Below the pieces are notes generated by a model. That model had not been told where the DNA came from. It searched no databases and saw only the letters and a list, made by a program, of their open reading frames with translations. Of a stretch of 64,000 bases of DNA, positions 1 through 64,000 are shown in pieces. The translations under genes and the position numbers were made by a program. Numbering within the stretch: the stretch's first letter is position 1; the number at the start of each line of letters is the position of its first letter. Source of the stretch: Pusillimonas sp. T7-7 (GTDB lineage Bacteria; Pseudomonadota; Gammaproteobacteria; Burkholderiales; Burkholderiaceae_B); assembly GCF_000209655.1 (NCBI RefSeq), contig NC_015458.1, positions 1,364,001-1,428,000 on the forward strand. Reading direction: 5' to 3'.

Positions 1-107
1 CTCAGGTCGAATAATTTAGAAGTACCGGCTCAAGCAGATCGAAAACCGATAGAACACGCCGCTTTCGGCATGAACACCCATAAGCGCAAGCGATTGCGTA
101 AGAGAAA
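1..107. other. Flank downstream of the ABC exporter gene
   Basis: This is the 3' flank of the leftward ABC exporter gene. I see no convincing gene, tRNA or terminator hairpin in it. The open frames that cross it have no recognisable domain. Confidence 0.4.
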
Positions 108-1886
108 TCAATCTTGTCCCGCCTGCTGCAATGCCCACATTTGCGCGTAACGCCCGCCTTGCGCCAGTAGCTCGCGATGCGCTCCCTGCTCCAGTACTTT
201 CCCGTGGTCCAGCACAAGGATTTCGTCTGCTTCGACTATGGTGGACAACCTGTGCGCGATGATCAGCGTGGTCCGGTCTTTGGAAATCTGATTCAGCTCA
301 TCCTGTATGGACCGCTCTGTGCGAGTATCCAACGCACTGGTGGCTTCGTCAAAAATCAGTATGGGCGGATTCTTCAGCAAAGTTCGCGCAATGGCGACGC
401 GCTGTTTTTCGCCGCCCGACAGCTTCAGCCCGCGCTCACCCACCTGCGTCTGGTAGCCATCGGGCAAGCCCATAATAAAGTCATGAATACTGGCCGCCCG
501 TGCCGCCTGGATGATCTCGTCTTGCGTGGCCAAAGGGTTGCCGTAGGCTATGTTGTACAAGATGCTATCGTTGAACAGCACGGTATCTTGGGGAACTATG
601 CCTATGTGCTGGCGCAGGCTGGCCTGGGTCAGGCCGCGAATATCAGCCCCATTGATCTTGATGGCGCCTGCCGTGACATCATAGAAACGGAACATCAGGC
701 GCGACAAGGTCGATTTGCCCGCACCCGACGCGCCCACCACCGCCAGCGTTTTGCCTGCAGGTATGGCCAGGCTTACATCAAACAGAATCTGGCGCTTGCC
801 TTCGTAACCGAAGTCCACATGATCAAACTCTATGGAAGCCTGACTGGTCTTGAGATTGCGCGCATCGGGCTGGTCGGCCACCTCCTGGCCTTGTTCCATC
901 AAGTCGAACATGCGCTCCATATCGGCTAGGGCGTGCTTGATTTCCCGATAGACAAAACCTAGAAAATTAAGCGGCGCATAGAGCTGGGTCAGGTAGGCCG
1001 ACACCAGCACGACGTCGCCCACCGTCATGGCGCCCTTGACCACGCCATCGGCCGACAACCACAGCAGCACAGTTACACCCGCCGTAATGATGGCGCCCTG
1101 CCCTATGTTCAGGAAATTCAGAGAGACCTGATTCTTGACGGCTGAATCCACCCATTTGCCCAAGTTGCGATCATAGCGGTCCAGCTCGTAACCCTCATTG
1201 CCGAAATACTTGACCGTTTCATAGTTGATCAATGCGTCGATGGCTTTGCTGTTGGCCTTGCTGTCCAGGTCATTCATGCTGCGCCTGTACACCATGCGCT
1301 TTTCGGTCACCACCAGCGTAAACACGATATAGGCAGCGATCGTGCCCAGCGTGGCCACTGCAAACGGCCAGTCATAGCGCCATAGCAAAATGCCCGTCAC
1401 CATGGCTATTTCCAGCAGTGTGGGCAAAATATTGAACACCATGAAATTAAGCAGGAATCCAATACCTTTGGTGCCCCGCTCAATATCCCGGCTCAGTCCG
1501 CCCGTCTGGCGCTGCATGTGAAAGCGCAAAGACAAGGCAAACAAATGCTTGAACAACTGCGCCGCAATACGTCGTATGGATCCTTGCGTAACCCGTGCAA
1601 ACAAGGCATCGCGCAACTCGCCGAACACGCTGGATGCCAGGCGTGCGAATCCATAGCCCAGCAAAGCGGCAACCGGCAGAGCCAAGAGCGTGGCAGGTAC
1701 GCTCAACTGATCGACTATGTCTTTCAGATACAGCGGCAGAATGACGCTGGCCACCTTGGCGGCCACCAGACAGGCTATGGCGGCGATGACCCGCCATTTG
1801 AACTGCCATACATAGGGCAGCAAGGACTTGATGGCCTGGAAATCGTTACGGCGACGAGGCGCAGGACCTCGATGAGTGAGTTTCAT
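108..1886 (-). CDS. Atm1/HMT1-type ABC exporter, fused permease and ATPase
   Basis: A 592-residue half-transporter. An N-terminal six-helix membrane domain (about residues 25-320) carries the NYETVKYFGNE stretch typical of the Atm1/ABCB7/HMT1 group. The C-terminal ATPase has Walker A GASGAGKST (385-393), signature LSGGEKQ (489-495) and Walker B ILIFDEATSALD (509-520). Family members work as homodimers in the inner membrane and export glutathione-conjugated metals or persulfides. That function is inferred here. The ATG overlaps the stop of the upstream LysR gene as ATGA, so the two are translationally coupled and may be regulator and target. Confidence 0.93.
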   Translation of the reverse strand: MKLTHRGPAPRRRNDFQAIKSLLPYVWQFKWRVIAAIACLVAAKVASVILPLYLKDIVDQLSVPATLLALPVAALLGYGFARLASSVFGELRDALFARVTQGSIRRIAAQLFKHLFALSLRFHMQRQTGGLSRDIERGTKGIGFLLNFMVFNILPTLLEIAMVTGILLWRYDWPFAVATLGTIAAYIVFTLVVTEKRMVYRRSMNDLDSKANSKAIDALINYETVKYFGNEGYELDRYDRNLGKWVDSAVKNQVSLNFLNIGQGAIITAGVTVLLWLSADGVVKGAMTVGDVVLVSAYLTQLYAPLNFLGFVYREIKHALADMERMFDLMEQGQEVADQPDARNLKTSQASIEFDHVDFGYEGKRQILFDVSLAIPAGKTLAVVGASGAGKSTLSRLMFRFYDVTAGAIKINGADIRGLTQASLRQHIGIVPQDTVLFNDSILYNIAYGNPLATQDEIIQAARAASIHDFIMGLPDGYQTQVGERGLKLSGGEKQRVAIARTLLKNPPILIFDEATSALDTRTERSIQDELNQISKDRTTLIIAHRLSTIVEADEILVLDHGKVLEQGAHRELLAQGGRYAQMWALQQAGQD

Positions 1887-2842
1887 GAAGAGAAGTTGAA
1901 AGTAGCGGCGTCTGAAATTGTACCGGGAGCCACCACCAGTTCGTTACGCCGGGCCAGACTGGAGCGCTGCGCCAGCAGCACATCATAAAAGGCGCGCCCG
2001 GCGCTGGACAGGCTTTTCTCGCTGCGGCGTATCAAATACAAAGAGCGTTTGATTCGGCTGCGCGGGGCCAGAGGAATGACCTTGATCCTTTCATGACGGA
2101 ACTGAAACAAAGTCATGGAAGGCACCAGGCTGACACCCAGGCCGGCACTGACCAGACCGGTAACCGTAGCCAGGTGATCGACTTCAAGAAAACTGTCCAG
2201 GCCTGAAAACACCGCATTGCAAGCCAGACTTTGGCGTATGCTGCTGCCCTTGCCAAGCTGAATCATGGCGCTGCCCTTGAGCTGGCGCAGATGCACGGCG
2301 CTATGTTGCGCCAAGGGATGGTCATCACGGCATACCAGATGGAAATAGTCTTCGCACAAAGGTTCCGCCACCAAACCGCCCATGTCGCTGCCCTTGGCGG
2401 CCACCGCGATATCCACCGAGCCTTGCCTGACCATGTCCAGGCAAGGCTCCAGCAAGGCATCATGCAAATGCAGCTGCACCCCCGGGTACTGGGCATGGAA
2501 CTGTGCATAAATACCCGGCAGCCAGCCTGCAGCCAGCGAGGGCAAGGCGGCCACGGCCACACTGCCCTTGCGCTTGGCGACATGGTCCTGAACATCTCCC
2601 ATGACGGCATCCAGATCATTCAACAGTCGCAGAGCCGATTCATTGAACAAGCGGCCTTCAGGCGTCAGTTCCACCCGGCGCGTGGTGCGATCGAACAGGC
2701 GCACGCCCGCCAGATCTTCCAGTGACCGGATCAGCGCGCTGAAGGCCGGCTGGGTCTGATGGCAGCGCCCGGCCGCCCTGGTGAAGTGTTTTTCCTGCGC
2801 CAGGGCCACAAAGGCGCGTAACTGTCGAGAAGATAGATTCAT
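1883..2842 (-). CDS. LysR-family transcriptional regulator
   Basis: 319 residues. The N-terminal winged helix-turn-helix (about 1-60) has the typical sequence around FTRAAGRCHQTQPAFSALI, and a periplasmic-binding-like effector domain follows (about 90-295). It is transcribed away from the AtuA gene across a 95-bp AT-rich spacer containing inverted repeats, the usual LysR arrangement, so the AtuA-Bug operon is the likeliest target. Its stop overlaps the start of the ABC exporter by 4 bp, so it may also control that gene. The effector is unknown. Confidence 0.93.
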   Translation of the reverse strand: MNLSSRQLRAFVALAQEKHFTRAAGRCHQTQPAFSALIRSLEDLAGVRLFDRTTRRVELTPEGRLFNESALRLLNDLDAVMGDVQDHVAKRKGSVAVAALPSLAAGWLPGIYAQFHAQYPGVQLHLHDALLEPCLDMVRQGSVDIAVAAKGSDMGGLVAEPLCEDYFHLVCRDDHPLAQHSAVHLRQLKGSAMIQLGKGSSIRQSLACNAVFSGLDSFLEVDHLATVTGLVSAGLGVSLVPSMTLFQFRHERIKVIPLAPRSRIKRSLYLIRRSEKSLSSAGRAFYDVLLAQRSSLARRNELVVAPGTISDAATFNFSS

Positions 2843-2846
2843 AAAA

Positions 2847-2879
2847 AAATAGGTATCAATAAATACAATATTTCTATTT
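2847..2879. promoter_or_regulatory. Inverted repeat in the LysR/AtuA divergent spacer
   Basis: AAATAG (2847-2852) and CTATTT (2874-2879) form a perfect inverted repeat with a 21-bp spacer, immediately upstream of the LysR start in very AT-rich DNA. Its placement between divergent regulator and target genes suggests a LysR operator. The half-site does not match a T-N11-A box closely enough to be certain. Confidence 0.4.
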
Positions 2880-2891
2880 AACTAATTAATA

Positions 2892-2931
2892 GCATGCCTT
2901 TATAGTACGAACAAAGCAATCACAGGCATGC
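2892..2931 (+). promoter_or_regulatory. Inverted repeat just upstream of the AtuA start
   Basis: GCATGCCT (2892-2899) and AGGCATGC (2924-2931) are perfect 8-bp inverted arms 24 nt apart. The right arm ends 7 nt before the AtuA ATG. A TATAGT (2901-2906) between them could be a -10 box. In RNA the stem would occlude the only AGG near the start; in DNA it may be an operator. Confidence 0.4.
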
Positions 2932-2937
2932 GTAGTC

Positions 2938-4293
2938 ATGGAGACAAATTCATTCAAGATCGGTTGTGCCACCGGGTTCTCAGGTGATCGCACCGACGGC
3001 GTCATGCCCGTAGTCCAGTCACTTGTGGCAACGGGCGGGCACGCATTGATATTCGAGACCCTGGCCGAACGCACCTTGGCTCTGGCTCAATTGGCTAAAA
3101 ACCGGGATCCCGAACTGGGCTATGAACCCTTGCTGGTCGATCTGCTCAAACCCGTGCTGGGCACTTGCCTGCAACACAATATTCGTATCGTCAGCAACTT
3201 CGGGGCGGCCAATCCACCCGCGGCGGCACGCCGAATCAAAGCATTGGCCCAGGAGCTGGGCCTGCGCTCACCCCGTATTGCCATCCTGGCCGGCGACCAG
3301 CTTGCCCAAGCCGATCAACTGGCTTACTTAAGGGAACAATTGGGTCCCAGCCATTTCGATGGCATGGATATTGTCAGCGCCAATGCCTATCAGGGAGCCC
3401 ATGAAATCGCCCAAGCCCTGCTTGCCGATGCAGATATCGTCGTGGCCGGCAGGGTCGCCGACCCATCGTTGGTGCTGGGACCCGCACTGGCGCACTTTGG
3501 CTGGGCCGCCGACGATTGGCATAAGCTGGGCTGCGCCACCATTGCCGGACACCTGCTCGAATGTGGTACGCAGGTCACTGGCGGCTACTTTGCCGTGCCT
3601 GGCCTCAAAGACGTGCCGGGCATGGACAACCTGGGCTTTCCCATCGCCCAGATCAACGCCTCCGGGGCCATGACCATCACCAAGGCCGCCGGCACCGGCG
3701 GCATAGTTAGCGAGCAAACCGTCAAGGAACAGCTGCTGTACGAAGTACACAATCCCGCCGCCTATCTGACGCCAGATGTAATCGCCGATATCAGCCAGGT
3801 CACGGTCATGCAAACAGCCTCCAATACAGTCAGTGTGGGCGGCATCACCGGCCATCAGCGACCCGACACCCTGAAAGTCAATATTTGCCATCACGGCGGA
3901 TGGCTGGCCGAGGCCGAAATTTCATACGCGGGCGTGCAGGCCGAGGCCAGGGCCCGGCTGGCAGCCGATGTGATACTGAAGCGCCTGGGCAACACCATGA
4001 AGCTGCGTGTCGACCTGATTGGCGTGCTCAGCATTCTTGGCGATGACAATGGCGAATATCTGCGCAAGCACAGCCCCGGTGCAGCACGCGATGTACGACT
4101 GCGTATTGCTGGCGCCCACGCGCAAAAGGACATTGCCGAGCGTGTGCTGCGGGAAGTGACCGCGCTATATACCTGCGGCCCGGCGGGCGGCGGCGGGGTC
4201 AGGACATCGCTGCGCCCGCGCCTGAACAGCGTATCGAGCAGCATACCTCGTGATCTGGCCCCGGCCAGCTGGTGCTTCATGGAGGAGGCATAG
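2938..4293 (+). CDS. AtuA-family protein (DUF1446), large domain
   Basis: 451 residues with the conserved N-terminal DUF1446 features, including DRTDGVMPVV near residue 20 and FGAANPPAAARRI near residue 90. AtuA was named from the acyclic terpene utilisation locus of Pseudomonas. The biochemical role is unsettled; it is linked to branched acyl-CoA catabolism. The small C-terminal AtuA-related domain that is often fused to this domain is here encoded by the next gene, which starts directly after this stop. The start is the first ATG after the inverted repeat; no strong ribosome site is seen. Confidence 0.9.
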   Translation: METNSFKIGCATGFSGDRTDGVMPVVQSLVATGGHALIFETLAERTLALAQLAKNRDPELGYEPLLVDLLKPVLGTCLQHNIRIVSNFGAANPPAAARRIKALAQELGLRSPRIAILAGDQLAQADQLAYLREQLGPSHFDGMDIVSANAYQGAHEIAQALLADADIVVAGRVADPSLVLGPALAHFGWAADDWHKLGCATIAGHLLECGTQVTGGYFAVPGLKDVPGMDNLGFPIAQINASGAMTITKAAGTGGIVSEQTVKEQLLYEVHNPAAYLTPDVIADISQVTVMQTASNTVSVGGITGHQRPDTLKVNICHHGGWLAEAEISYAGVQAEARARLAADVILKRLGNTMKLRVDLIGVLSILGDDNGEYLRKHSPGAARDVRLRIAGAHAQKDIAERVLREVTALYTCGPAGGGGVRTSLRPRLNSVSSSIPRDLAPASWCFMEEA

Positions 4294-4665
4294 ATGTCGA
4301 TCGAACCCCCATTGATTACCTTACCCTTGTACCGGTTGGCGCACAGCCGTACCGGCGACAAGGGCAATATATCCAACATCAGCGTCATTGCCGGCAAGCC
4401 TGAATACTTTCCCCTGCTCAAGGCGCAACTGACTGAAGCAGCGCTGCTGGACTGGTTCGCCTTTCGACAGCCAAGCCTGATACAGCGCTACACGATTGAA
4501 TCCATTCATGCCCTGAACTTCGTGCTGCACGACATTCTGGACGGAGGCGTCAATGACGCCCTGAACCTGGATACCCATGGCAAGGCCCTGTCATTTCATT
4601 TGCTCGACTATCCCATAAGACTGGACAGCAAGCTGGCGGAAAGCGTGCCCGATATTTCCACCTGA
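4294..4665 (+). CDS. AtuA-related small protein (separate C-terminal domain)
   Basis: 123 residues beginning RLAHSRTGDKGNISNIS and continuing with FRQPSLIQRYTIESIHALNFVL, the pattern of the AtuA-related domain that forms the C-terminus of longer AtuA proteins. The start codon follows the AtuA stop without a gap and GGAGG sits about 7 nt upstream, so the two products are made together and probably form one complex. The catalytic role is unknown. Confidence 0.88.
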   Translation: MSIEPPLITLPLYRLAHSRTGDKGNISNISVIAGKPEYFPLLKAQLTEAALLDWFAFRQPSLIQRYTIESIHALNFVLHDILDGGVNDALNLDTHGKALSFHLLDYPIRLDSKLAESVPDIST

Positions 4666-4698
4666 GTTTCAAGTAAACCCACAAAAAAGGAGACACCC

Positions 4699-5679
4699 AT
4701 GAAACCTGTATTCCTGCGCAAAACCCTTCTGGCCGGTGTTATCGGCACGCTCTGCGTGCCCCTGAGCGGACCAGCCCAGGCAGCAGACTATCCTGACAAG
4801 CCCATTACTTTCGTGGTTCCTTTCGGGCCAGGCAGCGCAACCGATCAACTGGCCCGTGCCATAGGCCAGGGCGTTACCGAACAGACCGACCAGGTCGTCG
4901 TCATCGAGAACAAGCCCGGGGCCAGCGCCATGATAGGCGCAAGCGACGTGGCCAAGGCGGCGCCCGACGGCTATCGCGTATTGATCACCACCAATACCTC
5001 ACAGGCAGCCAATCCCCACCTGTACCAGAAGCTAAGCTACGACCCGGTCAAAGACTTTCAACCTGTCACCCTATTGGGCACTGGCGGGCAAATCATGGTG
5101 GTGAACCCGGACTCCCCGGCCAAGACGGTCAAAGATTTCATCAAGCTGGCCAAGGAAAATCCCGGCAAGTTGAGCTTTGGCAGCGGAAGTTCCAGCAGCC
5201 GTGTGGCCGGCGAACTCTTCCAGCAAATGGCTGACGTCCAGCTGCTGCACGTTCCCTACAAAAGCAATCCCTTGGTCATTACCGACCTGCTGGGCGGCCA
5301 GATCGACATGATGATGGCCGACATGGCCACAGGGCTGCCGCAAGTCAAGGCCGGCAAGCTGCGCGCACTGGGAGTCACCGACAGCAAGCCTTTGCCGCTG
5401 GCCCCAGACATTGCGCCCATCGCCGATTCGGGCGTGCCTGGTTACAAAATGGGTTACTGGTTCGGCGCCTATGTGCCAGCCAACACGCCTGAAGACGTCG
5501 TCTCCAAACTGCATGACCTCATCGTCAATGCCACCACCCGCAAGGCGGCGCAGCAGTTCTACACTCAGACAGGCACAAAACCGGTCACATCCACTCCCGA
5601 CGAATTGGCCAAGTTCCAGGCCGACGAAACAAAGAAATGGGGTGAAATCATCAAGAAAGCAGGCATACAACCGTCTTGA
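4699..5679 (+). CDS. Bug-family tripartite tricarboxylate transporter binding protein
   Basis: 326 residues. A signal peptide of about 29 residues ends in AQA before ADYPDKPITF, and the mature protein follows the TctC/Bug fold: VPFGPGSATDQLAR, then VVIENKPGASAMIG. Bug proteins are periplasmic, bind small carboxylates, and are hugely expanded in Alcaligenaceae. The ribosome site AAGGAGACACCC precedes the ATG. It lies 33 bp after the AtuA pair on the same strand, so its ligand may be the acid degraded through the AtuA proteins. No TctA/TctB membrane genes are adjacent. Confidence 0.93.
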   Translation: MKPVFLRKTLLAGVIGTLCVPLSGPAQAADYPDKPITFVVPFGPGSATDQLARAIGQGVTEQTDQVVVIENKPGASAMIGASDVAKAAPDGYRVLITTNTSQAANPHLYQKLSYDPVKDFQPVTLLGTGGQIMVVNPDSPAKTVKDFIKLAKENPGKLSFGSGSSSSRVAGELFQQMADVQLLHVPYKSNPLVITDLLGGQIDMMMADMATGLPQVKAGKLRALGVTDSKPLPLAPDIAPIADSGVPGYKMGYWFGAYVPANTPEDVVSKLHDLIVNATTRKAAQQFYTQTGTKPVTSTPDELAKFQADETKKWGEIIKKAGIQPS

Positions 5680-5778
5680 GTTAACTCCTGTTACTGCTGA
5701 TTTTTCCGTTTGCATACTGACGGCCCCGGAACAGCTAATACAATAACGCCTACCCCAACGGGGAGAACCGGAGAATGT

Positions 5779-6303
5779 ATGGCTGTTCCACCTTTCAACT
5801 ACGAGGCTGCGCTGCTTGCATGCGCGCAAGGCGATCAACACGCCTTCCAGGATCTTTATCTGCACGAGGCGCCCTGCATGCTGGCGCTGGGTCTGAAAAT
5901 GCTGGGCGAGCGCGCCAGCGCTGAAGACCTGGTCCGGGACGCCTTCGTCTTGATCTGGAAAAATGCCGAGAGTTTTGACCCGCAAGTCAGCAGCGCCCGG
6001 CCCTGGATGCACAGCATTCTTCGTTATCGTGCCCTGGCGCGCTTGCGCCAGACAGGGCGTATCCGTCCAGGCCTGGCTGTATGGTCCGAGGCTTTGCCAA
6101 CCCTGCCCTCCACCGCTGAAGCAGGCAGCCTGACACAAACACTGGCCACGCTCGATGACGCCCCACGGCAGGCCATATTGATGGCCTTCTACCAAGGCTG
6201 CCATTACGAGCAAATAGCTGAACGCCTGAAGGTTTCGCCCCCCCATATCAAGGCACGAGTGCAACAGGGACTCAACAAGTTCGCGGAGCAGCAGCAAGCA
6301 TGA
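5779..6303 (+). CDS. ECF-type RNA polymerase sigma factor
   Basis: 174 residues with a region 2 (about 20-90, including SAEDLVRDAFVLIWKN) and a region 4 helix-turn-helix (about 120-170, YEQIAERLKVSPPHIKARVQQG). The spacing matches the SigK-like group that pairs with RskA anti-sigma factors. The start was placed at ATG 5779, giving MAVPPFNYE, because GGAGAA lies just upstream; the frame is open further upstream without a ribosome site. The stop overlaps the anti-sigma start as ATGA. The regulon and inducing signal are not visible. Confidence 0.9.
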   Translation: MAVPPFNYEAALLACAQGDQHAFQDLYLHEAPCMLALGLKMLGERASAEDLVRDAFVLIWKNAESFDPQVSSARPWMHSILRYRALARLRQTGRIRPGLAVWSEALPTLPSTAEAGSLTQTLATLDDAPRQAILMAFYQGCHYEQIAERLKVSPPHIKARVQQGLNKFAEQQQA

Positions 6304-7265
6304 CAGGCAGCAACAGCACCAAACACGATATCCTGTTGGGCGAATACACGCTGGGACTCTTGAACGCCAGCGAAACCGCCCAGGCACACACCCTGCTGGG
6401 CAGTGACCAACAAGCTGTCGCCACCGCCCTGGCCTGGGAGCAGAGCCTGTTGGAGCTCACTGATCTGCTCCCTCCCGTTGACCCGTCTCCCTTGCTGCTG
6501 CAGCGTATACAAAGCAGCCTGGGCCACGATACGACGCCAACGCCGGCAAGCCTGTATCGCGTACGCACCGAGCCGGCCATAAGCCAGGAATACATAGAGG
6601 AAATCAGGGAATCGGCTGAGCCCGAGCCAAGCCCTCCGGCAGCAAGCCACGCAACGCGCGTAGAAACCAAGACTGTGGAACCCGAAGTGGCCATCAGCGA
6701 TGGCAGGACGGCCCTCCCGCCACGGCCTGATACTCAAGGCAGCAACACACAGAAAAAGGAAAAACGCGGGAGCATTTGGTTCTGGCGACTGACGACCCTG
6801 GCCTTTGCCGCCGTATCGCTGGCCCTGGCCCTGATTCCTTCTCAACCTGTACCACCTCCCATCACCATACTTCAGGTGGCGCCCACTCAGGCCGCCATAC
6901 TGCAGGCGCCTGGGCAGAGTTCCACGCCCGCCTGGATCGTGACAGTAGATCCGCAGCACAATGTTTTGATGAGTCCCAAGGTACGCAGTGACATTCCCGC
7001 CGATGCATCGGTGCAGCTATGGACACACAGCAAGAGCATGCCCGCGCCACGCTCTCTGGGCCTGATTGATCCCAATCAACCCATAACGGTGCCCGCCACC
7101 CTGATGGGTACTATAAGCCCCGATCAGATCTTCGAGATGACGCTGGAACCCAAAGGCGGGTCGCCCACCGCCAGTCCCAGCGGCCCGGTCCTTTTCATTG
7201 GCCGCATGGTTACCTTCGGGGCCGCTCAGCCTCAGGCAAATACCGGCTCCGCAGAAGGCGCCTAA
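6300..7265 (+). CDS. RskA-type anti-sigma factor
   Basis: 321 residues. An N-terminal cytoplasmic helical part (about 1-75, starting [13 protein letters not shown]) would bind the sigma factor. There is no zinc HxxxCxxC motif, as usual for RskA. A long Pro/Glu-rich linker, one membrane helix (about 159-180) and a periplasmic RskA domain ending [11 protein letters not shown] follow. It is translationally coupled to the sigma gene. The linker is longer than I expect for the family. Release of the sigma factor would be by regulated proteolysis (family knowledge). The 3' end overlaps the convergent sdaA stop by 4 bp. Confidence 0.87.
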
Positions 7266-8647
7266 CAGACCACCACATTGACGGCCAGGCCACCGCGCGA
7301 CGTTTCTTTGTATTTGGAGCGCATGTCGGCCCCCGTCTGACGCATGGTTTCAATAACAGCGTCCAGCGATACATGATGAACACCATCTCCCTGCAACGCC
7401 AGCCTGGCGGCATTGATGGCCTTCACTGCGCCCATGGCGTTGCGCTCTATGCAGGGGATCTGCACCAGGCCGCCTATGGGGTCGCAGGTCAGCCCCAGAT
7501 TGTGCTCCATCCCTATTTCAGCAGCATTTTCCACCTGCTGCGGGCTGCCGCCCAACACTGCCGCAAGCCCTGCGGCAGCCATGGAACAGGCCACACCGAC
7601 TTCTCCTTGGCAGCCGACCTCGGCGCCTGAAATCGAAGCGTTCTCTTTATACAAAAAACCCACCGCTGCGGCAGTCAGCAGAAAATCAATGACACCTTGC
7701 TCGGTACTCCCGGGAATGAAAGTTTGGTAATAACGCAATACGGCTGGCAGCAATCCGGCAGCGCCATTGGTGGGCGCAGTCACTACCCGCCCACTTGCCG
7801 CGTTTTCTTCATTGACTGCCATGGCAAACAAGTTGACCCAGTCCATGGCATACAAAACATCATTCTTGTTGACTTCGCGCTGCAATTCGCGATACAGCAC
7901 GGGTGCACGACGACGAACTTTCAGGCCGCCCGGTAAAAGCTGATCGGCCTGGTCATTGCTGATGCCGCAGCCACGATCTATGCAGGCATTCATGACCTGG
8001 GCGATATTCAGAACACCCTGACGGACTTCGTCTGGCGGGGCAAGCGCTGTTTCGTTGGCCATCATGATCTGAGCGATAGGCAGCCCGGTTGTTGCGCATA
8101 AATCCAGCAACTGCCTGCCGGTCGAAAACAAATACGGTACGGGGTCATGCTGGGGAACGGTTTCATCGGTCTCGATGGCATCCAGTGCGCGTATGAATCC
8201 CCCGCCTATGGACACATAGCGTTCCGTGCTAATGACTGCACCCTTTGCATCCAGCGCCTCGAAACGCATGCCATTGGGATGTTCAACCATGGGTTTGATG
8301 CGATAGGAAAAGGCCTTGCCGGGGTTGAATCCAATCGTTTTGGCTCCCCAGAGCTCAAGCTTTTCACTGGTATTGATGGCATTAATCAAACGAGGAATAT
8401 CGGAGGGCTCTACGGTATCGGGCGAGGCGCCCATAAGGCCCAGCATAATACCCGTATCGGTGCCATGGCCACGGCCTGTTTCGGCCAGTGATCCGTACAG
8501 CGCGACATCAAGCCTTTCGACTTGATCCAGCAGTCCGCGAGCCTGAAGATTGCGTGCAAAATTGCGGGCAGCACGCATGGGGCCCACTGTATGCGAACTT
8601 GATGGGCCTATGCCAACCTTGAAAATATCAAATACCGAAAGCGTCAT
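7262..8647 (-). CDS. sdaA: L-serine ammonia-lyase (L-serine dehydratase)
   Basis: 461 residues of the single-chain iron-sulfur L-serine dehydratase, which converts serine to pyruvate and ammonia. The PSSSHTVGP motif lies near the N-terminus; the [4Fe-4S] cysteine regions [14 protein letters not shown] and [15 protein letters not shown] lie in the C-terminal half. The start was set at ATG 8647, giving [10 protein letters not shown], because AGAGG lies 8 nt upstream; an ATG five codons earlier has no such site. It is monocistronic and convergent with the anti-sigma gene. A short AraC regulator lies just upstream on the same strand. Confidence 0.95.
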
Positions 8648-8737
8648 CGCGGAACCTCTCATGCCATTCCGCTGATTCTACACTGAGCACATCACATATA
8701 CGGGTCTGTCCGCCCGGCCATGGCTTTAGATATCAGA

Positions 8738-9208
8738 TCAGAAGTCCGATGAGCTCCATCGCGTGGAGCCCTGCAATGCCGTAATGGATGCCATGGGCGC
8801 CTTGTCGCGAAAATCGCTGGGCGACATACCCACATAGTCACGAAAAGCATTGGAAAAGTTCGCGCTACTGGAATAGCCCAGTGTTTGTGCGATCGTACGA
8901 ATATCCAGGGAGGTCTGCACCAATAGACGCTGCGCCCTGCGCATACGCTCATCGCGCAGAAATTGCGTCGCACTGATGCCCAACTGTTTGCGAAAAATAC
9001 TGGAAATCCGCTTCTTGCTGATGCCTATGGCTTGCGACAATTCATCCAGGTTGAGCGTGGCGGGACCGCTGGCTATATGCTGCTTGATGGCCAGCAATAC
9101 ATTCTGCTCATTGCTTTCTTCAGGATGGATGATCGGCGAGACGTAAGACATGACGAACAAGCGCAGTGGACAGCAACTGGCCCGGAGCGTAAAAATGGAC
9201 AGACTCAA
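8738..9208 (-). CDS. Short AraC-family regulator (DNA-binding domain only)
   Basis: Up to 156 residues carrying a single AraC/XylS double helix-turn-helix. The first helix-turn-helix reads LDELSQAIGISKKRISSIF, and the second ends GYSSSANFSNAFRDYVGMSPSDFR. There is no sensor domain, so this is a SoxS/MarA-size protein. The start is uncertain: the longest frame opens with TTG at 9208, while ATG 9151 (MSYVSPIIHPEES) gives 137 residues; neither has a clear ribosome site. It lies 90 bp upstream of sdaA in the same direction, and control of sdaA is only a guess. Confidence 0.8.
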   Translation of the reverse strand: MSLSIFTLRASCCPLRLFVMSYVSPIIHPEESNEQNVLLAIKQHIASGPATLNLDELSQAIGISKKRISSIFRKQLGISATQFLRDERMRRAQRLLVQTSLDIRTIAQTLGYSSSANFSNAFRDYVGMSPSDFRDKAPMASITALQGSTRWSSSDF

Positions 9209-9275
9209 CGTTACGATTGTCTTCTTGCTTTGTCCAAAGTTTTAGCTCAATTTTAACTATTGTTGACCTTCGATA

Positions 9276-9330
9276 CGATAAAACCCCATTCCGGTCACAA
9301 TACAGTCGTGACGAGCATGGGGCTTTATCG
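9276..9330. repeat. 55-bp two-tier imperfect palindrome
   Basis: Outer arms CGATAAAACCCCAT (9276-9289) and ATGGGGCTTTATCG (9317-9330) pair with one mismatch. Inner arms GTCAC (9294-9298) and GTGAC (9308-9312) share the same centre (9303) and are separated from the outer arms by symmetric 4-nt gaps. No T-run follows on either strand, so it is not a classical terminator. It occupies the gap between merR and the AraC gene. It could be a REP-like element, an RNA 3'-end structure or a protein site. Confidence 0.6.
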
Positions 9331-9374
9331 TCCTGCGGCTCTTGCGCAAGGCCCCAACAGCCAGGATCCGGACA

Positions 9375-9797
9375 TCACGACAGGCGAAAAGTTTCGCCTG
9401 AGTCGTTGGGCGGAGCGCCTTCGAGCGCCTGGGCCAGCATATCTTTGACCGCATTCAGATCATTGCGCAGCGCCTGCAGCTCTGCACCCGACAAACGCAC
9501 AGCGGCGTCCTGGTCGTGAGGCACGTCATTCAAATCACCCAGACGGTTGCGCGCCCCACTGATGGTGAAGCCCTGCTCGTACAACAGATCGCGTATGCGG
9601 CGTATCAACAGCACTTCATGATGCTGATAATAGCGGCGATTACCACGGCGCTTGACCGGTTTGAGCTGTGTGAACTCCTGCTCCCAGTAGCGCAGCACAT
9701 GCGGCTTGACGCAGCAAAGGTCGCTGACCTCGCCTATTGTGAAATAACGCTTGGCAGGAATGGGAGGCAAGGTGACTGGAGTTTCGCTGGTGCTCAT
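9375..9797 (-). CDS. MerR-family regulator
   Basis: 140 residues with an N-terminal MerR winged helix (about 16-85: YFTIGEVSDLCCVKPHVLRYWEQEF then NRRYYQ) and a C-terminal coiled coil (about 103-125). No metal-binding cysteine set is visible, so the ligand class is open. It is the last gene of the rpmI-rplT-pheS-pheT-ihfA-merR run, 3 bp after ihfA. A MerR gene after ihfA is common in betaproteobacteria (from memory). Its last codons contain a perfect 9-bp inverted repeat. Confidence 0.9.
   Translation of the reverse strand: MSTSETPVTLPPIPAKRYFTIGEVSDLCCVKPHVLRYWEQEFTQLKPVKRRGNRRYYQHHEVLLIRRIRDLLYEQGFTISGARNRLGDLNDVPHDQDAAVRLSGAELQALRNDLNAVKDMLAQALEGAPPNDSGETFRLS
9381..9400 (-). terminator. 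Perfect hairpin at the 3' end of merR
   Basis: CAGGCGAAA (9381-9389) and TTTCGCCTG (9392-9400) form a perfect 9-bp inverted repeat with a 2-nt centre, inside the last codons of merR and ending 4 bp before its stop codon. No U-run follows on the minus strand. Its position fits an RNA 3'-end or processing hairpin; an intrinsic terminator is unlikely. Confidence 0.4.
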
Positions 9798-9800
9798 AGG

Positions 9801-10121
9801 TTACCCGATGGATGCAGGGGTTTTTCCGGCAGATTCTACGACAGTCTTGAGTTTCTGACTGGCATGAAAGGTAACAACACGTCGTGCAGCGATAGGAATC
9901 ACTTCGCCTGTTTTCGGGTTGCGTCCGGGGCGCGGCGGTTTGTCACGGACCTGGAAATTGCCAAAGCCAGATAACTTGACCTCGACTCCCCGTGCGAGCG
10001 AATCGCGAATCTCTTCGAAAAAAGTATCGACAATATCCTTGGCTTCGCGCTTGTTCAAACCCACTCGATCAAACAACAACTCGGCCAGCTCGGCCTTGGT
10101 CAGGGTACGTTCCGGATTCAT
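9801..10121 (-). CDS. ihfA: Integration host factor alpha subunit
   Basis: 106 residues of the HU/IHF family with [24 protein letters not shown] at the N-terminus and the DNA-inserting beta arm [26 protein letters not shown]-alpha pairs with IHF-beta (not in this window) to bend DNA. This matters here because the sigma-54 promoter of glnK usually needs such bending. The gene is 12 bp after pheT, the usual place for ihfA downstream of pheST. The C-terminal tail after KLKTVVES is slightly extended. Confidence 0.97.
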
Positions 10122-10133
10122 AGTGTGTGCTCC

Positions 10134-12545
10134 TTATGCGCGCTGGCGTACACCATGGGCGCTGACTAACCCTTCAAGCAGCAGGGTCATGCATTGCTCA
10201 ACCCTGGCATCGTCCAGCGTGGCTTCACGATCCTGAAGCCAGAAGCGGAAGGCCATGCTCTTCTCATTGGTTTCTGCCGACTTGTCGCGCCAGACATCAA
10301 ACAGTTTAATATCTTTGACGATGCCAAGAGTAGCATTAGATTCAATTACATGCGTAAGAGTGTTCAACAAATCCTTATACGATACATCCAGGCCGGCCCA
10401 TACAGCCAAGTCGCGGATCACCACAGGCTGGCGTGAAATTTCGGCGGGCGCCGGAAACGCGTTGACGGAAATGGCATCGACATCCAGCTCGAACACGACC
10501 GGTGCATGAGCCAGATCGCACTGTTGCGCCCAGCGTGGATGCAGCTCGCCCAGCCAGCCTATGTGTTTGCCATCGAGCTGCAGTCGGGCCGAACGGCCAG
10601 GATGCAAAGCAGGATGGGTATCGGCAAGGCACTCCAGGCTACCCGCCTGAGCGCCCAACAGGCATTCCACATCTTTCTTGACGTCGTAGAAATCGACCTG
10701 GCGCACCGGCGTACCCCACTGCTCTTCCACAGAAGGCCCCCAGGCGGCCCCGGCAAGACGTTGCGGCTGATGTATGCCTGCAACCGCCAAATCACCGTCG
10801 ACCACTTTGGCATCGCGCGCAAAGACCCGGCCCAATTCAAAAACCCTGACCCGGGATTGCTTGCGATTGGCGTTATGAACGATATTGGCCAGCAGGCCGC
10901 CGATCAGGCTGGACCGCATTACCGCCAATTGGCTGGCAATGGGGTTAAGCAGTTTGATGGGATCAGCGTTGCCTGCGTAGTGGCGCTCCCAGGCCTCTTC
11001 CACAAAAGCAAAATTGATCACTTCCTGATAATCCTGCCCAGCCGTACGGGCGCGCAAGGCGTGCGGCCCGCGCAATACTTCAGGACTGGCCAGCATTTTT
11101 GCGCGCGCCACCGGAGGCACGTCGGGAATGCGCTCAAAACCGTATATACGCGCCACCTCTTCGATCAGGTCTTCCTCGATGAACAGGTCAAATCGATAGG
11201 ATGGCGGCGTCACCACAAACACATCGTCGTCCTGCACTTCAAAAGACAGGCCAAGACTTGTAAAAATACCTTCAACTTCGTTGCGCGAAACAGGCACGCC
11301 AAGAATTCGGTGGCAACGCGCCAGCCGCATGGAAACAGGCTTGCGGGCCGGCAAATTGACGATTTGATCATCCAGCGGACCAGCCTGACCACCACAAATA
11401 TCGATAAGCAAGCGAGTCATGAACTCCAGATGCTCGGTGATCGAATCAAAATCCACGCCCCGCTCAAAGCGATGGCTGGCTTCAGAGCTGAATTTATACC
11501 GGCGGGGACGACCCATAATGGCCTCTGGCCACCAGAAAGCGCCCTCAAGATAGATGTCGGTGGTATCCAGCGTCACAGCGGTCGCTTCGCCACCCATGAT
11601 ACCGGCCAGGCTTTCCACCCCATTATCCGCGGCAATAATACCAACATCTGGTTCGAGCGTAACGGTTTGTCCGTTCAGCAGTTCAAGCTGCTCGCCCGGT
11701 TTGGCCCAGCGGACCGTCAAGCCGCCCTGTATGCGCTTCAGGTCGAAAACATGGGTAGGCCGCCCCAACTCAAGCATGACATAGTTGGAGATATCGACCA
11801 GCGCCGAGATCGAGCGCTGCCCTGCGCGCTCCAGGCGATTTTTTATCCAGGCGGGTGTAGCCGCGCGCGCATTGACACCGCGTATGACCCGGCCCGCAAA
11901 ACGTCCGCATAGGTCGGGCGCTTCAATAGTGACCGGCAAACGGTCCTGCAGGGTGACCGGCACGGGTTCGAAGCTGGGCAGGTTCAATGCAACCCCCGTC
12001 AGCGCAGACACCTCACGGGCGACACCCAGGATCGACAGGCAGTCGGCGCGGTTAGGCGTCATCTTCAAGGTGAAGACAGCATCATCCAGGTCGAGTGCGG
12101 TGCGCAACGATGCGCCCACCGGAGCATCCGCATCCAGTTCGAGCAAGCCCGCATGGTCTTGCGACAGGCCCAGCTCGCGTGCCGAGCACAGCATGCCCGA
12201 CGACTCCACGCCCCGCATCTTGGCAATGCCAATTTTCATGCCGCCAGGCAATTCGGCCCCCACTCGGGCCAAAGGCACCTTGATGCCGGCGGCCGCATTG
12301 GGTGCACCGCAAACAATTTGCAACAAATCACCCGAACCATCATCAACCTGGCAGATACGGAGTTTGTCGGCGTTGGGGTGCGCGGCAATTTCCTTGATGT
12401 ACGCAACGACCACACCGCTGAACGGAGGCGCTGCCGTAGTGGTTTCCTCGACCTCCAGGCCTGCCATGGTAAGGCGATGCGACAAAGCGTCGGTATCGAG
12501 ATCGGGATTTACAAAAGCGCGTAGCCAGGACTCAGGGAATTGCAT
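10134..12545 (-). CDS. pheT: Phenylalanyl-tRNA synthetase beta subunit
   Basis: 803 residues, the full bacterial length. Domains in order: tRNA-binding (about 39-150), B3/4 editing region (about 210-380), B5 (about 400-475), a core similar to class II synthetases, and the C-terminal ferredoxin-fold anticodon-binding domain (about 710-803, starting SRQPVVIRDLAVW). It works with PheS as an alpha2-beta2 enzyme charging tRNA-Phe. The 77-bp gap to pheS on the same strand supports one transcript. Nothing is missing. Confidence 0.97.
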   Translation of the reverse strand: MQFPESWLRAFVNPDLDTDALSHRLTMAGLEVEETTTAAPPFSGVVVAYIKEIAAHPNADKLRICQVDDGSGDLLQIVCGAPNAAAGIKVPLARVGAELPGGMKIGIAKMRGVESSGMLCSARELGLSQDHAGLLELDADAPVGASLRTALDLDDAVFTLKMTPNRADCLSILGVAREVSALTGVALNLPSFEPVPVTLQDRLPVTIEAPDLCGRFAGRVIRGVNARAATPAWIKNRLERAGQRSISALVDISNYVMLELGRPTHVFDLKRIQGGLTVRWAKPGEQLELLNGQTVTLEPDVGIIAADNGVESLAGIMGGEATAVTLDTTDIYLEGAFWWPEAIMGRPRRYKFSSEASHRFERGVDFDSITEHLEFMTRLLIDICGGQAGPLDDQIVNLPARKPVSMRLARCHRILGVPVSRNEVEGIFTSLGLSFEVQDDDVFVVTPPSYRFDLFIEEDLIEEVARIYGFERIPDVPPVARAKMLASPEVLRGPHALRARTAGQDYQEVINFAFVEEAWERHYAGNADPIKLLNPIASQLAVMRSSLIGGLLANIVHNANRKQSRVRVFELGRVFARDAKVVDGDLAVAGIHQPQRLAGAAWGPSVEEQWGTPVRQVDFYDVKKDVECLLGAQAGSLECLADTHPALHPGRSARLQLDGKHIGWLGELHPRWAQQCDLAHAPVVFELDVDAISVNAFPAPAEISRQPVVIRDLAVWAGLDVSYKDLLNTLTHVIESNATLGIVKDIKLFDVWRDKSAETNEKSMAFRFWLQDREATLDDARVEQCMTLLLEGLVSAHGVRQRA

Positions 12546-12622
12546 AATGTACTCGTCGGATTCGTTTTACAGCTGGACAAGGCAAGCGACAGGCAGGCAT
12601 GGAGCAGCCTGCCCGGAGGGTT

Positions 12623-13645
12623 TTAACGGTTGAACTGGCGCAGAAAGCGCAAGTCGCCCTCGAAGAACTGGCGCAGATCATTGACGCCATAGCGCAGCAT
12701 GGTCAGGCGCTCTAACCCCGAGCCGAAGGCAAAGCCTATGTAGCGCTCGGGGTCGAGCCCGAAATTACGCACAACCTGCGGATGGACCTGACCCGAGCCC
12801 GAGATTTCCAGCCAGCGCCCTTGGTTCGGCCCCGACGTGAACATCATGTCGATTTCAGCCGAAGGCTCGGTAAAGGGGAAGAACGATGGCCGAAAACGCA
12901 CGGACAGGTCTTCAGTTTCGAAGAAAGCCTGCAGGAAATCGGTGTAGACACCCTTCAAGTCGGCGAAGGAAATGTCTTCGGCGATCCACAGCCCTTCAAC
13001 CTGATGGAACATGGGCGAGTGCGTGGCATCGCTGTCGACGCGATAAGTGCGCCCAGGTGCAATGACCTTGATGGGCGGCTTGTGCATGCGGGCATAGCGC
13101 ACCTGCATGGGGCTGGTATGCGTACGCAACAGCAAAGGCAGCCCCTGGCTGTCTTTCATGTCGACGTAGAAAGTGTCCTGCATGGAGCGTGCGGGATGAT
13201 TTTCAGGATTGTTCAGGGCCGTGAAGTTGGTCCAGTCGTTTTCGATTTCAGGGCCATCAGCCACATCAAAACCGATAGAACGGAAAATAGCCTCGACCCG
13301 CTGCCACGTCTGTATGACGGGGTGTATGCCCCCTACCCCCTTGCCGCGCCCGGGCAAGGTGACATCAATGGTTTCAGACGCCAGGCGTTTGTCGAGTTCG
13401 GCCTGGGCCATTTCCTGGCGCCGGGCATTGAGCAGACCTTCAATGTGCTGCTTCAATTGGTTGATACGGGCCCCTTCGGCCTTTTTCTGATCGGGCGCCA
13501 ACTGGGCCAAACCTTTCATCAGGGCAGTCAGCGCACCCTGCTTGCCCAGAAAGCGGGCTTTGGCATTTTCAAGCGCCGCAGCATCATTGGCTTGGGCAAA
13601 CTGTTCTTGCGCCTGAACGATCAGGTCATCAACCGGAGGAGTCAT
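12623..13645 (-). CDS. pheS: Phenylalanyl-tRNA synthetase alpha subunit
   Basis: 340 residues. An N-terminal coiled coil (about 1-85) is followed by a class II catalytic core with [20 protein letters not shown] (motif 2 region) and [19 protein letters not shown] (motif 3). The start was set at ATG 13645 ([15 protein letters not shown]), which agrees with family length; the open frame extends 38 codons upstream into rplT without homology. It lies downstream of rplT, separated by a strong hairpin, as in the canonical rplT-pheS-pheT-ihfA order. Confidence 0.96.
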
Positions 13646-13664
13646 AATGTAGCGTTTCCAAATA

Positions 13665-13692
13665 CAAACGGAGCCCGCTAGAGCCCCGTTTG
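13665..13692 (-). terminator. Strong intercistronic hairpin between rplT and pheS
   Basis: Arms 13665-13676 and 13681-13692 pair over 12 positions on the minus strand (CAAACGGGGCTC with GGGCTCCGTTTG, two G-U wobbles) around a 4-nt loop. It is followed by TATTTGG, a weak U-tract. It sits where E. coli has the pheM leader attenuator, but I find no Phe-rich leader ORF. It may be a partial terminator or a processing site that sets the ratio of L20 to PheST. Confidence 0.5.
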
Positions 13693-13715
13693 CAGCAATA
13701 CAGAATCGAGATTGA

Positions 13716-14075
13716 TCAAGCAGCCAAAGCAGACTTGGCTTGTTCAACCACGGCAGCAAAGCCAGCTTTATCGTTTACAGCCATATCGGCCAAAACTTTG
13801 CGATCCAGTTCAATCGAGGCTTTTTTGGTGCCGGCGATGAATACACTGTAGCTTACGCCCAATTCGCGGCAAGCCGCATTGATACGGGTGATCCAGAGTG
13901 CGCGGAAGGTACGCTTTTTGTTGCGGCGATCGCGATAGGCATATTGCCCAGCTTTCATTACCGCCTGTTTGGCGATACGGAATACATTACCGCGGCGACC
14001 ACGATAACCTTTTGCTGCTTTAATAACTTTTTTGTGACGGGCACGGGCAGTAACGCCGCGTTTTACGCGTGGCAT
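13716..14075 (-). CDS. rplT: 50S ribosomal protein L20
   Basis: 119 residues with the invariant N-terminus [19 protein letters not shown] and the core [24 protein letters not shown]20 is an assembly protein of the large subunit and, in E. coli, represses rpmI-rplT translation through a pseudoknot that involves infC sequence. Here infC lies 9.5 kb away, so any such control must use a different leader. It begins 13 bp after rpmI. Confidence 0.98.
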
Positions 14076-14088
14076 AGTAGATCTCCTA

Positions 14089-14286
14089 TCAAGCGAACGG
14101 CAACATTGCCTTGACCGCGCTCACGTCAGAATCGTGTACGGCGGTAGAACCGCGCAACTGGCGCTTGTTCTTGGTTGTTTTCTTGGTGAGGATGTGACGC
14201 TTGAACGCCTGGCCTCGCTTGATAGACCCACTACCACGAACCTTAAAGCGCTTTGCAGCACCTTTTTTGGTTTTCATCTTAGGCAT
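14089..14286 (-). CDS. rpmI: 50S ribosomal protein L35
   Basis: 65 residues, [20 protein letters not shown] to KAMLPFA, standard length for L35. The ATG at 14286 was chosen by homology; the frame is open for 61 more codons upstream but that part is unlike L35. It is the first gene of its transcript here, because infC, normally directly upstream, has been separated. A promoter and a leader of about 190 nt precede it. Confidence 0.97.
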
Positions 14287-14476
14287 GATGTAACTCTGTG
14301 ATTGATGAATGTAGGTGGCCCCCAAACAAACTGGCGGCGCTTGCACGACCCGGCATTCACTTATTGGTTTCTTTTCTTGCTTTGCCGCAAAGATTTTGCC
14401 AGAAGCCAAAAAGCACCCCTGCACAAGCACCCCGAATGAAAGCCATCCGAAAAAAAGCTGGCAAGACAAAGAAAAG
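14287..14476 (-). promoter_or_regulatory. Long rpmI-rplT leader
   Basis: About 190 nt separates the predicted start of transcription from the rpmI ATG. It contains inverted repeats CTGGCAA (14458-14464) and TTGCCAG (14396-14402), and on the minus strand two copies of GGGGTGCTT spaced by 5 nt. A leader of this length before rpmI-rplT suggests L20 autoregulation without infC sequence. No specific L20 site can be assigned by eye. Confidence 0.4.
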
Positions 14477-14482
14477 CTCTTG

Positions 14483-14512
14483 ATTATACGATGAATATCG
14501 AGCGCTTGTCTA
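14483..14512 (-). promoter_or_regulatory. Promoter for rpmI-rplT-pheST-ihfA
   Basis: On the minus strand a TAGACA -35 box (14507-14512) and a perfect TATAAT -10 box (14483-14488) are separated by 18 nt, just downstream of the Ldh-family gene. Initiation is predicted near 14476. This is a good sigma-70 promoter at the position needed now that rpmI is no longer behind infC. Confidence 0.7.
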
Positions 14513-14523
14513 ACACTTCATGT

Positions 14524-15576
14524 TCAAGGGATTGTGCTGTCCGTACCGGCCAGCGCGGCAATCTCGTCATATAAGGCCCGGGGTACTGCTATACCCTCGG
14601 CCTGGCTGCGGGCACGTGCCGTATACCGACGTTCAGAGGGCAATCGCGCCCCTTGATCAACAATACTGGCAAACAAGCTTTCCGCCTTGTCGTGCTGCTC
14701 TGTCAGGGTTGTGCCGCCGAAGCTGCCCAGGTCGAAAGCCAGTATAAGCTCACCATGGACAGGCGCCGCATTCGAGCCTTGATCGTAGGCCAGGGACTCT
14801 TGGCTATTCCAATCGCCGATCAAAGCCCCGGCCATGATTTCAACCATAGTGGATAAAGCCGAGCCCTTATGGCCGCCAAAAGTCAGCATGGCTCCGTTTC
14901 CAACTTCGACCGGATCAGTGCTTGGCTGACCGTTCGCATCTACGCCACAACCAGGAGGCAACGGTGTTTTCGACCTGCGATGCAACTCCAGGTCGCCCCT
15001 TGCGACAGCACTGGTGGCAAAATCAAATACATACGGATATGGACCAGGACGTGGCCAGCCGAATGCAATAGGATTGGTGCCGAAAGTTGGTCGCGTACCA
15101 CCCGTTGGTGCAACCCAGGCGTGCGAAGGCGTCAGCGCCAATGCTGCCAACCCTTGCTGTGTTATTGATTCGATTTCAGGCCACAGGGCCGAGAAATGCA
15201 CACAGTGATTAATCACCAATGCGGCCATGCCCGCAGTGCGCGCACCCTTGACCAGCTCAGGCAGGCCCATTTCGAAAGCCAATGGAGAAAATCCGAATTT
15301 CGCATCAACCCGGACAATGGAGCCTCCCTTGGTCGTAAGTTGGGGCTGCGCATTCAGTGTCACTTTCCCAGCTCGAATGGTTTGTGCCACGGTCAGCAAG
15401 CGATAAAGGCCGTGGGACTGACAATCGTCCCGTTGGCCCGCCACCACGACTCGCGCAATGGCGCGCGCATGCGGCAAGGTCAAACCCAGCCTGAGGCAGG
15501 TTTGCTCTGCAAACGCCAGCAACTCTACCTCGGAGAAATGCAGTTGTTGGCCAGATAATTGTGTTGCTGATGACAT
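14524..15576 (-). CDS. Ldh-family (malate/L-lactate dehydrogenase-like) reductase
   Basis: 350 residues of the NAD(P)-dependent Ldh_2 family, which includes ureidoglycolate, sulfolactate and delta-1-piperideine-2-carboxylate reductases. Family marks include the catalytic-type His in DDCQSHGLYRLL near residue 56 and the NPIAFGWPRPGPYPYVFDFATSAVARG segment in mid-protein. The sequence pattern seems closest to the imine-acid (piperideine/pyrroline-2-carboxylate) reductases, but this is a weak call. It sits alone between rpmI and comM, 38 bp from comM. Confidence 0.85.
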   Translation of the reverse strand: MSSATQLSGQQLHFSEVELLAFAEQTCLRLGLTLPHARAIARVVVAGQRDDCQSHGLYRLLTVAQTIRAGKVTLNAQPQLTTKGGSIVRVDAKFGFSPLAFEMGLPELVKGARTAGMAALVINHCVHFSALWPEIESITQQGLAALALTPSHAWVAPTGGTRPTFGTNPIAFGWPRPGPYPYVFDFATSAVARGDLELHRRSKTPLPPGCGVDANGQPSTDPVEVGNGAMLTFGGHKGSALSTMVEIMAGALIGDWNSQESLAYDQGSNAAPVHGELILAFDLGSFGGTTLTEQHDKAESLFASIVDQGARLPSERRYTARARSQAEGIAVPRALYDEIAALAGTDSTIP

Positions 15577-15614
15577 AGCTTTACCAGTAGAAAATCCAAT
15601 ACCGCTAGGATACC

Positions 15615-17132
15615 CTAGCCATCCCAGGGCAGCCGGTACTGCACGGCTTCCGCAATATGCACGGATGCAATCTGATCAGATCCCGACATATCGGCCAGGG
15701 TACGGCTTACCCGAAGAATACGGTGCACAACCCTGGCCGACCAGTTCCAGCGCTGCATTGCATGCGCCAACAGCGTGCTGCCCTCACCGCTCAGCTGACA
15801 ATGAACACTGATTTGGGCCACACTCAGCCGGGCATTGGTGCTGCCCTGGCGCTTCTGCTGGCGCGCACGACACTGCAGGACCCGCGACCGCACCGCCGCC
15901 GAGCCTTCACCTTCAGGCAGATCGATCCAGTCGGACTCAGCGCCAGGAAGGGAAATTTGTAGATCGACCCGGTCGAGCAAGGGGCCCGACAACCTGCTCC
16001 GATAGGCCTCGATTCGCTCAGGCGTACAACGGCAATGTTTCTTTTTATGGCCCAGCCAGCCGCAAGGACAGGGATTCATGGCGGCGACCAGCTGGAAGGC
16101 GGCAGGAAAAGTCAGTGTGCGCGATGCGCGCGCAATCGACACGCAGCCGGTTTCCAGCGGCTCGCGCAGGGATTCAAGCACTCGCCGCTGGAACTCTGGC
16201 AGTTCGTCCAGAAAAAGCACACCCTGGTGGGCCAGGCTGATTTCACCCGGCCTGGGATAGGCGCCACCGCCCACCAGGGCCGGCACCGATGCCGAGTGGT
16301 GGGGCGAACGGAATGGAGGACGGTCGGTAAACATAGGAGGCTGTCCGCTCAAGCCCGCTAACGCCGAGGCTTCAAGCGCCTGCTCGGGCTCCAGCCTGGG
16401 CAGCAAACCAGGAAGTCGGTAGGCCAGCATGCTTTTACCGGTACCGGGAGGGCCAGACATGAGCAGGCTATGGCCCCCTGCTGCTGCAACCTCAAGCACC
16501 CGGCGCGCCAGCGCCTGCCCCCTGACTTCTGACAGACAGGGCTCAATATGATCACTAAAGCTCAGCGGAGGCGGCTTGGCGACCTGCAAGGCTTGTACGC
16601 CGGAAAAATGATGGGCCACATCAAGCAGGCTGCCTGCTGCCAATACGGTCAGGTCCGGCACCAGGGCCGCATGATCAGCACTGCCGGCGGGAAGCACCAG
16701 AATGGCCCCAGGATGGCTGCGCGCCACGGCCAAAGCGATGGCCAGCGGCGCAGCAACCGGGGCGATGGCTCCTGTTAGCGATAGCTCGCCCGCGAATACA
16801 TAGTCTTGAATCTGGCCCGCAGCGCCATCTGCAGGCGCCTCGACCACTTGCCCGGACGCAAGCAGAACAGCCAGGGCGATCGGCAAATCGAAGCGTCCGG
16901 ACTCTTTGGGAAGATCGGCTGGCGCAAGGTTGACGGTCAGGCGCCCTGCAGGAAAATCGAACCCGCTGCTGAGTATGGCTGACCGCACTCTTTCACGGCT
17001 TTCACGTACGCCGGCGTCAGGCAGGCCCACTACATGAAAGGCGGGCAAACCTGGCGCCATATGGACTTCGACACGTACCGGCAGCGCCTGGAGACCGCAA
17101 AGCGCCCTGCTCGCCAACACCGCTAATGACAT
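15615..17132 (-). CDS. comM: ComM/YifB Mg-chelatase-like AAA+ helicase
   Basis: 505 residues. The N-terminal Lon-like ChlI fold (about 20-145, with PAFHVVGLPDAGVRESRERVRSA) is followed by an AAA+ module with Walker A GPPGTGKS (227-234), a cysteine cluster CPCGWLGHKKKHCRC, and a C-terminal helicase-associated domain. ComM is known as a branch-migration helicase that helps integrate DNA in natural transformation. The start was set at ATG 17132 (MSLAVLASRALCG) behind GGAGG with 7-nt spacing; the frame is open further upstream. UbiK lies upstream on the same strand. Confidence 0.93.
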   Translation of the reverse strand: MSLAVLASRALCGLQALPVRVEVHMAPGLPAFHVVGLPDAGVRESRERVRSAILSSGFDFPAGRLTVNLAPADLPKESGRFDLPIALAVLLASGQVVEAPADGAAGQIQDYVFAGELSLTGAIAPVAAPLAIALAVARSHPGAILVLPAGSADHAALVPDLTVLAAGSLLDVAHHFSGVQALQVAKPPPLSFSDHIEPCLSEVRGQALARRVLEVAAAGGHSLLMSGPPGTGKSMLAYRLPGLLPRLEPEQALEASALAGLSGQPPMFTDRPPFRSPHHSASVPALVGGGAYPRPGEISLAHQGVLFLDELPEFQRRVLESLREPLETGCVSIARASRTLTFPAAFQLVAAMNPCPCGWLGHKKKHCRCTPERIEAYRSRLSGPLLDRVDLQISLPGAESDWIDLPEGEGSAAVRSRVLQCRARQQKRQGSTNARLSVAQISVHCQLSGEGSTLLAHAMQRWNWSARVVHRILRVSRTLADMSGSDQIASVHIAEAVQYRLPWDG

Positions 17133-17253
17133 GCACAGCCTCCGTTGCCGTTTTACATGGCGCCAGTATGGCGTCATGCAGCCAAGCGGGAGGCAGGTCA
17201 AGCAGCAGTTCGTCCATTAGTGTTAATACGACACGGACCGGACGGCGCCCCTT

Positions 17254-17532
17254 TTATTCTGTGCCTGACGCCGCAGTACCAGGCTGCAGCGGCGTATCGG
17301 GCCGGCCTTCCAGCGCCTGGACCCGGGACTCAAGCGCGGTAATACGCGCCAATGCACGTTCGAGTAACTGAGCCTGCACATCAAACTCTTCGCGGGTGAC
17401 CAGGTCCATGCGCGTAAAGGCTTGCGCCATCATCGCCTTGACGTTGCGCTCTATATCGGCAGCCGGGCTTTTGGCAACGAGCTCGGACATATTTTTCTGG
17501 AAATCTTCAAACCAATCATTGCGAGTAACCAT
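17254..17532 (-). CDS. ubiK: UbiK-family ubiquinone biosynthesis accessory factor
   Basis: 92 residues with the BMFP pattern: NDWFEDFQKNMSELV, then MAQAFTRMDLVTREEFDVQAQLLERALARITALESRVQALE, a C-terminal coiled coil. UbiK binds UbiJ and supports the aerobic ubiquinone assembly complex. The start was set at ATG 17532 behind GGAGA; the longer frame has a hydrophobic tail unlike the family. It lies upstream of comM, a pairing I recall from other betaproteobacteria. Confidence 0.88.
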   Translation of the reverse strand: MVTRNDWFEDFQKNMSELVAKSPAADIERNVKAMMAQAFTRMDLVTREEFDVQAQLLERALARITALESRVQALEGRPDTPLQPGTAASGTE

Positions 17533-17587
17533 TGCTATCTCCGGATTCTTGATAAACGCTAGTGTAATGAAAAAGCCAGCCACATAG

Positions 17588-17627
17588 AAAACACCCCAGG
17601 GTCGGCATGTATCCAACCTTGGGGTGT
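17588..17627 (-). terminator. Rho-independent terminator after the lipoprotein gene
   Basis: Arms 17591-17602 and 17616-17627 form a 12-bp stem (ACACCCCAGGGT with ACCTTGGGGTGT, one wobble) and the minus strand continues into TTTTC. It lies downstream of the leftward lipoprotein gene and upstream of ubiK, so it ends the lipoprotein transcript. Confidence 0.75.
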
Positions 17628-17690
17628 CGTGATTCAGCCACCGCTTGATGCGGCAACCTTGTCATGCCAAATCAGGCCTGACAGGCAGGT

Positions 17691-18092
17691 TTATGATTTG
17701 GGTGCTGTATCGTCGGCAGGGGGTGTGACGCCGGGGTCGGCGCTACCATCGCCCACCGAGTTCTGAATGGCACTGTCAGCCTTGGATGCGCCTTCCTTGA
17801 TGGCATCCCCGGCCGCGTCCATTGTTTTGGACACTGCGTCACCCGCCTTGTCAGCGGCGTCGGCCACTTGTTCGCCAATGGTGGGTTCAGCATCAGAGGC
17901 CGAGCCCGACGACGGCGCTGGTGTAGGAGCAGGATCAGGTGTGGGGGTCGGTGCGGGAGCAGGAGCCGGGGCTTCCGTGCCAGCAGCACCATCCATGGGT
18001 GCGCTTCCGTCTTCGGCGTCCGAGCATGCTGCAAGCAGACTCATTGAAGCAACCATTGCAATGACGGCCAAATGCGTACGAGTCTTTTTCAT
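17691..18092 (-). CDS. Low-complexity lipoprotein
   Basis: 133 residues. A lipoprotein signal peptide ends in the lipobox LLAAC (Cys about 23). A Pro/Ala-rich stretch (about 40-62) and a region of repeated A-D-A-A-D-K and D-A-I type helices follow, resembling heptad-like repeats. It probably anchors in an envelope membrane with an extended linker. No domain is recognised. A terminator follows it, so it is a single-gene unit. Confidence 0.75.
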   Translation of the reverse strand: MKKTRTHLAVIAMVASMSLLAACSDAEDGSAPMDGAAGTEAPAPAPAPTPTPDPAPTPAPSSGSASDAEPTIGEQVADAADKAGDAVSKTMDAAGDAIKEGASKADSAIQNSVGDGSADPGVTPPADDTAPKS

Positions 18093-18391
18093 AATTACCT
18101 CACTTATCCAAAGTCGCGTCTACTTTTTTTGCTGATGCCGGTGCGACTAGCGGTTCAGCAGCGAGCTTGTTACAACTAGCTTGAAAACTATTCTAGCCAC
18201 AGAACTCGGATAGAAAGCAGCCCTAGTGTAAATACTGATTTCAATTTTTTTGTTTATTTGCTTCATTTCTTCCCGACATCCCTTTCAACATAGGTGTTTA
18301 GAGCTAAAAGTACGAAAAAGCGATCAAACACACCGATACAAATACCGACGCCTTACTCTTGTCTGGTTACATTATGGTTTGCACGCATGTC

Positions 18392-18438
18392 TGCCCCATT
18401 TTGGTGCCATATCTGCACAAGCGCACCACAATAAAGCC
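18392..18438 (+). promoter_or_regulatory. Putative NtrC enhancer sites for glnK-amtB
   Basis: TGCCCCATTTTGGTGCC (18392-18408) matches the NtrC consensus TGCACC-N5-GGTGCA at all but two positions. A second, half-conserved site starts at CGCACC (18422-18427), 30 bp or about three helical turns further on. They lie 85-100 bp upstream of the sigma-54 promoter, a normal enhancer distance. Confidence 0.6.
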
Positions 18439-18491
18439 CTTGGCGATAAATAGAGCGCAGACCGAGAGTGCGAAACAAGCCGCGTAAAAAC

Positions 18492-18507
18492 TGGCATGGC
18501 TATTGCT
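18492..18507 (+). promoter_or_regulatory. Sigma-54 promoter of glnK-amtB
   Basis: TGGCATGGCTATTGCT has the GG and GC dinucleotides exactly 10 nt apart and matches TGGCAC-N5-TTGCW apart from one base. It lies 34 bp before the glnK ATG. With the upstream NtrC-like sites this predicts induction under nitrogen limitation. Confidence 0.85.
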
Positions 18508-18510
18508 TGA

Positions 18511-18879
<369 letters not shown>

Positions 18880-18966
18880 TGCGGCGCCCGACTCAAATTT
18901 CAATTAGCAATTTACCTACTGCCCACTGGTGTGAACCTGGCCGGGCGCATCCCTGGAGAATGAATA

Positions 18967-20193
18967 ATGGATAAAGCCGATTTGGCATGGGTCAGTGTCT
19001 CGACCTTGCTGGTGCTGTTGATGGTCGTGCCTGGACTGGGCCTGTTTTACGGTGGCCTGGTGCGGGCCAAGAATGTCTTATCTGTATTGATACAGGTACT
19101 ATCGACCTTCGCACTCGCTATCGTCATCTGGTTCATTTATGGCTATTCACTGGCCTTTACCGAAGCCAACGCCATCGTGGGCGGATTCTCGCGCATACTG
19201 TTCGGCGGCATGCTCGATCTGAACACCTCGAGCTTCGAACTGGCAGGCAGTATTCCAGAGCTGAGCTTTGCCGCCTTCCAGGCCACTTTTGCAGGGATTA
19301 CCTGCGCCCTGATTGTGGGTGGGTTTGCCGAACGCACCAAGTACTCTGCCGTGCTGGTCTTTACCATCATCTGGCTCACCTTTGCTTATATACCCGTCGC
19401 TCATATGGTGTGGGCCCCTGGCGGTTGGCTGTTTGAGCGAGGCGCCCTGGACTTTGCCGGCGGCACGGTAGTCCACATCAACTCGGGCATAGCCGGCCTG
19501 GTTGGCGCCTACGTCGTCGGCAAGCGCATAGGCTACGGACGCGAGCCCATGCAGCCTCACAACCTGCCTATGGCCATGATAGGGGCATCGCTGCTGTGGG
19601 TGGGCTGGTTTGGTTTCAATGCGGGTTCAGCGCTCAGCGCAAACGAAACTGCCGCACTGGCCTTTTTCAACACCCTCGTGGCAACAGCAGGCGGGATCCT
19701 TGCCTGGACACTGGCCGAGTGGAAATACAAGAGCAAGCCCTCGCTGCTGGGTGCGATCTCGGGCGCAGTGGCCGGACTGGTGGGCATCACCCCCGCTGCA
19801 GGCCTGGTAGGCCCTGGCGGCGCCCTCATCATAGGCATTGCGGCCGGTATTGCATGCCTGTGGGGTGTGAATGGCCTAAAGCGCCTGCTGCGCGCGGACG
19901 ACTCCCTGGATGTATTCGGCATCCATGGCGTAGGCGGTATTGTGGGCGCGCTGCTCACCGGTGTATTCAATGCCAAGCCGCTGGGCGGGCCCGGCCTGGA
20001 AACGCTGGCAGAAATGCCTTATCAAGTATGGCTGCAACTCGAAGGCGTCCTGATCACTATCGTATGGTCGGCAGTCGTTGCCTGGGTCGCCTACTTCATT
20101 GCCGACAAGGTATGCGGTCTGCGGGTCAGCGCTGATGTAGAGCGGGAAGGCCTGGATATCAGCACGCATGGTGAAACCGCCTATCATCGCTAA
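18967..20193 (+). CDS. amtB: Ammonium transporter AmtB
   Basis: 408 residues with about 11 membrane helices. The twin histidines of the conduction pore are His170 (GGTVVHINSG) and His320 (FGIHGVGGIVG); the AmtB signature FGFNAGSALSANETA is at about 215-229. There is no cleaved signal sequence. It is a homotrimer of the inner membrane, regulated by GlnK. It lies 87 bp after glnK with GGAGA before the ATG, and a bidirectional terminator follows. Confidence 0.97.
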   Translation: MDKADLAWVSVSTLLVLLMVVPGLGLFYGGLVRAKNVLSVLIQVLSTFALAIVIWFIYGYSLAFTEANAIVGGFSRILFGGMLDLNTSSFELAGSIPELSFAAFQATFAGITCALIVGGFAERTKYSAVLVFTIIWLTFAYIPVAHMVWAPGGWLFERGALDFAGGTVVHINSGIAGLVGAYVVGKRIGYGREPMQPHNLPMAMIGASLLWVGWFGFNAGSALSANETAALAFFNTLVATAGGILAWTLAEWKYKSKPSLLGAISGAVAGLVGITPAAGLVGPGGALIIGIAAGIACLWGVNGLKRLLRADDSLDVFGIHGVGGIVGALLTGVFNAKPLGGPGLETLAEMPYQVWLQLEGVLITIVWSAVVAWVAYFIADKVCGLRVSADVEREGLDISTHGETAYHR

Positions 20194-20214
20194 GCCTGAA
20201 ACCAGGTTTGCAAT

Positions 20215-20240
20215 AAAAAAGCCAGCGTCGCTGGCTTTTT
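20215..20240. terminator. Bidirectional terminator between amtB and ptsI
   Basis: GCCAGCG (20221-20227) and CGCTGGC (20229-20235) form a 7-bp stem with a T centre, flanked by AAAAAA on the left and TTTTT on the right. It therefore works on both strands and separates the convergent amtB and ptsI transcripts. Confidence 0.9.
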
Positions 20241-20262
20241 GTTATCAGCCATGCGTCTACCA

Positions 20263-22020
20263 TTAACCCGACAAGGCCGCCAGATCGATGCGCTCGGCAC
20301 GGTTCAGCGCCGATGCCACTTTGACTCGAAGCGCATTCGAATGCGCCTGCCGAACCTCATTTTTGACATCGAGCAACTGCTGAGGATGCATGGAAAACCC
20401 GGTAAGACCCAGGCCCAGCAACATGCGGGTCACATTGGAGTCGCCCGCCATCTCGCCGCATACGGACACCGACTTGCCCGCCCGCTCTCCGGCATTAATG
20501 GTATGTGCAATCAGGCGCAGCACGGCCGGGTGCATCGGATCGTATAAGTCGGCAACTTCGCTATCACCTCTGTCGATGGCAAGCGTATATTGAATCAAGT
20601 CATTCGTGCCTATGGACAAGAAATCCAGAGCTTCGACAAAGGGCTCTATGGCAATGGCAATGGCGGGGATCTCGACCATGGCGCCCAGCGAAACATTGCG
20701 CGCATAGGCAACACCGTCGGCATCCAGGCTGACACAGGCCTGCTCAATGGCCTCCCGGGTAGCATGAACTTCGTGCATGTGCGAGATCATGGGTATGAGG
20801 ATGCGCACATGTCCGTGAAGCGAGGCACGCAACAAGGCTCGCAGCTGGGTCCTGAAAATCTCGGGATGAGCCAGGCAATATCGTATGGCACGCAAACCCA
20901 GCGCGGGATTGGTGGCCACGGTAATATCGCCGTCCAGATTCTTATCGGCGCCCAAGTCCAGAGTGCGTATGGTGACCGGGCGGCCAGCCATGGTTTTGAC
21001 CACGGATGAATAGGCCTGATATTGCTCTTCTTCGGAAGGCAAATCGTGGCGGCCCATAAACAGAAACTCGCTGCGGAACAAACCAATGCCGTCAGCGCCT
21101 GCAGCCACAGCCTCGACCGCCTCTTCGGGCAGTTCGATATTGGCTTCCAACTTGATGGAAATACCATCCAGTGTCTCGGCCGGCGCATCACGCAGCAAAG
21201 CAAGAACCGCCCGCTTCCTCCGATACTCTTCCTGGCGCTGGCGGTACTCGTCCAGTATTTGTTCCGAGGGATTGACCAGCACCGTACCCGAGAACCCGTC
21301 GGCCACCAGAATATCGCCATCACGCACCAGCGCCCGGAAATGACCCAGGCCCACCACTGCCGGTACATTCATGCTGCGCGCCACAATCGCAGTATGCGAA
21401 GTAGGCCCGCCCAGATCAGTCAAGAAAGCAGCAAAACGCCCGCCTCGCAAACGCAACATGTCGGCGGGAGAAATGTCACGCGCCACGACGATAAGCGGAT
21501 CAGTGGAGTTGTCGGATTGCAGGCTGGGCAACAGAGACATCGAGCCGGACAGCACACGCAACACTCTTTCTATGACTTGACGAATATCGGCGCCGCGTTC
21601 ACGCAAATACTCATCTTCCATCAGATCGAACTGCTCGGACAAAAATTGCCCTTGGGAGGTCAGAGCCCACTCTGCGTTGTAATGCCGTTCTATGATCAAT
21701 GCACAGGTCTGCTCGAGCAGCATGGGATCGTCGAGCAGCATGGTATGCACAGTAAGCAACGGCCCAAGTTCGCGCGGCGCATCGTCTGGCAGAGTATCCG
21801 CAATAAGCTGGAGCTCGTCCCGGGCTTTGGCCAATGCCGCTTTCAGGCGCTCACATTCAGACTCGACCTCTTGCTCGGGGATGCGGTAGTGCGCCACTTC
21901 GAGCGCCGCTGCGCTCATGACCGCCGCCCTGCCTATGGCATAGCCTTTGACAACACCCTGACCTTGCATGCACAGCATTGCACACAGGTCAGGCGCCTCG
22001 GTGTATGCAGATGTGGTCAT
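20263..22020 (-). CDS. ptsI: Phosphoenolpyruvate-protein phosphotransferase (EI)
   Basis: 585 residues. The phosphohistidine is His209 in GGPTSHTAIVARS, and the C-terminal PEP-binding barrel includes GIGLFRSEFLFM and SIGTNDLIQYTLAIDR. EI takes phosphate from PEP and passes it to HPr. The N-terminus is about ten residues longer than in E. coli; ATG 22020 is kept because AGGA lies 9 nt upstream. It is the last gene of the infC-gshB-EIIA-HPr-EI line. No sugar permease is in the window, so this looks like a regulatory PTS. Confidence 0.96.
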   Translation of the reverse strand: MTTSAYTEAPDLCAMLCMQGQGVVKGYAIGRAAVMSAAALEVAHYRIPEQEVESECERLKAALAKARDELQLIADTLPDDAPRELGPLLTVHTMLLDDPMLLEQTCALIIERHYNAEWALTSQGQFLSEQFDLMEDEYLRERGADIRQVIERVLRVLSGSMSLLPSLQSDNSTDPLIVVARDISPADMLRLRGGRFAAFLTDLGGPTSHTAIVARSMNVPAVVGLGHFRALVRDGDILVADGFSGTVLVNPSEQILDEYRQRQEEYRRKRAVLALLRDAPAETLDGISIKLEANIELPEEAVEAVAAGADGIGLFRSEFLFMGRHDLPSEEEQYQAYSSVVKTMAGRPVTIRTLDLGADKNLDGDITVATNPALGLRAIRYCLAHPEIFRTQLRALLRASLHGHVRILIPMISHMHEVHATREAIEQACVSLDADGVAYARNVSLGAMVEIPAIAIAIEPFVEALDFLSIGTNDLIQYTLAIDRGDSEVADLYDPMHPAVLRLIAHTINAGERAGKSVSVCGEMAGDSNVTRMLLGLGLTGFSMHPQQLLDVKNEVRQAHSNALRVKVASALNRAERIDLAALSG

Positions 22021-22048
22021 GGTATCGGTTCCTGACTAGGGAAAGCTG

Positions 22049-22318
22049 CTATTCCTGCTCGCCGAATTTGTTGTCGAACAAGGAGCGGATATCGTCCAGC
22101 GCCTGTTCCGCATCGTCACCAACCGCATCCACCTTGACGGTGACGCCCAGTCCGGCCGCCAGCATCATGACGCCCATGATGCTTTTGGCATTAACCCGCT
22201 GCGCACCACGGGCAATGAAGATTTCGCTTTTATACCTGCCGGCCAGCTGGGTCAGCTTGGCCGCAGCCCGCGCATGCAAACCCAGTTTATTGCTAATGAC
22301 GATGTCGGTAGATGGCAT
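22049..22318 (-). CDS. ptsH: HPr phosphocarrier protein
   Basis: 89 residues with phospho-His15 in NKLGLHARAAAKL and Ser46 in AKSIMGVMMLAA, the position targeted by HPr kinase in organisms that have it (no hprK is in this window). It carries phosphate from EI to the EIIA of the Man family encoded just upstream. It is 28 bp before ptsI on the same strand. Confidence 0.96.
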   Translation of the reverse strand: MPSTDIVISNKLGLHARAAAKLTQLAGRYKSEIFIARGAQRVNAKSIMGVMMLAAGLGVTVKVDAVGDDAEQALDDIRSLFDNKFGEQE

Positions 22319-22365
22319 AAGGATTTCAGTTTTTTATAGGAATGATGAGTACGTTGACACGCGGC

Positions 22366-22773
22366 TCAGCACTTGCATTCATTATCGGCGTTGACGATGC
22401 CCCTTAGGGCGCCAAGCTGAACATTCTTGCTGAGCTCCTCGGGATTATCTTGTTGCTCGGTCAATGCCTTGAGCACCATGCATAAATTGGTGCCGGTGAT
22501 CAGATGCGCGCTGAAGCCCCGCTCAGTAGCCAGTTTAATCGCTCGTTTGGCAATATTGAATGGCGTCGCGCCAAATATATCGCAAAGAACCAATGTGGCC
22601 TGATCGGGTGTTTGCTGCAACAGGTCGGCCAGACGGTCCACCTGCGCTTCTGGGTCGCAATCGGGCGCCACATCGAATACGGTCAGGTTCGCCTCGTGGC
22701 CAAGCACATGCTCGGCGCATTCTGCAAACGACGAACCCAAAGGCTCGTGCATGACCAGAACAATGCGTGTCAT
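22366..22773 (-). CDS. PTS EIIA component, mannose family (regulatory)
   Basis: 135 residues starting MTRIVLVMHEPLG, with the expected phosphohistidine at His9 and the Man-family core LVLCDIFGATPFNIAKR. In many betaproteobacteria this EIIA acts with HPr and EI without a sugar channel and is thought to be regulatory. The start was placed at ATG 22773, one base after the gshB stop (TGATATG), implying coupling; the longer frame lies inside gshB. The C-terminus has an unusual CKC ending. Confidence 0.92.
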   Translation of the reverse strand: MTRIVLVMHEPLGSSFAECAEHVLGHEANLTVFDVAPDCDPEAQVDRLADLLQQTPDQATLVLCDIFGATPFNIAKRAIKLATERGFSAHLITGTNLCMVLKALTEQQDNPEELSKNVQLGALRGIVNADNECKC

Positions 22774-22774
22774 A

Positions 22775-23764
22775 TCAGCTTGCACCCACACCCGCAGTCT
22801 GTTCGCCGCCAGCAACAGCCTGCTCAAGGGCTGCAGCAAAGCAGTCAGCCACGTCAAATCCGGTTTGTTCGGTAATTTCAACAAAACACGTGGGGCTGGT
22901 GACGTTGACTTCAGTCAGGTAATCGCCAATCACATCAAGCCCAATCAACAGCAGCCCACGCCCGGCCAAACCCGCAGCGACGGTTTCGGCGATTTCAATA
23001 TCGCGGGCCGTCAGGGGCTGGGCAACACCGCGCCCGCCCGCAGCCAGGTTGCCGCGGGTTTCGCCGGCCAGCGGAATACGCGCCAGTGCGTAAGGAACCG
23101 GCTTGCCGCCTATCAGCAAAATACGCTTGTCGCCCTTGACGATTTCAGGAATGTAGCGCTGAGCCATGATGGAGCGCGTACCGTTGTCGGTGAGCGTTTC
23201 GAGGATGGCGCCCAGGTTGGGCTCTTCGGTACGCAGGCGGAAAATTCCAGTACCCCCCATGCCGTCCAGCGGCTTGACGATGACATCGTGGTGCTTGGCA
23301 TGAAAGGCACGTAAACGAGCCATATCACGCGTGACCAGCGTAGGCGAAGTCAATGAGGCAAACTCGGTGATGGTGAGTTTTTCGGGATGATTCCGTATTG
23401 CAGCGCCTGAATTGAATACTCGTGCTCCCTGGGTCTGGGCGTACTCCAGCAAATGCGTGGCGTATACATATTCCATATCGAACGGCGGATCCTTGCGCAT
23501 CACCACGGCATCGAATTCCGCCAGCCGGATTTCACAAGGCGCGGCGCGCTCAAACCACCAGGCGTGCTCATGCAGATCAGCGCCCTGCGCAAGGCCAATG
23601 CCGGTAGACACAGCCATGACGACGCCTTCGTCGATATACAGGCCCTCTTGATAGGCAACACTTAGCGTATGACCGCGGGCTTCCAGCGCGCGCATCATTG
23701 CAACTGAAGAGTCTTTGTAGGCCTTTAGTGTGGGTAAAGGGTCAATAACAAACAATACATGCAT
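22775..23764 (-). CDS. gshB: Glutathione synthetase
   Basis: 329 residues. MHVLFVIDPLPTLKAYKDSS matches the N-terminal substrate domain; the ATP-grasp fold follows with VIVKPLDGMGGTGIFR and EVNVTSPTCFVEI. It ligates glycine to gamma-glutamylcysteine using ATP. gshA, which I recall next to gshB in several relatives, is absent here. The start was set at ATG 23764 by homology. The gene follows infC by 70 bp, which contain a 7-bp inverted repeat but no terminator. Confidence 0.96.
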   Translation of the reverse strand: MHVLFVIDPLPTLKAYKDSSVAMMRALEARGHTLSVAYQEGLYIDEGVVMAVSTGIGLAQGADLHEHAWWFERAAPCEIRLAEFDAVVMRKDPPFDMEYVYATHLLEYAQTQGARVFNSGAAIRNHPEKLTITEFASLTSPTLVTRDMARLRAFHAKHHDVIVKPLDGMGGTGIFRLRTEEPNLGAILETLTDNGTRSIMAQRYIPEIVKGDKRILLIGGKPVPYALARIPLAGETRGNLAAGGRGVAQPLTARDIEIAETVAAGLAGRGLLLIGLDVIGDYLTEVNVTSPTCFVEITEQTGFDVADCFAAALEQAVAGGEQTAGVGAS

Positions 23765-23783
23765 AAAACACACCTGCCTGCGT

Positions 23784-23811
23784 GCTCTTGCCAACGTCTG
23801 CTGACAAGAGC
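23784..23811 (-). repeat. Hairpin between infC and gshB
   Basis: GCTCTTG (23784-23790) and CAAGAGC (23805-23811) are perfect 7-bp inverted arms with a 14-nt loop in the infC-gshB gap. No U-run follows, so read-through from infC into gshB is expected; it may stabilise or process the mRNA. Confidence 0.45.
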
Positions 23812-23834
23812 GCTAAAGGAATACAGACCTGAGC

Positions 23835-24377
23835 CTATTCGGCTGCTTTACCCGCCACGGCTTTTTTGCGAGGCGCAAGCACCATGACCATTTGGCGGCC
23901 TTCAAGCTTGGGCATGGCTTCAACCTGGCAAAGCTCGGCCAGATCGTCACGCACCCGCTCCAGAACCCGCATACCGAGTTCCTGGTGGGCCATTTCACGC
24001 CCACGGAAACGCAGGGTTACCTTGGCCTTGTCGCCCTCTTCGATGAAACGGCGCAAATTGCGCAGCTTGACTTGATAGTCGCCTTCGTCGGTGCCAGGAC
24101 GGAATTTGACTTCTTTTACCTGGATGACTTTCTGCTTGGCTTTCGCCTCTTGTTGGCGTTTTTGTTCTTGGTATTTGAACTTGCCATAATCCATCAGGCG
24201 GCATACGGGCGGCGCGGCATTGGGTGCGATCTCGACCAGATCGACTTCGTGCTGCTCTGACAACTGGAGCGCTTCAGAGGTTTTTACTACCCCCAGCTGC
24301 TCGCCGTCTACTCCAATAAGACGCACCTCGGGGATACGGATTTCACCATTGATGCGATGGGCTTTTTCGGTTGCGAT
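23835..24377 (-). CDS. infC: Translation initiation factor IF-3, starting at an ATC codon
   Basis: 180 residues, the same length as E. coli IF3. The frame includes the conserved N-terminus [21 protein letters not shown], which lies upstream of the first ordinary start codon (GTG 24326). The only codon with both correct position and a ribosome site (AGGAG about 8 nt upstream) is ATC at 24375-24377; no ATG, GTG or TTG occurs in frame between there and thrS. IF3 genes are known for non-AUG starts that IF3 itself discriminates against, giving autoregulation. It follows thrS by 29 bp. Confidence 0.93.
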
Positions 24378-24406
24378 GTCTAAAACTCCTAGAATTAATA
24401 AAAAAA

Positions 24407-26353
24407 TCAGGCCTGGCCGGATTCGTCACCATTATGACGGGTGGCGATCTCTTGTTGCAGGCGCACAGTAAAGTCGTTCAGCGACATGACGCCAAGATCA
24501 ACGCCGCCACGCCCCCGTACCGCTACTTGGCCGGATTCACGCTCTTTTTCGCCTACCACCAGAATGTACGGTATTTTTTGCATACTGTGCTCACGAATTT
24601 TACGGGTGATTTTTTCGCCACGCAAATCGGAAAAGGCTCTAAACCCTTGTTTTTTCAGGCCTAGCGCGACTTCAGCGGCATAATCAGCCGACGATTCGGA
24701 TATACAGCATACAACCGCATGCTCGGGAGCAAGCCACACAGGCATGGCGCCAGCGTGGTTTTCAATCAACATGCCAATAAAACGTTCGAAAGATCCCAGA
24801 ATGGCCCGATGCAACATAACCGGCGTACGGCGCTGGTCAGTGGCGTCGACGTACTCGGCGCCCAGGCGTTGCGGCATGGAGAAATCAACCTGTATGGTAC
24901 CGCACTGCCAGTGGCGGCCAATGGCGTCTTTCAAGGTGTATTCGATCTTTGGTCCATAGAAAGCGCCTTCGCCAGGCGATACCTCGTATTCGCAGCCCGT
25001 ACGGCTCAGGCTTTCCATAAGTGCCTGTTCCGCCTTATCCCAAACCTCGTCCGAGCCTATGCGTTTTTCGGGGCGGGTAGCCACCTTGTACAGAATTTCG
25101 GTAAAACCGAAATCGGCATACACCTTTTGCAGCAAGGCGGTGAAGTCGGCGCATTCGTCCTGCAATTGATCTTCGGTGCAAAAGATGTGGCCGTCATCTT
25201 GAGTAAAGCCGCGCACCCGCATCATGCCGTGCAAGGAACCGGAAGGCTCATTGCGGTGGCATTGCCCGAACTCGCCATAACGTATGGGAAGTTCGCGATA
25301 AGAATGCAAACCGGCGTTGAAAATCTGCACATGCCCGGGGCAGTTCATGGGTTTCAGGCCATAAACACGGTTCTCGGACTCGGTGGTGAACATGTTTTCG
25401 GCGTAGTTGTCCCAGTGGCCGGTTTTCTTCCAGAGCGACAGGTCCAGGATTTGCGGCGCCTTGACTTCCTGATAGCCATTATCGCGGTACACAGAGCGCA
25501 TGTACTGCTCGACCTGCTGCCACAAAGTCCAGCCCTTGGGATGCCAGAAAATCAGGCCGGGCGCTTCATCTTGAAAGTGGAATAAATCCAACTCGCGGCC
25601 GATCTTGCGATGATCACGCCGCTCGGCCTCTTCCAGCATGGTGAGATAAGCGCTTTGCTCTTCTTTGCTGGCCCAGGCTGTTCCGTAAATGCGCTGAAGC
25701 ATTTCGTTGTTGCTGTCGCCACGCCAATAAGCGCCAGCGACTTTCATCAGCTTGAAGACCTTGAGCTTGCCGGTGGACGGCACATGCGGGCCACGGCACA
25801 GGTCGATGAAATCGCCTTCGCGGTACAGGCTGATGGCTTCGTTGGACGGAATCGATGCAATGATCTCGGCCTTGTAATGCTCGCCTATGCCTTTGAAATA
25901 TTCCACAGCGTCGTCACGCAGCCACTCTTCGCGCGTAACAACCTCGTCTTTCTTGGCCAGCTCGGCCATTTTCTTTTCGATGGCTTCCAGGTCTTCAGGC
26001 GTGAACGGACGCTTGTACGAAAAATCGTAGTAAAAGCCGTTGTCGATTACAGGCCCTATGGTGACCTGCGCATCGGGAAACAAGGACTTGACCGCATAAG
26101 CCAGCAAGTGGGCGGTGGAATGGCGGATCAGATCCAGGCCATCGGCATCTTTGGCGGTGATGATGGCCAGTTTTGTGTCTTGCTCGATCACGAAGCTGGT
26201 ATCGACCAGTTTCGTCTGTCCGTCTTCTGTTGTTATACGCCCTGCCAGCGCGGCACGACCCAGGCCCGTTCCTATGGAGTGAGCCACATCGCTGACCGCA
26301 ACGGGGCCTGAAAACTCGCGTTGCGAACCGTCGGGCAGTGTAATTTGAACCAT
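24407..26353 (-). CDS. thrS: Threonyl-tRNA synthetase
   Basis: 648 residues with all domains: TGS (about 1-62), editing domain with the [12 protein letters not shown] zinc-type motif (about 75-220), class II core including [12 protein letters not shown] and [21 protein letters not shown], and the C-terminal anticodon-binding domain. The start was set at ATG 26353 ([10 protein letters not shown]) behind AGGA; the ten preceding codons are leader. The leader contains a terminator hairpin and a Thr-rich short ORF, described separately. Confidence 0.97.
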
Positions 26354-26370
26354 AGAACGTCCTGAAATGC

Positions 26371-26395
26371 AAAAACGCGGCACTAGCCGCGTTTT
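26371..26395 (-). terminator. Attenuator-type terminator in the thrS leader
   Basis: On the minus strand AAAACGCGGC (26395-26386), loop TAGT, GCCGCGTTTT (26381-26372) plus one further T form a perfect 10-bp stem ending in five U. It lies 18 nt before the thrS ATG, inside the 5' leader, so it would stop transcription before thrS unless disrupted. Confidence 0.8.
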
Positions 26396-26437
26396 GGGAA
26401 TATTGTTTTGCTAGTTAGCTAATAAACAGTACGCGGC
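26386..26437 (-). promoter_or_regulatory. Possible antiterminator in the thrS leader
   Basis: On the minus strand GCCGCGT (26437-26431) is complementary to ACGCGGC (26392-26386), the left arm of the thrS leader terminator, so the two pairings exclude each other. The loop between them can add a TGTTT/AAACA helix. The upstream strand starts 5 nt after the stop codon of the short Thr-rich ORF, where a ribosome at the stop would cover it. Confidence 0.65.
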
Positions 26438-26442
26438 GACAG

Positions 26443-26478
26443 CTAGAAATGCCAAGTCGTAGTTCGCGCAGTGCTCAT
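26443..26478 (-). CDS. Putative thrS leader peptide rich in threonine
   Basis: An 11-codon frame, ATG to TAG, reading MSTARTTTWHF. Four of 11 codons are Thr, three of them consecutive (ACT ACG ACT). It lies just upstream of mutually exclusive antiterminator and terminator stems in front of thrS, the layout of ribosome-stalling leaders such as thrL or pheL. No ribosome site is visible; the nearest promoter would start the RNA at or near the ATG, so a leaderless start or a promoter further upstream is needed. Expression is an inference. Confidence 0.6.
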   Translation of the reverse strand: MSTARTTTWHF

Positions 26479-26481
26479 GAG

Positions 26482-26510
26482 TCAATATAAATAAAGTACA
26501 AGTTGTTCAA
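26482..26510 (-). promoter_or_regulatory. Candidate promoter for thrS
   Basis: A minus-strand TTGAAC (26505-26510) serves as -35. It is followed by TATATT (26484-26489, 15-nt spacing) or TATTGA (26482-26487, 17-nt spacing) as -10. The first choice puts the transcript start on the ATG of the leader peptide; the second puts it 3 nt inside. Spacing or sequence is imperfect in both, so a more distal promoter is possible. Confidence 0.4.
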
Positions 26511-26562
26511 GTGTAACACCTGTGGCGACTATGGCCTCTGTATAGCCCATAAATTCACATAA

Positions 26563-26588
26563 ACACCCAGCAATAAAATGCCGGGTGT
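26563..26588. repeat. Inverted repeat between thrS and tRNA-Val promoters
   Basis: ACACCCAGCA (26563-26572) and TGCCGGGTGT (26579-26588) pair with one mismatch around a 6-nt loop. It lies between the divergent thrS and tRNA-Val units. There is a short A-run on its right side but no clear T-run, so its role is open. Confidence 0.4.
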
Positions 26589-26604
26589 TGTGAAAAAACC
26601 CACT

Positions 26605-26634
26605 TTGACAGGTTCTAAAAAAATAGGATAGAAT
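26605..26634 (+). promoter_or_regulatory. Promoter of tRNA-Val
   Basis: A perfect TTGACA -35 box (26605-26610) and TAGAAT -10 box (26629-26634) are spaced by 18 nt. Initiation is predicted about 6 nt before the mature tRNA end, typical for a strong stable-RNA promoter. Confidence 0.8.
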
Positions 26635-26646
26635 CTTGTTCTTTCT

Positions 26647-26723
26647 AGGCGGTTAGCTCAGTTGGTTAGAGCGCTACGTTGACATCGTAGAGGTCGCTGG
26701 TTCGAACCCAGTACTGCCTACCA
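26647..26723 (+). tRNA. tRNA-Val (anticodon GAC)
   Basis: 77 nt including an encoded CCA. The acceptor stem AGGCGGT/ACTGCCT, D-arm GCTCAGTTGGTTAGAGC, anticodon stem CTACG/CGTAG with loop TTGACAT (anticodon GAC) and T-arm CTGGTTCGAACCCAG all pair. GAC reads valine codons GUC and GUU. It has its own promoter and is followed by a rho-independent terminator. Confidence 0.97.
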
Positions 26724-26769
26724 TTTCCTTACTTTCCATGACACTCAATTGGTGTCCATGACCGTCCAT

Positions 26770-26803
26770 AACCCGCAAGAAATAACGCTTTGCGGGTTTT
26801 TTT
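26770..26803 (+). terminator. Rho-independent terminator after tRNA-Val
   Basis: AACCCGCAA (26770-26778) and TTGCGGGTT (26790-26798) form a 9-bp stem continuing into seven T (26797-26803). It ends the tRNA-Val transcript about 50 nt after the CCA. Confidence 0.92.
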
Positions 26804-27044
26804 GTGTCTGTCACCTGCCAGGCAAGGACGTCGCGGTCATGGCTTTGCACACCCTTCTATTACACAAAAGCACATGAAAAATAAATTGTGCGAGAATAAT
26901 AAATGCAATAGAATTGAGAATCGTTCTCAATCAATTTAAAATAATTTGCTACAGGTTGGAAGGAAGACGGCTGAATGCTTGTGTCTTCAAAGCGGCTCTT
27001 TGGTCTTGGCATTCCTTCACTCAAACATCAAAAGAAGGCAGGAA
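26804..27044. other. Spacer before the siderophore receptor gene
   Basis: AT-rich spacer between the tRNA-Val terminator and the TonB receptor start. It holds the Fur box listed separately and presumably the receptor promoter, which I cannot fix to single boxes. No small gene is recognised. Confidence 0.5.
26913..26931 (+). promoter_or_regulatory. Fur box upstream of the siderophore receptor
   Basis: ATTGAGAATCGTTCTCAAT is a perfect palindrome (8-bp arms, TCG centre) and a good match to Fur operators with the GAGAAT/ATTCTC core. A further GAGAATAAT (26892-26900) just upstream resembles an extra half-site. It lies 114 bp before the receptor ATG, predicting repression by Fe-Fur. Confidence 0.8.
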
Positions 27045-29117
27045 ATGACTCACTCATCCATTGCATGGACCATCCTGGCGATAACAAGCGGGATGGCCAT
27101 AATAGCGCCCGCTCGTGCGCAAGAACCTGACACAACATCAACGGCGCAAGCGCTCTCTTCAGTCGAAACGCTCAACACAGTGACCGTGGTGGGAACTGTT
27201 GACGACTTGCAAAGCCTGGATTTTTACGCACCGAACTCCAGCTTTGTGCTGAACCGCGACGAGATCGATGAACAAGGCGCCCGCAAGCTGGACCAGGCCC
27301 TGCATTACGAGGCCGGGGTGCTCAGCGAACCCTTTGGCGCCGATAATAAAGTGGAATGGTTCAAGATTCGTGGCTTTGACGCTTCGATATCGCTGGACGG
27401 CACACCCACCACACCCAACGGATACTTCGTCTGGAAGCCCGAGATATTTGGTGTTGAATCCGTGGAAGTCCTTAAAGGCCCCAATTCCTTGATATTTGGC
27501 GCCTCTGAGGCGGGCGGCGTAGTCAACCTGGTTACCAAGCGTCCCAAAAAGGAAGAGGCCCTGCTGATGCAGGCGGAAGTGGGCCACCCGGACCGCATGG
27601 GCCTGGGTATCGACTACAACGGAATAGCCAATGAAGCCGGCACAGCCTATTACCGTATCGTGGCGCAAGCGCGCAGCGAAGACGGCATGCAGGATGGCAC
27701 CGACATGAAAAGCTATTATCTGGCCCCCAGCTTTACCTTTGATTTCACTCCCCGCACCTCGCTGACGCTGCTGACAAGCATCCAGCATGAAGACGGCACG
27801 CCAACCAATGGCTTCTTGCCTGCCTACGGCACTATTATCGATACGCCTTATGGTTTGATTGATCGGCACATGAATGCGGGCGAGCCTGATTTCGACCGGC
27901 TCAAGCGTACGCAGATTAGCGCCGGGTGGCTGTTCAGTCACGAATTCTCTCCAGCCTGGACCTTCACGCAAAACTATAAGTACTCGCAACTTGATATCGA
28001 TCAGCGCAATGTATTTGCCTATGGCTCCGATGGTGACCGCGAACTCCTTCGTGGTTACACCCTTACCGACGGCGATACCAGAAACCACTATTTCGACAAT
28101 CGTATGAGCGGCAAGCTGCGCTTAAGTGACAATGTCGAACTCTTGCCCACCTTCGGTATCGACTACCTCAGATCAGACACCTCCGGCCTGAACAATGGTT
28201 TTGGCTGGGCGCCGAACCTGGATATGTTCGAACCCGTTTATGGTGCACCATTCACGGCGAACGGCACGCCTTACGAACTTGACACCCGGCAACTGGGTTT
28301 GTATGCGTCTGCCCAGCTGCGTGTAGGCGATCACTGGAATTTCAATGCCGGCATACGCCACGACCGTGCCAAAAGCAGCGGCAACATAAATGGAGGCGAT
28401 ACCAGCTACGACGTAAGCCACAACAGCGTCAACGTCGGCGCCATGTACATCAGCGACTACGGCGTCTCGCCCTACATCGGCTATTCAGAGTCGTTCAAGC
28501 CGGTAGCCGGCGTAGACGGCTACGGCAACAGCTACCGCCCTTACGAAGCCAAGCAGACGGAAGTCGGCGTCAAGCTGGAACCCACTTGGCTGGATGGCGC
28601 TGTGACGATTGCCTACTTCGACATCGAAGAGAAGAACGCACTGATTGCCGACTCGACCAATATCCAGACGCAAAGCGGAAAGCGCAGCAACAAGGGCGTG
28701 GAGCTGCAAGGCGATTTCAACATAACGCCTAATACGGCGATCAAGGTTTCGTACACCCACAACCATTCCCGCCAGGACATCAGCGCCAATGAAACCGTGC
28801 GCACACCGCTGATTCCCAAGCATCAGGCCAGCCTCTGGGTCAGTCACCGTTTCATCCTGCCCAACAGCAATCCGCTGACGGTGGCGGCCGGCTTGCGCTA
28901 TAACGGCTCGACCGAAGATGAGCGCTATTATCCCGGCGAGACCATTCCCAGCCATACCCTGGTCGATTTGATGATGAAATACAAGTTCAACCGCGATTGG
29001 GCCTTGCAGCTCAATGCACGCAACCTCACCGACAAGACCTACGTGTCCGGTTGTGACTTCTATTGCTATTACGGCGGCGGCAGGACGGTCGATCTACAGC
29101 TTCAATACCAGTGGTAG
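27045..29117 (+). CDS. TonB-dependent siderophore receptor
   Basis: 690 residues. A signal peptide ending ARA (about residue 25) is followed by a TonB-box-like ETLNTVTVVG, a plug domain with VEWFKIRGFDAS and VEVLKGPNSLIFGASEAGGVVNLVTKRP, and a 22-strand barrel ending in aromatic Trp (QYQW). It imports a ferric siderophore across the outer membrane. The start was set at ATG 27045 (MTHSSIAWTIL), because it begins a good signal peptide. Fur-type control is supported upstream. The ligand cannot be told; the pattern resembles hydroxamate receptors. Confidence 0.95.
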   Translation: MTHSSIAWTILAITSGMAIIAPARAQEPDTTSTAQALSSVETLNTVTVVGTVDDLQSLDFYAPNSSFVLNRDEIDEQGARKLDQALHYEAGVLSEPFGADNKVEWFKIRGFDASISLDGTPTTPNGYFVWKPEIFGVESVEVLKGPNSLIFGASEAGGVVNLVTKRPKKEEALLMQAEVGHPDRMGLGIDYNGIANEAGTAYYRIVAQARSEDGMQDGTDMKSYYLAPSFTFDFTPRTSLTLLTSIQHEDGTPTNGFLPAYGTIIDTPYGLIDRHMNAGEPDFDRLKRTQISAGWLFSHEFSPAWTFTQNYKYSQLDIDQRNVFAYGSDGDRELLRGYTLTDGDTRNHYFDNRMSGKLRLSDNVELLPTFGIDYLRSDTSGLNNGFGWAPNLDMFEPVYGAPFTANGTPYELDTRQLGLYASAQLRVGDHWNFNAGIRHDRAKSSGNINGGDTSYDVSHNSVNVGAMYISDYGVSPYIGYSESFKPVAGVDGYGNSYRPYEAKQTEVGVKLEPTWLDGAVTIAYFDIEEKNALIADSTNIQTQSGKRSNKGVELQGDFNITPNTAIKVSYTHNHSRQDISANETVRTPLIPKHQASLWVSHRFILPNSNPLTVAAGLRYNGSTEDERYYPGETIPSHTLVDLMMKYKFNRDWALQLNARNLTDKTYVSGCDFYCYYGGGRTVDLQLQYQW

Positions 29118-30406
29118 CAACACCCGAAAAGTGGACGCTGCAAGGCCTGTTCACAGTCGCCTTTCTGGGTATCACCGCCGGCGTTCAAATGAGCGATATG
29201 GGCCTGCAGGCCATATCGCTTTCTGCCATCCAGCAGACCTTTGACGTAAGCGACGCCACCCTGGGCGCACTACAGGGGCTTGCCGGTGTTTTGGTGGGAA
29301 GCGCGCTTGCCATACCGCTTGCGCGGTTTGCTGATCGCTTCTCCCGCAAGCGGGTACTGCTGTGCCTGATCGTGGCATCGACCGCAATGATGATATTGAG
29401 TGCGCTGGCGCCGAATTTCCCCTTGTTCTTCATTGGACGCTCGGCGGTCGGCATCACCGAGTTTGCAATGGTGCCATTGGTGTACTCGATGATTCCCGAC
29501 TTGGCGCCGGAGCGTCATCGCGTGTTGGCCAATCTTAGCTTCGCCGCCCTGATGGCGGCGGGCGCCAGCGGCGGCTTTTACTTTGCGGGCAGTCTTCTTT
29601 CCACGGCTGCCGCCCTGATTCCCCTGCCCATCGAATCATGGCGCAAGGCATTCCTGCTGCTTTCCTGTGCCGGCCTGCCATTGCTGCTGCTCTGTACGCT
29701 GACAGTTAATCCCCCAAGGCATACGAGCTCCGAGACGCTGCCAGCGGATAGTTCACTGAGGTTTTTCCTTAGGCAGCGCTGGCAGGTGATCGGTCTTTTT
29801 GCCGGTACAGCGGGTTGCCTGATTATCGCCGTACAGGCAATCAACCAGTTGATTTCCCTGGCTTTGGAACGCAAATTCGATGCTATCCCGGGCGATATTG
29901 GCCAGGCCATGGGACTCATCGTCTTGATCACAGCAGTGGGGTGTCTGCCTGTTGCTGGCCTGCTTGATCGCATGTTGGCGCCGCGCCTGGGTCGCTCCGT
30001 ACGCCCATTGCTCATGGGTCTCTGTGCATTGATCGCGGCGCCCCTGGTGCTGCTGCTCGCCACCGTGGGGACGCTCAATCATGCCTTTGTCGTCGTAGGG
30101 GCAACGCTATTCGTGGCCAGCACCGCCAATGCCCTGGTTCCCACCATGCTGCAAGATCTCACACCGTCCTTCTTGAGGGCGCGCAGCTTTGCATTATGGA
30201 GTTTTGTTGTCTCGGTATTCGGCGCCGCCGGACCTTTGCTGGCTGGCGCCCTTTCAGACTGGATATTCGACGGACATCTGGTGAACGCAATCACCTTCAC
30301 CGCCATCCCGGCGCTGATCATATCGTCGTTTTGCGCCATCCGGGCATTTTTGCACACCCTCAAGGAACAGCAGCCGGCAAGCAATCCGAACCAGCGAGCT
30401 GCTTAG
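29111..30406 (+). CDS. MFS transporter of the siderophore locus
   Basis: About 431 residues with 12 predicted membrane helices and the MFS loop DRFSRKR after helix 2. The start is uncertain. GTG 29111, overlapping the receptor stop, gives VVATPEKWTLQGLF before helix 1; a TTG at 29063 is the longest alternative. Neither has a clear ribosome site, and translation coupled to the receptor is likely. The position suggests either export of a siderophore (AlcS-like) or uptake of the imported one across the inner membrane. The 3' end overlaps the convergent peptidase gene by 4 bp. Confidence 0.85.
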   Translation: MVATPEKWTLQGLFTVAFLGITAGVQMSDMGLQAISLSAIQQTFDVSDATLGALQGLAGVLVGSALAIPLARFADRFSRKRVLLCLIVASTAMMILSALAPNFPLFFIGRSAVGITEFAMVPLVYSMIPDLAPERHRVLANLSFAALMAAGASGGFYFAGSLLSTAAALIPLPIESWRKAFLLLSCAGLPLLLLCTLTVNPPRHTSSETLPADSSLRFFLRQRWQVIGLFAGTAGCLIIAVQAINQLISLALERKFDAIPGDIGQAMGLIVLITAVGCLPVAGLLDRMLAPRLGRSVRPLLMGLCALIAAPLVLLLATVGTLNHAFVVVGATLFVASTANALVPTMLQDLTPSFLRARSFALWSFVVSVFGAAGPLLAGALSDWIFDGHLVNAITFTAIPALIISSFCAIRAFLHTLKEQQPASNPNQRAA

Positions 30407-32508
30407 GCTGCCGCTGTGGACACGCAATGCCGGGCAAAAGCCCAAAATAGCGCTGCCTGCGAGAACTCGGCGTTTTGGTCGTCACTGCCTTGGTGGCCGC
30501 TATCAGGGTTCAACATCAGCACAGCGGGATTGTCACCCGTGGAATAATGACGAATATTGGCCACGAGCTTTGCCGGCTCCCAGTATGGAACACGGTCGTC
30601 CTTCAGCCCCGCCGTACATAACACGGGCGGGTACGCGGCCTGCTTTATATTTTCGTAAGGCGAAATGCCGGCAATATAGTCATAGGCCTGAGGATCGGAC
30701 AGCGGATCGCCCCAATCGGGACGCAACAGCGGTACCAGCGGGTGATCGGCATCGCTCATGGTATTGAGCATGTCGACAAAAGGAACCTGAGCAATCACGC
30801 CAGCCCATAACTGCGGCTCTATGTTCATGGCACCGCAGACCAGCAGCCCGCCGGCCGAAACACCATGGGCCACGATCTTGCCGGGCGCCGCATAGCCAAT
30901 ATTTTGCAAGTGCCGCGCACAGGCAATGAAATCGGTCATCGAATTACGTTTTTTCTCGCGGCAGCCGTCCTGGTACCAGTGCCGGCCCTTTTCCGTCCCG
31001 CCACGCACATGCGCAATGGCGTATCGAAAACCGCTATCGACCAGCACAGTAGCCGGCAAGGAAAAGCCCGGCTCGTACGATATGCCATAGGCGCCATAGC
31101 CCGTCAGCAATAAGGGCAGCGGCGTATCCGGCCCGGCATCTGCGGGAGACAGCACCGTGATGGGAATGCTGGCTCCATCGCTGGCCCTAGCATGCAAGCG
31201 TTCAAGCCGGTAAGCCTTGGGATCAAAACCGTCCAGGTGCATCTGCCCCGCTACGCTGCACTCCCCACTGGCAAGGCAGATATCAATCCAGCGCGGCGGA
31301 CTGATGGGCGTCTGATGCACGATACGAACTTGCCCGGCATCGTAGGACTGCAAAGGCGCAAGTTCGACAGTGTACGCAGACTCGTCGAAATCGACGATAG
31401 TCTCTTGCCTGTCGGGATACATCAGTACGATGCGATGCAGGCTGTTCACACGTTCCAACCGCAGCAGCGCATCGGCAAAAGGCAGGACGGCAATGATGAA
31501 GGCGCCGGCACGGTGCGGCACCCGTTCCCGGCGCACGGCAAAGCCCTTGGGGTCAAGCTCCAGCAGCTTGCGGTCCGAAGCCCCGTCGGCATCCGTCAAC
31601 ATCAACAGCGCACCATTCCATTCATTGATTTCATACCGAATACCGCGCTGGCGAGGCCGTACAAGCCGTGGTACAGCGGTTTCGGCCCCAGCCGCGATCA
31701 AACGGACCTCGCTCATATCAGGGCCGGCCAGCGTCAGTGCAATGAAGCCGTTGGCCGCCGTACGAGCAACCTGCATGAAGATGGCAGGATCGTGCTCCTC
31801 ATAAACCAGCACTGCCTCGCCTCCCTGAACAGGTGAGCGATACAAGCGGGTCGGACGACTGCACGCATCACGCCAGATCCAGAACAGGTAGCGTGATGAC
31901 GGACAGAACGTGAAACCGCCATAGCCGAAGGCATCGGCCTGCACCACCGTTTGAATCAAGCCGCTGTGCATGTCGAGAATACAAATATGGTGCCTGTCGT
32001 CGCCCCTTACATCTTCCGCCCAAGCGAAGTAGCGATCGTCAATACTGGGCTGATGCCCGGTGGCGCGATAATAGGCGCAGCCACGGGCGCGCTCCGTCTC
32101 GTCGAATAGTTCCTGTGTGGTTCCGTCCGGCGCCACCCGGGTAAAAACCCGATGTGCATGGCCGGCAGGCAGCGTGAAATCATAGCGCCATCCCTTGGAC
32201 GACACAGGCAGGGGTTCGCTGCACCCAGACGTTCTCCGGGTCATCCGCTCGCAGAAGTACTCGGCATCAGTCGCCAACGGATCCAGAATATCCTGCGCAT
32301 ATTGCATTTCGGCCTCCAGATGCCCGCGCAGCCGTGCAGGCAAGAGGTCCATCGTGCGTGAGCCGGATGGCGGAATGAACTTCATCCATGCATAGTGATC
32401 GACTCGCTCGCGCCCCAACTGTTGGATTTCATGATTTTCGCGTGGCGGCGTGGGCGGAGTGGTTTCAGGCCAGAGAGCGGCGGATCGGGACAATGAGGCA
32501 GAAGACAT
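30403..32508 (-). CDS. S9 family oligopeptidase (oligopeptidase B-like)
   Basis: 701 residues. An N-terminal beta-propeller (about 60-410) precedes a C-terminal alpha/beta-hydrolase fold. The catalytic triad is visible: Ser551 in GVSAGG, Asp638 in LKDDRVPYWEP, His672 in DSGHQGS, with spacing like E. coli PtrB (87 and 34 residues). Oligopeptidase B cleaves short peptides after basic residues. No signal peptide is present, so it is cytosolic. The start was set at ATG 32508 (MSSASLSRSAAL). It lies between a siderophore carrier and a FhuF-type reductase, so a siderophore-related substrate is worth testing. Confidence 0.9.
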   Translation of the reverse strand: MSSASLSRSAALWPETTPPTPPRENHEIQQLGRERVDHYAWMKFIPPSGSRTMDLLPARLRGHLEAEMQYAQDILDPLATDAEYFCERMTRRTSGCSEPLPVSSKGWRYDFTLPAGHAHRVFTRVAPDGTTQELFDETERARGCAYYRATGHQPSIDDRYFAWAEDVRGDDRHHICILDMHSGLIQTVVQADAFGYGGFTFCPSSRYLFWIWRDACSRPTRLYRSPVQGGEAVLVYEEHDPAIFMQVARTAANGFIALTLAGPDMSEVRLIAAGAETAVPRLVRPRQRGIRYEINEWNGALLMLTDADGASDRKLLELDPKGFAVRRERVPHRAGAFIIAVLPFADALLRLERVNSLHRIVLMYPDRQETIVDFDESAYTVELAPLQSYDAGQVRIVHQTPISPPRWIDICLASGECSVAGQMHLDGFDPKAYRLERLHARASDGASIPITVLSPADAGPDTPLPLLLTGYGAYGISYEPGFSLPATVLVDSGFRYAIAHVRGGTEKGRHWYQDGCREKKRNSMTDFIACARHLQNIGYAAPGKIVAHGVSAGGLLVCGAMNIEPQLWAGVIAQVPFVDMLNTMSDADHPLVPLLRPDWGDPLSDPQAYDYIAGISPYENIKQAAYPPVLCTAGLKDDRVPYWEPAKLVANIRHYSTGDNPAVLMLNPDSGHQGSDDQNAEFSQAALFWAFARHCVSTAAA

Positions 32509-32618
32509 GGACTTGAACAAGGGGAGCTGAGCTATAACAACCGTAACGCGGCATAAAATATGGACTTCCTCCGGGCAATGTAGCATGGCCCGATGGCAAG
32601 GTCTGGACAACTACGGCA

Positions 32619-33341
32619 TTAGCTTAACCGTGCAAGGCGTTCGGCAAGCGGAATTTTCGGGCAGGTTTCGCATAAAAAGCCATCGTGGCGCTTGTAGACC
32701 AGGCAGCAGATCTTGCGCTCCATGGCAAGATGTTCTTCACCCGCACTATCGCAATATCGAAGAAACCCCGCTGCACCCTGCAGACCTAAAGATTCCAGCC
32801 AGCGCTCACCCCATGCCGCAGCATCCTCTGTGGACCAGTCCGGCCGCAAGGTCATGATGCGCAGCATGGCAGCCGTCACACAGTCGGCCAGCAGCCGGCC
32901 GGCTGCCTTGGGATGCAAATCGATGGTTGACGTACAGGTTTCAAGCAGCATGTTCATGCCGTCTCGCAAAGAACTTGCCGCCGCATTCAAAAGCTCAGCT
33001 TCATTTCCTTCGAGCGGATCATGGTCGGCAATCCGGCAGCCCCATACCATGCAGTCGACGGCACTCTGGCTGATGCATTCCGGCCTTATACCGGCACGGC
33101 CCAGGTGGACACCGGCCAAGGTCAGATAGACCGGTTGCCACACCAGCAGGCCCCAAGTGCGAAAGGCCCAATAGTGCCTGCCGGCCTCGGGATATGCATC
33201 GGCCAGTGACTCAGCCAGCCAGGCCACCTGTTGTGCAGGCGTATGAGCCCAGGCCGTATCGATCTGCGGCACGATGTCCAGTGGCCAGGCAGGCATGAAA
33301 GCCTGCACGCTTCCGGCAAAGTTTTCAAGACGACGGTTCAT
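32619..33341 (-). CDS. FhuF-type siderophore-iron reductase
   Basis: 240 residues. The C-terminus has Cys212, Cys213, Cys224 and Cys227, i.e. CC-x10-C-x2-C, the unusual [2Fe-2S] ligand set of FhuF. FhuF-like proteins reduce ferric hydroxamate siderophores in the cytoplasm or at the inner membrane. The rest is divergent from E. coli FhuF and shorter. It is 110 bp upstream of the peptidase on the same strand, opposite to the receptor and MFS genes, which completes an uptake-and-release set. Confidence 0.85.
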   Translation of the reverse strand: MNRRLENFAGSVQAFMPAWPLDIVPQIDTAWAHTPAQQVAWLAESLADAYPEAGRHYWAFRTWGLLVWQPVYLTLAGVHLGRAGIRPECISQSAVDCMVWGCRIADHDPLEGNEAELLNAAASSLRDGMNMLLETCTSTIDLHPKAAGRLLADCVTAAMLRIMTLRPDWSTEDAAAWGERWLESLGLQGAAGFLRYCDSAGEEHLAMERKICCLVYKRHDGFLCETCPKIPLAERLARLS

Positions 33342-33349
33342 CTGGAGCC

Positions 33350-33370
33350 AGACATGGCGAGCCCATGTCT
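33350..33370 (-). repeat. Hairpin between trpF stop and fhuF-like start
   Basis: AGACATGG (33350-33357) and CCATGTCT (33363-33370) form a perfect 8-bp stem with a 5-nt loop. It overlaps the trpF stop codon and ends 8 nt before the FhuF-like ATG. No U-run follows. It could end trpF mRNA or limit translation of the reductase from read-through RNA. Confidence 0.5.
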
Positions 33371-34052
33371 ATCGATGCATCTGTACCGACGCCACAGCCT
33401 GTACGAACGCGGCAATTTTCTGCGCCGACTTGATGCCGGGAGCGTCTTCCACCCCACTGCTGACATCGACGGCATAGGGCTGCAGGCGCTTCAAGGACTG
33501 AGCTACCGTATCAGCCTTCAGCCCACCTGCCAGCACCATGGGCCGGCTGTCGGGCGCCTGCCGGACGTCGCTCAGAAGTTCAGGATCAAAAGTCAGGCCG
33601 CTGCCACCATAGCCTGCGCTATAGCTGTCGAACAGCCAGGCGCTGGCTGTCGGGTACTGTCTGCAGGCGGCCAAAACCCCTGCCGGAGTATCCAGGCCCC
33701 GCCCGCCGAGTCGAAAGGCGCGCATATGACGCCGCTTGAAGCTTGCGCAGAATTCCGGTGACTCATCACCATGAAACTGCAGCAAATCGGGCTGTACCTG
33801 CTCGATTACCTGATCGACTTCTTTGGCGCTGGCGTTCACAAACAGCGCAACGACATCCACAAAGGCGGGTACGAGCCTGCGCAAGCTTGCAGCCTGTTCA
33901 AGGCTTACCGAGCGTTTGCTGGGCTCGTAAAAAACCAAGCCGACCGCATCGGCGCCCGCAAGCACCGCCGCATCGACGTCTTGCGGGCGGGTCAAGCCGC
34001 AAATTTTGATGCGGGTGCGTTGCTGCATACTTGTGTTGGACGATATAGTCAT
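33369..34052 (-). CDS. trpF: Phosphoribosylanthranilate isomerase
   Basis: 227 residues of the TIM-barrel TrpF family: the catalytic Cys lies in RIKICGLTRPQD (about residue 18) and the catalytic Asp region is AVDVSSGVEDAPGIKS. It isomerises N-(5-phosphoribosyl)anthranilate in tryptophan synthesis. The ATG follows the TRAP permease stop without a gap (TAAATG). trpB and trpA, its usual downstream partners, are absent here, and TRAP genes separate it from truA, so the local trp cluster has been broken. Confidence 0.96.
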   Translation of the reverse strand: MTISSNTSMQQRTRIKICGLTRPQDVDAAVLAGADAVGLVFYEPSKRSVSLEQAASLRRLVPAFVDVVALFVNASAKEVDQVIEQVQPDLLQFHGDESPEFCASFKRRHMRAFRLGGRGLDTPAGVLAACRQYPTASAWLFDSYSAGYGGSGLTFDPELLSDVRQAPDSRPMVLAGGLKADTVAQSLKRLQPYAVDVSSGVEDAPGIKSAQKIAAFVQAVASVQMHR

Positions 34053-35774
34053 TTACTTGAATGCGGCGCCAGGGTCGCCTTGCTGATAGGCCCCTTGATC
34101 GCTGTTTTCCTGCTCGCCAAAGCCGAACCCCCCGGCACCGTAAGAGTCGGAGCCGTAAACGTTTTCGGTGCCAAAAGAGATGGAGTCGGGGTCTATGACT
34201 ACCGCATCATGCTTGTAATGCGTAACCATGCCTGGAAACAGCATGACCGCCGCGACCATAAGCAATTGTATACAGATAAAAGGTATGGAGCCCATATAGA
34301 TCTGCCCCGAGGTGACCTTGGGAATCAGCTTGCCTGTAACCCGGTCGTGGTAGTCGTCCTTGGGAGCCACAGAGCGCAAATAGAACAGGGCAAACCCAAA
34401 GGGCGGGTGCACAAACGACGTTTGCATATTCACCGCCAGGAGCACGCCAAACCAGATTAGGTCTATACCCATTTTTTCGGCGACCGGCCCCAGCAATGGC
34501 ACGATGATGAACGCCAGTTCGAAGAAATCCAGGAAGAAGGCCAGAAAGAAGGTCAACAGGCTGACGACAATCAGAAAGCCCCACTCGCCGCCAGGCAAGC
34601 CCACCAGCAAATGTTCGACCCACAAATCACCATTGACCCCCCGGAAACTCAGGCTGAATACCGTCGACCCCACCAGAATGAACACGACAAAGCATGACAG
34701 CTTGGTGGTTGTATCCATGGCCTGCTTGAGCAGCGCAAGCGAAAAACGGCCCCGTGAAATGGCCATGATCAAGGCGCCGACCGCACCCATGGCCCCGCCT
34801 TCAGTGGGTGTTGCCACACCTATGAAAATGGTGCCCAGTACCAGAAAGATCAGGAACAAAGGCGGAATCATTACAAAGGTGACGCGCTCGGCAATTGGAG
34901 ACAGCAAGCCCAGGCGCAGCACCTTGTTGATCAGGGCGATGACCAGCGCAGTCAGACCCCAGGCCATCAGACTGATGACGACACGCTCGTCCACCGGTAC
35001 TTGAGTATGCTCACTAAAATAATGCTGCGTGGCAAAGTAAGAAACCGTCGAAGCAATAATCGTGAGCACCAGCAAAGATCGCAGGCCTCGGCTGCCATCA
35101 GGCCTGTCGTACACGCGTGCTTCCTTGGGCAGCGCGGGTGCACTGGACGGCTTCAGCACTGCGCACAATACGGCATATGTAATATAAGCGCCGGCCAGCA
35201 GCAGGCCGGGAACCATGGCGCCACGATACATATCGCCAATAGAACGGCCCAACTGGTCAGCCAGAATAATAAGCACCAGCGACGGCGGAATAATTTGCGA
35301 CAAGGTACCCGACGCCGCAATCACGCCAGTAGCCAGGCGCCTGTCGTAGCCGTAGCGCAGCATGATGGGTAGCGAAATAAGCCCCATGGAAATCACTGAA
35401 GCCGACACCACGCCTGTGGTGGCAGCCAGCATCGCACCCACCAGCACAACAGCGATAGCCAGCCCGCCACGTATCGGCCCGAACAACTGCCCTACCGTTT
35501 CAAGCAGATCTTCGGCCATGCCTGATCGTTCAAGAATAAGACCCATGAGCGTAAAGAACGGTACCGCCAACAAGGTGTCGTTGGACACAATGCCAAAGAC
35601 ACGCTGCGGTAAGGCTTGGAACAAAGCCGGCTGCATCAGGTCGAGTTCTATGGCCACCAGACCATACAAAATGCCGGTGGCGGCCAGGGTAAATGCAACG
35701 GGAAAACCCAGCAGCAAAAACACGATCAGGTTGAAAAACATGATCGGAGCAAGGTTGTCGATTAAAAACTCCAT
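34053..35774 (-). CDS. TRAP transporter large permease (DctM type)
   Basis: 573 residues with 12 or more membrane helices and the DctM fold, including FFTLMGLILERSGMAEDLLE and PPFGFALFYLRSVAP. TRAP permeases drive sodium- or proton-coupled uptake of organic acids delivered by a periplasmic DctP protein. The protein is longer than typical DctM (about 425-430): it has an extra central membrane block and a Gly/Tyr/Ser-rich C-terminal tail of about 45 residues. Its start lies 2 bp after the small-subunit stop. No binding-protein gene is in the window. Confidence 0.92.
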   Translation of the reverse strand: MEFLIDNLAPIMFFNLIVFLLLGFPVAFTLAATGILYGLVAIELDLMQPALFQALPQRVFGIVSNDTLLAVPFFTLMGLILERSGMAEDLLETVGQLFGPIRGGLAIAVVLVGAMLAATTGVVSASVISMGLISLPIMLRYGYDRRLATGVIAASGTLSQIIPPSLVLIILADQLGRSIGDMYRGAMVPGLLLAGAYITYAVLCAVLKPSSAPALPKEARVYDRPDGSRGLRSLLVLTIIASTVSYFATQHYFSEHTQVPVDERVVISLMAWGLTALVIALINKVLRLGLLSPIAERVTFVMIPPLFLIFLVLGTIFIGVATPTEGGAMGAVGALIMAISRGRFSLALLKQAMDTTTKLSCFVVFILVGSTVFSLSFRGVNGDLWVEHLLVGLPGGEWGFLIVVSLLTFFLAFFLDFFELAFIIVPLLGPVAEKMGIDLIWFGVLLAVNMQTSFVHPPFGFALFYLRSVAPKDDYHDRVTGKLIPKVTSGQIYMGSIPFICIQLLMVAAVMLFPGMVTHYKHDAVVIDPDSISFGTENVYGSDSYGAGGFGFGEQENSDQGAYQQGDPGAAFK

Positions 35775-35776
35775 GA

Positions 35777-36406
35777 TTAGCGGCCCTTGCCTGTTTCCGT
35801 AGTGTTGACTGACTGCTGCGCGTCAAGCTTCGCTTGAGCGAGAATTTCTTCTGCAAGTTCTTCTTCGGCGGTCTTTCCGACCGGCCTGGCCAGCGGATCG
35901 GGACAATCGCCCCGCAAATAGCCTATGCATTTGATCAGCTGCGAAAAACCGGCAAGAATCAGCAGGGCAAAACCAACCGGGATCAGCAGCTTGGCCGGCC
36001 AGCGTATCAACCCCCCCGTATTGGACGAAAGCTCATGCAAAATGAAGGATTCATAGAAGAACGGCAGCGACAACCAGAAAATCAGCACGCAAGCAGGCAA
36101 CAGGAAAAAAATGATCCCGAAGATTTCTATATAAATCTGCGCACGTCGCGTGAACCTTTGAGCCAGGGCATCGACTCGTACATGTTCGTTGCGTAAAAAG
36201 GTGTAGCCCGCCGCCAAAAGAAAAATGGCGCCGAACAAATACCACTGCAGCTCAAGCCAGGCATTGGAGCTGACGCTAAACACCTTGCGCACGACTGCGT
36301 TAGTGGCGCTGACGAGGACAACTACAAGCGTCAGCCAAATGACGATTTTGCCAACTCTGATATTAATGTTGTCGATAATGTTGGCTATAGACAGAAATAG
36401 TTTCAT
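35777..36406 (-). CDS. TRAP transporter small permease (DctQ type)
   Basis: 209 residues with four membrane helices (about 18-40, 52-70, 90-112, 135-157) and the DctQ marks LELQWYLFGAIFLLAAGYTFLRNEHVRVD. The C-terminal cytoplasmic extension is rich in Glu, Ala and Lys. The start was set at ATG 36406 (MKLFLSIANII); the longer frame has an unrelated basic stretch. It is the first gene of dctQ-dctM-trpF. The type with this HVRVD motif belongs to large-subunit TRAP systems that often move aromatic or chlorinated acids, a weak inference. Confidence 0.9.
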   Translation of the reverse strand: MKLFLSIANIIDNINIRVGKIVIWLTLVVVLVSATNAVVRKVFSVSSNAWLELQWYLFGAIFLLAAGYTFLRNEHVRVDALAQRFTRRAQIYIEIFGIIFFLLPACVLIFWLSLPFFYESFILHELSSNTGGLIRWPAKLLIPVGFALLILAGFSQLIKCIGYLRGDCPDPLARPVGKTAEEELAEEILAQAKLDAQQSVNTTETGKGR

Positions 36407-36567
36407 GTATCTCGTAGAGCGAGGGTAGCGAAAGCACAACGAGCTTCCTGACGGTAAATACGTCCTCAGCACACAAAAGCCGGAAAGTATAGACCATGCA
36501 TGTCAGCTCGAAACGGGATGTATTCTAGCTGATCCGCATACTTCTGACTGTTGGTACATGCCCGCAG

Positions 36568-37380
36568 TCAAGGCGTGGGCCAGGTCAGCCCCACATGCGT
36601 CAGCAGCGCTTGTACTGTATCGCCGGACGGCAGCTGATACTCGTCGGGGTAGCGGACGCCCGACAAATACAGGCCTGCCGGGCTGAAAGTGGGCGCTGCC
36701 CTGCGGCGATCGCGTTGCGCCAGCAATTCATCTATCCAGCCGGGTTCTTGCTTGCCCTGCCCTATATATAAAATGGCGCCCATCAGATTCCGGATCATAT
36801 GATGCAGGAAGGCATTGGCCTGGAACCTGAACAGATAAAAGTCACCATGCTGTTCAACGCTTGCTTCCTGCAATGTACGCACGGGGCTGGCCGCCTGGCA
36901 CTGCGACGAGCGGAAACTGCTGAAGTCGTGCTCGCCAACCAGCCGCCGTGCGGCATCGCGCATGGGATCAAGCTGCAAGGAATGGTATACCCAGCCTACT
37001 CGCCCATGCATCAAGGGCGAACGAACCCTGGTATTGCGCACTATATAAACATAGCTGCGCGACAAGGCTGAAAACCGTGCATGAAAGCTGTCGGAAACAG
37101 GTTTTGCCCATTGAACCGCAATGCTGGCGGGTAATAAGGCATTCAAGCCCCGCACCCACGACTCAGGACGCCGAGCCGCCTGCGTATCGAGGTGAACGAT
37201 TTGCTCCAAGGCGTGCACGCCGGTGTCGGTGCGCCCTGCGCATATCGTGCCCACCGGATGATTCAGAAATTCGGCCAGCGCCGATTCCAGCGTGTCTTGC
37301 ACCGTAAGCCCGCCGGGCTGAGTCTGCCAGCCCTGCCATGAGGAACCATCGTAGGCAAGGCCCAGCGCCATCCTAGGCAT
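36568..37380 (-). CDS. truA: tRNA pseudouridine(38-40) synthase
   Basis: 270 residues. The catalytic Asp52 lies in [14 protein letters not shown], and [14 protein letters not shown] and [16 protein letters not shown] are the other family motifs. It makes pseudouridine at positions 38-40 of the tRNA anticodon arm. It follows fimV by 5 bp, the normal asd-fimV-truA order, and probably shares its transcript. Confidence 0.97.
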
Positions 37381-37385
37381 GGTGC

Positions 37386-39296
37386 TTAACGCGTATCGGG
37401 GCGTGAACGGGTAGGTGCTTCTTCCTGTTCCAGTTCAAGGTTGATCTGATCGAGCTTTTCCTTGACCATGGCTTCAGTAATAGGCCCTGCATTGCTCTCG
37501 CGGCCGGTATCGCGCGCGGCATTGGCCCGCCGCAACAGCCAGGCAATGACCAACACGATAAATGCCAACAAGCCGGTAATCACACCCAGCATATGCTCTT
37601 GGAACCACGACACTGATTGCTCCGCTTTTGTGGAAATGGATTCTGCAGTCTGGGCGGCGCTACTGTTATCAGCCGATGCATTGTCTTGCCCGCCCCCGGC
37701 GCCGTTGCCGCCACTCCCGCCTGCGGAGACTCCATTCGCGCCGCCAACTGCGGCGTTACCAGTAGCGGCGCCACCCGTATTGTTGCTGCCTGCTGTTGTG
37801 CTTCCCGGCGCGGCGCTGTCATCTGCTGTTGCACCACCACCCGTACTGCTGCCGGAAGCCGACCCGCTGGCGTCAGCGTTGCCGGTGCTGTTATTGCCTG
37901 AACCCGAGCCACCAGAGCTAGAGTCTTGTCCAGCCACAGCAGATGCGGCGCCTTGCCCGCCGGCGCCCGATGCTGAGTCGCCGGTCGTACCTGCTTGCCC
38001 CGCAGTGCCGCTCTGACCTGCGGACGAACCATTTTCTGCCGCCTGGCCTTGCCCGCCACCAGAGGTGTTGTTGGTTCCGCCGTCAGATGCATCTGTTCCA
38101 CTACCGGGCGTGTTGTTTGATCCGCCACCAGAGCCGCCCGTTTCACTATCGGAGGCATTACCTGAGGTAGCAGTGGACTCATTGCCCGACGCGGCGATGG
38201 ATTCGCCTATGCCTTTGGCGCTATCGATGATCAGGGACGACGCCGCCAGGCCCTGAGACTGCAAGGCCTCGTTCAAGGTCTTGACGTTGTCCTGAAGTTG
38301 CGAGACGCGCTGCTGGGAATCTTCTATGCCTTTGTTCGTAGCGACGGCGTCATCGCTCGCATTGGCTGACGAGGCATTGCCTGCCTCTGCGGACGAGGCC
38401 TGCCCGCCCGACAGACGCAACTGATCGCGAGGCTGGTCAGCAGCCGGTGCTGCAGCCGATGAGGACTCGGTCACAACGCCCATCGCCCCGCCGCCTTCGG
38501 CAACGGCGCTGGTATTGGCCGCAGCGCGCTGGCGATATTGAGCAAAAGCCTGAGCCTGCTGCTGGAAAAGACGACGGGCTTCACGATCGGAAATCGCCGT
38601 CAGGGCGTCATGGCCGGGCATGTTCAGGCTGGCGCCCGCCTTGACCAGATTAATGTTTTCGTGGATGAAGGCTTGCGGATTGGCGCGCTGCAAGGCAATC
38701 ATCATCTGATATATGGTCACCCCGGGAACCGCATGGCGCTGTGCTATGCCAAACATGGTGTCGCCGCGCTTGACGTGGATGGCTTTTGTCGGCGCAGCCT
38801 GGGACGCCCCCAGCGATCCTGTTGGCATGCTGCCTGTAGCCGCCGGGGTCACCGCGTCGAGACCAGCGTGCGTAAGCAAGCTGACCTGAAAGCGTTGCTG
38901 GCCAGTGGCTGTGCGAACATCGAGCAGAATGTCTGCGACCGGCTTGTTGAAAGCCTGGTCTGAACGCACCTGTATGAGCTTGCTGCCAGGCGCATAGCCA
39001 TCAACCAGGCTTATTTGCATGGTGGCCAAGTCAACAGGTGGAGTAAGCCCCGCCTGCTGCCAGGCGGCGGCAGGCGCCGGCACAGCCGAAAAGCTGCGCA
39101 GGTCGTCAGCACTTAGCTGGGTAACCGATACATTGACATGCAGAGGCTGGCCCGGCGCAGACACAAGCCGGGAATGCCCGAAGCTTGCTGCGTAAGCGCT
39201 GGAGCACATCAGCAATGCCGCTGCAAGCGCCCCTGCCAATGGTTTAGGTTTAAAAACCAGGGCAGCCGACAAGGACACAGCACGGGACATACGCAT
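37386..39296 (-). CDS. fimV: FimV/HubP-family pole-organising protein
   Basis: 636 residues. A signal peptide (about 1-36, ending YAA) precedes the FimV N-terminal domain ([20 protein letters not shown], about 37-150), then a LysM peptidoglycan-binding domain (about 172-225: [20 protein letters not shown]). A coiled coil (about 320-350), a Gly/Ser/Asn/Ala-rich linker of roughly 180 residues (about 365-550), one membrane helix (569-588) and a short acidic cytoplasmic tail follow. FimV/HubP proteins organise cell-pole and type IV pilus functions. The long cytoplasmic TPR-containing half of Pseudomonas FimV is missing. Confidence 0.88.
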
Positions 39297-39298
39297 TG

Positions 39299-40429
39299 TT
39301 AGAGTTCACCCAGAGTTATTCTTAGCATACGGCGCAACGGTTCAGCCGCCCCCCATAATAGCTGATCACCCACTGTAAAAGCGCTGATCTGGTTGACGCC
39401 GGTAGACATCTTGCGCAGACGACCCACCGGGATATCAAGCGTGCCGGTAACCGCAACAGGCGTCAGCTGCTGCATGCTGGCTTCACGCTCGTTGGGTACG
39501 ACCTTGGCCCATTTTGAGCCCTGGCTGATGATGTCGGAGACCTCGTCTATGGGAACGTCTTTGTTCAGCTCTATGGTCAGCGCCTGGCTATGGCAACGCA
39601 TGGCGCCTATACGCACGCACAAACCGTCTATGGGGGTTTCGGGTTTGCCAAAGGCTGCACCACGACCCAGAATCTTGTTGGTTTCGGCGCCTGCCTTCCA
39701 TTCCTCGCGCGAGACCCCGTTGCCCAGGTCTTTGTCGATCCAGGGAATCAGGTTGCCGCCCAATGGCACGCCAAAATGCTGCTGTGGCAGATTAGGGTCT
39801 TGTTGCGCCTTGAGTACGCCACGGTCGATCTCGAGAATGGCGGATGCGGGGTCGTCGAGCAATGGCTGGACTGCCGCATTGAGCAAACCGAACTGTGTAA
39901 GCAGTTCGCGCATGTGCTGCGCACCGCCGCCCGATGCCGCCTGATACGTCATGCTGGTCATCCACTTGACCAGATCCTGGTTGAACAGGCCGGCCAGGCC
40001 CATCAACATGCAGCTGACCGTGCAGTTGCCGCCCACATAGTTCTTGATGCCGCGATTGAGCGCATCGTCGATGACAGGGCGATTGACGGGATCAAGCACG
40101 ATAATGGCATCATCGGCCATGCGCAGCGTGCTGGCCGCATCTATCCAGATGCCTTGCCAGCCTGCCGCACGCAGTTTGGGATACACCGCCGAGGTGTAGT
40201 CGCCGCCCTGCGCGGTAAGAATGATGGGCAGCTTTGCCAGCACATCAATATCGTAGGCGTCTTGCAAGGGGCCGGCGCCGTCGGCCCACGCAGGGGCGGC
40301 GCCCCCGGCATTGCTGGTGGAAAAGAAGACTGGCTGAAAAAGGGAGAAATCGTTTTCGTCGCGCATGCGCTGCATGAGGACGGAACCCACCATGCCGCGC
40401 CACCCGACTAAACCTACTGCTTGGCTCAT
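39299..40429 (-). CDS. asd: Aspartate-semialdehyde dehydrogenase
   Basis: 376 residues: [18 protein letters not shown] binds NADP, the catalytic Cys lies in [14 protein letters not shown], and [13 protein letters not shown] follows in the C-terminal half. It reduces aspartyl phosphate in the pathway to Lys, Thr, Met and diaminopimelate. It is 43 bp downstream of leuB and 2 bp upstream of fimV, in the standard leuB-asd-fimV order. Confidence 0.97.
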
Positions 40430-40472
40430 GTTGCTGTCGCTTAAAATAAGGTAAAAGTACTAGTCTGACACA

Positions 40473-41549
40473 TTATTTTAATGCTTTCAGCACTGCATCG
40501 CCCATTTCCGTTGTTGAAACCTTGCTTGTTCCGGCTTCATAAAGGTCTGCGGTACGCAAACCCTGCTCCAGAACGGCCTGAACGGCAGCTTCGATTCGGT
40601 CCGCCTGCCCCGCCTCGTTCAACGAATAACGCAGCAGCATGGCGGCCGACAATATGGTTGCCAGCGGATTGGCCAGGTTCTTGCCGGCAATATCGGGAGC
40701 GGAACCATGGCTGGGCTCGTACAGGCCCTGATTCGATGCATTCAAAGAGGCCGAAGGCAACATGCCGATGGAGCCGGTCAGCATGGCGGCTTCGTCGGAA
40801 AGGATATCGCCAAAAAGGTTGCCCGTGACAATCACATCGAACTCTTTGGGCGCCCGTACCAGCTGCATGGCTGCGTTGTCGACATACATGTGGGATAGTT
40901 CGACGTCAGGGTATTCGCCGGCCACGGATATCATGATGTCGCGCCAGAACTGCGAGGTTTCAAGCACATTGGCCTTGTCGACGCTGCATAGCCGCTTGCT
41001 GCGCTTTTGAGCCGCCTGGAAAGCAACATGGGCAATGCGGCGGACTTCCGATTCGGCGTAATGCATGGTGTCAAAGCCTTGACGTTCGCCCTTGAAGGGG
41101 CCGTCGTCGAGCTGACGCACACCGCGCGGCTGGCCGAAATAGATATCGCCCGTAAGCTCACGCACAATAAGAATGTTCAGGCCGGACACCACCTCGGGCT
41201 TGAGAGAGGACGCATTGGCCAGTTGGGGGTACAGAATGGCCGGACGCAGATTGGCAAACAGGCCCAGCGCCTTGCGCAGACCCAAAATGGCCTGCTCAGG
41301 GCGCAGCTCGCGCGGCAGGCTGTCGTATTTCCAGTCGCCCACGGCGCCAAACAATATGGCGGCCGAACCCTTGGCCAGTTCCAGGGTACTGGCGGGCAGA
41401 GGATGCTCTTGCTGCTCGTAGGCCGCCCCGCCCACGGGCGCGGTCTGCAGATCGAGATCCAGACCCAGTGCTGTCAATACACGCACGGCCTGCTCGGTAA
41501 TTTCGGGGCCGATGCCATCACCAGGCAATACGGCTATCTTGTGAGTCAT
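40473..41549 (-). CDS. leuB: 3-isopropylmalate dehydrogenase
   Basis: 358 residues with the decarboxylating dehydrogenase pattern: [14 protein letters not shown] at the start and [26 protein letters not shown] near residue 280. It oxidises 3-isopropylmalate with NAD in leucine synthesis. The start was set at ATG 41549 ([12 protein letters not shown]), where AGGA lies 9 nt upstream. It follows leuD within 10 bp. Confidence 0.97.
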
Positions 41550-41557
41550 TGTGATTC

Positions 41558-42208
41558 CTATACGATGGGGCGTGAGTCCAGCCATGGATGGCGGGCCAGA
41601 CGTTCGGCTTCGAAAGAGCGGATGATGTCGGCTTTTTGCAAAGTCAGTGCGATGTCATCAAGCCCGTTCAGCAAGCAATGTTTGCGGAAAGGCTCGATAT
41701 CAAAGGCCAACTCACGTCCGTCTTCAGCAACCACGACTTGCCTGGCCAGGTCTATGCGCAGCTTGTAGCCCACGAAAGCCTTGACCTCTTCAAACAGGCG
41801 CGCCACTTGCAACTCGGGCAACACAATGGGCAACAAGCCATTCTTGAAGCTGTTGTTGAAAAAGATATCGGCATACGAGGGCGCGATAATGGCCCGAAAA
41901 CCGAACTGGGACAGAGCCCAGGGAGCATGTTCGCGACTGGAACCGCAACCGAAGTTCTTACGTGCCAGCAGAATCGAAGCACCCTGGTAGCGTTCCTGGT
42001 TCAGCACAAAATCAGGGTTCAGCGGACGCTTGGAGTTGTCCATGCCCGGCTCGCCATGATCCAGATAACGCAGCTCGTCGAAAAGATTGGGGCCAAAGCC
42101 TGTGCGTTTGATGGATTTGAGAAACTGCTTGGGTATGATCAGGTCGGTATCGACATTCTCACGGTCGAGCGGCGCTACCAGGCCATGATGTGTAGTAAAG
42201 GCTTGCAT
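41558..42208 (-). CDS. leuD: 3-isopropylmalate dehydratase small subunit
   Basis: 216 residues: [22 protein letters not shown] and [18 protein letters not shown] mark the swivel domain of the leuCD isomerase. It combines with LeuC to isomerise 2- to 3-isopropylmalate. It lies 9 bp after leuC and 8 bp before leuB, so leuC-leuD-leuB form a tight operon. Confidence 0.97.
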
Positions 42209-42217
42209 GATGGCTTC

Positions 42218-43621
42218 CTATCGAAAATTTCGTATGTCAACAAAATGACCGGCAACTGCGGCTGCCGCAGCCATGGCCGGACTGACCAGATGCGTGCGAC
42301 CACCCTGCCCCTGGCGGCCCTCGAAATTGCGATTCGACGTCGACGCGCAGCGCTCGCCCGGTTCCAGACGGTCGGCATTCATGGCCAGGCACATGGAACA
42401 ACCCGGCTCGCGCCATTCGAAACCGGCGTCCAGGAAGATTTTGTCGAGTCCTTCTTGCTCGGCCTGGAGTTTGACCAAGCCTGAGCCGGGCACAACCATG
42501 GCCTGCTTGACCGACGAAGCCACCCGTTTGCCCCGCGCCACGGTAGCGGCTGCACGCAGGTCTTCGATACGGGCATTGGTACAGGAACCGATGAACACGC
42601 GATCCACCTTGATGTCGGTAAGGGGCGTGTTGGGCTTGAGGCCCATGTATTCGAGTGCGCGCTCCATGCCGCTGCGCCGCACGTCGTCTTTTTCCTTGTC
42701 GGGATCCGGTACACGGGCATCAACAGGCAGAACCATTTCAGGCGAAGTGCCCCAGGACACCTGCGGCATGATGTCGCGCGCATCGATGTCAACCACGCGG
42801 TCAAACGAGGCTCCTTCGTCGGAATGCAGCGTGCGCCAGTATTGCACTGCCTGGTCCCACAAGGCGCCGGTAGGCGCATAGGGGCGGCCACGGAAATAGT
42901 CGATGGTTTTCTGGTCGACGGCCACCATGCCGGAGCGGGCGCCTGCTTCGATCGCCATATTGCAGACCGTCATCCGGCCTTCAACGGAAAGTTCGCGCAT
43001 GGTGCTGCCGCCAAACTCGATGGCGTAGCCCGTGCCGCCCGCAGTGCCTATTTTGCCGATCACGTACAGGACCAAGTCTTTGGCGGTACATCCGGCAGGC
43101 AGCTTGCCTTCGATCCGGACCAGCATGCTTTTGTTTTTCTTCATGAGCAGCGTTTGGGTGGCCAGCACATGCTCGACCTCGGACGTGCCGATACCAAACG
43201 CCAGCGCACCCACGGCGCCGTGGGTGCTGGTATGGGAGTCGCCGCAAACCACAGTCATGCCGGGCAAGGTGGCGCCTTGTTCCGGCCCAATAATATGGAC
43301 TATGCCTTGACGGACGTCGTTCATGCGAAATTCGGTAATGCCGTATTTTTCGCAGTTCTCGTCCAGGGTGTCGACCTGCAGGCGCGAAATGGGGTCGTGT
43401 ATGCCCTCGTTGCGCGCGGTGGTGGGAACATTATGGTCGGCAACAGCCAGATTGGCGCTGATGCGCCATGGCTTGCGATCAGCCAGACGCAGGCCTTCGA
43501 AGGCCTGCGGGCTGGTGACCTCGTGAACCAGATGGCGGTCTATATACAGCAAACAGGTGCCGTCCGCCTCTTGGTGCACAACGTGTGCGCTCCAGAGTTT
43601 GTCGTACAGGGTTTGTGCCAT
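42218..43621 (-). CDS. leuC: 3-isopropylmalate dehydratase large subunit
   Basis: 467 residues of the aconitase superfamily. The [4Fe-4S] cysteines lie in [14 protein letters not shown] and GCSMCLAMN, and the N-terminus [14 protein letters not shown] is typical. It is first in the leucine operon; a promoter and a palindromic site lie upstream. I looked for a Leu-rich leader peptide in the leader of about 100 nt and found no ATG-started candidate. Confidence 0.97.
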
Positions 43622-43727
43622 GGCAGTGCTCTATGAAAAATAAAGGAAATCCGGAAGGCTGCGGAAACAACGCCAAACAGCTTTATTTTCGCCTGGGTTT
43701 ATAAATTCTGCAGCCTATTTACCCACT

Positions 43728-43755
43728 ATTATGCCAGCGCACAAACCTGGTACAA
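43728..43755 (-). promoter_or_regulatory. Promoter of the leuCDB operon
   Basis: On the minus strand a TTGTAC -35 box (43750-43755) and a CATAAT -10 box (43728-43733) are separated by 16 nt. Transcription would start near 43721, about 100 nt before the leuC ATG. Confidence 0.6.
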
Positions 43756-43763
43756 GACAAGTT

Positions 43764-43779
43764 TTTATACTGGTATAAA
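43764..43779. promoter_or_regulatory. Palindromic operator upstream of leuC
   Basis: TTTATACTGGTATAAA is a palindrome (7-bp perfect arms, TG centre) lying 8 bp upstream of the predicted leuC -35 box, centred near -50. That is a classic activator position. The half-site resembles LysR-family boxes; the regulator is not encoded next to it. Confidence 0.55.
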
Positions 43780-43865
43780 TAGTGACAGGAAAGCTATAGC
43801 CTAGGGTAAACCTGTACCGAATAGTACAATTCCCGGCTTATTCGCTGTTCACCACGAACGCCAAT

Positions 43866-44060
43866 ATGAATGAACTGCTGGAACTGGCCAAGCAGCAGGA
43901 AACCGGCCGCTTCCGTATTTGCAGCATTGCTTCGGGTTTTATAGGCCTGGGGCTAAGCCTGGTGGGTTTCACCAAGCTGGTGGGTACTGTGTACCCCCTG
44001 CTTGGCTATCTGGGCCTGCTGCTGATTGCCCGCTTTTTATTTGCTGGCCTGCTGGTATAA
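43866..44060 (+). CDS. Small hydrophobic membrane ORF, possible YkvI C-terminal remnant
   Basis: 64 residues with two membrane helices (about 20-40 and 43-62), reading GLGLSLVGFTKLVGTVYPLLGYLGLLL. It resembles the C-terminal end of YkvI-like multi-helix membrane proteins (weak, from memory), so it may be the tail of a decayed gene. No ribosome site is clear. Its end overlaps the convergent M48 protease gene by 24 bp. It may also be a genuine small membrane protein. Confidence 0.45.
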   Translation: MNELLELAKQQETGRFRICSIASGFIGLGLSLVGFTKLVGTVYPLLGYLGLLLIARFLFAGLLV

Positions 44061-44873
44061 AGGCAAGACTTTGTTTGCCGCTTCGGTCAGGTCGGCAATC
44101 CGGCTGGCCGCCGAAGGGTGGGTCGACAAGAACTCAGGGGGAGCGTTACCACCGCCAAGCGCCCCCATTTTTTGCCATAGCGTCACGGCGGCGCGCGGGT
44201 CGTAGCCAGCACGAGCAGCCAGTTCAACGCCTATTCTGTCGGCCTCTGTTTCATGAGTACGGCTGTTGGGCAATGTAAACATGACATTGCTCAGGGCGCT
44301 GCCCAAATCAGCGGTTGCACCCACACCCGTAACCGCCGACAGCACCGATAAACCCATATTGGTCACCATTTGCTGCGAAACCTGCTCGCGGGCATGCTCA
44401 CGCAAGGCATGAGCCATCTCGTGGCCAATGACGGCAGCCAACTCGTCGTCAGTAGGTTTGATTTTGTTGATCAGGCCAGTATAGACAGCGATTTTTCCGC
44501 CCGGCATGCACCATGCATTGACCTCGTCGGAACTCAGCACGTGCACATTCCAGTTCCAATTGGCCGCGTCGGGCCTAAAGACGCCGGCCTGCTTGATCAG
44601 TCGCTGGGAAATGGCCTGGACACGCTTGGTTTGCGCCGCGTCCCTGTCTAGCGCGCCTTGCGCCTTGGCCTGTGAAAGCAGGCTGTTGTATTGCTGACTG
44701 GCCTCTTGCTGCAGCGCTGCTTCGGACACCATGCTGGACATATACTGAGTACGCTCCACCCCCACGGCGCCGGAACCTGTGGTCTGCACTGCGGCGCAAC
44801 CACCCAGCACGACCGCAGCCGACACCAGCCCCAGAGCGAATACCCTGCGTATAGTCGTTTTATGTATTTTCAC
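44037..44873 (-). CDS. M48-family metalloprotease lipoprotein (LoiP/YfgC group)
   Basis: 278 residues. A lipoprotein signal ends LGGC (Cys about 26). The zinc site is HEMAH in VIGHEMAHALREH, and the third ligand is probably the Glu in RTHETEADRIGV. The family degrades misfolded envelope proteins at the outer membrane. It has its own 129-bp upstream gap with a strong hairpin 3' of aroC. ATG 44873 follows AAGGAGCACC, a good ribosome site. Confidence 0.92.
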   Translation of the reverse strand: MKIHKTTIRRVFALGLVSAAVVLGGCAAVQTTGSGAVGVERTQYMSSMVSEAALQQEASQQYNSLLSQAKAQGALDRDAAQTKRVQAISQRLIKQAGVFRPDAANWNWNVHVLSSDEVNAWCMPGGKIAVYTGLINKIKPTDDELAAVIGHEMAHALREHAREQVSQQMVTNMGLSVLSAVTGVGATADLGSALSNVMFTLPNSRTHETEADRIGVELAARAGYDPRAAVTLWQKMGALGGGNAPPEFLSTHPSAASRIADLTEAANKVLPLYQQASK

Positions 44874-44965
44874 GATGATGGTGCTCCTTTTTGCATATTG
44901 ATTTGCTAAGTTTTATGCCTGGGCTTGTCCACCTCGACGCTTGCAAGCGCCTCGGATTCGCCAGG

Positions 44966-44995
44966 CGCAGAACAGTCAGCAATGACTGTTCTGCG
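44966..44995. terminator. Perfect 13-bp hairpin after aroC
   Basis: CGCAGAACAGTCA (44966-44978) and TGACTGTTCTGCG (44983-44995) pair perfectly around a GCAA tetraloop on the plus strand (TTGC on the minus strand), 7 bp after the aroC stop. No U-run follows on either strand. The position suggests the 3' end of aroC mRNA; the perfect arms would also suit a protein site. Confidence 0.55.
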
Positions 44996-45002
44996 TCCGG
45001 GC

Positions 45003-46061
45003 TCATCCACATTGGGCACGGTGGCGTAGGGCGTGGTCCATGAGCACAATGGCAAGCATGGCTTCAACAATGGGCGTGGCGCGTATGCCCACGCAAGGAT
45101 CATGACGCCCCAGGGTCTGAACCTGTACCGGCTCGCCCGCACGATTGATGGATTTGCGCTCGACACGTATGCTGGACGTTGGCTTGATGGCCAGCGACAC
45201 GGTGATGTCCTGCCCCGATGAAATGCCACCCAGCACGCCCCCCGCATGATTGCTCAGGAAGCCATCCGGTGTGATTTCGTCGCCATGTTCCGAACCGCGC
45301 TGGGTTATACAGTCGAAGCCGGCGCCGATGGACACTCCCTTGACGGCATTCAGGCCCATCATGACATGAGCAATATCAGCGTCAAGGCGATCATACAAGG
45401 GTTCACCCCAGCCGGCCGGCACGTTTTGGGCATGCACCTCGATGCGGGCGCCGATGGAATCGCCATCTCGCCGCAGCTGATCCATATACGCCTCGAGCTC
45501 GGGAACTACCTGGGCGTTGGGCGCATAAAAGGGGTTATTCGCTACCTCGTCCCAAGACTGAAAAGGAATGCTGATGGGCCCCAGCTGGCTCATGTAGCCA
45601 CGCACCTTGACCGCATGCGTCTGCGTCAGCCATTTCTTGGCGATCGCCCCGGCCGCTACGGTTGGAGCGGTCAGACGTGCCGAGGAACGCCCGCCGCCAC
45701 GTGGGTCGCGCTCGCCGAATTTACGCCAGTAGGTATAGTCGGCATGGCCGGGACGGAAGGTATCGGCAATATTGCTGTAGTCTTTGCTGCGTGCGTCAGC
45801 ATTGCGGATAAGCAGACCGATAGGCGTTCCGGTGGTCACGCCTTCATACACGCCCGAAAGAATTTCGACCTGGTCTGGCTCCTGCCGCTGAGTAACATGC
45901 CGTGAAGTGCCCGGCCTGCGCCGGTCAAGCTCGAGCTGGATATCAGCCTCGCTGAGCGCCAGGCCCGGCGGGCAGCCGTCGACCACGGCGCCTATGGCCG
46001 GGCCATGGGATTCGCCAAAATTCGTGACGCAGAAAAGTTTACCTAGGGTGTTACCTGACAT
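45003..46061 (-). CDS. aroC: Chorismate synthase
   Basis: 352 residues: [22 protein letters not shown] at the N-terminus, [29 protein letters not shown] in the middle (a Leu where E. coli has Glu in SSARETA), and [20 protein letters not shown]. It converts EPSP to chorismate with reduced FMN. It is the last shikimate step and feeds trpF elsewhere in the window. It appears to be a single-gene unit. Confidence 0.97.
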
Positions 46062-46170
46062 AGTGATGTTTTTACCTTAACCGTAGCTGCAATTCTATTA
46101 AATATTTGTGTAGCGGCCAGGCGGGTCGGCAATCGCAGCTCGTTCCTGGCTTCCCGCATGCGGAGCTGGC

Positions 46171-47646
46171 TTACGAAGAGCAGCTTACCTCCAACCGACT
46201 GGCCCAGTCTGGCGGCGCCGATGCATAGGCTTCGAAGCCCGGCTTTTCAACATAGGGCTCGCGCAGCAAACCCAGCAAGGTGTTGATTTCGCCAGCATCG
46301 CCCTGGGCAGCGGCCTGTATGGCTGCTTCGGCCAGATGATTGCGCAGCACATAGACCGGATTCGCTCGATTCATCTGCTCTATGCGCTCATGATCCGGGC
46401 GTTTGTCGCGTGCCAGACGTGCCATATAGCGATCGAGCCAGGCGTTTGCTGCCGCTTGGTCTTCAAATCCGGACAGCCATGGCTCACGCTGCCCCGGCAC
46501 ACCGGCCAAGCCACGAAAACACAGTGTGAAATCAGCACTTTGCGTGTGCAACAGGCGCCACCAGTCATCGAACAGCTCATCGTCGCCATCTTCCCACTGC
46601 CTGAGACCCAACTTCCTGCTCAGGTTGCCACGATAGGCCTGCAGAAAAACGGCCTCGAAACGCCCAAGTTCGTTCTTCAGCGCATCGGCTGGTATGTCCA
46701 AACCCATTAGCGCGCTGGCCAGCCGGTATAAATTCCAGTTGGCGACCGAAGGCTGTGCATTCCAGGCGTAGCGCCCTTGCGTATCGCTGTGGTTGCAAAC
46801 GTGATTGACCTGAAAGTCATCCATAAAGCCATATGGCCCATAGTCGATGGTCAGGCCCAAAATCGACATATTGTCGGTGTTCATGACACCGTGGCAAAAA
46901 CCCGCGGTTTGCCAATCGGCCATCAGACGGGCGGTACGCTCTACGACAGCCCTGAGAAAACGCAGGACGACATCCTGTTCCCGAACCGACTCACCATCCG
47001 CCGCGTCACGGCATTCCGGATAAAAACGGTCTACCACGTAATTGCACAAGGCACGCAAATTATCTGGAGACCCCGACCAGTGTTCGAAGGAGCCGAAGCG
47101 AATAAAACTGGGCGATACCCGGGTAACGATGGCTGCCGTTTCCACGGTTTCACGATAGACGGGATCGTCGGACACCACCAATGCGAGCGCGCGGGTGGTT
47201 GGGATGCCCAGGCCCGCCATCGCCTCGCTGGCGAGGTATTCACGAACAGAAGAGCGCAATACGGCCCGTCCGTCTCCCATGCGTGAATAAGGCGTACGCC
47301 CCGACCCTTTGAGCTGCAGTTCCCAGCTTCCCGACAGGGCGACGACTTCCCCCAGCAAATGGGCCCTGCCATCACCGAGTTGCCCCGCCCATACGCCGAA
47401 CTGATGGCCGCTATATACCGCCGCCAGGGTCTTGCCCCCGGGCAGAGGGGCCGAACCCGAGCATATATCAAGAAAATCCGGGTCATTGAAGACCTTGGGC
47501 GACCATCCCAGCAATGCCGCCACATCAGGATTGGCATGCAGCAAACGAGGCTGCGTCAGCGGCTGAGGTGACAGACGGGTATAGAAGGCCGACGGCAAAT
47601 CGGCAAAAGAATTTTGAACCGTCGAATTTTTTATGGAGTTCGGCAT
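46171..47646 (-). CDS. selO: SelO-family protein AMPylase (YdiU/UPF0061)
   Basis: 491 residues of the SelO pseudokinase family, which transfers AMP to Ser, Thr or Tyr of proteins and is linked to redox stress. Visible marks are SGHQFGVWAGQLGDGRAHLLGE, LKGSGRTPYSRMGDGRAVLRSS, GVMNTDNMSILGLTIDYGPYGFMDDF and the C-terminal VSCSS, whose Cys matches the selenocysteine position of animal SelO. The start overlaps the stop of the DUF2069 gene by one base (TGATG), so translation is coupled. Confidence 0.95.
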   Translation of the reverse strand: MPNSIKNSTVQNSFADLPSAFYTRLSPQPLTQPRLLHANPDVAALLGWSPKVFNDPDFLDICSGSAPLPGGKTLAAVYSGHQFGVWAGQLGDGRAHLLGEVVALSGSWELQLKGSGRTPYSRMGDGRAVLRSSVREYLASEAMAGLGIPTTRALALVVSDDPVYRETVETAAIVTRVSPSFIRFGSFEHWSGSPDNLRALCNYVVDRFYPECRDAADGESVREQDVVLRFLRAVVERTARLMADWQTAGFCHGVMNTDNMSILGLTIDYGPYGFMDDFQVNHVCNHSDTQGRYAWNAQPSVANWNLYRLASALMGLDIPADALKNELGRFEAVFLQAYRGNLSRKLGLRQWEDGDDELFDDWWRLLHTQSADFTLCFRGLAGVPGQREPWLSGFEDQAAANAWLDRYMARLARDKRPDHERIEQMNRANPVYVLRNHLAEAAIQAAAQGDAGEINTLLGLLREPYVEKPGFEAYASAPPDWASRLEVSCSS

Positions 47647-48038
47647 CAGGATCCTTTGGCAGTACGCTGCGCGGCGTTTTTCTTGGCCACGCGCTTGGCT
47701 GGCTTAAGATAGAAAATCGCACACAGATAGAACACCAATGAAAAGACGATTTCCAGCCCGCCCATCAGGGCCGACAAAGGCGCTGGATCGGACCAGGCCC
47801 TGACCACCCCTTCCATGAAATAAAGCAGTATCAGCATGGCTGCCCACTGCAGCGTATACAGATTCCCCTTGAGCACACCGCGCAAAGGCAGCAGCAAGGG
47901 CATGGCTTTAAGAGCAAGCAGCGAGCCACCCGGGCGCAAGGGGGCTATTTTCAGTTCCCAAAGCAGGCATAAAACAATCAGAGCGATCAGCGATACAGAG
48001 GCGCCATGGCGCAGCACAGGGTTTAATTGCGTAGTCAT
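47646..48038 (-). CDS. DUF2069 small membrane protein
   Basis: 130 residues with about four membrane helices and a basic C-terminal tail rich in Lys, Ala and Arg. The pattern (LRPGGSLLALKAMPLLLPLRGVLKGNLYT then FMEGVVRAWSD) is that of the DUF2069 family, of unknown function. The start was set at ATG 48038; the longer frame is not family-like. It is coupled to selO. The divergent YihY/BrkB gene starts 64 bp away. Confidence 0.85.
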   Translation of the reverse strand: MTTQLNPVLRHGASVSLIALIVLCLLWELKIAPLRPGGSLLALKAMPLLLPLRGVLKGNLYTLQWAAMLILLYFMEGVVRAWSDPAPLSALMGGLEIVFSLVFYLCAIFYLKPAKRVAKKNAAQRTAKGS

Positions 48039-48101
48039 ACTGGTATTATCACTCGAAAGAGGCTTGCACTCGCCCCGGAACGAAAAGGTTTTATCTGGAC
48101 C

Positions 48102-49508
48102 ATGCCGACCAAGAACGACCATACCGCATCCAAGACAGCGCCCGCCACCGCTACTCCAGACGCCTCAGCCAAGGCGCCGGTGCCCATGGCACGGCTCAAA
48201 TCCCCCGACGACCCTCACACCGCGCTACGCAATTTCCGCAAAATCGCACGCTTTGCCCTACAGCGTGCGGCTGAAAAAAAACTGACCCAAGTTGCGTCCA
48301 GCCTGACGTTTACGACCGTGCTCAGCATAGTTCCGCTATTGGCCGTGGTGCTGGCCTTGTTTACCGCCTTTCCGCTCTTTGGCGATTTCCAGCTTGCCCT
48401 TGAAGACTTTCTGACCCGCAATCTGATGCCGCCCTCGGTCTCCGACAATGCCATGCTTTACTTGAATCAGTTCGCCGCCAAGGCATCAGGGCTGACTGCA
48501 GCGGGCACTTTGTTTCTGATCGTCACGTCGGTCATGCTGTTCATGACCATAGATCAGGCCTTCAACAGCATCTGGCAGGTTGAACGGCAGCGGCCCTTGC
48601 GGCAGCGCATGCTGGTCTATTGGGCCATTATTTCGCTTGGCCCCGTACTGATAGGCGCCAGCCTGTGGGCAACATCCGTACTGGCGCGCGAGTCACTGGG
48701 CGATGTCAATGAACTGCCAGCACTGATCGGTTTTGCACTGTCGTTTGTGCCCATGCTGGCCACAGGGCTGGGCTTTACCGCTTTGTTCGTGACAGTTCCC
48801 AATCGCAAGGTGTTATGGAAAGACGCATTGACAGGCGGTTTCGGCACCGCCATCGTGCTGGAAATCATGCGCATCGGCTTCGCCTATTATCTGACCCGCT
48901 TTCCCTCTTACACCGTCATCTACGGCGCTTTTGCGACACTACCGATCTTTCTGCTCTGGCTCTACCTGTCGTGGCTGGTCGTTTTGTTGGGCGCCACAGT
49001 GGCCTCCATCCTGCCAGACCTGCGCATGCGACGCTGGGCGCTCCAACATTATCCGGGCGGCGCGTTCGTGCACGCAATGCGCGTGCTGCGGGTCTTGTGG
49101 CATGCCCAGGACGGCTTACCGCGTGGACGCAGCATGCGCTTTCTGTGCGCACATCTGCAATTGCACCAGGAAGAGCTGTGTGGAGTGCTGTGCAGCCTGA
49201 AAGACCTGGGCTATGTGGTGGACACCGAAGAAGGCGATACCGACCAATGGGTATTGGCCTGCGATCAGCGTGCAGCCACCATAGGCCCCCTGATCGATAC
49301 CTTGCTGGTCGACCGCAGCCAACCCGGCCTGAACGACCAGCCTTTACTTCTTGATGCCATTACTGTTTCTTTGACACAGCCTGCAGCAAGGCTGGCAACG
49401 CTTTTCGAACAAGACGGGGTACTACCCGAAAGCCCGCAGATGGTGCAAAATACTCTTACCGTGTCGAACGGGGACACACAGGAGAACAACGATGCTCAAA
49501 GTCAGTGA
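48102..49508 (+). CDS. YihY/BrkB (UPF0761) membrane protein
   Basis: 468 residues. A Pro/Ala/Thr-rich cytoplasmic N-terminus (about 1-45) is followed by six membrane helices (about 70-320) with the family marks ASSLTFTTVLSIVPLLAVVLALF and FPSYTVIYGAFATLPIFLLWLYLSW, then a cytoplasmic domain of about 140 residues with a winged-helix-like region. Function is unknown (older RNase BN and BrkB names are not reliable). The start was set at ATG 48102. It overlaps the next gene by 17 bp. Confidence 0.87.
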   Translation: MPTKNDHTASKTAPATATPDASAKAPVPMARLKSPDDPHTALRNFRKIARFALQRAAEKKLTQVASSLTFTTVLSIVPLLAVVLALFTAFPLFGDFQLALEDFLTRNLMPPSVSDNAMLYLNQFAAKASGLTAAGTLFLIVTSVMLFMTIDQAFNSIWQVERQRPLRQRMLVYWAIISLGPVLIGASLWATSVLARESLGDVNELPALIGFALSFVPMLATGLGFTALFVTVPNRKVLWKDALTGGFGTAIVLEIMRIGFAYYLTRFPSYTVIYGAFATLPIFLLWLYLSWLVVLLGATVASILPDLRMRRWALQHYPGGAFVHAMRVLRVLWHAQDGLPRGRSMRFLCAHLQLHQEELCGVLCSLKDLGYVVDTEEGDTDQWVLACDQRAATIGPLIDTLLVDRSQPGLNDQPLLLDAITVSLTQPAARLATLFEQDGVLPESPQMVQNTLTVSNGDTQENNDAQSQ

Positions 49509-49953
49509 AATTTTACGCGTGAAGGGCCACACGCTGTACACGGCCACACCCGATACACCGATTTTGCAGGCGCTCGAAACCATGAGCGAACAAGACATCG
49601 GCTCGCTGGTCATCATGGACCACGGCGAACTGGCGGGCATGCTGACTTTCCGTGAAATCATCCGCCACCTGCACCGCAACCAGGGCAATACCGGCAACTA
49701 CACCGTACGCAGCGTCATGGACGACGCTCCGGTCAGCGTATCGCCCAACACAAGTTTCGAAGAAGTGCAGCGCTTGATGCTCGAAAAACACGCCCGCTAC
49801 ATGCCCGTCATGGATGGTCCCACCTTAATGGGCGTCATCTCCTTTTACGACATGGCGCAGGCTATCGTGGCGGCACAGCAATTCGAAAACAATATGCTCA
49901 AGGCTTATATACGCGACTGGCCCGGCGATACAGACATCGCCAGTGCTCAGTAA
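49492..49953 (+). CDS. CBS-domain protein
   Basis: 153 residues made of two CBS motifs (about 10-65 and 75-130), with no further domain. CBS pairs bind adenosine nucleotides and act as energy sensors. GAACAACG precedes the ATG, which lies inside the YihY/BrkB 3' end, so expression is coupled. The 3' end overlaps the convergent dusA stop by 7 bp. The partner protein is unknown; the membrane protein upstream is a candidate. Confidence 0.92.
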   Translation: MLKVSEILRVKGHTLYTATPDTPILQALETMSEQDIGSLVIMDHGELAGMLTFREIIRHLHRNQGNTGNYTVRSVMDDAPVSVSPNTSFEEVQRLMLEKHARYMPVMDGPTLMGVISFYDMAQAIVAAQQFENNMLKAYIRDWPGDTDIASAQ

Positions 49954-50975
49954 GCTGCATCGCTGGTGCGCAGCACCAGATCAGCCCATGCCTTTTCCAG
50001 CAGGCCGGCATCGTTTTGATTCAGCAAGGCGGCGTCCGATAACGTCCGCCGCCAATGGCGGGACCCGGCCCGCCCGCTCATCCACCCCAGCATAGGGCGC
50101 ACAATCATACGCAAGGGCACGCCTTGTTCGACCTGGCCGGCTGCGTAGGTCTGCATGGCCTGAATAATCTGGGCCGGTTCAAGCGGCGCCACATCCGGCG
50201 CCATCGCACGACTGATTTCCGACAGCACGCCGGGTTGATGCCAGGCCGCCCGGCCCAGCATGACGCCGTCGAATTGTCGCATCAGTTCCAGTGCCTGACT
50301 GGCCTGAGCGATGCCACCATTCAACACAAAGACGCTGTCGGGGAAATCAGCCTTGAGCCTGGCTGCCGCGTCATAGCGCAAAGGCGGTATTTCGCGGTTG
50401 TCTTTAGGCGACAGGCCTTTCAGGACTGCGTTGCGCGCATGCACAATAAACACCCGGCACCCCGTGTTATGGATGACTCCCACAAAGTCACGCACAAAGC
50501 CATAGCTGTCGTCGTAGTCCAGTCCCAGCCTGTGCTTGACCGTTACCGGGACAGTAACCGCGTCTTGCATGGCCTTGATGCAATCGGCCACCAGCTGAGG
50601 CTCGGCCATCAAGCAGGCGCCGAATGCTCCGCGCTGAACCCGCTCTGACGGGCAGCCACAGTTAAGATTGATTTCGTCATACCCCCATTGCTGTCCCAGT
50701 TTTGCGGACTCGGCCAAAGCCTCGGGCTCACTGCCGCCCAGTTGCAGCGCAACGGGTTCTTCGGCCGGGTCGAAATCCAGATGCCTGGCAACTTTGCCAT
50801 GCATCAAGGCGCCCGTTGTAATCATCTCGGTGTAAAGCCGGGCTTGCGGAGCCAGCAGCCGGTGAAAGTACCGGCAGTGTTTGTCGGTCACGTCTATCAT
50901 GGGCGCGACACAAAAACGCCAACCGTCGGGGTTTTGGAGCTTGTCTTGCATGGAAGGGGTTTCTGCTGTAATCAT
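49947..50975 (-). CDS. dusA: tRNA-dihydrouridine(20/20a) synthase DusA
   Basis: 342 residues: FCVAPMIDVTDKHCRYFHR, catalytic Cys in NLNCGCPSERVQRGAFGACLM, and VKHRLGLDYDDSYGFVRDFV, which matches the DusA subgroup. It reduces uridine in the tRNA D-loop using FMN and NADPH. The start was placed at ATG 50975 (MITAETPSMQDKL); ATG 50951 is an alternative. Neither has a strong ribosome site. The longer frame runs into the regulator gene. Confidence 0.94.
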   Translation of the reverse strand: MITAETPSMQDKLQNPDGWRFCVAPMIDVTDKHCRYFHRLLAPQARLYTEMITTGALMHGKVARHLDFDPAEEPVALQLGGSEPEALAESAKLGQQWGYDEINLNCGCPSERVQRGAFGACLMAEPQLVADCIKAMQDAVTVPVTVKHRLGLDYDDSYGFVRDFVGVIHNTGCRVFIVHARNAVLKGLSPKDNREIPPLRYDAAARLKADFPDSVFVLNGGIAQASQALELMRQFDGVMLGRAAWHQPGVLSEISRAMAPDVAPLEPAQIIQAMQTYAAGQVEQGVPLRMIVRPMLGWMSGRAGSRHWRRTLSDAALLNQNDAGLLEKAWADLVLRTSDAAY

Positions 50976-50997
50976 TGCGGCTAAAGTGTAGCTGAAC

Positions 50998-52995
50998 TTA
51001 CTCCACGGCCGCATCGGCCGGCGCCCATCCTTCACGCAATCGCCACAAGCGCAAGGCCATATGAATATCGAGGGCGCGGCCGGCCGCGCGCCAATCCCCC
51101 AAAGCCATGTCAATCGATTCCAGACGCTGCCGGAACGTATTGATGTGTATATGCATCATGCCGGAGGCAAGCCTGGCGTTATAGCCATGGTCCAGATAAG
51201 CCAGCAACGTCCTGGCCAGTTCCATGCTGCGGGCATCGCCAGGCTGATAAAGCGCGTGCAAACTGCTGCGCAGCAAGCCATCAAGATGGTCTTTCGAGGC
51301 ATGGGCGAATAGCGCTGAATACAGGCTCAGGTCCCGCTCACCAAGCATGACGCTCTGGCGGCCCAGCTTTATGCACAATTCAAGGTTGCGCACACTGGCC
51401 TGAAAAGCATCAGGCAAGTCTGACGGGCTTGCCACCGTGTCGGAAACCACCCCCCAATAGCAGCCGCTCACCTCATTCAGATACCGTGACAGTGCGGTTT
51501 GGAAGCTGGCCATCGCGGCGGGATTGGCCAGAGCCACCAGCGACACCCCCACTTGATCGAGCAGCACACCGGAAAGGCCCGCGTTTCGGCGCAGCTGCTT
51601 GATAATGTGATCGACCCCAAGTTTTTGATGGCGCAATTGCAGCAGATTCACTGGTTGAGCCAGTTCCAGGCCCAGCGCTGCGGCCTGCAAGGCCAACTTC
51701 TTCAATTCCGCTTGAGGCCTATGCAGTAATCCACGGACCACGACCGGAGTATCAGACAGTATCGAGAACTCCCGTCTTTCCCTAAGCAGCAGGACCACTC
51801 CCGCCACCGTGGCGCTACGCTCGAAAATACGCACGGACATCTCGTTCAGCTCAACCGGGGTATGAATGACAAGCCCGCCCAGCAAGCCGCTGCCACCCAC
51901 CACGGCACACACACGGCACACATGCCCGGGGTTGGAAAACGCCAGGGATGAACGGCCCGAACGCCGGCTTTCATCGAGCGCGGCATGCAGGCTGTCGCTT
52001 ACCCAGTCCGGCATCTTGCCCGAGCCATTGGCCAAGGCGGCAAAGGCCTGCTGACCCCCAGAATCACAGATCGTGCTTTCAGCCTCGTCGCAAGCCGCCA
52101 CATGCCCTTCCAGGCGCTCGGCCACCATCAGGCAGATGTCGCGAAGCTCGCCCCCGCGCGCGACCAGCGCCGTCAATTGCTCATGCGCTTCGGCCGCCAC
52201 ACGGGCGTCATTGGTTTGTCGAGTGAGCAAGGCATTGGCCGCACTCGCCTGCTGCAGGGCCAGCTGTGCCTGCTCGAACAGGCGGGCATTGCCAATAGCC
52301 ACCGATGCGTGGGCGGCCAGAGTCGAAAGGATGGACATCTCCCAGGCGATATAAGAGCGTACGTAGCGATCGCCCACGAACAGCACCCCTATGACCTGCC
52401 CGCCAGCCAGCAAAGGCACGCCAAGTATGGACTTGATGTTTTCATCGATCACGGCCGTGTCAACATGACGGGTATGTACAAAGCGCTCGTCGAATTCGTA
52501 GTCGGCCGACGTATACGGCGTGCGGTTGCGCGCCACAAAACCGCAAATACCTACATCACGGCCAATACGTATCTGCCTGAATTTTTCGGAAAAAGCGCCA
52601 TCCGTGGCCCTTACGTAGAAGTCTCCGCGCTGCGGGTCGTAAATCGACAAATAGCCCACATCGCACCCCACCAGCTTGCGGGCGCGCTGAACGATGGCTT
52701 GCAGTACTTGGTCCAGATCGGTGATGGCAGTGAGGTCTTGCGCGGTTTCAATCAGAGCCAGCAAACCACGCTCACGCAATTGATGCTGTTCGAAGCGTTC
52801 CTTCAGGGCAATACCGATTTCAAGGCTGGCTATCTGTTGCGCCCGTTTGGGTGTGGGCGGCATGGCGCGGACCTGATCAAGCAGGCTGATCAAGTCCTGC
52901 CGCTGGGCGTCGCGGCTTAGCAGACGCAGTATTTCCGTTTCGATGGCATTGGTGCAGACATCGTTGTCCGGCGAGGACGTATGGCTGGACTCCAT
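50998..52995 (-). CDS. GAF-domain regulator with PucR-type C-terminal HTH
   Basis: 665 residues. An N-terminal helical part precedes a GAF sensor (about 75-225: DLDQVLQAIVQRARKLVGCDVGYL to ILSTLAAHASVAIGNARLFEQA). A coiled-coil linker, a second variable region (about 260-480) and a C-terminal PucR/CdaR helix-turn-helix (about 580-640: LARTLLAYLDHGYNARLASGMMHIHINTFRQRLESI) follow. It is divergent from the HMG-CoA reductase gene with palindromes between, so it probably senses mevalonate or a derivative and controls that operon. The start was set at ATG 52995; a TTG 7 codons earlier is possible. Confidence 0.9.
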   Translation of the reverse strand: MESSHTSSPDNDVCTNAIETEILRLLSRDAQRQDLISLLDQVRAMPPTPKRAQQIASLEIGIALKERFEQHQLRERGLLALIETAQDLTAITDLDQVLQAIVQRARKLVGCDVGYLSIYDPQRGDFYVRATDGAFSEKFRQIRIGRDVGICGFVARNRTPYTSADYEFDERFVHTRHVDTAVIDENIKSILGVPLLAGGQVIGVLFVGDRYVRSYIAWEMSILSTLAAHASVAIGNARLFEQAQLALQQASAANALLTRQTNDARVAAEAHEQLTALVARGGELRDICLMVAERLEGHVAACDEAESTICDSGGQQAFAALANGSGKMPDWVSDSLHAALDESRRSGRSSLAFSNPGHVCRVCAVVGGSGLLGGLVIHTPVELNEMSVRIFERSATVAGVVLLLRERREFSILSDTPVVVRGLLHRPQAELKKLALQAAALGLELAQPVNLLQLRHQKLGVDHIIKQLRRNAGLSGVLLDQVGVSLVALANPAAMASFQTALSRYLNEVSGCYWGVVSDTVASPSDLPDAFQASVRNLELCIKLGRQSVMLGERDLSLYSALFAHASKDHLDGLLRSSLHALYQPGDARSMELARTLLAYLDHGYNARLASGMMHIHINTFRQRLESIDMALGDWRAAGRALDIHMALRLWRLREGWAPADAAVE

Positions 52996-53034
52996 TATGC
53001 AGCGCCCAATAAACAAACACTTATTATCGATTTT

Positions 53035-53053
53035 TATGTGTACTTTTCACATA
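53035..53053. promoter_or_regulatory. Palindrome 1 upstream of the HMG-CoA reductase gene
   Basis: TATGTG (53035-53040) and CACATA (53048-53053) are perfect 6-bp arms spaced by 7 bp. It lies between the divergent regulator and mvaA and overlaps the second palindrome by a few bases. This suits an operator for the GAF/PucR-type regulator. Confidence 0.55.
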
Positions 53054-53077
53054 GGAATTAACACTGACTCTTCCTAT
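53051..53077. promoter_or_regulatory. Palindrome 2 upstream of the HMG-CoA reductase gene
   Basis: ATAGGAA (53051-53057) and TTCCTAT (53071-53077) are perfect 7-bp arms spaced by 13 bp. The right arm overlaps a TATACT -10-like box (53075-53080), from which transcription would start about 30 nt before the mvaA ATG. A bound protein here would block or remodel the promoter. Confidence 0.55.
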
Positions 53078-53118
53078 ACTTTGACGAATCTCTTTTATCG
53101 ACCACACAGAAAAAAACC

Positions 53119-54420
53119 ATGAATCTCGATTCCAGCTTGCCCCAGTTCCGTACGCTTTCGCCTGATGAGCGGCTCGAACACTTGGCTAAAAAACTTCAAT
53201 TGAGCCAGGAAGATCGCCGTTTGCTGGCTGGACCCGGTGCGCTGCCCCTGGAAACAGCCGACAGCATGATAGAGAACGTAATCGGCAAGTTTGAACTGCC
53301 CTATGCGGTAGCGGGCTACTTTCAAGTGAACGGGAAAGACGTGTTGGTACCCATGGCGGTCGAAGAGCCCTCTGTGGTCGCTGCCGCTTCGTATATGGCC
53401 AAGCTGGTGCGCGCAAATGGCGGCTTCCATACCTCCAGCTCCGGGCCCATCATGCGAGCCCAGGTACAAATCGTGAACCTCGGCGACCCCTACGGAGCCC
53501 GGCATGCCATTTTGCAGCAACGACAAGACATTATCGATATCGCCAACAGCCGTGACCAGGTACTGATGGGGCTGGGCGGCGGCTGCAAAGATATCGAAGT
53601 TCATGTGTTTCCCGACACGGCAAGAGGCGCCATGGTCGTCGTCCATTTGATTGTGGACGTACGCGACGCCATGGGCGCCAACACGGTCAACACCATGGCC
53701 GAAGCCGTGGCCCCGCGCATGGAACAGATTACCGGCGGCCGGGTAAGGTTGCGCATTCTGTCCAATCTTGCCGACCTGCGCCTGGCACGCGCCCATCTGC
53801 GACTGACACCCGAACTGCTGCAAACCAGCGAATACAGCGGCGTTGACGTCATAGACGGCATCGTAGACGCCTACGAGTTCGCCGCGGTAGACCCCTACCG
53901 GGCGGCTACGCACAATAAAGGCATCATGAATGGCATTGATCCCATTATCGTTGCCACGGGCAACGACTGGCGGGCCGTAGAGGCAGGCGCACACGCCTAT
54001 GCCTGCCGCCATGGCCGCTACACCTCTCTTAGCACCTGGGAAGTGGCCAGCAATGGCGAGCTGGTCGGCACCCTGGAAATGCCCATGCCCGTGGGCCTGG
54101 TGGGTGGCGCAACCAAAACCCATCCGCTCGCTCAGCTATCCCTGAAGATCCTGAATGTAGCCAGCGCACAGGAACTTGCTGAAATTGCCGCGGCTGTGGG
54201 CCTGGCACAAAACCTGGCCGCCCTGCGGGCATTGTCTACCGAAGGTATACAGCGCGGCCACATGGCTTTGCATGCCCGAAATATCGCGCTGCTGGCTGGC
54301 GCCAAGGGCGATGACATCGCCTGGGTGGCTCAAAAAATGGTCGAAGCCCGTGACGTCCGGGCTGACCTGGCAACAGAACTACTACAAAACAAATCCACAC
54401 TAAACGGAGACAAAGCATGA
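53119..54420 (+). CDS. mvaA: Degradative (class II) HMG-CoA reductase
   Basis: 433 residues. The catalytic residues sit at the Pseudomonas mevalonii positions: Glu83 ([11 protein letters not shown]), Lys267 (HNKGIMNG), Asp283 (TGNDW) and His381 (GHMALHARN). Asp146, tied to NADH preference in that enzyme, is also present. It therefore most likely oxidises mevalonate to HMG-CoA for catabolism. Bacteria of this group use the MEP route for isoprenoids (established knowledge), so a biosynthetic role is unlikely. The stop overlaps the start of a binding protein gene as ATGA. Confidence 0.95.
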
Positions 54421-55622
54421 AAAGTATATTCAAGTATTCCAGCCTGATGGCGCTGGTGCTGGCTGGCCTGACCGGGGCCGCCCAGGCCCAAGGCAGTGAC
54501 ACGGTACGTATCGGTTTCATTACCGACATGTCCGGGCCTTACGCCGACACAGACGGTTCGGGCGGCCTGGAAGCCGTGCGCATGGCAGTGCAAGACGCCG
54601 GCGGAACCGTTCTGGGCAAGAAAATCGAGGTGCTGTCGGCCGACCACCAGAACAAACCTGAAATCGCAGCCGCCCGTGCTCGCGAATGGATAGACCAGGA
54701 CGGCTTGTCTTTGTTGATTGGCGGCGTGAACTCGGCGGCGGGGCTGGCCATGAACACCATCGTTGCCGAAAAGCACATTCCCTATATCAACATCGGTGCG
54801 GCCACTGCCCGCCTTACCAACGAAGACTGCACCCCCTACACCATCCACTACGAGTACGACACAGTAGCGCTGGCCAAGGGCACCGGTTCGGCCGTGATCA
54901 AACAGGGTGGAAAATCGTGGTATTTCATGGTGGCCGACTACGCCTTCGGGCACTCGCTGGAAGCAGACACCAGCGCAGTGGTCAAGGAACAAGGCGGTAC
55001 TGTCGTCGGTTCGGTCAGGCATCCGCCCTTCTCGCCAGACATGTCGTCGTACATACTGCAGGCTGCGGCGTCTGGCGCCGAGGTGCTGGGCCTGGCCAAT
55101 GCCGGATCCGACACCATCAACTCCATCAAGGCAGCGAACGACTTCGGGCTGGTCGACAAAATGAAACTGGTCGGGCTGCTGATGACCATCAACGACATAC
55201 ACGGCCTGGGCCTCCCGGTAGCACAGAAACTGCTCATGACCGACAGCTGGTACTGGGACAAGAACGAAGCTTCCCGCGAGTTTTCACAGCGCTTCTACAA
55301 GAAAATGAACAAAATGCCCAGCACCCACCAAGTCGCCGCCTATTCCGCAACTTCCACCTATCTGAAAGCCGTCAAGGCCGTAGGCAACACCGATGCCGAC
55401 GCAATCATGGCTGAACTGAAGAAAATGAAAATCGACGATGTCTATACCAAAGGGTATATACGCGCCGATGGCCGCTACATTCATGACATGTACCTCATGC
55501 AGGTCAAGACACCCGCAGAATCGACCAAGCCTTGGGATTACATGAAGATAGTAGCCACGATTCCTGGCGAGGAAGCCTTCACCACCGTGGAAGATTCCAA
55601 GTGCAGCCTGCTTAAAAAATAA
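54417..55622 (+). CDS. ABC-type branched-chain-like substrate-binding protein
   Basis: 401 residues. A signal peptide ends AQA (about residue 24), then the type I periplasmic binding fold starts [21 protein letters not shown]. It is translationally coupled to the HMG-CoA reductase gene, so mevalonate or a related hydroxy acid is the likely ligand. No permease or ATPase gene is adjacent, so it must use a transporter encoded elsewhere, or act as a sensor. Two hairpins follow the gene. Confidence 0.92.
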
Positions 55623-55650
55623 GCGGCAAAAAATCAACCCATCTGCAAAC

Positions 55651-55678
55651 CGGCCCGGAGCAAGCAGCGTCCGGGCCG
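55651..55678 (+). terminator. Hairpin after the binding-protein gene
   Basis: CGGCCCGGA (55651-55659) and TCCGGGCCG (55670-55678) form a perfect 9-bp GC-rich stem 28 bp after the stop. No T-run follows directly; a second hairpin with a T-run lies 17 bp on, so the two may act in tandem. Confidence 0.6.
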
Positions 55679-55694
55679 ATGGACTAAAATCAAT

Positions 55695-55718
55695 CGCCCG
55701 ATTTGCGGGCGTTTTGTT
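55695..55718 (+). terminator. Rho-independent terminator between the mevalonate unit and thrB
   Basis: CGCCCG (55695-55700), loop ATTTG, CGGGCG (55706-55711), then TTTTGTTT. It ends the mvaA operon before thrB. Confidence 0.85.
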
Positions 55719-55761
55719 TATTCAACTATCCACGCTTGCATACAAGCGGAGTTTGCAGCCC

Positions 55762-56727
55762 ATGGCCGTCTTCACCCCCGTCAGCGAATACGACGCACAG
55801 CAATTACTGAACCACTACACGCTGGGCGAACTTGTGTCCCTGCGCGGCATCACGGCCGGCATTGAAAACACCAATTATTTTTTGACGACGACCCAGGGCG
55901 AGTACGTCCTGACGCTGTTCGAAGTTCTGACCCATAAGCAACTGCCGTTCTACATAGAGCTGATGCATCACCTGGCCATGCACGGCGTTCCGGTTCCCGA
56001 ACCCCAAACCTTGCGCAGCGGCACTCGCCTGACCACACTGCATGGCAAGCCTTGCGCCATCGTCAGCCGCCTGTCGGGCGGCTACGAGCCCGAACCCAGC
56101 GCCGCTCATTGCGCGCTGGCGGGCCAGACCCTGGCCCGCGCGCACTTGGCCGGCCGCAGCTTTGATATTGCGCAGCCCAACCTGCGCGGCCTGCCCTGGT
56201 GGCAGCAAACCATACCCCAGGTGCTGCCGTTTTTATCACAACCTCAAACTTCACTGATCACCCAGGTTCTTGAAGAGCAAACGCGCTTTGCCGACAGCGA
56301 CACCTATCGAGCCTTGCCTTTCGGGCCCGCACACTGCGACCTGTTTCGCGATAATGTATTGTTTGACGGCACTTTCGAGATGCCGCGCATGGGCGGCATC
56401 ATTGATTTCTATTTCGCCGGTTGCGATACTTGGCTATTCGACGTGGCGGTCAGCGTGAACGACTGGTGCATCCATCGCAACACCGGCGTGTTCCAGCACG
56501 ACAAGCTGCAAGCCTGGCTGAACGCCTATGCCAGCGTCAGGCCCTTCACCGACGAAGAAAAACGCGCCTGGCCGGTGCTGCTGCAGGCGGCCGCCTTGCG
56601 TTTCTGGGTATCCCGGCTATACGATTTTCATCTGCCCAGGCCCGCCCAGACGCTCAAGCCGCACGACCCGCGTCATTTCGAACTCATACTGCAAGAGCGC
56701 CGCAACACGCCTGCGCCAGCCCTTTAG
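55762..56727 (+). CDS. thrB: Homoserine kinase (ThrB2, APH-fold)
   Basis: 321 residues of the aminoglycoside-phosphotransferase fold: GITAGIENTNYFLTT (ATP loop), catalytic HCDLFRDNVLF and IIDFYFAGCDTWLFDVAVSVNDW. It phosphorylates homoserine for threonine synthesis. The start was set at ATG 55762 (MAVFTPVS) with GGAG upstream; an earlier start would run into the terminator. It precedes the BPSS1780 gene, as I recall from other betaproteobacteria. Threonine links it to the thrS control described elsewhere. Confidence 0.95.
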   Translation: MAVFTPVSEYDAQQLLNHYTLGELVSLRGITAGIENTNYFLTTTQGEYVLTLFEVLTHKQLPFYIELMHHLAMHGVPVPEPQTLRSGTRLTTLHGKPCAIVSRLSGGYEPEPSAAHCALAGQTLARAHLAGRSFDIAQPNLRGLPWWQQTIPQVLPFLSQPQTSLITQVLEEQTRFADSDTYRALPFGPAHCDLFRDNVLFDGTFEMPRMGGIIDFYFAGCDTWLFDVAVSVNDWCIHRNTGVFQHDKLQAWLNAYASVRPFTDEEKRAWPVLLQAAALRFWVSRLYDFHLPRPAQTLKPHDPRHFELILQERRNTPAPAL

Positions 56728-56742
56728 GAAACAAGATCCACC

Positions 56743-57516
56743 ATGCAAGCTGCCTCTCTTCCCATCACCTCCGGCTGGCTCTGGATACAAAACGGCTTCC
56801 AGCTGTTCAAGCGCCAGCCCATGGCCATGTTCTTCTGGAGCCTGATGACGGGATTCCTGATCAGCGTCAGCTACCTGATCCCGCTGTTCGGCCAGATGCT
56901 GTTGATTGCAGGCACGCCCATACTGACCTTCATTACGCTGTCGGCCTGCCGCAATATCGCCAATGGCAAGCCCATGCTGCTCAATATGTGGCTCGAACCG
57001 CTGCGCGAGCGTGAAACCCGACGGCGTTTGCTGGCCCTGGGCCTTGCCTACCTGATCTTCTGCCTGGCTGGCGGATTCTTCGCCACCCTGCCCTTTCTAG
57101 ACAGCCTGATGAGCGCCATCAACGTCGATGGCGCGATCGACGAAGCCGCCTTGATCACAGCCATGCGCGGCCCCTTCATTACCTTCGGCCTGCTGTACGT
57201 GGTCATTTCCGCCTTGTTCTGGCACGCTCCCGCACTGATAGGCTGGCATCGCATCAAGATGTCGCAGGCATTGTTTTTTTCCATGGTGGCCTGCTGGCGC
57301 AACAAACTGCCTTTTCTGGCTTACGGCGCCAGTTGGGCGGCCATCTTCTTTGCCATCCAAATGGCGGGCACCTTTGTGACCGCGCTGGGCATTTCGCCCG
57401 GGGCCGTGCAAGTGCTGCTGACACCGGTCAACATCATCGTGGCCGCCGTGCTGTATTGCAGCTTCTACCCCGCCTACTTCAGCGTTTTCGGCGCCAACTA
57501 CGCGACTGAAGACTGA
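56743..57516 (+). CDS. BPSS1780-family membrane protein
   Basis: 257 residues with about six membrane helices, starting with a short cytoplasmic helix (GWLWIQNGFQLFKRQPMAMFFW). The family is named from Burkholderia and has no known function. It lies 15 bp after thrB, so the two are co-transcribed. It is convergent with the tetR gene. Confidence 0.87.
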   Translation: MQAASLPITSGWLWIQNGFQLFKRQPMAMFFWSLMTGFLISVSYLIPLFGQMLLIAGTPILTFITLSACRNIANGKPMLLNMWLEPLRERETRRRLLALGLAYLIFCLAGGFFATLPFLDSLMSAINVDGAIDEAALITAMRGPFITFGLLYVVISALFWHAPALIGWHRIKMSQALFFSMVACWRNKLPFLAYGASWAAIFFAIQMAGTFVTALGISPGAVQVLLTPVNIIVAAVLYCSFYPAYFSVFGANYATED

Positions 57517-57567
57517 AGGCTGGGTCGGCAGCAACCACCCACAAAGAAACTCCGGCTCGATATTTGC

Positions 57568-58191
57568 CTACAGCCCAAGATGCCGGGCCAATCCCGGCAA
57601 GGCGGCCCGCAGCATCTGCTCCGTGACTTCGTCGGCGCTCATCCGACCGTCGGGTCTGTACCAGCGCACGGTAAAGTTCATGCCGCCCAAAACCTGCTTG
57701 CGTATGATGGCCGGATCTCCCTGCACCAGCCCCACGGCGGCCGCCTCGTTAATGGCCCGGTGCCATAATTGCTCGTAGGCCGTGCTCAATTCCTGAATCT
57801 GCGCACGCGCCTCAGGCGACAAGCTGCGCCATTCATAAATCATGGCGTGCATGGCATCCCCGCCTACGCCATTGATCAGGCTGGCCATATGCAAGCGAAA
57901 AAGTCCCTCGAGCCGATCAGCCGGCTGCTCATGCCGTGCCATCAGCGCCTGGCCTTCGTCAATGACGGATTGAATGCCGTTGGCCATCACGGCAAGCAAT
58001 ATTTCTTCCTTGTTGCGAAAGTAGTGAAACAGGCTGCCTGAACGCAAGCCCACAGCATCGGCCAGTTCGCGCACAGTGGTACGTTCATAGCCGTTGCGCC
58101 GGAACAGGCGCGCAGCAGCCAGAATAAGTTCGGTATGCCGGCTTTCGTCGGCAGCCATGGGCGCCGCTCGCGAACTCGCAGACCGCATCAT
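57568..58191 (-). CDS. TetR-family regulator of the acyl-CoA ligase/Liv cluster
   Basis: 207 residues. The N-terminal TetR helix-turn-helix (about 18-65: ILAAARLFRRNGYERTTVRELADAVGLRSGSLFHYFRNKEEILL) is followed by an all-helical ligand domain. The ATG overlaps the acyl-CoA ligase stop as ATGA, so it is the last gene of that operon and probably its repressor, responding to an acyl-CoA product. The first ATG is kept because of the coupling. Confidence 0.93.
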   Translation of the reverse strand: MMRSASSRAAPMAADESRHTELILAAARLFRRNGYERTTVRELADAVGLRSGSLFHYFRNKEEILLAVMANGIQSVIDEGQALMARHEQPADRLEGLFRLHMASLINGVGGDAMHAMIYEWRSLSPEARAQIQELSTAYEQLWHRAINEAAAVGLVQGDPAIIRKQVLGGMNFTVRWYRPDGRMSADEVTEQMLRAALPGLARHLGL

Positions 58192-60017
58192 GCGTACAAA
58201 GCCTCTATCTGTTCGGCATAGCCTTTATAGATGCTTGCACGCCGCACCTTCATGGTGGCCGTTACCTCGCCATCATCATGATCAAGCTCTTTGGTCAGCA
58301 AATGAAAACGCCGTATGTGCGACACCTGGGCCAATTGCGCATTGGCCGCCTCAACCTCTTCGTTTACCAGCCGGTGTACTTCAGGATGCTCGGCCAGGGA
58401 ACGGAAATGCGTAAAGGCAATGCCCCTGGATTCAGCCCATTTCGCCACCGTGTCGAATTCGATCTGTATCAGCGCCGACACGTATTTGCGGCCCTCGGCA
58501 ATCACAATGCACTCCTTGATGTAAGGACTGGCCTTGACCCGGTTCTCTATTTCAGACGGCGTCAGATTCTTGCCGCCCGCCGTAATCATGATGTCTTTCA
58601 GGCGATCGACAATCCGCAGCATGCCGCCTTCAAGCGCAACCACATCGCCTGTTTTCAACCAGCCATCCTGAAGTACCCCGTCGGTCTGATCCGGATCTTT
58701 GTAATAGCCGGCAAAAACCATATCGCCGCGCACCAGCAGCTCATCGGCCTCGCCCAGGCGATATTCAAGACCCAATATCGGTTCGCCCACGGTACCCGTC
58801 TGAAACCGGTCGGGATGCTGGCCCAGTATCATGCCGGTGCTCTCGGTCAGCCCATAGACCTCGACCAGCGGCAAGCCCATGGTCCTGAAGTACTGCACAA
58901 TTTCGCCAGGAATGGGTGCTGCGCCAGTCAGGGCAATGCGGGCGCGGCGCAAGCCGATGAAATTCAGCAAGGCGCGCAGGATCAGCCAGTACCAGAAGGC
59001 ATACGTGATTTTTTCGCTAAACGTGCGCTGCGATGCCGACTTCATCGCAAAAGGTTCGCAAGCTCGCATGGCGCGGCGGTACAGGCCTTGCACCCACGGG
59101 TGCGCTTCCTGCATCTTGATCGTGATCGACGCATGCAGTTTTTCCCATATGCGCGGTACGCCCAAGAACAAGGTGGGCGCGACTTCACGCAAGTCTTCCT
59201 GAACGGTGCGTATCGACTCGCCGAAGTTCACCTGGGCGCCCGAATAAATCGGCACAAAGGTTGTGAGCATCTGTTCAGCCACATGGCATAAGGGCAGATA
59301 CGAAAGATGCGCATCACTGTCATCCAGCCCCAGCCTGTCGATAATGCCAGGCGCAACCGCGCGCATATTGCCATAGGTGATCATGGCGCCTTTGGGCTTG
59401 CCGGTGGAGCCCGAGGTATAGATCATCAGCCCTACGTCGCTCAGCAGCTGGCCAGCCAGCGCCTGTTCAATCACAGAGGCCTGGGCCGCATAAGCCTTGG
59501 CGCCCGCAAGCTCCAGCTCCTCGAAGGTGCATATGAATTCGCGTTGCGCGCCCGTGTAGCTGCCCAGACCTTTGGTCTCGATCATGACTATGCGCCGCAA
59601 GCATGGAAGCTCGTGGCGCTGCTCAAGTACTTTTTCGACCTGCTCCTGGTCTTCGCACACAAGCAGCTCAACATCGGCGTGGCCAAGTACATAGGCCGTT
59701 TCCGGCGCCGGACTGGTGGGATACAAGCCAACCGTCACAGCCCCTATGACGCCCGCACCCATCTGGCTCAACACCCATTCAATACGATTTTCGGACAACA
59801 CCCCCACACGCCCGCCCGACGTAAGGCCCAGCGTATGCAAGCCCATGCCGACATGGCAGGCTCTTTGCCAGTATTCACGCCAGCCGCAGGGGCGCCATAT
59901 GCCGAAATCTTTCTGCCGGATGGCAATGCGCTCGGGAATCTGCGAGGCCTGCCGGCGCAGCATCTGAGGCAAAGTCAGCTCGGGTAGCGCCGAGGAAAAC
60001 GTTGACATCCTATTCAT
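58188..60017 (-). CDS. AMP-forming acyl-CoA synthetase (long-chain FadD15-like)
   Basis: 609 residues of the adenylate-forming family: IYTSGSTGKPKGAMITYGN (P-loop), VYGLTESTGM, YYKDPDQTDGVLQDGWLKTGDVV, and the C-terminal KDIMITAGGKNLTPSEIE with the Lys-bearing end VRRASIYKGYAEQIEALY. It activates a fatty or aromatic carboxylate with ATP and CoA. AAGGAG lies about 10 nt before ATG 60017. It is downstream of a Liv-type ABC transporter, which probably imports its substrate. Confidence 0.93.
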   Translation of the reverse strand: MNRMSTFSSALPELTLPQMLRRQASQIPERIAIRQKDFGIWRPCGWREYWQRACHVGMGLHTLGLTSGGRVGVLSENRIEWVLSQMGAGVIGAVTVGLYPTSPAPETAYVLGHADVELLVCEDQEQVEKVLEQRHELPCLRRIVMIETKGLGSYTGAQREFICTFEELELAGAKAYAAQASVIEQALAGQLLSDVGLMIYTSGSTGKPKGAMITYGNMRAVAPGIIDRLGLDDSDAHLSYLPLCHVAEQMLTTFVPIYSGAQVNFGESIRTVQEDLREVAPTLFLGVPRIWEKLHASITIKMQEAHPWVQGLYRRAMRACEPFAMKSASQRTFSEKITYAFWYWLILRALLNFIGLRRARIALTGAAPIPGEIVQYFRTMGLPLVEVYGLTESTGMILGQHPDRFQTGTVGEPILGLEYRLGEADELLVRGDMVFAGYYKDPDQTDGVLQDGWLKTGDVVALEGGMLRIVDRLKDIMITAGGKNLTPSEIENRVKASPYIKECIVIAEGRKYVSALIQIEFDTVAKWAESRGIAFTHFRSLAEHPEVHRLVNEEVEAANAQLAQVSHIRRFHLLTKELDHDDGEVTATMKVRRASIYKGYAEQIEALYA

Positions 60018-60061
60018 GCCTTCTCGACTCCTTGAATAGCACTGACAGACCCTGGCCCCTT

Positions 60062-60925
60062 TCAGGAAAGCCAGCGTTTTCTGCGCTTGTAGTGCTTGAT
60101 GTTTCGGAAGCTGCGCGCTTCGCCGCTGCCGCCCACTCCCAGGTAAAACTCACGCACATCAGGATCCTGAGCCAGCTTTTCCGCTGTGCCGTCTATCATG
60201 ACTTTGCCGGTTTCCATGATGTAGCCGTAATCCGCAATGGCCAACGCCACCGAGGCGTTCTGCTCGACCAGCAACATGGCGGTTTCCTGCTCGCTGTTGA
60301 TGCGCGCAATGATCGTGAATATATTCTCGACCAGCATGGGCGACAGGCCCAATGAAGGCTCGTCGAGCAGCATCAATCTGGGGCGGGCCAGCAACGCCCG
60401 GCCTATGGCCAGCATTTGCTGCTCGCCGCCCGAAAGATAGCCGGCCAGCCCGCGCCGGCGCTCGTGCAAACGAGGGAAATACTCGTAGACCAGATCGAAA
60501 TCGGCCCGCGAGACACGCCGGCCTGACACCGCATACGTGGCGGCCAGCAGGTTTTCTTCGACCGTGAGATCTTCAAATACGCGGCGGCCCTCCATGACAT
60601 GGCTCATGCCGCTACGCACCAGCTGCTGCGGCGCCATAGGGGCGATGTCGTGTCCGTTGAAGGCGATATGGCCTTTGACCATCTCGCCATTCTCAAGCTC
60701 AAGCAGGCGGGAAATAGCCTTGAGCGTGGTCGATTTTCCTGCGCCATTACTGCCCAGCAAGGCCACCACCTGACCCGCCGGCACCGACAGCGACAAGCCG
60801 CGCAGCACCTGCACCACCTTGTTATAGACCACCTCGATATTATTGATATCAAGAACCGGCGCGGCGGCCGGCGCCGAAGCAGGCCCCGTTGGCCGCTGTG
60901 GCGATGCTTGCGCTATATGGGTCAT
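60062..60925 (-). CDS. livF: LivF-type ABC transporter ATPase
   Basis: 287 residues. Walker A GSNGAGKST (about 58-66), signature LSGGEQQMLAIGRALL and Walker B LMLLDEPSLGL are intact. The N-terminus has about 25 extra Ala/Pro-rich residues, and the C-terminus the basic tail IKHYKRRKRW that I associate with Liv systems beside acyl-CoA ligases. It energises uptake with LivHM and the binding protein just upstream. LivG is not in the window and probably lies beyond its end. Confidence 0.92.
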   Translation of the reverse strand: MTHIAQASPQRPTGPASAPAAAPVLDINNIEVVYNKVVQVLRGLSLSVPAGQVVALLGSNGAGKSTTLKAISRLLELENGEMVKGHIAFNGHDIAPMAPQQLVRSGMSHVMEGRRVFEDLTVEENLLAATYAVSGRRVSRADFDLVYEYFPRLHERRRGLAGYLSGGEQQMLAIGRALLARPRLMLLDEPSLGLSPMLVENIFTIIARINSEQETAMLLVEQNASVALAIADYGYIMETGKVMIDGTAEKLAQDPDVREFYLGVGGSGEARSFRNIKHYKRRKRWLS

Positions 60926-60934
60926 GTCGCCAGC

Positions 60935-62125
60935 CTAATCCAGCACGATCCAGTCCGACGCCGGGATCATCTTCTTCTGACTATAGTCGGCGCGGTAAAT
61001 GCGGCCTACGGGCAGCGAATTGCCTTTGATGCTGATGGGTACGCCGATGATGCCGCCCGTGTCGAAATCTTGAATCGACTGCAGGCTGGCCTTCATGTTT
61101 TGCGCCGTCAGCTCCTTGCCGTCGGCCAAGGTGCGCTTGACCGCTTCAGTCATCAGCATGCCGGCCAGAAAGCCCTGCATATACGCCGTGCTCTGATATT
61201 CCGGGCGCATTTCGCGGATTTTCTTCAGCATGGGCGCATCGCCCTCTTCATCGTAGTAGTACCGGAAAGGCATCACGCCCATGAAGCCATCGGCGTTCTC
61301 GCCCATCTTCATGACCGTGGAGTTGTCCATGGTCCAGAAAGTGCCCATGTAGCGGGTTTTCAGACCCATCTGCCGGCCCTGCCCCACAAACTCGGGAATC
61401 GGCGCTAGCACGTAGCCATGAAAAATGGTGTAGTCGGGGTTGGCGCGGCGCAGCTTCAATACTTCAGTGGACACATCCACACTGCCCGGCGCCGTCATGA
61501 TTTCAGCCGCCACTTCCAGGCCCAGGCCCTTGGCAACTTCGCGCGATTCGTCGATGGGGTCACGACCGAACTCGGTATCGGAGTACACAAAAGCCACTTT
61601 GGCGCCCGGCTTTTCCTTGGCGATATAGCGCAACAAAATACCGAACATCTCGGTGTAATCAGGCCCTACCAAAAACTGGGCGGGAAATTTTTCGGGATCG
61701 TTGATCTCGGTTGCAAAAGACGCCCCCGTCATCAGGATATCGCCTTTGCGATTCAGCTCGGGATTGATGGTTTTGGAAAACGCGGTGGAGTCGCCATAGT
61801 ACAAATTGACCTTGTCCTGGCTGGTGATCTTCTTGAAGGCCGCCACCGAAGCGTCCACCTTGTAGGCCGTATCTTCGGGCACGTAGCGCAGCTGCCTGCC
61901 TTCGATGCCGCCCGCTTCGTTCACCATTTTTACATAGTCGCCCAGACCGGCATGAATACCCACGCCTGCAAAGGCAAACACGCCGCTCATCGGAATGGAA
62001 CCGCCAATCACAATGTCGTCCTTCTGCTGCGCAAACGCCCCACCCGCAGCAGCCAGGCCGGCTGCCAGCGAGATGGGCAAAACCAGCCGCCTGACCAGGC
62101 TGGGCAATGAAAACGTACGAGTCAT
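60935..62125 (-). CDS. ABC-type branched-chain-like substrate-binding protein
   Basis: 396 residues. A signal peptide (about 1-32, ending AFA before QQKDDIVIGG) is followed by a type I binding fold with GGSIPMSGVFAFAGVGIHAGLGDYV. It lies between livM and livF and supplies the LivHM pore. Clusters of this make-up with an acyl-CoA ligase usually handle aromatic or aliphatic carboxylates rather than amino acids. That is inference. Confidence 0.92.
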   Translation of the reverse strand: MTRTFSLPSLVRRLVLPISLAAGLAAAGGAFAQQKDDIVIGGSIPMSGVFAFAGVGIHAGLGDYVKMVNEAGGIEGRQLRYVPEDTAYKVDASVAAFKKITSQDKVNLYYGDSTAFSKTINPELNRKGDILMTGASFATEINDPEKFPAQFLVGPDYTEMFGILLRYIAKEKPGAKVAFVYSDTEFGRDPIDESREVAKGLGLEVAAEIMTAPGSVDVSTEVLKLRRANPDYTIFHGYVLAPIPEFVGQGRQMGLKTRYMGTFWTMDNSTVMKMGENADGFMGVMPFRYYYDEEGDAPMLKKIREMRPEYQSTAYMQGFLAGMLMTEAVKRTLADGKELTAQNMKASLQSIQDFDTGGIIGVPISIKGNSLPVGRIYRADYSQKKMIPASDWIVLD

Positions 62126-62162
62126 GGTTGTCTCCTGGTGTGATGAATAAGCAGCCCGACGC

Positions 62163-63200
62163 TCAAGTGCGGAAAGGCCACAGGTGAAAGAAACGCCGCA
62201 CCCGCCGCCATATTTCGGCCAGTCCTTGCGGTTCGAAAATCAGAAATACAACAATCAACAAACCAAAAACAATGGTGCGCACCGGCGACACATAACGCAA
62301 GGTATCGCCTTCGATCGGCAGCAGCCCAATGACCAGCCTGAGCACCTCGGGCACCATGGTCATGAAGGCGGCGCCCAATATGGCGCCCAGTATCGAGCCC
62401 ATGCCGCCGACAATAATCGCAGCCAGAAAGAAAATGGACAGAATCAAGGGGAAGCTTTCGGGGGTGACCACACGAAAGAAGTAAGCCCACAGCCCACCCG
62501 CCACCCCGGCATAAAAGGACGAAAGCCCAAAGGACAGCAGCTTGTAGCGCAACAAAGGAATACCCAGCACCTCGGCTGAAATATCGCGATCACGAATGGC
62601 GATGAAGGCCCGACCCACCCGTGTGCGGAACAAATTGGCAGCCCCCAGCACCATCAGTATTGTGACCGGCACAATAAGCCAGTAGATTTTGAAAGAAGTA
62701 TCGAGCGCCACACCAAACAACACAGGCGGCGGCACAGTCATCCCCCCCGAGCCGCCGGTAAACGCAAGATTGCCAAAAATGAAATGCACAATAAACGAGG
62801 CGGCGATGGTCACGATGGCCAGATACAGCCCTTTCACACGCAGCGAAGGGATGCCTACGACCAGGCCGCCCAGCATGGCCACGACACCTGCCACGATCAA
62901 ATTCAACAAGAACGGGGTGCCGTAGCGCTGCTCCAGAACGGCCACCGTATAGGCGCCCAGCCCCATAAAGGCCGCCTGCCCCAGACTCACCAGGCCGGTA
63001 TAGCCAGTCAGTATGTTCAAGCCGGTCGCGCTGGCTGCATGTATGGCCACAAGGCAAGCCAGATAAAGCCAATAGTCGTTGGCCAAAAACGGATACAGCA
63101 GCAGCGCCAGGCCAAACACAAGCATCCACGCGCGCTGGGTAGCCGTGTCGAACAAGGCCTCGTCAGCCATGTAGTTTTGCTTGGCGGTCGCTATACGCAT
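62163..63200 (-). CDS. livM: LivM-type ABC transporter permease
   Basis: 345 residues with about ten membrane helices: LNILTGYTGLVSLGQAAFMGLGAY and the ATPase-contact loop IRDRDISAEVLGIPLLRYKLLSFGLSSFYAG. It forms the inner-membrane channel with LivH. It starts 2 bp after the livH stop, and the binding protein follows 37 bp downstream. Confidence 0.95.
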   Translation of the reverse strand: MRIATAKQNYMADEALFDTATQRAWMLVFGLALLLYPFLANDYWLYLACLVAIHAASATGLNILTGYTGLVSLGQAAFMGLGAYTVAVLEQRYGTPFLLNLIVAGVVAMLGGLVVGIPSLRVKGLYLAIVTIAASFIVHFIFGNLAFTGGSGGMTVPPPVLFGVALDTSFKIYWLIVPVTILMVLGAANLFRTRVGRAFIAIRDRDISAEVLGIPLLRYKLLSFGLSSFYAGVAGGLWAYFFRVVTPESFPLILSIFFLAAIIVGGMGSILGAILGAAFMTMVPEVLRLVIGLLPIEGDTLRYVSPVRTIVFGLLIVVFLIFEPQGLAEIWRRVRRFFHLWPFRT

Positions 63201-63202
63201 GA

Positions 63203-64000
63203 TCAGAGCCTTTCAATTTCGCGAGTGCCGAACAAGCCATAAGGCCGCAGCATCAACACCACCACCAGCACAATAAAGGTGACCAGCAGCTTGTACTCGC
63301 CCCCCAAATACGCACCGGCCCACGCTTCAAGCACCCCGATCAGCAGGCCGGCCAGCAAGGCGCCCACCACACTGTCCAGCCCGCCCACGATCACCACAAC
63401 CAGTACCGAAAGCCCAAACACACCCATGGACGAGGACAGCCCGCCTATGGCCCCCACCACAATCCCGGCCACGGCGGCCAGAGCGGCGCTGGCGACCCAG
63501 GCCAAAGAAAATACACGCGGCACATTGATGCCCATGGAATAAGCCGCCCCCTGGTCGGACGCCGTGGCGCGCAAGGCCACCCCGCCACGCCAATAGCGAA
63601 ACACCGCCACCACGATGGCAACCAGGGCCACCGCTACCCAGAAACCGTAGAACACCTTGGACGATATAAAGGCTTCACCCAGAAAGATGGGTTCGGTAGG
63701 CATGAATTCGGGCAAACGGCGCTGATCGGCCGTCCAGATCAGCTCGACCAGGCCGACCAGAATGGAACCCAACCCAACCGTGACCATAAACACCGAAATG
63801 GGCGACTCGCCCAGCATGGGGCGTATGGCCAGGCGCTCTATGACGCCGCCCATGATGCCGCTGCAAACTATGGCCAGCACCACAGCCAGCCAGATCGGCC
63901 ATTGCAGGCCGGAAGCAAAGGCAAAGAAAATGTACGCGCCCATCATCAGCATTTCGCCTATGGCCAGATTCACCACGCGCGTTGCCTTGTACACAATCAC
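63203..64000 (-). CDS. livH: LivH-type ABC transporter permease, 5' end beyond the window
   Basis: 265 residues are visible, from IVYKATRVVNLAIGEMLMMGAY to the stop; the true start lies outside the window, since LivH begins with two earlier helix segments before the YKATRVVNLA motif. It has the contact loop LRATASDQGAAYSMGINVPRVFSLAWVASAALA. It forms the channel with LivM. It is partial because of the window edge and shows no sign of damage. Confidence 0.92.
   Translation of the reverse strand: MIVYKATRVVNLAIGEMLMMGAYIFFAFASGLQWPIWLAVVLAIVCSGIMGGVIERLAIRPMLGESPISVFMVTVGLGSILVGLVELIWTADQRRLPEFMPTEPIFLGEAFISSKVFYGFWVAVALVAIVVAVFRYWRGGVALRATASDQGAAYSMGINVPRVFSLAWVASAALAAVAGIVVGAIGGLSSSMGVFGLSVLVVVIVGGLDSVVGALLAGLLIGVLEAWAGAYLGGEYKLLVTFIVLVVVLMLRPYGLFGTREIERL

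Follow-up and report, generated by a model that had tools for sequence, protein, structure and literature searches.

The gene for threonyl-tRNA synthetase, thrS, is encoded on the minus strand of the window (the whole stretch of 64,000 nucleotides analysed here) and is followed by infC, as assigned by Pfam. After infC, a glutathione synthetase gene and then the PTS genes for EIIA, HPr and enzyme I are found (window 22052-24326, minus strand), in place of the rpmI-rplT pair that comes after infC in E. coli. Upstream of the thrS leader, a tRNA-Val(GAC) gene lies on the opposite strand.

The leader contains a short ORF rich in threonine, whose stop codon is followed after 5 nt by the sequence GCCGCGT (strand 2) and then, between the ORF and thrS, by an intrinsic terminator composed of a perfect 10-bp hairpin, with the loop TAGT between the arms AAAACGCGGC and GCCGCGTTTT, and of a U run reaching 26371, 17 nt ahead of the thrS ATG (26353). 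All of these minus-strand parts (Thr ORF, GCCGCGT, terminator arms, U run and thrS) had been described in a sequence-only reading of this DNA and were found where it had placed them (Table 1). The terminator was absent from the list of the pattern scanner, though it is plain in sequence and fold. A search with a 20-mer of the leader, allowing up to three mismatches, gave a single match in its own genome, the locus itself.

Table 1. Features of the thrS leader and of the gene that it precedes (window positions; the family set is defined in the text)
Feature	Position	Strand	Basis
Extended -10 promoter element TGTTACACT (predicted)	26518-26510	minus	counterparts in 33/65 family-set leaders
Leader ORF MSTARTTTWHF and stop (11 codons; ATG at 26478, TAG at 26445-26443; Thr at codons 3, 6, 7 and 8)	26443..26478	minus	sequence; frame control
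Putative regulatory Thr codons ACT ACG ACT	26463-26455	minus	in leader ORF
Strand 1, in the ORF: TGCGCG (26470-26465) and CGAC (26459-26456)	26456..26470	minus	predicted fold; strand-1 swap test
Strand 2, putative antiterminator strand GCCGCGT	26431..26437	minus	0/100 shuffles as good; swap test
Strand 3, terminator left arm AAAACGCGGC	26386..26395	minus	sequence and fold
Strand 4, terminator right arm GCCGCGTTTT (26381-26372) and end of U run	26371..26381	minus	sequence and fold
Shine-Dalgarno-like AGGA of thrS	26360..26363	minus	sequence
thrS, threonyl-tRNA synthetase, putative regulated gene	24407..26353	minus	Pfam TGS, tRNA_SAD, tRNA-synt_2b, HGTP_anticodon

The Thr ORF by itself is weak evidence, since among the 480 ATG ORFs of 8-20 codons present in the window 10 have at least four Thr and two have a run of three (TTT). 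The case for a putative attenuator is carried by the comparison among relatives, where it goes far beyond chance.

Conservation and translation of the leader peptide

Regions upstream of thrS were compared among four genomes of the genus, 81 family genomes (out of 200 searched) that represent each of 43 genera at least once, 80 named loci that were the best among the matches listed, 80 loci from 50 further families in the order (150 genomes searched) and 40 loci of other orders of the class (66 genomes searched). The best-matching named loci belonged to Neopusillimonas, Achromobacter and Bordetella, followed by Herbaspirillum, Ralstonia, Pandoraea, Polaromonas and others; these names point to an Alcaligenaceae-like family and to Burkholderiales as the order. 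The 81 loci from family genomes, together with 15 named loci added by thrS similarity, are here termed the family set; one of these 15 (L048) carries the name of another group. For the distribution among relatives, a leader was counted where an ATG ORF with R-T had two or more Thr in five codons and a terminator behind it. Diverged leaders escape this rule (L159, L139 and, in f3 and f22, those of the P-L-T and P-P-T types), and the doubtful loci L124, L131 and L215 may have passed it. The count of 84/110 given by a first leader finder was too high, because a tRNA gene gave false calls (L020, L023, L042). A later finder (131 loci) kept the doubtful rows L061, L175 and L206, and L144 with a wrong hairpin; the doubtful rows stayed in the shuffle test, strand swaps, codon counts and distribution rule, and identical entries were merged. 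For alignment A1, 15 redundant or doubtful loci were dropped by name, and 34 of the 54 prepared family sequences were included, leaving out the Bordetella/Achromobacter type and divergent ones.

The reading frame was examined at loci carrying CGAACT 60-300 nt upstream of thrS. The CGA-ACT frame was open to an ATG within 20 codons in all 53 non-redundant loci of the family set, against 1 and 2 for the other two frames, and in 55 of the 62 other loci, against 5 and 3. Thr codons among the four following CGA-ACT numbered 148, 1 and 6 in the three frames for the family set and 145, 3 and 2 for the others. The first Thr codon was ACT in 55/65 family-set and 53/62 other leaders, while at position +2 after CGA the Thr codon was ACG in 31, ACC in 12, ACT in 9 and ACA in 3 (n=65); in seven ORFs of the window, CGA makes up 4% of the Arg codons and ACT 13% of the Thr codons. 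The amino acid is thus kept with synonymous change; conservation of the Thr codons across relatives is what the sequence-only reading had proposed to check. The presence of CGA in 65/65 and 62/62 leaders is by construction, as the later finder demands CGAAC; when ORFs were picked by Thr richness alone, CGA preceded the Thr run in 28/36 outside the family and in 19/57 inside, where the Thr run often begins ahead of the Arg. Two indels are present in the ORF in alignment A1 (L017 and L116), each of 3 nt.

Searching for a run of three identical residues in four, followed by a terminator, gave Thr in 61/92 cases of the family set, the next amino acid being Ala with 4; outside the family Thr was found in 11/80 and Val in 9/80, and outside the order in 1/40 and 3/40, respectively, by a rule too strict to pick up leaders with two Thr. 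Outside the family, L175 and L227 among the 11 Thr cases look like tRNA-gene read-through, which is also suspected for the Val cases. A chance ORF was rejected by the frame and amino-acid controls. Leader peptides of relatives include MTTTRTTTRHF (L005, same genus), MNSTRTTRRQI (L028), MFFPLARTTTRNFRPMSR (L039, Achromobacter), MTPRTTTEVFERR (L058, Herbaspirillum), MTPRTTSEMLTGL (L078, Acidovorax), MIQAPRTTTASERQ (L090, Ralstonia), MFKRTTTTRISR (L222, f27) and MAVRTTTTHP (L244, f51).

No Shine-Dalgarno site precedes the leader ORF in the window sequence, as the sequence-only reading had rightly remarked, and a Shine-Dalgarno-like 4-mer is present in only 14/65 family-set leaders versus 53/62 outside. 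Frame, synonymous change and 3-nt indels favour a translated leader, the window leader being without such a site. The earlier placement of the RNA start at or near the leader ATG is, on the contrary, probably wrong: an extended -10 element lies upstream, so that the transcript start is predicted near 26503. Its family-set counterparts are found 29-54 nt ahead of the start codon, and outside the family set only one is found among 62 leaders; a start at the ATG was rejected on these grounds.

Pairing of the strands and position of the ribosome

The predicted fold of the whole leader (-36.4 kcal/mol) contains the terminator as well as a pairing of strand 1 with strand 2 and its flanks; compared with shuffles (mean -30.1, z -1.69, 15/200 as good) the excess in stability is only moderate. 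The mutually exclusive antiterminator, a duplex of 7 bp between strand 2 and strand 3 (the terminator's left arm), was better than 100/100 spacer shuffles.

When strand 3 was swapped among 36 distinct types, its own pairing with strand 2 was better by 1.39 kcal, and 0/2000 permutations were as good; the corresponding values were 3/2000 for the family set alone (17 types) and 65/2000 outside the family (21 types). The strand-1 swap gave 0/2000 overall, 6/2000 in the family set and 169/2000 outside. Alignment A1 yields no compensatory changes, because strands 2-4 hardly vary among its 34 rows. Of the compensatory stem changes that had been suggested as a check, co-variation across types was recovered and changes inside the alignment were not. 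The classical attenuation layout put forward in the sequence-only reading is supported by the conservation of the Thr codons, by the strand co-variation and by the 3-nt indels of the ORF.

The effect of the ribosome was modelled with its leading edge assumed to lie 12 nt downstream of the A-site codon's first base. For the window locus, the modelled pairing of strand 3 with upstream sequence was 0.23 with no ribosome and 0.20 with a ribosome at the stop codon, against 0.99 when the ribosome stalled at the first Thr codon that follows CGA. Of the 131 loci, 91 had a modelled pairing more than 0.1 higher under stalling than at the stop, and 9 had one more than 0.1 lower; this count is biased by the greater length of RNA that stalling leaves free, so that shuffles are the fair control. 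In this shuffle test (122 rows) the gain upon stalling fell in the top 5% in 36/61 leaders of the family set and in 7/61 of the others, 3.1 being expected in each; the classical geometry therefore has good support within the family and is not established outside it. For the family, it is accordingly a well-supported prediction of the model that the antiterminator is freed to a greater degree by a ribosome stalled on Thr than by one that has reached the stop codon; beyond the family, the modelled switch is barely supported. In leaders such as L078 and L093, the RNA following the stop (GTTCGCG) can pair with CGCGAAC inside the ORF, which suggests that leaders of this type switch through strands 1 and 2.

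Distribution among relatives and other explanations

Leader and terminator together were found in 28/43 genera of the family, in 13/50 other families of the order and in 0/40 loci outside the order. When 300 genomes of the order were searched for an 18-mer of the MTPRT type, with at most one mismatch, 34 had it, each as a single copy (reversed control, 0); in 12 of the 34, those with a listed thrS start, it was located about 115-200 nt upstream of thrS. Stems kept without a Thr ORF, named in the sequence-only reading as a finding that would speak against it, were indeed seen, but in a minority: a terminator above threshold without leader is present in 9/43 family genera, whereas 6/43 have neither. 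The CGCGGC-type hairpin is plainly kept without leader in g17, g20, g27 and g42; hairpins in small AT-rich genomes may be due to chance. Before thrS of L036, L042, L043, L122, L132, L136 and L150 this hairpin is present and both the Thr ORF and strand 2 are gone, a condition read as decay of control since the hairpin stays; the terminator-only relatives are thus possible decay stages of the attenuator.

Other variants were also observed. L159 (genus g15) has a diverged version, with the short ORF MNRNVTQTT followed by GGTTGCGTTT; this stretch is able to pair along its full length with AAATGCGACC, the arm of the terminator, both sequences being unlike the family type. In L199, L200, L201, L222, L244 and L245 a same-strand tRNA gene (tRNA-Val by look) is directly upstream of the leader; the tRNA and thrS may therefore be co-transcribed in these loci, and the tRNA transcript, too, may be terminated at the attenuator. 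A second full-length threonyl-tRNA synthetase gene, 54-57% identical, is carried by G230, G274 and G313. Taken over the sampled genomes, the putative attenuator is widespread and probably old in Burkholderiales, and reduced or lost in some lineages.

The occurrence of the hairpin without ORF in several relatives, in some close behind a tRNA gene (L043, L132), would also fit a plain terminator, which stops incoming upstream transcription (that of the tRNA gene in some relatives) or keeps thrS at a low and constant level, the Thr ORF having no regulatory role; in the wider order, moreover, the switch geometry is barely above shuffles. This explanation appears very unlikely to us, as the Thr frame and the co-variation of strands 2 and 3 persist over long distances, and the position of the window tRNA gene on the opposite strand is against read-in from it.

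E. coli thrS is the textbook case of a synthetase repressing its own translation through tRNA mimicry, ThrRS binding to a tRNA-Thr-like hairpin of the leader and blocking translation of its own mRNA. A hairpin shaped as that before thrS of E. coli K-12, which we take to be the ThrRS operator, is indeed frequent in the class outside the order, where it was found in 15/40 loci versus 0/172 inside, and the adjoining [AG]CCACTG box was found in 17/40 versus 0/172; this contrast is descriptive, because the 40 loci were known when the pattern was drawn up and the E. coli stem has GATC where the pattern asks for GGYY. Among the loci outside the order, L253, L256, L261, L269, L277, L289 and others have an E. 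coli-like hairpin with a CGT, GGT or TGT loop near the thrS start. A stricter anticodon-loop hairpin occurred in 5/40 loci outside the order versus 2/80 and 0/92 inside, these being no more than stray. Control of the same gene from its own leader is what the two systems have in common, whereas the E. coli operator acts on translation and its pattern is missing from 172/172 upstream regions of the order, on which basis it was rejected here. In addition, only 17 nt separate terminator and thrS ATG in the window, and the frame conservation would go unexplained; this type of control appears still more improbable than a plain terminator. In the simplest history suggested by these sequences, the attenuator would have arisen, and the operator disappeared, in the order or on its stem.

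The least credible explanation is a translation-independent RNA element (for example a T-box, or an unknown riboswitch) with CGAACT as a conserved RNA motif: CGAACT is tighter than the peptide requires, given the preference for ACT as first Thr codon, but the later Thr codons vary synonymously, the frame control is also against an RNA-motif reading, and window positions 26300-26560 matched nothing in Rfam 15 at E up to 1, so that T-box and Thr_leader (Rfam) were both rejected. At the gathering score, only tRNA was found by Rfam in the window and 11 relatives.

Proposed regulation of thrS and its known counterparts

We consider it very likely, from the sequence comparison and the modelled geometry, that the thrS leader is a ribosome-mediated transcription attenuator, which probably turns up thrS when charged Thr-tRNA is short. 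Starting from the computed parts, their conservation, the reading frame, the co-variation and the within-family geometry, we infer transcript start, translation, termination and threonine response as follows. The transcript would begin near 26503, and a ribosome behind the RNA polymerase would read the 11-codon leader. With ample Thr-tRNA, the ribosome would come to the stop codon with its leading edge over most of strand 2 or, alternatively, would depart and let strand 1 bind strand 2; in either case strand 2 would be occupied, strand 3 would pair with strand 4 and transcription would end. With scarce Thr-tRNA, the ribosome would stall on ACT ACG ACT, covering strand 1; strand 2 would be free to pair with strand 3, no terminator would form and thrS would be transcribed.

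Attenuation as a mechanism is known in kind. In E. coli, pheM-pheST is a leader-peptide attenuator of an aminoacyl-tRNA synthetase operon, and the window locus resembles it in having a short ORF rich in cognate codons, alternative hairpins, an intrinsic terminator and a synthetase gene downstream; here the amino acid is threonine and the gene thrS, in another bacterial group, and no sequence relation is claimed. The thr operon leader of enterobacteria (Rfam Thr_leader) also senses Thr via a leader peptide; unlike the present one, it controls threonine biosynthesis, and the window region has no Rfam match at E up to 1. In Streptomyces lividans, according to PMC8079986, a short ORF termed thrL precedes thrS and has been proposed as an attenuator. 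It is likewise a short ORF ahead of thrS, but it belongs to Actinobacteria and is described there as leaderless, with two Thr in 18 residues and no clear terminator.

As for the literature, a Thr leader before thrS in Proteobacteria was not found in searches over 5.39 million open papers. The available portions of a survey of premature terminators (PMC2965389) and of a paper on leader peptides and reinitiation (PMC4833913) do not mention thrS and threonyl-tRNA synthetase, respectively. The 2004 attenuator survey by Vitreschak and colleagues, cited in PMC8079986, could hold a prediction. The leader is real and conserved, its kind is that of the classical attenuators, and as far as searched it is new for thrS in Burkholderiales.

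More speculatively, and as a possibility that we do not favour, Burkholderiales as a group may have swapped feedback through a ThrRS operator for attenuation, so that charged Thr-tRNA is sensed in place of the synthetase level, and the strongly kept CGA-ACT pair may be a built-in slow step by which ribosome and RNA polymerase stay in register and the sensitivity is set. A large group neighbouring that of E. coli seems to run thrS through a leader peptide that senses charged tRNA. Should this hold, it would be a clear replacement of one regulatory mechanism by another for one gene in one class, with intermediates still visible, such as terminators without leader and diverged leaders, and a leader missing from Rfam 15 could be annotated in many genomes.
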